Shown: in pieces, positions 1-9,517 of the stretch
Layout: each line of letters opens with the position of its first letter
How positions within the stretch are numbered: position 1 is the first letter of the stretch
Origin: Deltaproteobacteria bacterium
GTDB lineage: Bacteria; Campylobacterota_A; Desulfurellia; JAGGSF01
Reading direction: 5' to 3'
NCBI GenBank assembly: GCA_021159235.1
Contig: JAGGSF010000044.1
Location: 1 to 9,517, forward strand
Length of the DNA stretch: 9,517 nucleotides
The notes under the pieces: generated by a model
Database searches by the model: none
Told to the model about the DNA's origin: nothing
The model's input: only the letters and a program-made list of their open reading frames with translations
Position numbers and translations under genes: made by a program

Positions 1-1
1 G

Positions 2-1435
2 GAACTCAATGTGGATATAAAAAGGCATCCTCCTTCTTATTTTCTGGATGTTATCTCTAAAGCAAAATGTAACTTTATGTCTTTGGATTCTATAGGTGAT
101 AGATTGGTGAAAAGGGTATATAGAAGGTATGAGGAGAGGTTAAAGGAGAGTTATGCCCTTGATTTTGATGATCTTTTGTTGAATGTTATCGCTTTGTTTC
201 AAAAACCAGAGATAAGAAAAAAATATGAAAATAGGTTTAGATATGTACTGGTTGATGAGTTTCACGATACAAATCTTCCTCAGTATGAGTTGATAAAGCT
301 TCTTTCCCTTGGGACAGGGAAGGTGTGTGTGGTAGGAGATGAAGATCAATCAATCTATTCCTGGCGTGGTGCCAGAGTTGAAAATATGCGGAGATTTGTA
401 GAAGATTTTTCTGCTCATACAATAAAACTGGAAAGAAACTATCGTTCTACCAGGCCCATATTGAATCTGGCAAACGAGATCATCTCCCATAACAAAGAAA
501 GGATAGGGAAGGTATTGTTTACGGAAAAAGACGGTGGTGACATGCCTTACATAAGGATTTTTTTCTCTCGTGAAGAAGAGATTAAATTTGTTGTCAGTTA
601 TATCAAAAAAGAAAAGGATTTGAATGAGATAGCAGTGCTCTATCGCAATCAATATCTCTCCCGTCTTTTGGAAAGGGAGTTGATCTTGGAGAGAATACCT
701 TACAGACTGCTGGGAGGGGTGGGATTTTTTGAGAGAAAGGAGATAAAGGATGTTTTGAGTTTTATGAAGATTCTCGTCAACGACAGGGATGGTATTTCCT
801 TTCTGCGATCGGCATCCTGCATACCGAATATTGGGGAAAAGGCATGCCTTCAGGTAGAGAGATTGGTTAGAGAAGAAAAGATTTCCTATATAGAGGCGGC
901 AGGCAGACAGAAGAAGAAAGAGGTGAGAAACTATGCTTGTGTTATGAAAAAGCTACAGGAGAAAATATATAAAGGAAAGATAAGAGACTTCTTTGAAGAA
1001 CTGTTTGAACAAACGGGATATTTAGCCCAGCTGGATGAGGAGAGGAAGAAGAATGTAAAGGAGTTTATTGATTATGCGATAAGTTCTATAGAGGGTGAAG
1101 GTTTAACTGTAAGGGATTTTTTAAACAATATTGCACTTTTGGGGTATAAGAGAAACAGATTGAGAGACGAGAAGAATGCAGTGAATCTTATTACCATACA
1201 TTCTGCCAAGGGACTGGAATTTGATACAGTGTTTATCATAGATGTGGATGAAGGTATCCTTCCATCTAAGAGGAGTTTGGAGGAAGGAATATACAAAAGC
1301 AGTATAGAAGAAGAGAGAAGATTACTTTATGTTGCTATTACCAGAGCGCGTAAAAGGGTGTTTGTTTTGTCCGGAGGGAAACCTTCTGTTTTTATGCGAG
1401 AGATAGGCAAAGGACGGAACATTAGATGGTTGTGA
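2..1435 (+). CDS. UvrD/PcrA/Rep-type superfamily 1 DNA helicase, 5'-truncated by window edge
   Basis: ATP-dependent 3'-5' DNA helicase of repair or replication restart. The frame is open to the left edge (ELN precedes the GTG at 11), and the N-terminal part with Walker A lies outside the window, so GTG 11 is not a start. Counting from the Val at 11, the motifs seen are motif II LVDEFHDTN (residues 80-88), motif III VVGDEDQSIYSWRGA (107-121), motif IV ERNYRSTRP (141-149), motif V TIHSAKGLEFD (395-405) and motif VI EEERRLLYVAITRARK (433-448). Motif II has His (codon 263-265) where UvrD/PcrA normally has Gln. The protein ends about 26 residues after motif VI, so it lacks the longer C-terminal tail of full UvrD/PcrA. 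It converges on the RodZ-like gene with no spacer. The family is certain; the choice between UvrD, PcrA and Rep is not resolved. Confidence 0.95.
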   Translation, partial: ELNVDIKRHPPSYFLDVISKAKCNFMSLDSIGDRLVKRVYRRYEERLKESYALDFDDLLLNVIALFQKPEIRKKYENRFRYVLVDEFHDTNLPQYELIKLLSLGTGKVCVVGDEDQSIYSWRGARVENMRRFVEDFSAHTIKLERNYRSTRPILNLANEIISHNKERIGKVLFTEKDGGDMPYIRIFFSREEEIKFVVSYIKKEKDLNEIAVLYRNQYLSRLLERELILERIPYRLLGGVGFFERKEIKDVLSFMKILVNDRDGISFLRSASCIPNIGEKACLQVERLVREEKISYIEAAGRQKKKEVRNYACVMKKLQEKIYKGKIRDFFEELFEQTGYLAQLDEERKKNVKEFIDYAISSIEGEGLTVRDFLNNIALLGYKRNRLRDEKNAVNLITIHSAKGLEFDTVFIIDVDEGILPSKRSLEEGIYKSSIEEERRLLYVAITRARKRVFVLSGGKPSVFMREIGKGRNIRWL

Positions 1436-2245
1436 TCAGTAAACAGTAAATGAAATAGAAGATAGAAGTTTGTTTTTTTCATCTAAGATATCCACTCTCC
1501 AGTTTCCTTTCATTTTTTCTGTAATGAGCTTTCTACTCCAGGTGCGCCATCTCTTTCCCTCAACATGTAATGAAATTTCTTGTATTTCCTTTTGTTCGTG
1601 GTACCATACATGTTTAATTGTGCATCCTTTTCCTGCATCCTCGATTTCTGTGAAGCAGAATAGGGAAAAGGGTTTTTTGAAGACAAAACTTTTTTGGGGG
1701 GCCCTTGGCTCTCTATCCTGTATGCCTTTACAAATGCATATCCTTGCTACTTTCAGACTTACTTCTTCATTTTTATGAACGGAAGGGGATGGTTTTTGCA
1801 CGGAAGTGGTATTCGGTTCAGTAATTTTTGAAGGTTCCTGTGTAATAGTAATATTTGATTCTAAGGGAATGTTTTTTATATGATCTTTGGTTTTTTTCTT
1901 AGAGGGGACAGATAACCAGACTATCAGCAGTAAAGCTATTAAGGCTATAATGAGCCTTACAGTTTTCTTCTTATACTTTGGAGGTTCTGGTGGAGGCCTC
2001 TGAATCTCCTCTTTTTTCAAAACTTCGTTCTTGTAACGTTCAAGCACATCTTTTACAGAAAGCCCCAGGTATAAAGCATAACTGCGGAGATAACCCTGGG
2101 CATAGATTGAAGCTGGCAAGTCATTCCATCTATCTTCTTCTATTGCCTTTAGAGACCTGATGGGAATCCTTGTCTCTTCAGATAACGCTTCTAAGGAAAT
2201 ATTCTTCTTCTCTCTTTCTTTTTTTAGAAATGTTCCCAGTGTCAT
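1436..2245 (-). CDS. RodZ-like membrane protein: HTH_25 domain, one TM segment, DUF2914 C-terminal domain
   Basis: 269 aa. Residues 1-75 form a RodZ-type helix-turn-helix (HTH_25), beginning MTLGTFLKKEREKK and including the conserved pattern IYAQGYLRSYALYLGL at 47-62. In RodZ this cytoplasmic domain binds MreB and links the elongation machinery to the membrane. A proline-rich stretch (83-89) and basic residues (91-97) precede one hydrophobic segment at about 96-113, giving an N-in, C-out topology. A Ser/Thr/Pro-rich linker (about 125-160) follows. Residues 165-269 resemble DUF2914: FCFTEIED (196-203), IKHVWYHE (210-217), WRTWSRKLI (233-241) and GNWRVDILD (247-255). Typical RodZ proteins carry DUF4115 there instead. 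The start is fixed by an ATGA overlap with the preceding DUF4416 gene. This is the last gene of the minus-strand cluster. A shape-related role is inferred from the N-terminal domain only. Confidence 0.85.
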   Translation of the reverse strand: MTLGTFLKKEREKKNISLEALSEETRIPIRSLKAIEEDRWNDLPASIYAQGYLRSYALYLGLSVKDVLERYKNEVLKKEEIQRPPPEPPKYKKKTVRLIIALIALLLIVWLSVPSKKKTKDHIKNIPLESNITITQEPSKITEPNTTSVQKPSPSVHKNEEVSLKVARICICKGIQDREPRAPQKSFVFKKPFSLFCFTEIEDAGKGCTIKHVWYHEQKEIQEISLHVEGKRWRTWSRKLITEKMKGNWRVDILDEKNKLLSSISFTVY

Positions 2246-2799
2246 ATTTGCTTTAACTGTGATAGATATTTTTCTCTTATCTGTTTAAAAATTTCTCTTA
2301 TCCCTGGGCTGGCATAGTCAGGATACGTCCAGGACAGCGGTCTGAAGTCTTTATTCTGGTATATTAGTGTTAGATCTGCATAAACCCCATCTCTTAAATA
2401 GATGCGGTGAGTAAAATTTTTACCGGTGGCCAGAACCAATCTTTCGGCAGTTATGTATCCGGGGTCAATATTGGCTTGTCTCTTTTCCTCTTTGGAATAT
2501 TTCAACTCTACCTTGTTGGTTTCATGCTTTATCTCTGGTAGCGTTTCCGGGGGTATCTTTATTTCTGGTAGTGTTTCCGGGGATATCAGTTTTAGAAAAC
2601 TGATAAACTGTCGTTTCAGGGGTTTGCCCATCTCTTTGCAATAATAATCTGTAAAATTAAAGGGAAGAATTTCACTTGCAAAGTCTATCTGTCCAAATAT
2701 ACTGGAGAGCTCTTGCATCACAGCATTAAGAATTTCTTTTTCTTTGAATATTATGCTCATTATCAGTTTGACAGGCTTAGGTTTCTTTAGCTTACTCAT
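2242..2799 (-). CDS. DUF4416 family protein with internal 10-residue duplication
   Basis: 185 aa soluble protein of the uncharacterized DUF4416 family; no biochemical role is known to me. Recognised from KPVKLIMSIIF near the N-terminus, FGQIDFASEILPFNFTDYY (35-53), EMGKPLKRQFISF (56-68), ETNKVELKY (93-101), NIDPGYI (110-116), LVLATGKNFTHRIYLRDGVYA (121-141) and SWTYPDY (156-162). Residues 72-81 (ISPETLPEIK) are repeated as 82-91 (IPPETLPEIK), so the loop before the conserved TN is about ten residues longer than I expect for the family. The ATG overlaps the end of the mscS gene by 8 nt, and its stop overlaps the start of the RodZ-like gene, so translational coupling on both sides is likely. 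No strong Shine-Dalgarno sequence precedes it. Confidence 0.85.
   Translation of the reverse strand: MSKLKKPKPVKLIMSIIFKEKEILNAVMQELSSIFGQIDFASEILPFNFTDYYCKEMGKPLKRQFISFLKLISPETLPEIKIPPETLPEIKHETNKVELKYSKEEKRQANIDPGYITAERLVLATGKNFTHRIYLRDGVYADLTLIYQNKDFRPLSWTYPDYASPGIREIFKQIREKYLSQLKQI
2528..2587 (-). repeat. Two-copy 30-bp in-frame tandem repeat inside the DUF4416 gene
   Basis: Units at 2528-2557 and 2558-2587 are directly adjacent and differ at three positions (C/T, C/T and G/A on the + strand). They encode residues 82-91 and 72-81 of the DUF4416 protein. Two of the differences are silent and one gives Ser versus Pro. The exact multiple of three and the low divergence point to a fairly recent slippage or unequal-recombination duplication that keeps the reading frame. 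Confidence 0.9.
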
Positions 2800-3850
2800 T
2801 ATTTGTTTTACTCAAATACAGAGTCTGGGTTGGATAGGCGAATTCAATTCCTCGTTTTTCAAATTCCTCTTTAATTTTGAAGTTTATCTCCTGCTGAATA
2901 TCCATGTATTTATTGTAGCTTCTACCGATGATGTAATAGACTATCTCAAAGATAAGGCTGAAATCTCCATAGGAGAAAAAGTGCGCACGGTCAAAAATCG
3001 TATCATCAACACTTTCTATAATATCTCTGATTATACCGGGTATTTCCTTTAATTTTTCTAAACTGGTTTCATAGGTGACACCCAATCTGAAGACCACGCG
3101 GCGTTTATCCATTCTCTTGTAGTTATGCAGGCGTGAATTGGTAAGGTCGGTATTGGAAAAGACCAGTTCCTCTCCTCCCAGACTGCGTATTCTTGTGGTC
3201 TTGATACCAATGTGTTCAACAGTCCCTAAGTAACCGTCGATGGTGATAAAATCACCGATTTCAAATGGACGGTCAAAGAGTATGGCAAAGTAGCTGAACA
3301 GGTCTCCCAAAACTGTCTGAGCCGCTAAGGCAACTGCCACTCCTCCAATACCTAAGCCGGCAATTACTGCAGAGATTTTAAAACCGAGGTTATTCAGTAA
3401 AAAGACAACGCCCAAACCCCAGACAGTAACCTTTACTATGGGCATTATTGCCTTGATGTTGCGCTCTTTGGTTTCATCTTTTCCTTTCAGCCAGTAGTTT
3501 TCCAGTGCGTAGTTGATTATCTTTATCAAGAAGTAGATTCCAAAGATGGTTAAAAGGACTATTCCTAAGATGTCTATTCCCTTGTTTATAACAGGACTTA
3601 AGGTTAAACACCTGGTGCTTAGGTAAAAAGCACCAAAGTACAGCAGGGGAAGGATTGCCTTTTCAGTGGTATGAATCAGGAAATCATCTATGGTGGTTTT
3701 TGTTTTCTCCGCCCATCTCTTCAAACGTTTCACAAAGACAGTTTTGAATATCTGTATAATAAAAACAGAGACGAGGAAGGCTGCAATAAAGATAAGATAA
3801 TCTAAAATACGATTTTGGAGAAATGTTTGTTGCATAATACTGTTGAGCAT
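2792..3850 (-). CDS. MscS-family small-conductance mechanosensitive ion channel
   Basis: 352 aa inner-membrane channel that opens under membrane tension and releases solutes on hypo-osmotic shock. Hydrophobic segments lie at about 17-40, 66-85, 92-118 and 135-153. The glycine/alanine-rich pore helix follows at about 158-183 (AVIAGLGIGGVAVALAAQ). The MscS beta-domain signatures come next: FDRPFEIGDFITIDGYLGTV (192-211), IGIKTTRIRS (214-223), and SNTDLTNSRLHNY (232-244). The C-terminal alpha/beta domain ends with the family-typical GIEFAYPTQTLYL (334-346). The protein is longer than three-TM E. coli MscS and closer to mid-size homologues with extra N-terminal helices. Start at ATG 3850; Met6 (3835) is a possible alternative. 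It begins one base after the kinase stop and overlaps DUF4416 by 8 nt. Confidence 0.95.
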   Translation of the reverse strand: MLNSIMQQTFLQNRILDYLIFIAAFLVSVFIIQIFKTVFVKRLKRWAEKTKTTIDDFLIHTTEKAILPLLYFGAFYLSTRCLTLSPVINKGIDILGIVLLTIFGIYFLIKIINYALENYWLKGKDETKERNIKAIMPIVKVTVWGLGVVFLLNNLGFKISAVIAGLGIGGVAVALAAQTVLGDLFSYFAILFDRPFEIGDFITIDGYLGTVEHIGIKTTRIRSLGGEELVFSNTDLTNSRLHNYKRMDKRRVVFRLGVTYETSLEKLKEIPGIIRDIIESVDDTIFDRAHFFSYGDFSLIFEIVYYIIGRSYNKYMDIQQEINFKIKEEFEKRGIEFAYPTQTLYLSKTNNE

Positions 3851-3851
3851 T

Positions 3852-5366
3852 TTAGTTTCCCTCAGCGATTAAGTTAAGCAAATAGGATATATTCCCTTCA
3901 GGTGAACGACCTGTATCTATGATCACACCTTCACTTTTGGAGAGATGTTCAAATTCCTCCTTTTGTTTTACATATATCTCCCATCTTCCATCAGAAATCG
4001 TTTTTTTCTTCTCTCTCTTTCTCAATCTTTCTTTTATTTCTTTCTCCTTACATATTGTTTCTACAAAGATAGGTTTTATACCCAGTTTGGCAACCTCTCT
4101 TTTCAGTGTTTCTCTCTTTTCCTTTTTTCTATAGGTGGCATCTAATATTACATTTTGTCCCTGTTTTAATGCGTTCTTCGCTCTTTTTACCATTTCTGCA
4201 TAGGTTTTTTCTGTAATCTGTGGTGCATATATCCCCTCATTGTAGGAAGAAAATTCCCTTTTATAAGGAGAGAGGGATAAGAGTTCTTTTCTTACATAAT
4301 CAGAATGAAATACAGCGGAATTCAGTCTTTTGGCCAGTTCTTTGGCTATCGTTGTTTTTCCTGTTCCCGTTAAACCCATAATACAGAATAAGCGGGGTTT
4401 ATATCTTTCTGGAATATAGCTGTAGGATAGGTCAAAATACTGTCTGGAAGTCTCATCATTTGATTGAAAAGCATGAACCTTACCCCTTACATAAGCCCGA
4501 TAAATCTTATAAAATGGAAGAATGGATGGCAGGTTGTAGTCGTGGGAAAAATCCATGTAAGAAGATATGAAGTGTTGGGAAAGCTCTTTTTCATTATGAA
4601 AATCTAAGTCCATTGCTAAAAAGGCAACATCTGAAGCTGTGTCTGAATATCTGAATCGTTCGTTGAATTCTATACAATCGTATATGTATATATTATTATC
4701 CGTTATACAGATGTTTTTGGAATACAGATCGCCATGACAATCGCATATCTTCCCCTGTTTTATCCTTTCTGCAAACAGCTCTTTATTTTCCCTGTAAAAA
4801 TCATCTGTATATTTGAAGATAGCATCATATTGATGTTGTGTAATCAAATGGCCTATATAATCTTTAGTCTGCGCGAAGTTTTCATCCGTGTTGTTTTTAA
4901 TTACCTCTATTTTGCCAAATTTATCAATGTCTCTACTTCTTTCTGCCTTCTGGTGGAAATTGGAAATGATACATGCAATCTTTTCTACCATTTTTCTTGA
5001 AACCTTCTTTTCTTCCAGCAGTTTATCCATCATTCTTTCCTGCGGCATCTCTATCATCTTCACCGCATAATCTATTACTTTCCCCCTTCCATCTATGGTT
5101 ATATTACCACCATTGTTTTTTATGGGAACGACACCTAAATATATGCCGGGTGAAAGCCTTTTGTTTAGTTCCACCTCCTTAAAACAGAAATATCTTCTCT
5201 TCTCCAGTGTGGAGTAATCTAAAAAACCAAAGTTTACCGGTTTTTTTACCTTATAAGCATACTTTCCCGTTAAAAATACCCATGAAATGTGGGTCTGAAA
5301 GAGCTTGATGTGTTTTACCTCTTCAGGATATGCTTCCTTTTTCAACAGTGCTTCTACGATATCCAT
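3852..5366 (-). CDS. Two-domain predicted kinase: APH-like phosphotransferase plus P-loop (AAA_33/Zeta-like) kinase
   Basis: 504 aa. Residues about 1-320 are an aminoglycoside-phosphotransferase-like (COG2187-type) domain with ISWVFLTGKYAYKVKKPVNFGFLD (27-50), the Brenner-type catalytic motif HGDLYSKNI (211-219) and the metal-binding DCIEFNERFRYSD (230-242). Residues about 325-504 are a P-loop kinase domain with Walker A GLTGTGKTT (331-339), HSDYVRKEL (354-362), ILDATYR (407-413) and SDGRWEIY (458-465). This pairing is a recurrent bacterial architecture of unknown substrate, and antibiotic resistance should not be inferred. The frame is open to a GTG at 5399, but ATG 5366 has GGAGAG (5372-5377) five bases upstream, so I choose it. 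The gene overlaps the end of the RNase HII-QueH gene by 44 nt and ends one base before mscS. Confidence 0.9.
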   Translation of the reverse strand: MDIVEALLKKEAYPEEVKHIKLFQTHISWVFLTGKYAYKVKKPVNFGFLDYSTLEKRRYFCFKEVELNKRLSPGIYLGVVPIKNNGGNITIDGRGKVIDYAVKMIEMPQERMMDKLLEEKKVSRKMVEKIACIISNFHQKAERSRDIDKFGKIEVIKNNTDENFAQTKDYIGHLITQHQYDAIFKYTDDFYRENKELFAERIKQGKICDCHGDLYSKNICITDNNIYIYDCIEFNERFRYSDTASDVAFLAMDLDFHNEKELSQHFISSYMDFSHDYNLPSILPFYKIYRAYVRGKVHAFQSNDETSRQYFDLSYSYIPERYKPRLFCIMGLTGTGKTTIAKELAKRLNSAVFHSDYVRKELLSLSPYKREFSSYNEGIYAPQITEKTYAEMVKRAKNALKQGQNVILDATYRKKEKRETLKREVAKLGIKPIFVETICKEKEIKERLRKREKKKTISDGRWEIYVKQKEEFEHLSKSEGVIIDTGRSPEGNISYLLNLIAEGN

Positions 5367-6471
5367 GTTTTCTCTCCATAAGCGAGTATATACATCCACA
5401 GTAATTTTGTCTGTACATATTGAGTTTTTTTGAGAGCTCTACACTTTTCTTGAATCCATCCCTCTTTTTGAAATCTTCCTCCAGGAAGTTTACCCCAAAC
5501 TTTCCGGATAGAACCTCACCAATGTGGAAGATGCACTTTTCATCCTTCAAGGGGCTTACAGTCAAAGTGGTTGTAAAATATGGAACATGCATTTCTTCAG
5601 CCAATTTCACTGTTTCAAACATCCTCATTGCATAACACACCGTGCACCTCTTTCCCCTCTCCGGTTCATGCCTGTATATGTGGGTCATCTTGAACCATCT
5701 TCTAATGTCATATTTTCCTTCAATAAGTTTTAAATTCCACTTTTCAGCCAGTTTTCTTACTTCATCCAGTCTTCTTTCGTATTCCTTTCTGGGATGGATG
5801 TTCGGGTTATAGAAAAAGAGTGTTATATTGTTGAACCTGTTTTTCAGTCTTTCTACAACTGATGTAGCACAGGGACCACAGCAGACATGGAGGAGTATGC
5901 TATTTTCATTTCTTTTAACCATGGAAACGGGTTCAAAAGACAGGCGATGGAGGGGTGATACACCAAATCTTATAAGCATTTTCCTGTGCAGCTTTGTTCC
6001 GTAGGCCTTGTGTTTTTCAAACCTGTATTTCTGATACATATCGGAGAAGAGCATCATGAGTCTGTCTCGCCACACCTTGGCCAGTATGGAAGCAGCTGCA
6101 ATGGCATCTACCTTTTCATCGCCCTTTACAATTGTTTTGTATTTTATGGGCAAAGAAAAATTGTCCTTTCCATCTATGAGTAAAAAATCAGGTTTTTGGG
6201 GCATGTTTTCTATTGCTCTTTTTATGGCCATTTCCGTAGCCTTTACAATGCCTGCCTCATCTATCTCTCTATTTGAAGCCATCCCTATACCCCAGATCGT
6301 TTTCCTCTTTATTTTTTCATACAGCTTTTCTCTTGCCTGTGGAGATATACTCTTTGATTCTTTTAGAATGGGAAGATTCACACTGTCTGGTATAATTACG
6401 CAGGCTGCAACAACGGGACCTGCCCAGGGGCCCCTGCCTGCTTCATCTACACCACCTATTAGTTTTGCCAT
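5323..6471 (-). CDS. Ribonuclease HII - epoxyqueuosine reductase QueH fusion protein
   Basis: 382 aa, two complete enzymes in one frame. Residues 1-186 are RNase HII (rnhB type), which cuts RNA in RNA/DNA hybrids and single ribonucleotides in DNA. It has GVDEAGRGPWAGPVVAA (7-23), catalytic D9, E10, D100 (LLIDG) and D136 (AKVWRDR), IVKGD (114-118), AAASILAKV (125-133), HKAYGTKLH (154-162) and SPLHRLSFEPV (172-182). Residues about 190-366 are QueH (DUF208), which reduces epoxyqueuosine to queuosine in tRNA. It has LLHVCCGPC (193-201), FYNPNIHPRKEYERR (220-234), CTVCYAMRM (276-284), TTTLTVSPLKD (300-310), and NYCGCIYS (356-363), containing the cysteines expected for metal clusters. The linker is only a few residues. 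Met184 (5922) could in principle start QueH alone but has no Shine-Dalgarno. ATG 6471 overlaps the DUF89 gene by 13 nt. Confidence 0.93.
   Translation of the reverse strand: MAKLIGGVDEAGRGPWAGPVVAACVIIPDSVNLPILKESKSISPQAREKLYEKIKRKTIWGIGMASNREIDEAGIVKATEMAIKRAIENMPQKPDFLLIDGKDNFSLPIKYKTIVKGDEKVDAIAAASILAKVWRDRLMMLFSDMYQKYRFEKHKAYGTKLHRKMLIRFGVSPLHRLSFEPVSMVKRNENSILLHVCCGPCATSVVERLKNRFNNITLFFYNPNIHPRKEYERRLDEVRKLAEKWNLKLIEGKYDIRRWFKMTHIYRHEPERGKRCTVCYAMRMFETVKLAEEMHVPYFTTTLTVSPLKDEKCIFHIGEVLSGKFGVNFLEEDFKKRDGFKKSVELSKKLNMYRQNYCGCIYSLMERKHGYRRSTVEKGSIS
5372..5377 (-). promoter_or_regulatory. Shine-Dalgarno site fixing the start of the APH/P-loop kinase
   Basis: GGAGAG on the - strand with a 5-nt spacer to ATG 5366. 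The upstream in-frame GTG (5399) has no purine-rich site before it. The site lies inside the 3' end of the RNase HII-QueH coding region. Confidence 0.75.
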
Positions 6472-7334
6472 TCTCTCTTCTTGGAAAACACACGAGAAAG
6501 TAGTGGAAGATTCATGTAACGAGCAATCACACTACATTTTACGATGAATAGAAAGTAGATTCTACTGTCATCTACTTCAGATAAGGTTTCAAAGTTTCCC
6601 TGTCCTTTGGAGATAACAATATCTGCATTGTAAAACGCCTTTTTACATTTTTCACTGCACCGGGAGATGTCCAATCCCGGCATGGCACTACCACTGGAAA
6701 GTATTTCCCCTATATTCTGCATGTTTATAGCTTTCATTTCATCTACGGTGACATCGTTTATAATCGGTGCTTCCCTGCCTACCATCTTTATGTTTATTTC
6801 TGGATAAGTGTCTTTTATTGTCTGTAAAAGCAGTTTATCGAATACTATCTCTCCTGCATTGTCGGCAACAAAGAGAAGATTTTTTGCCTTTTTTAATTCT
6901 TCCATAAAGATTCTGGAATCATCAAGGGTTATTGTGACGGATAGGGATGTGTTTATGGCATCATCTACATCAAATTGCTCCATCTGCGAGCCAAAATCTA
7001 CTACATTTCCCGCTAAAGACAGTCTTACTGCTGTGTCTATGGGATTTTTTGATTCCTTGATTATTTTTTTTAGTTGAGGCAGGTAGGAAAAGGCAATCCT
7101 GGTAAACTTCTGTTTTACCTCTCTGTAGGGATCATCGTTGTTCAGCACCTTTTTTATGCACGAATATACACCTTCTGATATCACCGGTGGGGGTGCAGCA
7201 AAATCTACACTGGATAAATATCTTATAACGGATATTACCGCTTGCATCTTCTTTTCTTCGCTTGCTTTGATAATATCTGATGCTCTCAGGGCTTGATTCA
7301 TAAAACATAGAATGCATTCGGATTTTGCTTTCAT
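6459..7334 (-). CDS. DUF89 family (ARMT1-like) metal-dependent damage-control phosphatase
   Basis: 291 aa. DUF89 proteins are metal-dependent phosphatases proposed to hydrolyse damaged or excess phosphorylated metabolites; the substrate here is unknown. The N-terminal CxxCxxxQ pattern (C7, C10, Q14) marks the prokaryotic, COG1578-like subgroup. Other motifs are LSLAGNVVDFG (106-115), FVADNAGEIVFDKLL (155-169) with the probable metal ligands D158/N159, MVGREAPIINDVT (184-196), SKGQGNFETL (242-251) and FLFIVKC (261-267). All expected motifs are present, so it should be active. The open frame runs 100 codons further upstream to 7634, but that part is antisense to the hemB coding region and has no DUF89 similarity. 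ATG 7334, six residues before the CILC motif, is the natural start. It is the first gene of the minus-strand cluster and is divergent from hemB. Confidence 0.9.
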   Translation of the reverse strand: MKAKSECILCFMNQALRASDIIKASEEKKMQAVISVIRYLSSVDFAAPPPVISEGVYSCIKKVLNNDDPYREVKQKFTRIAFSYLPQLKKIIKESKNPIDTAVRLSLAGNVVDFGSQMEQFDVDDAINTSLSVTITLDDSRIFMEELKKAKNLLFVADNAGEIVFDKLLLQTIKDTYPEINIKMVGREAPIINDVTVDEMKAINMQNIGEILSSGSAMPGLDISRCSEKCKKAFYNADIVISKGQGNFETLSEVDDSRIYFLFIVKCSVIARYMNLPLLSRVFSKKREWQN

Positions 7335-7346
7335 TTTCTCAATTTC

Positions 7347-7375
7347 AGGATATATAATAAGTTGAAGGTTGTCAA
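7347..7375 (-). promoter_or_regulatory. Predicted sigma70-type promoter for the DUF89-RodZ cluster
   Basis: On the - strand there is a perfect TTGACA -35 (7370-7375), a 17-nt spacer and TATCCT as -10 (7347-7352, 4 of 6 matches). Transcription would begin near 7340, leaving a leader of only about six bases before ATG 7334. This is a prediction from sequence only. Confidence 0.5.
7353..7358 (+). promoter_or_regulatory. Predicted -10 element of the hemB promoter
   Basis: A perfect TATAAT lies 29 bases before the hemB ATG, giving a predicted leader of about 23 nt. The -35 position (around 7330-7335, TTCATT) is weak. The element sits within the spacer of the opposite-strand promoter, so the two would compete for polymerase. 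Confidence 0.5.
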
Positions 7376-7376
7376 T

Positions 7377-7384
7377 GAGGAGGA
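7377..7384 (+). promoter_or_regulatory. Strong Shine-Dalgarno site of hemB
   Basis: GAGGAGGA, with core GGAGG at 7379-7383, lies four bases before ATG 7388. It is one of the best ribosome-binding sites in the window and supports the hemB start. Confidence 0.8.
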
Positions 7385-7387
7385 AAG

Positions 7388-8362
7388 ATGCGGTTTCCAG
7401 AGGTAAGGGCGCGTCGGTTGAGGAAAAGCAAAGAGATAAGAGAGATGGTAAGGGAAACACGATTGTGTGTGAAGGATTTTGTCTATCCTTTGTTTGTGAA
7501 GGAAGGGATACACATGCCGGTGGATGTGGAATCCATGCCCGGTGTGCAGCAGTTGCCTTTGAAAGATCTGGTAAAGCAGGCGAAGAAGGCTTACAGTTCA
7601 GGAATACCAGCGGTAATTCTATTTGGTATTCCATCCCATAAGGATGAGATGGGTACTGAGGCTTACAGTGAGAAGGGGATAATAGCTCAGGCTATTAAAG
7701 CGGTGAAGGATGCGGTGCCAGAACTGGTGGTTATTGCTGATGCCTGTTTTTGCGAATATACATCTCATGGGCACTGTGGTGTTGTAGATAAAGAAGGCAG
7801 ACTTTTAAATGAACCTACCAGAGAGTTGTTGAAAAAAGAGGCTTATGTATATGCTGAGGCAGGGGCAGATGTTATTGCTCCCTCTGGAATGATTGATGGC
7901 ATGGTAAGTGCTATAAGAGAGGCACTGGATGGGGAAGGTTATGAAGATGTAGCCATTATGTCCTATTCTGCAAAGTATGCTTCTTCCTTTTATGGTCCTT
8001 TTCGTGATGCGGCAGAATCCTCTCCTCAATTTGGTAATAGAAAAACATATCAGATGGACATAGCCAATTCCAGAGAGGCAATAAAGGAGGTTATGCTGGA
8101 TATTGAAGAAGGTGCAGATATTGTCATGGTCAAACCTGCCTTACCCTATCTGGATGTTATAAAAGAAGTTAGTAGTAGGTTTCCATATATACCCTTAGCT
8201 GCATACAATGTATCCGGTGAATATGCAATGGTTAAGGCTGCTGGGAAGCTGGGTTATATAGATGAAGATGCAGTGATGATGGAGATGCTCACTTCTATCA
8301 AGAGAGCGGGAGCGGATATTATAATCACCTATTTTGCACTGGATGCAGCACGTCTTCTGTAA
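7388..8362 (+). CDS. hemB: Delta-aminolevulinic acid dehydratase (porphobilinogen synthase)
   Basis: 324 aa, the usual length for HemB. It condenses two 5-aminolevulinate molecules to porphobilinogen in the cytoplasm, the first common step to heme, siroheme and corrinoids. The N-terminus carries the family arm (RARRLRKSKEIREMVRET). The active-site zinc ligands are present as ADACFCEYTSHGHCG, with C120, C122 and C130, so this is the zinc-type enzyme. The two Schiff-base lysines are K196 (SYSAKYASSFYGPFRDAA) and K249 (VMVKPALPYLD). Further family signatures are ADVIAPSGMIDGMV (160-173) and YNVSGEYAMVKAA (273-285). The start at 7388 is set by a strong GAGGAGGA site. It is transcribed alone here, divergent from the DUF89 gene, and its last 34 nt overlap the end of nth on the other strand. 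Confidence 0.97.
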   Translation: MRFPEVRARRLRKSKEIREMVRETRLCVKDFVYPLFVKEGIHMPVDVESMPGVQQLPLKDLVKQAKKAYSSGIPAVILFGIPSHKDEMGTEAYSEKGIIAQAIKAVKDAVPELVVIADACFCEYTSHGHCGVVDKEGRLLNEPTRELLKKEAYVYAEAGADVIAPSGMIDGMVSAIREALDGEGYEDVAIMSYSAKYASSFYGPFRDAAESSPQFGNRKTYQMDIANSREAIKEVMLDIEEGADIVMVKPALPYLDVIKEVSSRFPYIPLAAYNVSGEYAMVKAAGKLGYIDEDAVMMEMLTSIKRAGADIIITYFALDAARLL

Positions 8363-8958
8363 TGGCATGTGTTTTTCAGGGGACAGTATGTACACATAGG
8401 TCTTTTAGGATGGCAGAACCTTTTTCCCAGCGTAACGAAGCAGGAGTTGATCTCTTTCCAGTGTTTTTGAGGGATAACTTTTTTTAATTCTCTTTCCGTT
8501 TCCAGAACATTTTTTGTCTTCACCAGACCTAATCTATTGGAGATGCGATGAACATGAGTATCCACGCATATCTCATCTTTATCAAATGCAGCCGATAGAA
8601 CCAGTGTGGCAACCTTTCTTCCCACACCGGGAAGAGAGAGAAGTTGGTCCAATTTCTGTGGAATCTTCCCCTTATATTTTTCTAAGAGCGTTTTTGTCAG
8701 CATCTTTAGCTTTTTGGCCTTGGTGTGGTAGAAACCTACCGGGTAGATGAGTTCTTCTATTTTTTCAACCGGAAACTCATTTAATTTCTTTAAATCCGGC
8801 GCATGTTCAATCAATCTTTTTAATGCCTTTTCCGTTACCTCATCTTTGGTGCGGGTGCTCAGGATACCACCGATTAAAACCAGAAATGGGTTTCTTTGCC
8901 TGCTTACATACGGTCTTTCAAAATCTTCTAAGTGATGAAACAGCTCCTCTATGTCCAT
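8329..8958 (-). CDS. nth: Endonuclease III (DNA glycosylase/AP lyase)
   Basis: 209 aa, normal length for Nth. It excises oxidized pyrimidines and cleaves the abasic site in base excision repair. The helix-hairpin-helix LPGVGRKVA (109-117) carries the catalytic lysine K115, and VDTHVHRISNRLGL (132-145) carries the catalytic aspartate D133. The [4Fe-4S] cluster motif C-x6-C-x2-C-x5-C is complete (C182, C189, C192, C198). The pyrimidine-side motif reads ILSTRTKDEVT (32-42) rather than the E. coli LLSAQATD type. K115 with D133 supports a bifunctional Nth rather than MutY. ATG 8958 overlaps the end of the PpiD-like gene by 10 nt and has no clear Shine-Dalgarno site, so coupled translation is likely. 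Its 3' end overlaps hemB by 34 nt. Confidence 0.96.
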   Translation of the reverse strand: MDIEELFHHLEDFERPYVSRQRNPFLVLIGGILSTRTKDEVTEKALKRLIEHAPDLKKLNEFPVEKIEELIYPVGFYHTKAKKLKMLTKTLLEKYKGKIPQKLDQLLSLPGVGRKVATLVLSAAFDKDEICVDTHVHRISNRLGLVKTKNVLETERELKKVIPQKHWKEINSCFVTLGKRFCHPKRPMCTYCPLKNTCHYRRRAASSAK

Positions 8959-9517
8959 TGATTGAGCGCTTTTTCATTTATCCTGATTCTCGCTTTTCCT
9001 CTGAGCTGTTTTATAAAATCTTGTATTGCTGTTTCTCTCCTTTTCTGCTCAAGCTCTTTCTTTGCTATATCTTTTAATCTTTCGTATTCTTTTTTACTGA
9101 GTGTTTTTCTTCCTTTTAGCTGATAGATATAAGCTGTTCCATCAAATATACAGAAATCTCCCTCTTTTTCCTTTAAAGAAAATACATTGTTTTTCAGACA
9201 TGGAATTTCAAATGTTCCGCTCATTTTACTGAAGAAAGATGTCTGCTTCACTTTCAATCCTTCACCAGCTGCTAATTTTCTTATATTCTTTGATGATAAC
9301 ATCTTTTTCATTTCCATAGCTTTATTTTTAAGTAGTTCCTTTGATTTTTCTTCTCTGTATTTTTCTACAACCTTTTCTTTGACCTTTTCAAACGGTGGAA
9401 TGTATGAAGGCTTCTTATTCAACAATCTGAACACAATATAATTCTCGCCAGATTTTACCGGGTCACTCACCTTTCCCTCATCCATATATAAGGATTGTTC
9501 AACTACTTCTTTGTTTA
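8949..9517 (-). CDS. PpiD/SurA-like periplasmic peptidyl-prolyl isomerase, C-terminal part only
   Basis: The frame is open through the right edge (ten further codons, NKEVVEQSLY, precede the Met at 9485), so this is the C-terminal 188 residues of a longer protein and Met 9485 is not a start. The visible N-terminal part (MDEGKVSDPVKSGENYIVFRL) matches the end of a parvulin (PpiC-type) rotamase domain. It is followed by a charged helical region (about 32-75), a second partial parvulin-like fold (about 80-125, FSLKEKEGDFCIFDGTAYIY) and a terminal coiled helix. This layout fits PpiD, a membrane-anchored periplasmic chaperone for outer-membrane and secreted proteins; a SurA-like protein is the alternative. 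The membrane anchor would lie outside the window. The gene is probably cotranscribed with nth, which it overlaps by 10 nt. Confidence 0.75.
   Translation of the reverse strand, partial: NKEVVEQSLYMDEGKVSDPVKSGENYIVFRLLNKKPSYIPPFEKVKEKVVEKYREEKSKELLKNKAMEMKKMLSSKNIRKLAAGEGLKVKQTSFFSKMSGTFEIPCLKNNVFSLKEKEGDFCIFDGTAYIYQLKGRKTLSKKEYERLKDIAKKELEQKRRETAIQDFIKQLRGKARIRINEKALNQWT

Follow-up and report, generated by a model that had tools for sequence, protein, structure and literature searches.

The locus described here raises the question of why two enzymes, RNase HII (rnhB) and QueH, sit in a single reading frame, and whether they were joined by the compaction of an operon, by a shared function, or only by an error in the sequence. 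The window, by which we mean the whole stretch of 9,517 nucleotides that we analysed, comes from contig C44 of a Desulfurellia MAG (1.13 Mb in 122 contigs, 100% complete and 0.36% contaminated). By ORF call and translation, a 382-codon frame on the minus strand runs from 6471 to 5323 without an internal stop. Pfam assigns residues 7-181 of the 382-aa protein to RNase_HII (E 4e-32) and residues 192-365 to QueH (E 3e-68), both far above the cut-offs, and the source genome has no other copy of either enzyme. The initial annotation, which gave no strand, had read both enzymes from one frame with no stop or frameshift, and this stands: there is a single 382-aa ORF, and the two are also fused in relatives. 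The gene is laid out as follows.

5323..6471, minus strand: rnhB-queH fusion gene, 382 aa, ATG start, stop codon at 5323-5325 (ORF list and two Pfam domains).
5929..6471, minus strand: RNase HII domain, residues 1-181 (Pfam, NCBIfam and PDB matches; fold match).
5902..5928, minus strand: connector, residues 182-190 (model helix at 180-187; variable in sequence).
5371..5901, minus strand: QueH domain, residues 191-367 (Pfam; T. maritima QueH 7lc5 by sequence and by fold).
5326..5370, minus strand: C-terminal tail, residues 368-382 (low confidence in the model; overlaps the start of the next gene).

RNase HII half. The PF01351 match spans positions 2-198 of the 199 in the profile, so to speak the whole domain, and NCBIfam NF000595 (RNase HII) exceeded its cut-off. 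The solved sequence relatives of this half are the RNase HII enzymes of T. maritima, E. coli and S. aureus. In the AlphaFold2 model the half has the RNase H type 2 fold (Z 29.9 against 7uwe_C, 186 residues aligned, rmsd 1.1), and the RNase HII structures of T. maritima and E. coli match it at Z 26-30. The catalytic acids D9, E10, D100 and D118 are invariant in 16 aligned Desulfurellia members, as are the substrate-sensing tyrosine, Y157, and the GRG motif (G12-R13-G14). The domain, the acids, the GRG motif, the tyrosine and the fold are all shared with stand-alone RNase HII (rnhB; PF01351) such as T. maritima TM0915 (2etj, 3o3g) and the E. coli enzyme (7uwe), but the C-terminal tail of those proteins is replaced here by a connector to QueH, with a second enzyme after it. 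From these features we would expect the N-terminal half to nick DNA wherever ribonucleotides are embedded in it, and at RNA-DNA junctions.

QueH half. Here the PF02677 match covers positions 1-174 of 175, again the whole domain. The QueH cysteine set (an N-terminal CC, CxxC and CGC) is present when aligned to 7lc5, with CCGPC at residues 197-201, and C197, C198, C201, C276, C279, C358 and C360 are invariant in the same 16 members. The claims that both domains are complete, and that the four RNase HII acids and the QueH cysteine motifs are all there, were thus borne out by near full-length Pfam matches and by this invariance. T. maritima QueH, an epoxyqueuosine reductase (7lc5/7lc7), is about 38% identical over the domain and shares all of the cysteine motifs, and its structure matches the modelled half at Z 25.9. 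The fusion differs from it in carrying RNase HII at the N-terminus and in having Cys201 in place of Asp13. This position is Cys in all Desulfurellia; we do not regard Asp13 as family-defining because Cys is also common in unfused QueH (15 of 21 scorable loci).

We sought the pathway genes TGT, QueA and QueG family by family. TGT was found in 17 of 17 class genomes tested and QueA in 16 of 17, and in 14 there was no QueG match above its cut-off. The source genome itself encodes TGT and QueA at other loci, and no QueG above the cut-off was detected in it. With TGT and QueA present and QueG absent, QueH should therefore be the working epoxyqueuosine reductase, and the C-terminal half would be expected, from its sequence, to turn epoxyqueuosine on tRNA into queuosine by reduction.

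Connector. The linker had been put at about five residues. The gap between the domains is instead about 10 residues by Pfam (182-191) and is mostly helix in the model, and the distance from HRxSF, the motif that ends RNase HII, to HxCC, the motif that begins QueH, is 15-18 residues throughout the class. The AlphaFold2 model of the 382-aa protein, built with 31 sequences, has a mean pLDDT of 91 and a pTM of 0.81; pLDDT falls below 50 at residues 370-382. A confident helix (180-187) bridges the two domains and, together with the pTM, suggests that they have a defined orientation. This was the structure prediction proposed at the outset as a check on domain packing, and the model points toward packing. 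We also considered whether a free QueH could be made from an internal start. No in-frame start codon near the junction is kept across the loci, and in L017 and L023 the stretch examined contains none at all; QueH is therefore unlikely to be made as a product of its own.

The genes on either side lie on the same strand.

6459..7334, minus strand: upstream neighbour, DUF89/ARMT1-like damage-control phosphatase (Pfam PF01937; relatives of about 290 aa in the same order).
3852..5399, minus strand: downstream neighbour, an N-terminal phosphotransferase-like region followed by a C-terminal AAA_33 P-loop kinase (ORF list, Pfam and relatives).

The 3' end of the phosphatase gene overlaps the start of rnhB-queH by 13 bases, and the start of the kinase gene overlaps its 3' end. 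As called, the phosphatase ORF (6459-7634 of the window) reaches about 100 residues too far, into the region opposite the 5' end of hemB; its true start is probably the ATG at 7334 and not 7634. The kinase gene is kept beside the fusion in relatives. In families f1, f3 and f4 the fusion lies between the phosphatase and the kinase with ends that overlap or abut, except that L012 and L114 each lack one of the two flanking genes. Family f2 has another order: a translation operon that ends in a PadR-like regulator, then rnhB-queH, then tgt, with the fused gene directly before tgt. The initial annotation had guessed that two overlapping genes lost a stop codon. We believe that stop loss is the most likely origin because short overlaps, of a few bases, persist between neighbouring genes of the operon. 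A compact operon such as this is the kind of setting in which the loss of a stop codon would join two adjacent genes.

Within the class, the same fusion is present in all 19 genomes that have a complete locus. These cover four families, are 50-81% identical to the window protein and include the single-contig assemblies G004 and G009; so wide a distribution goes far beyond chance. Three further genomes have partial matches (G016, and L022 and L023, where contig ends cut the locus), and three incomplete genomes of the class have no match to the fusion. Comparison of three genomes of the same genus gave dN/dS values of 0.13-0.17 for the RNase HII half, 0.07-0.08 for the QueH half and a higher value for the connector. 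Purifying selection acts on both halves, and judged by their sequences both look functional.

The fusion is also found outside the class. With the class alignment as query, a scan of 84,980 species genomes found full-length fused matches in two Candidatus Gracilibacteria (L116 and L117), as single frames of 402 and 461 aa with UGA read as Gly. In that Gracilibacteria class, 37 of 288 genomes carry the fusion, and in each of these both domains were confirmed to lie in one frame. The domains, their order and the short connector are as in Desulfurellia (L116, L117 and the 35 other genomes); the differences are the UGA=Gly code, needed in nearly all of the 37, RNase HII insertions of the Gracilibacteria type, and CCxPD in QueH. 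L255 (G349), at the base of the fused group, has no in-frame TGA and needs no recoding, which suggests that the fusion may be older than UGA recoding or unconnected with it. The frame of L117 (5986-7371) contains proline/serine-rich in-frame inserts, TPNPSPSGERGTPNSPSPQKEEAA and SSPPPNPLPSKEGEGS, that look repeat-derived.

Among the matches listed, no other one spanned the two domains, either in 379 genomes sampled across the Gracilibacteria phylum or in about 360 genomes from about 250 families outside both groups. A scan of viral contigs for a viral origin gave matches to QueH only, apparently host genes. We also looked for a general adjacency of rnhB and queH from which fusions might be drawn. 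In 75 unfused RNase HII loci with flanks of up to 6 kb, queH was nearby only in L145, where it is upstream of the RNase HII gene and does not abut it. The proposed search for genomes with the two genes fused or adjacent gave 19 Desulfurellia, the source genome among them, and 37 Gracilibacteria with the fusion, and this one locus with queH in the vicinity. That two lineages fused the identical domain pair in the identical order is more than random joining would lead one to expect, yet we saw no general adjacency that would account for it; this weighs against the preferred explanation given below.

Did this happen once or twice? In the tree built on RNase HII, all Desulfurellia domains fall into a single clade (99/95), and those of the fused Gracilibacteria cluster with unfused Gracilibacteria (100/99) and not with Desulfurellia. 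Fused and unfused Gracilibacteria RNase HIIs also have insertions in common that are absent in Desulfurellia. In the QueH tree the two fused groups are close, but the sister of the Gracilibacteria QueH is an unfused lineage, f17 (88/86). At the residue that corresponds to T. maritima Asp13, Gracilibacteria have Asp and Desulfurellia have Cys. From these trees and alignments we believe that two independent rnhB-queH fusions, one in Desulfurellia and one in Gracilibacteria, are more likely. The alternative is a single fusion followed by horizontal transfer of the fused gene between the two groups. It draws on the closeness of the QueH halves, which can be held together at little cost (AU test, p 0.19), and on an AU test in which the fused RNase HIIs were held together with the three unfused ones that nest among them, which was not rejected at 0.05 (p 0.084). 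We set aside a p of 2e-4 for Desulfurellia and the fused Gracilibacteria alone, as that test is unfair with three unfused RNase HIIs nested inside. We judge a single fusion and transfer to be unlikely, though these tests do not formally reject it.

Gracilibacteria QueH has also changed partners. In L236, L239, L240, L241 and L242 it is C-terminal to a NadD-like nicotinate-nucleotide adenylyltransferase domain (in L240, TIGR00482 at E 1e-17, below the curated cut-off). As here, QueH follows an enzyme, but the partner is not RNase HII, and this is a second new QueH architecture. The QueH of these proteins nests among the fused RNase HII-QueH sequences in the QueH tree, and in this subgroup RNase HII is a separate gene or was not detected. 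The NadD-like part of L239 has an insertion of about 140 residues that, by eye, resembles a DUF559-type endonuclease domain. In L243, L244 and L245 the RNase HII nests among the fused forms, ends at the linker (SYKPVKKFLEK-stop in L243) and has no QueH, which looks like secondary loss.

These cases bear on whether the two halves work together. One way they could is through shared nucleic-acid binding, for example if the RNase HII groove helped QueH to hold tRNA; in a variant of the same idea, the QueH Fe-S centre would make the activity of RNase HII depend on the redox or iron state. The fixed domain order and short connector throughout Desulfurellia, recurring in 37 Gracilibacteria genomes, would fit such coupling, as would the orientation suggested by the bridging helix and pTM of the window model. 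However, the model of the Gracilibacteria fusion has a pTM of only 0.68 and gives less support to fixed docking than the Desulfurellia model does, and the connector is variable in sequence and under relaxed constraint. The loss of QueH and the swap to NadD argue against a strict need for shared substrate binding, and they fit a tolerant, opportunistic fusion better than an obligate coupling. To our knowledge RNase HII and QueH have no pathway in common, a point on which our results leave the initial annotation as it was. We consider coupling doubtful in either form. The more specific claim that one half steers or regulates the other, so that ribonucleotide repair in DNA would be linked to queuosine maturation in tRNA, seems to us slightly more doubtful still.

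The remaining explanation, that a miscalled base masks a stop codon or that one half is a dead and decaying gene, has in its favour only that the window stems from a fragmented MAG, and we give it almost no credence: it is refuted because relatives at 50-81% identity keep the frame open (in 19 genomes, the two single-contig assemblies among them), with invariant motifs and selection on both halves. The initial annotation had named both a miscalled base or missed stop and relatives with two separate genes as findings that would undo the fusion; the first is answered by the open frame in relatives, and of the second we found no case among the 19 complete class loci, which are all fused. On these comparisons, we regard the fusion as confirmed to be real and not a sequencing artefact.

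Our preferred explanation, which we hold to be probable on the sequence evidence, is that rnhB-queH encodes a real, constitutive and anciently fixed bifunctional enzyme that arose by stop loss between neighbours and persisted without chemical coupling, with independent fusions in Gracilibacteria. Adjacent, overlapping genes in a compact operon would have lost the intervening stop codon. The fusion may then have persisted as both activities were wanted and the N-terminus of QueH tolerates a partner, the two reactions not being chemically coupled. In Gracilibacteria, an independent rnhB-queH fusion and also a nadD-queH fusion would have arisen.

The initial annotation knew of no description of the architecture, and our search agrees: we found no description of an RNase HII-QueH fusion in the open-access literature (QueH with RNase HII, DUF208, gene fusion, Hippea and Gracilibacteria). 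A DUF208 lead was a word match only and irrelevant. A recent survey sought bTGT-transporter fusions, not QueH fusions (PMC11130926). The components are known, but the architecture appears to be undescribed, and its convergence appears to be new as well.

One consequence of the fusion is that these organisms cannot express their only RNase HII and their only epoxyqueuosine reductase apart from each other. An automatic annotation that names just one of the halves, as may happen, would miss a step of the Q pathway. As the fusion is ancient, class-wide and probably twice evolved, it is well suited, as a natural experiment, to asking whether fusions that converge reflect functional linkage or mere operon compaction.
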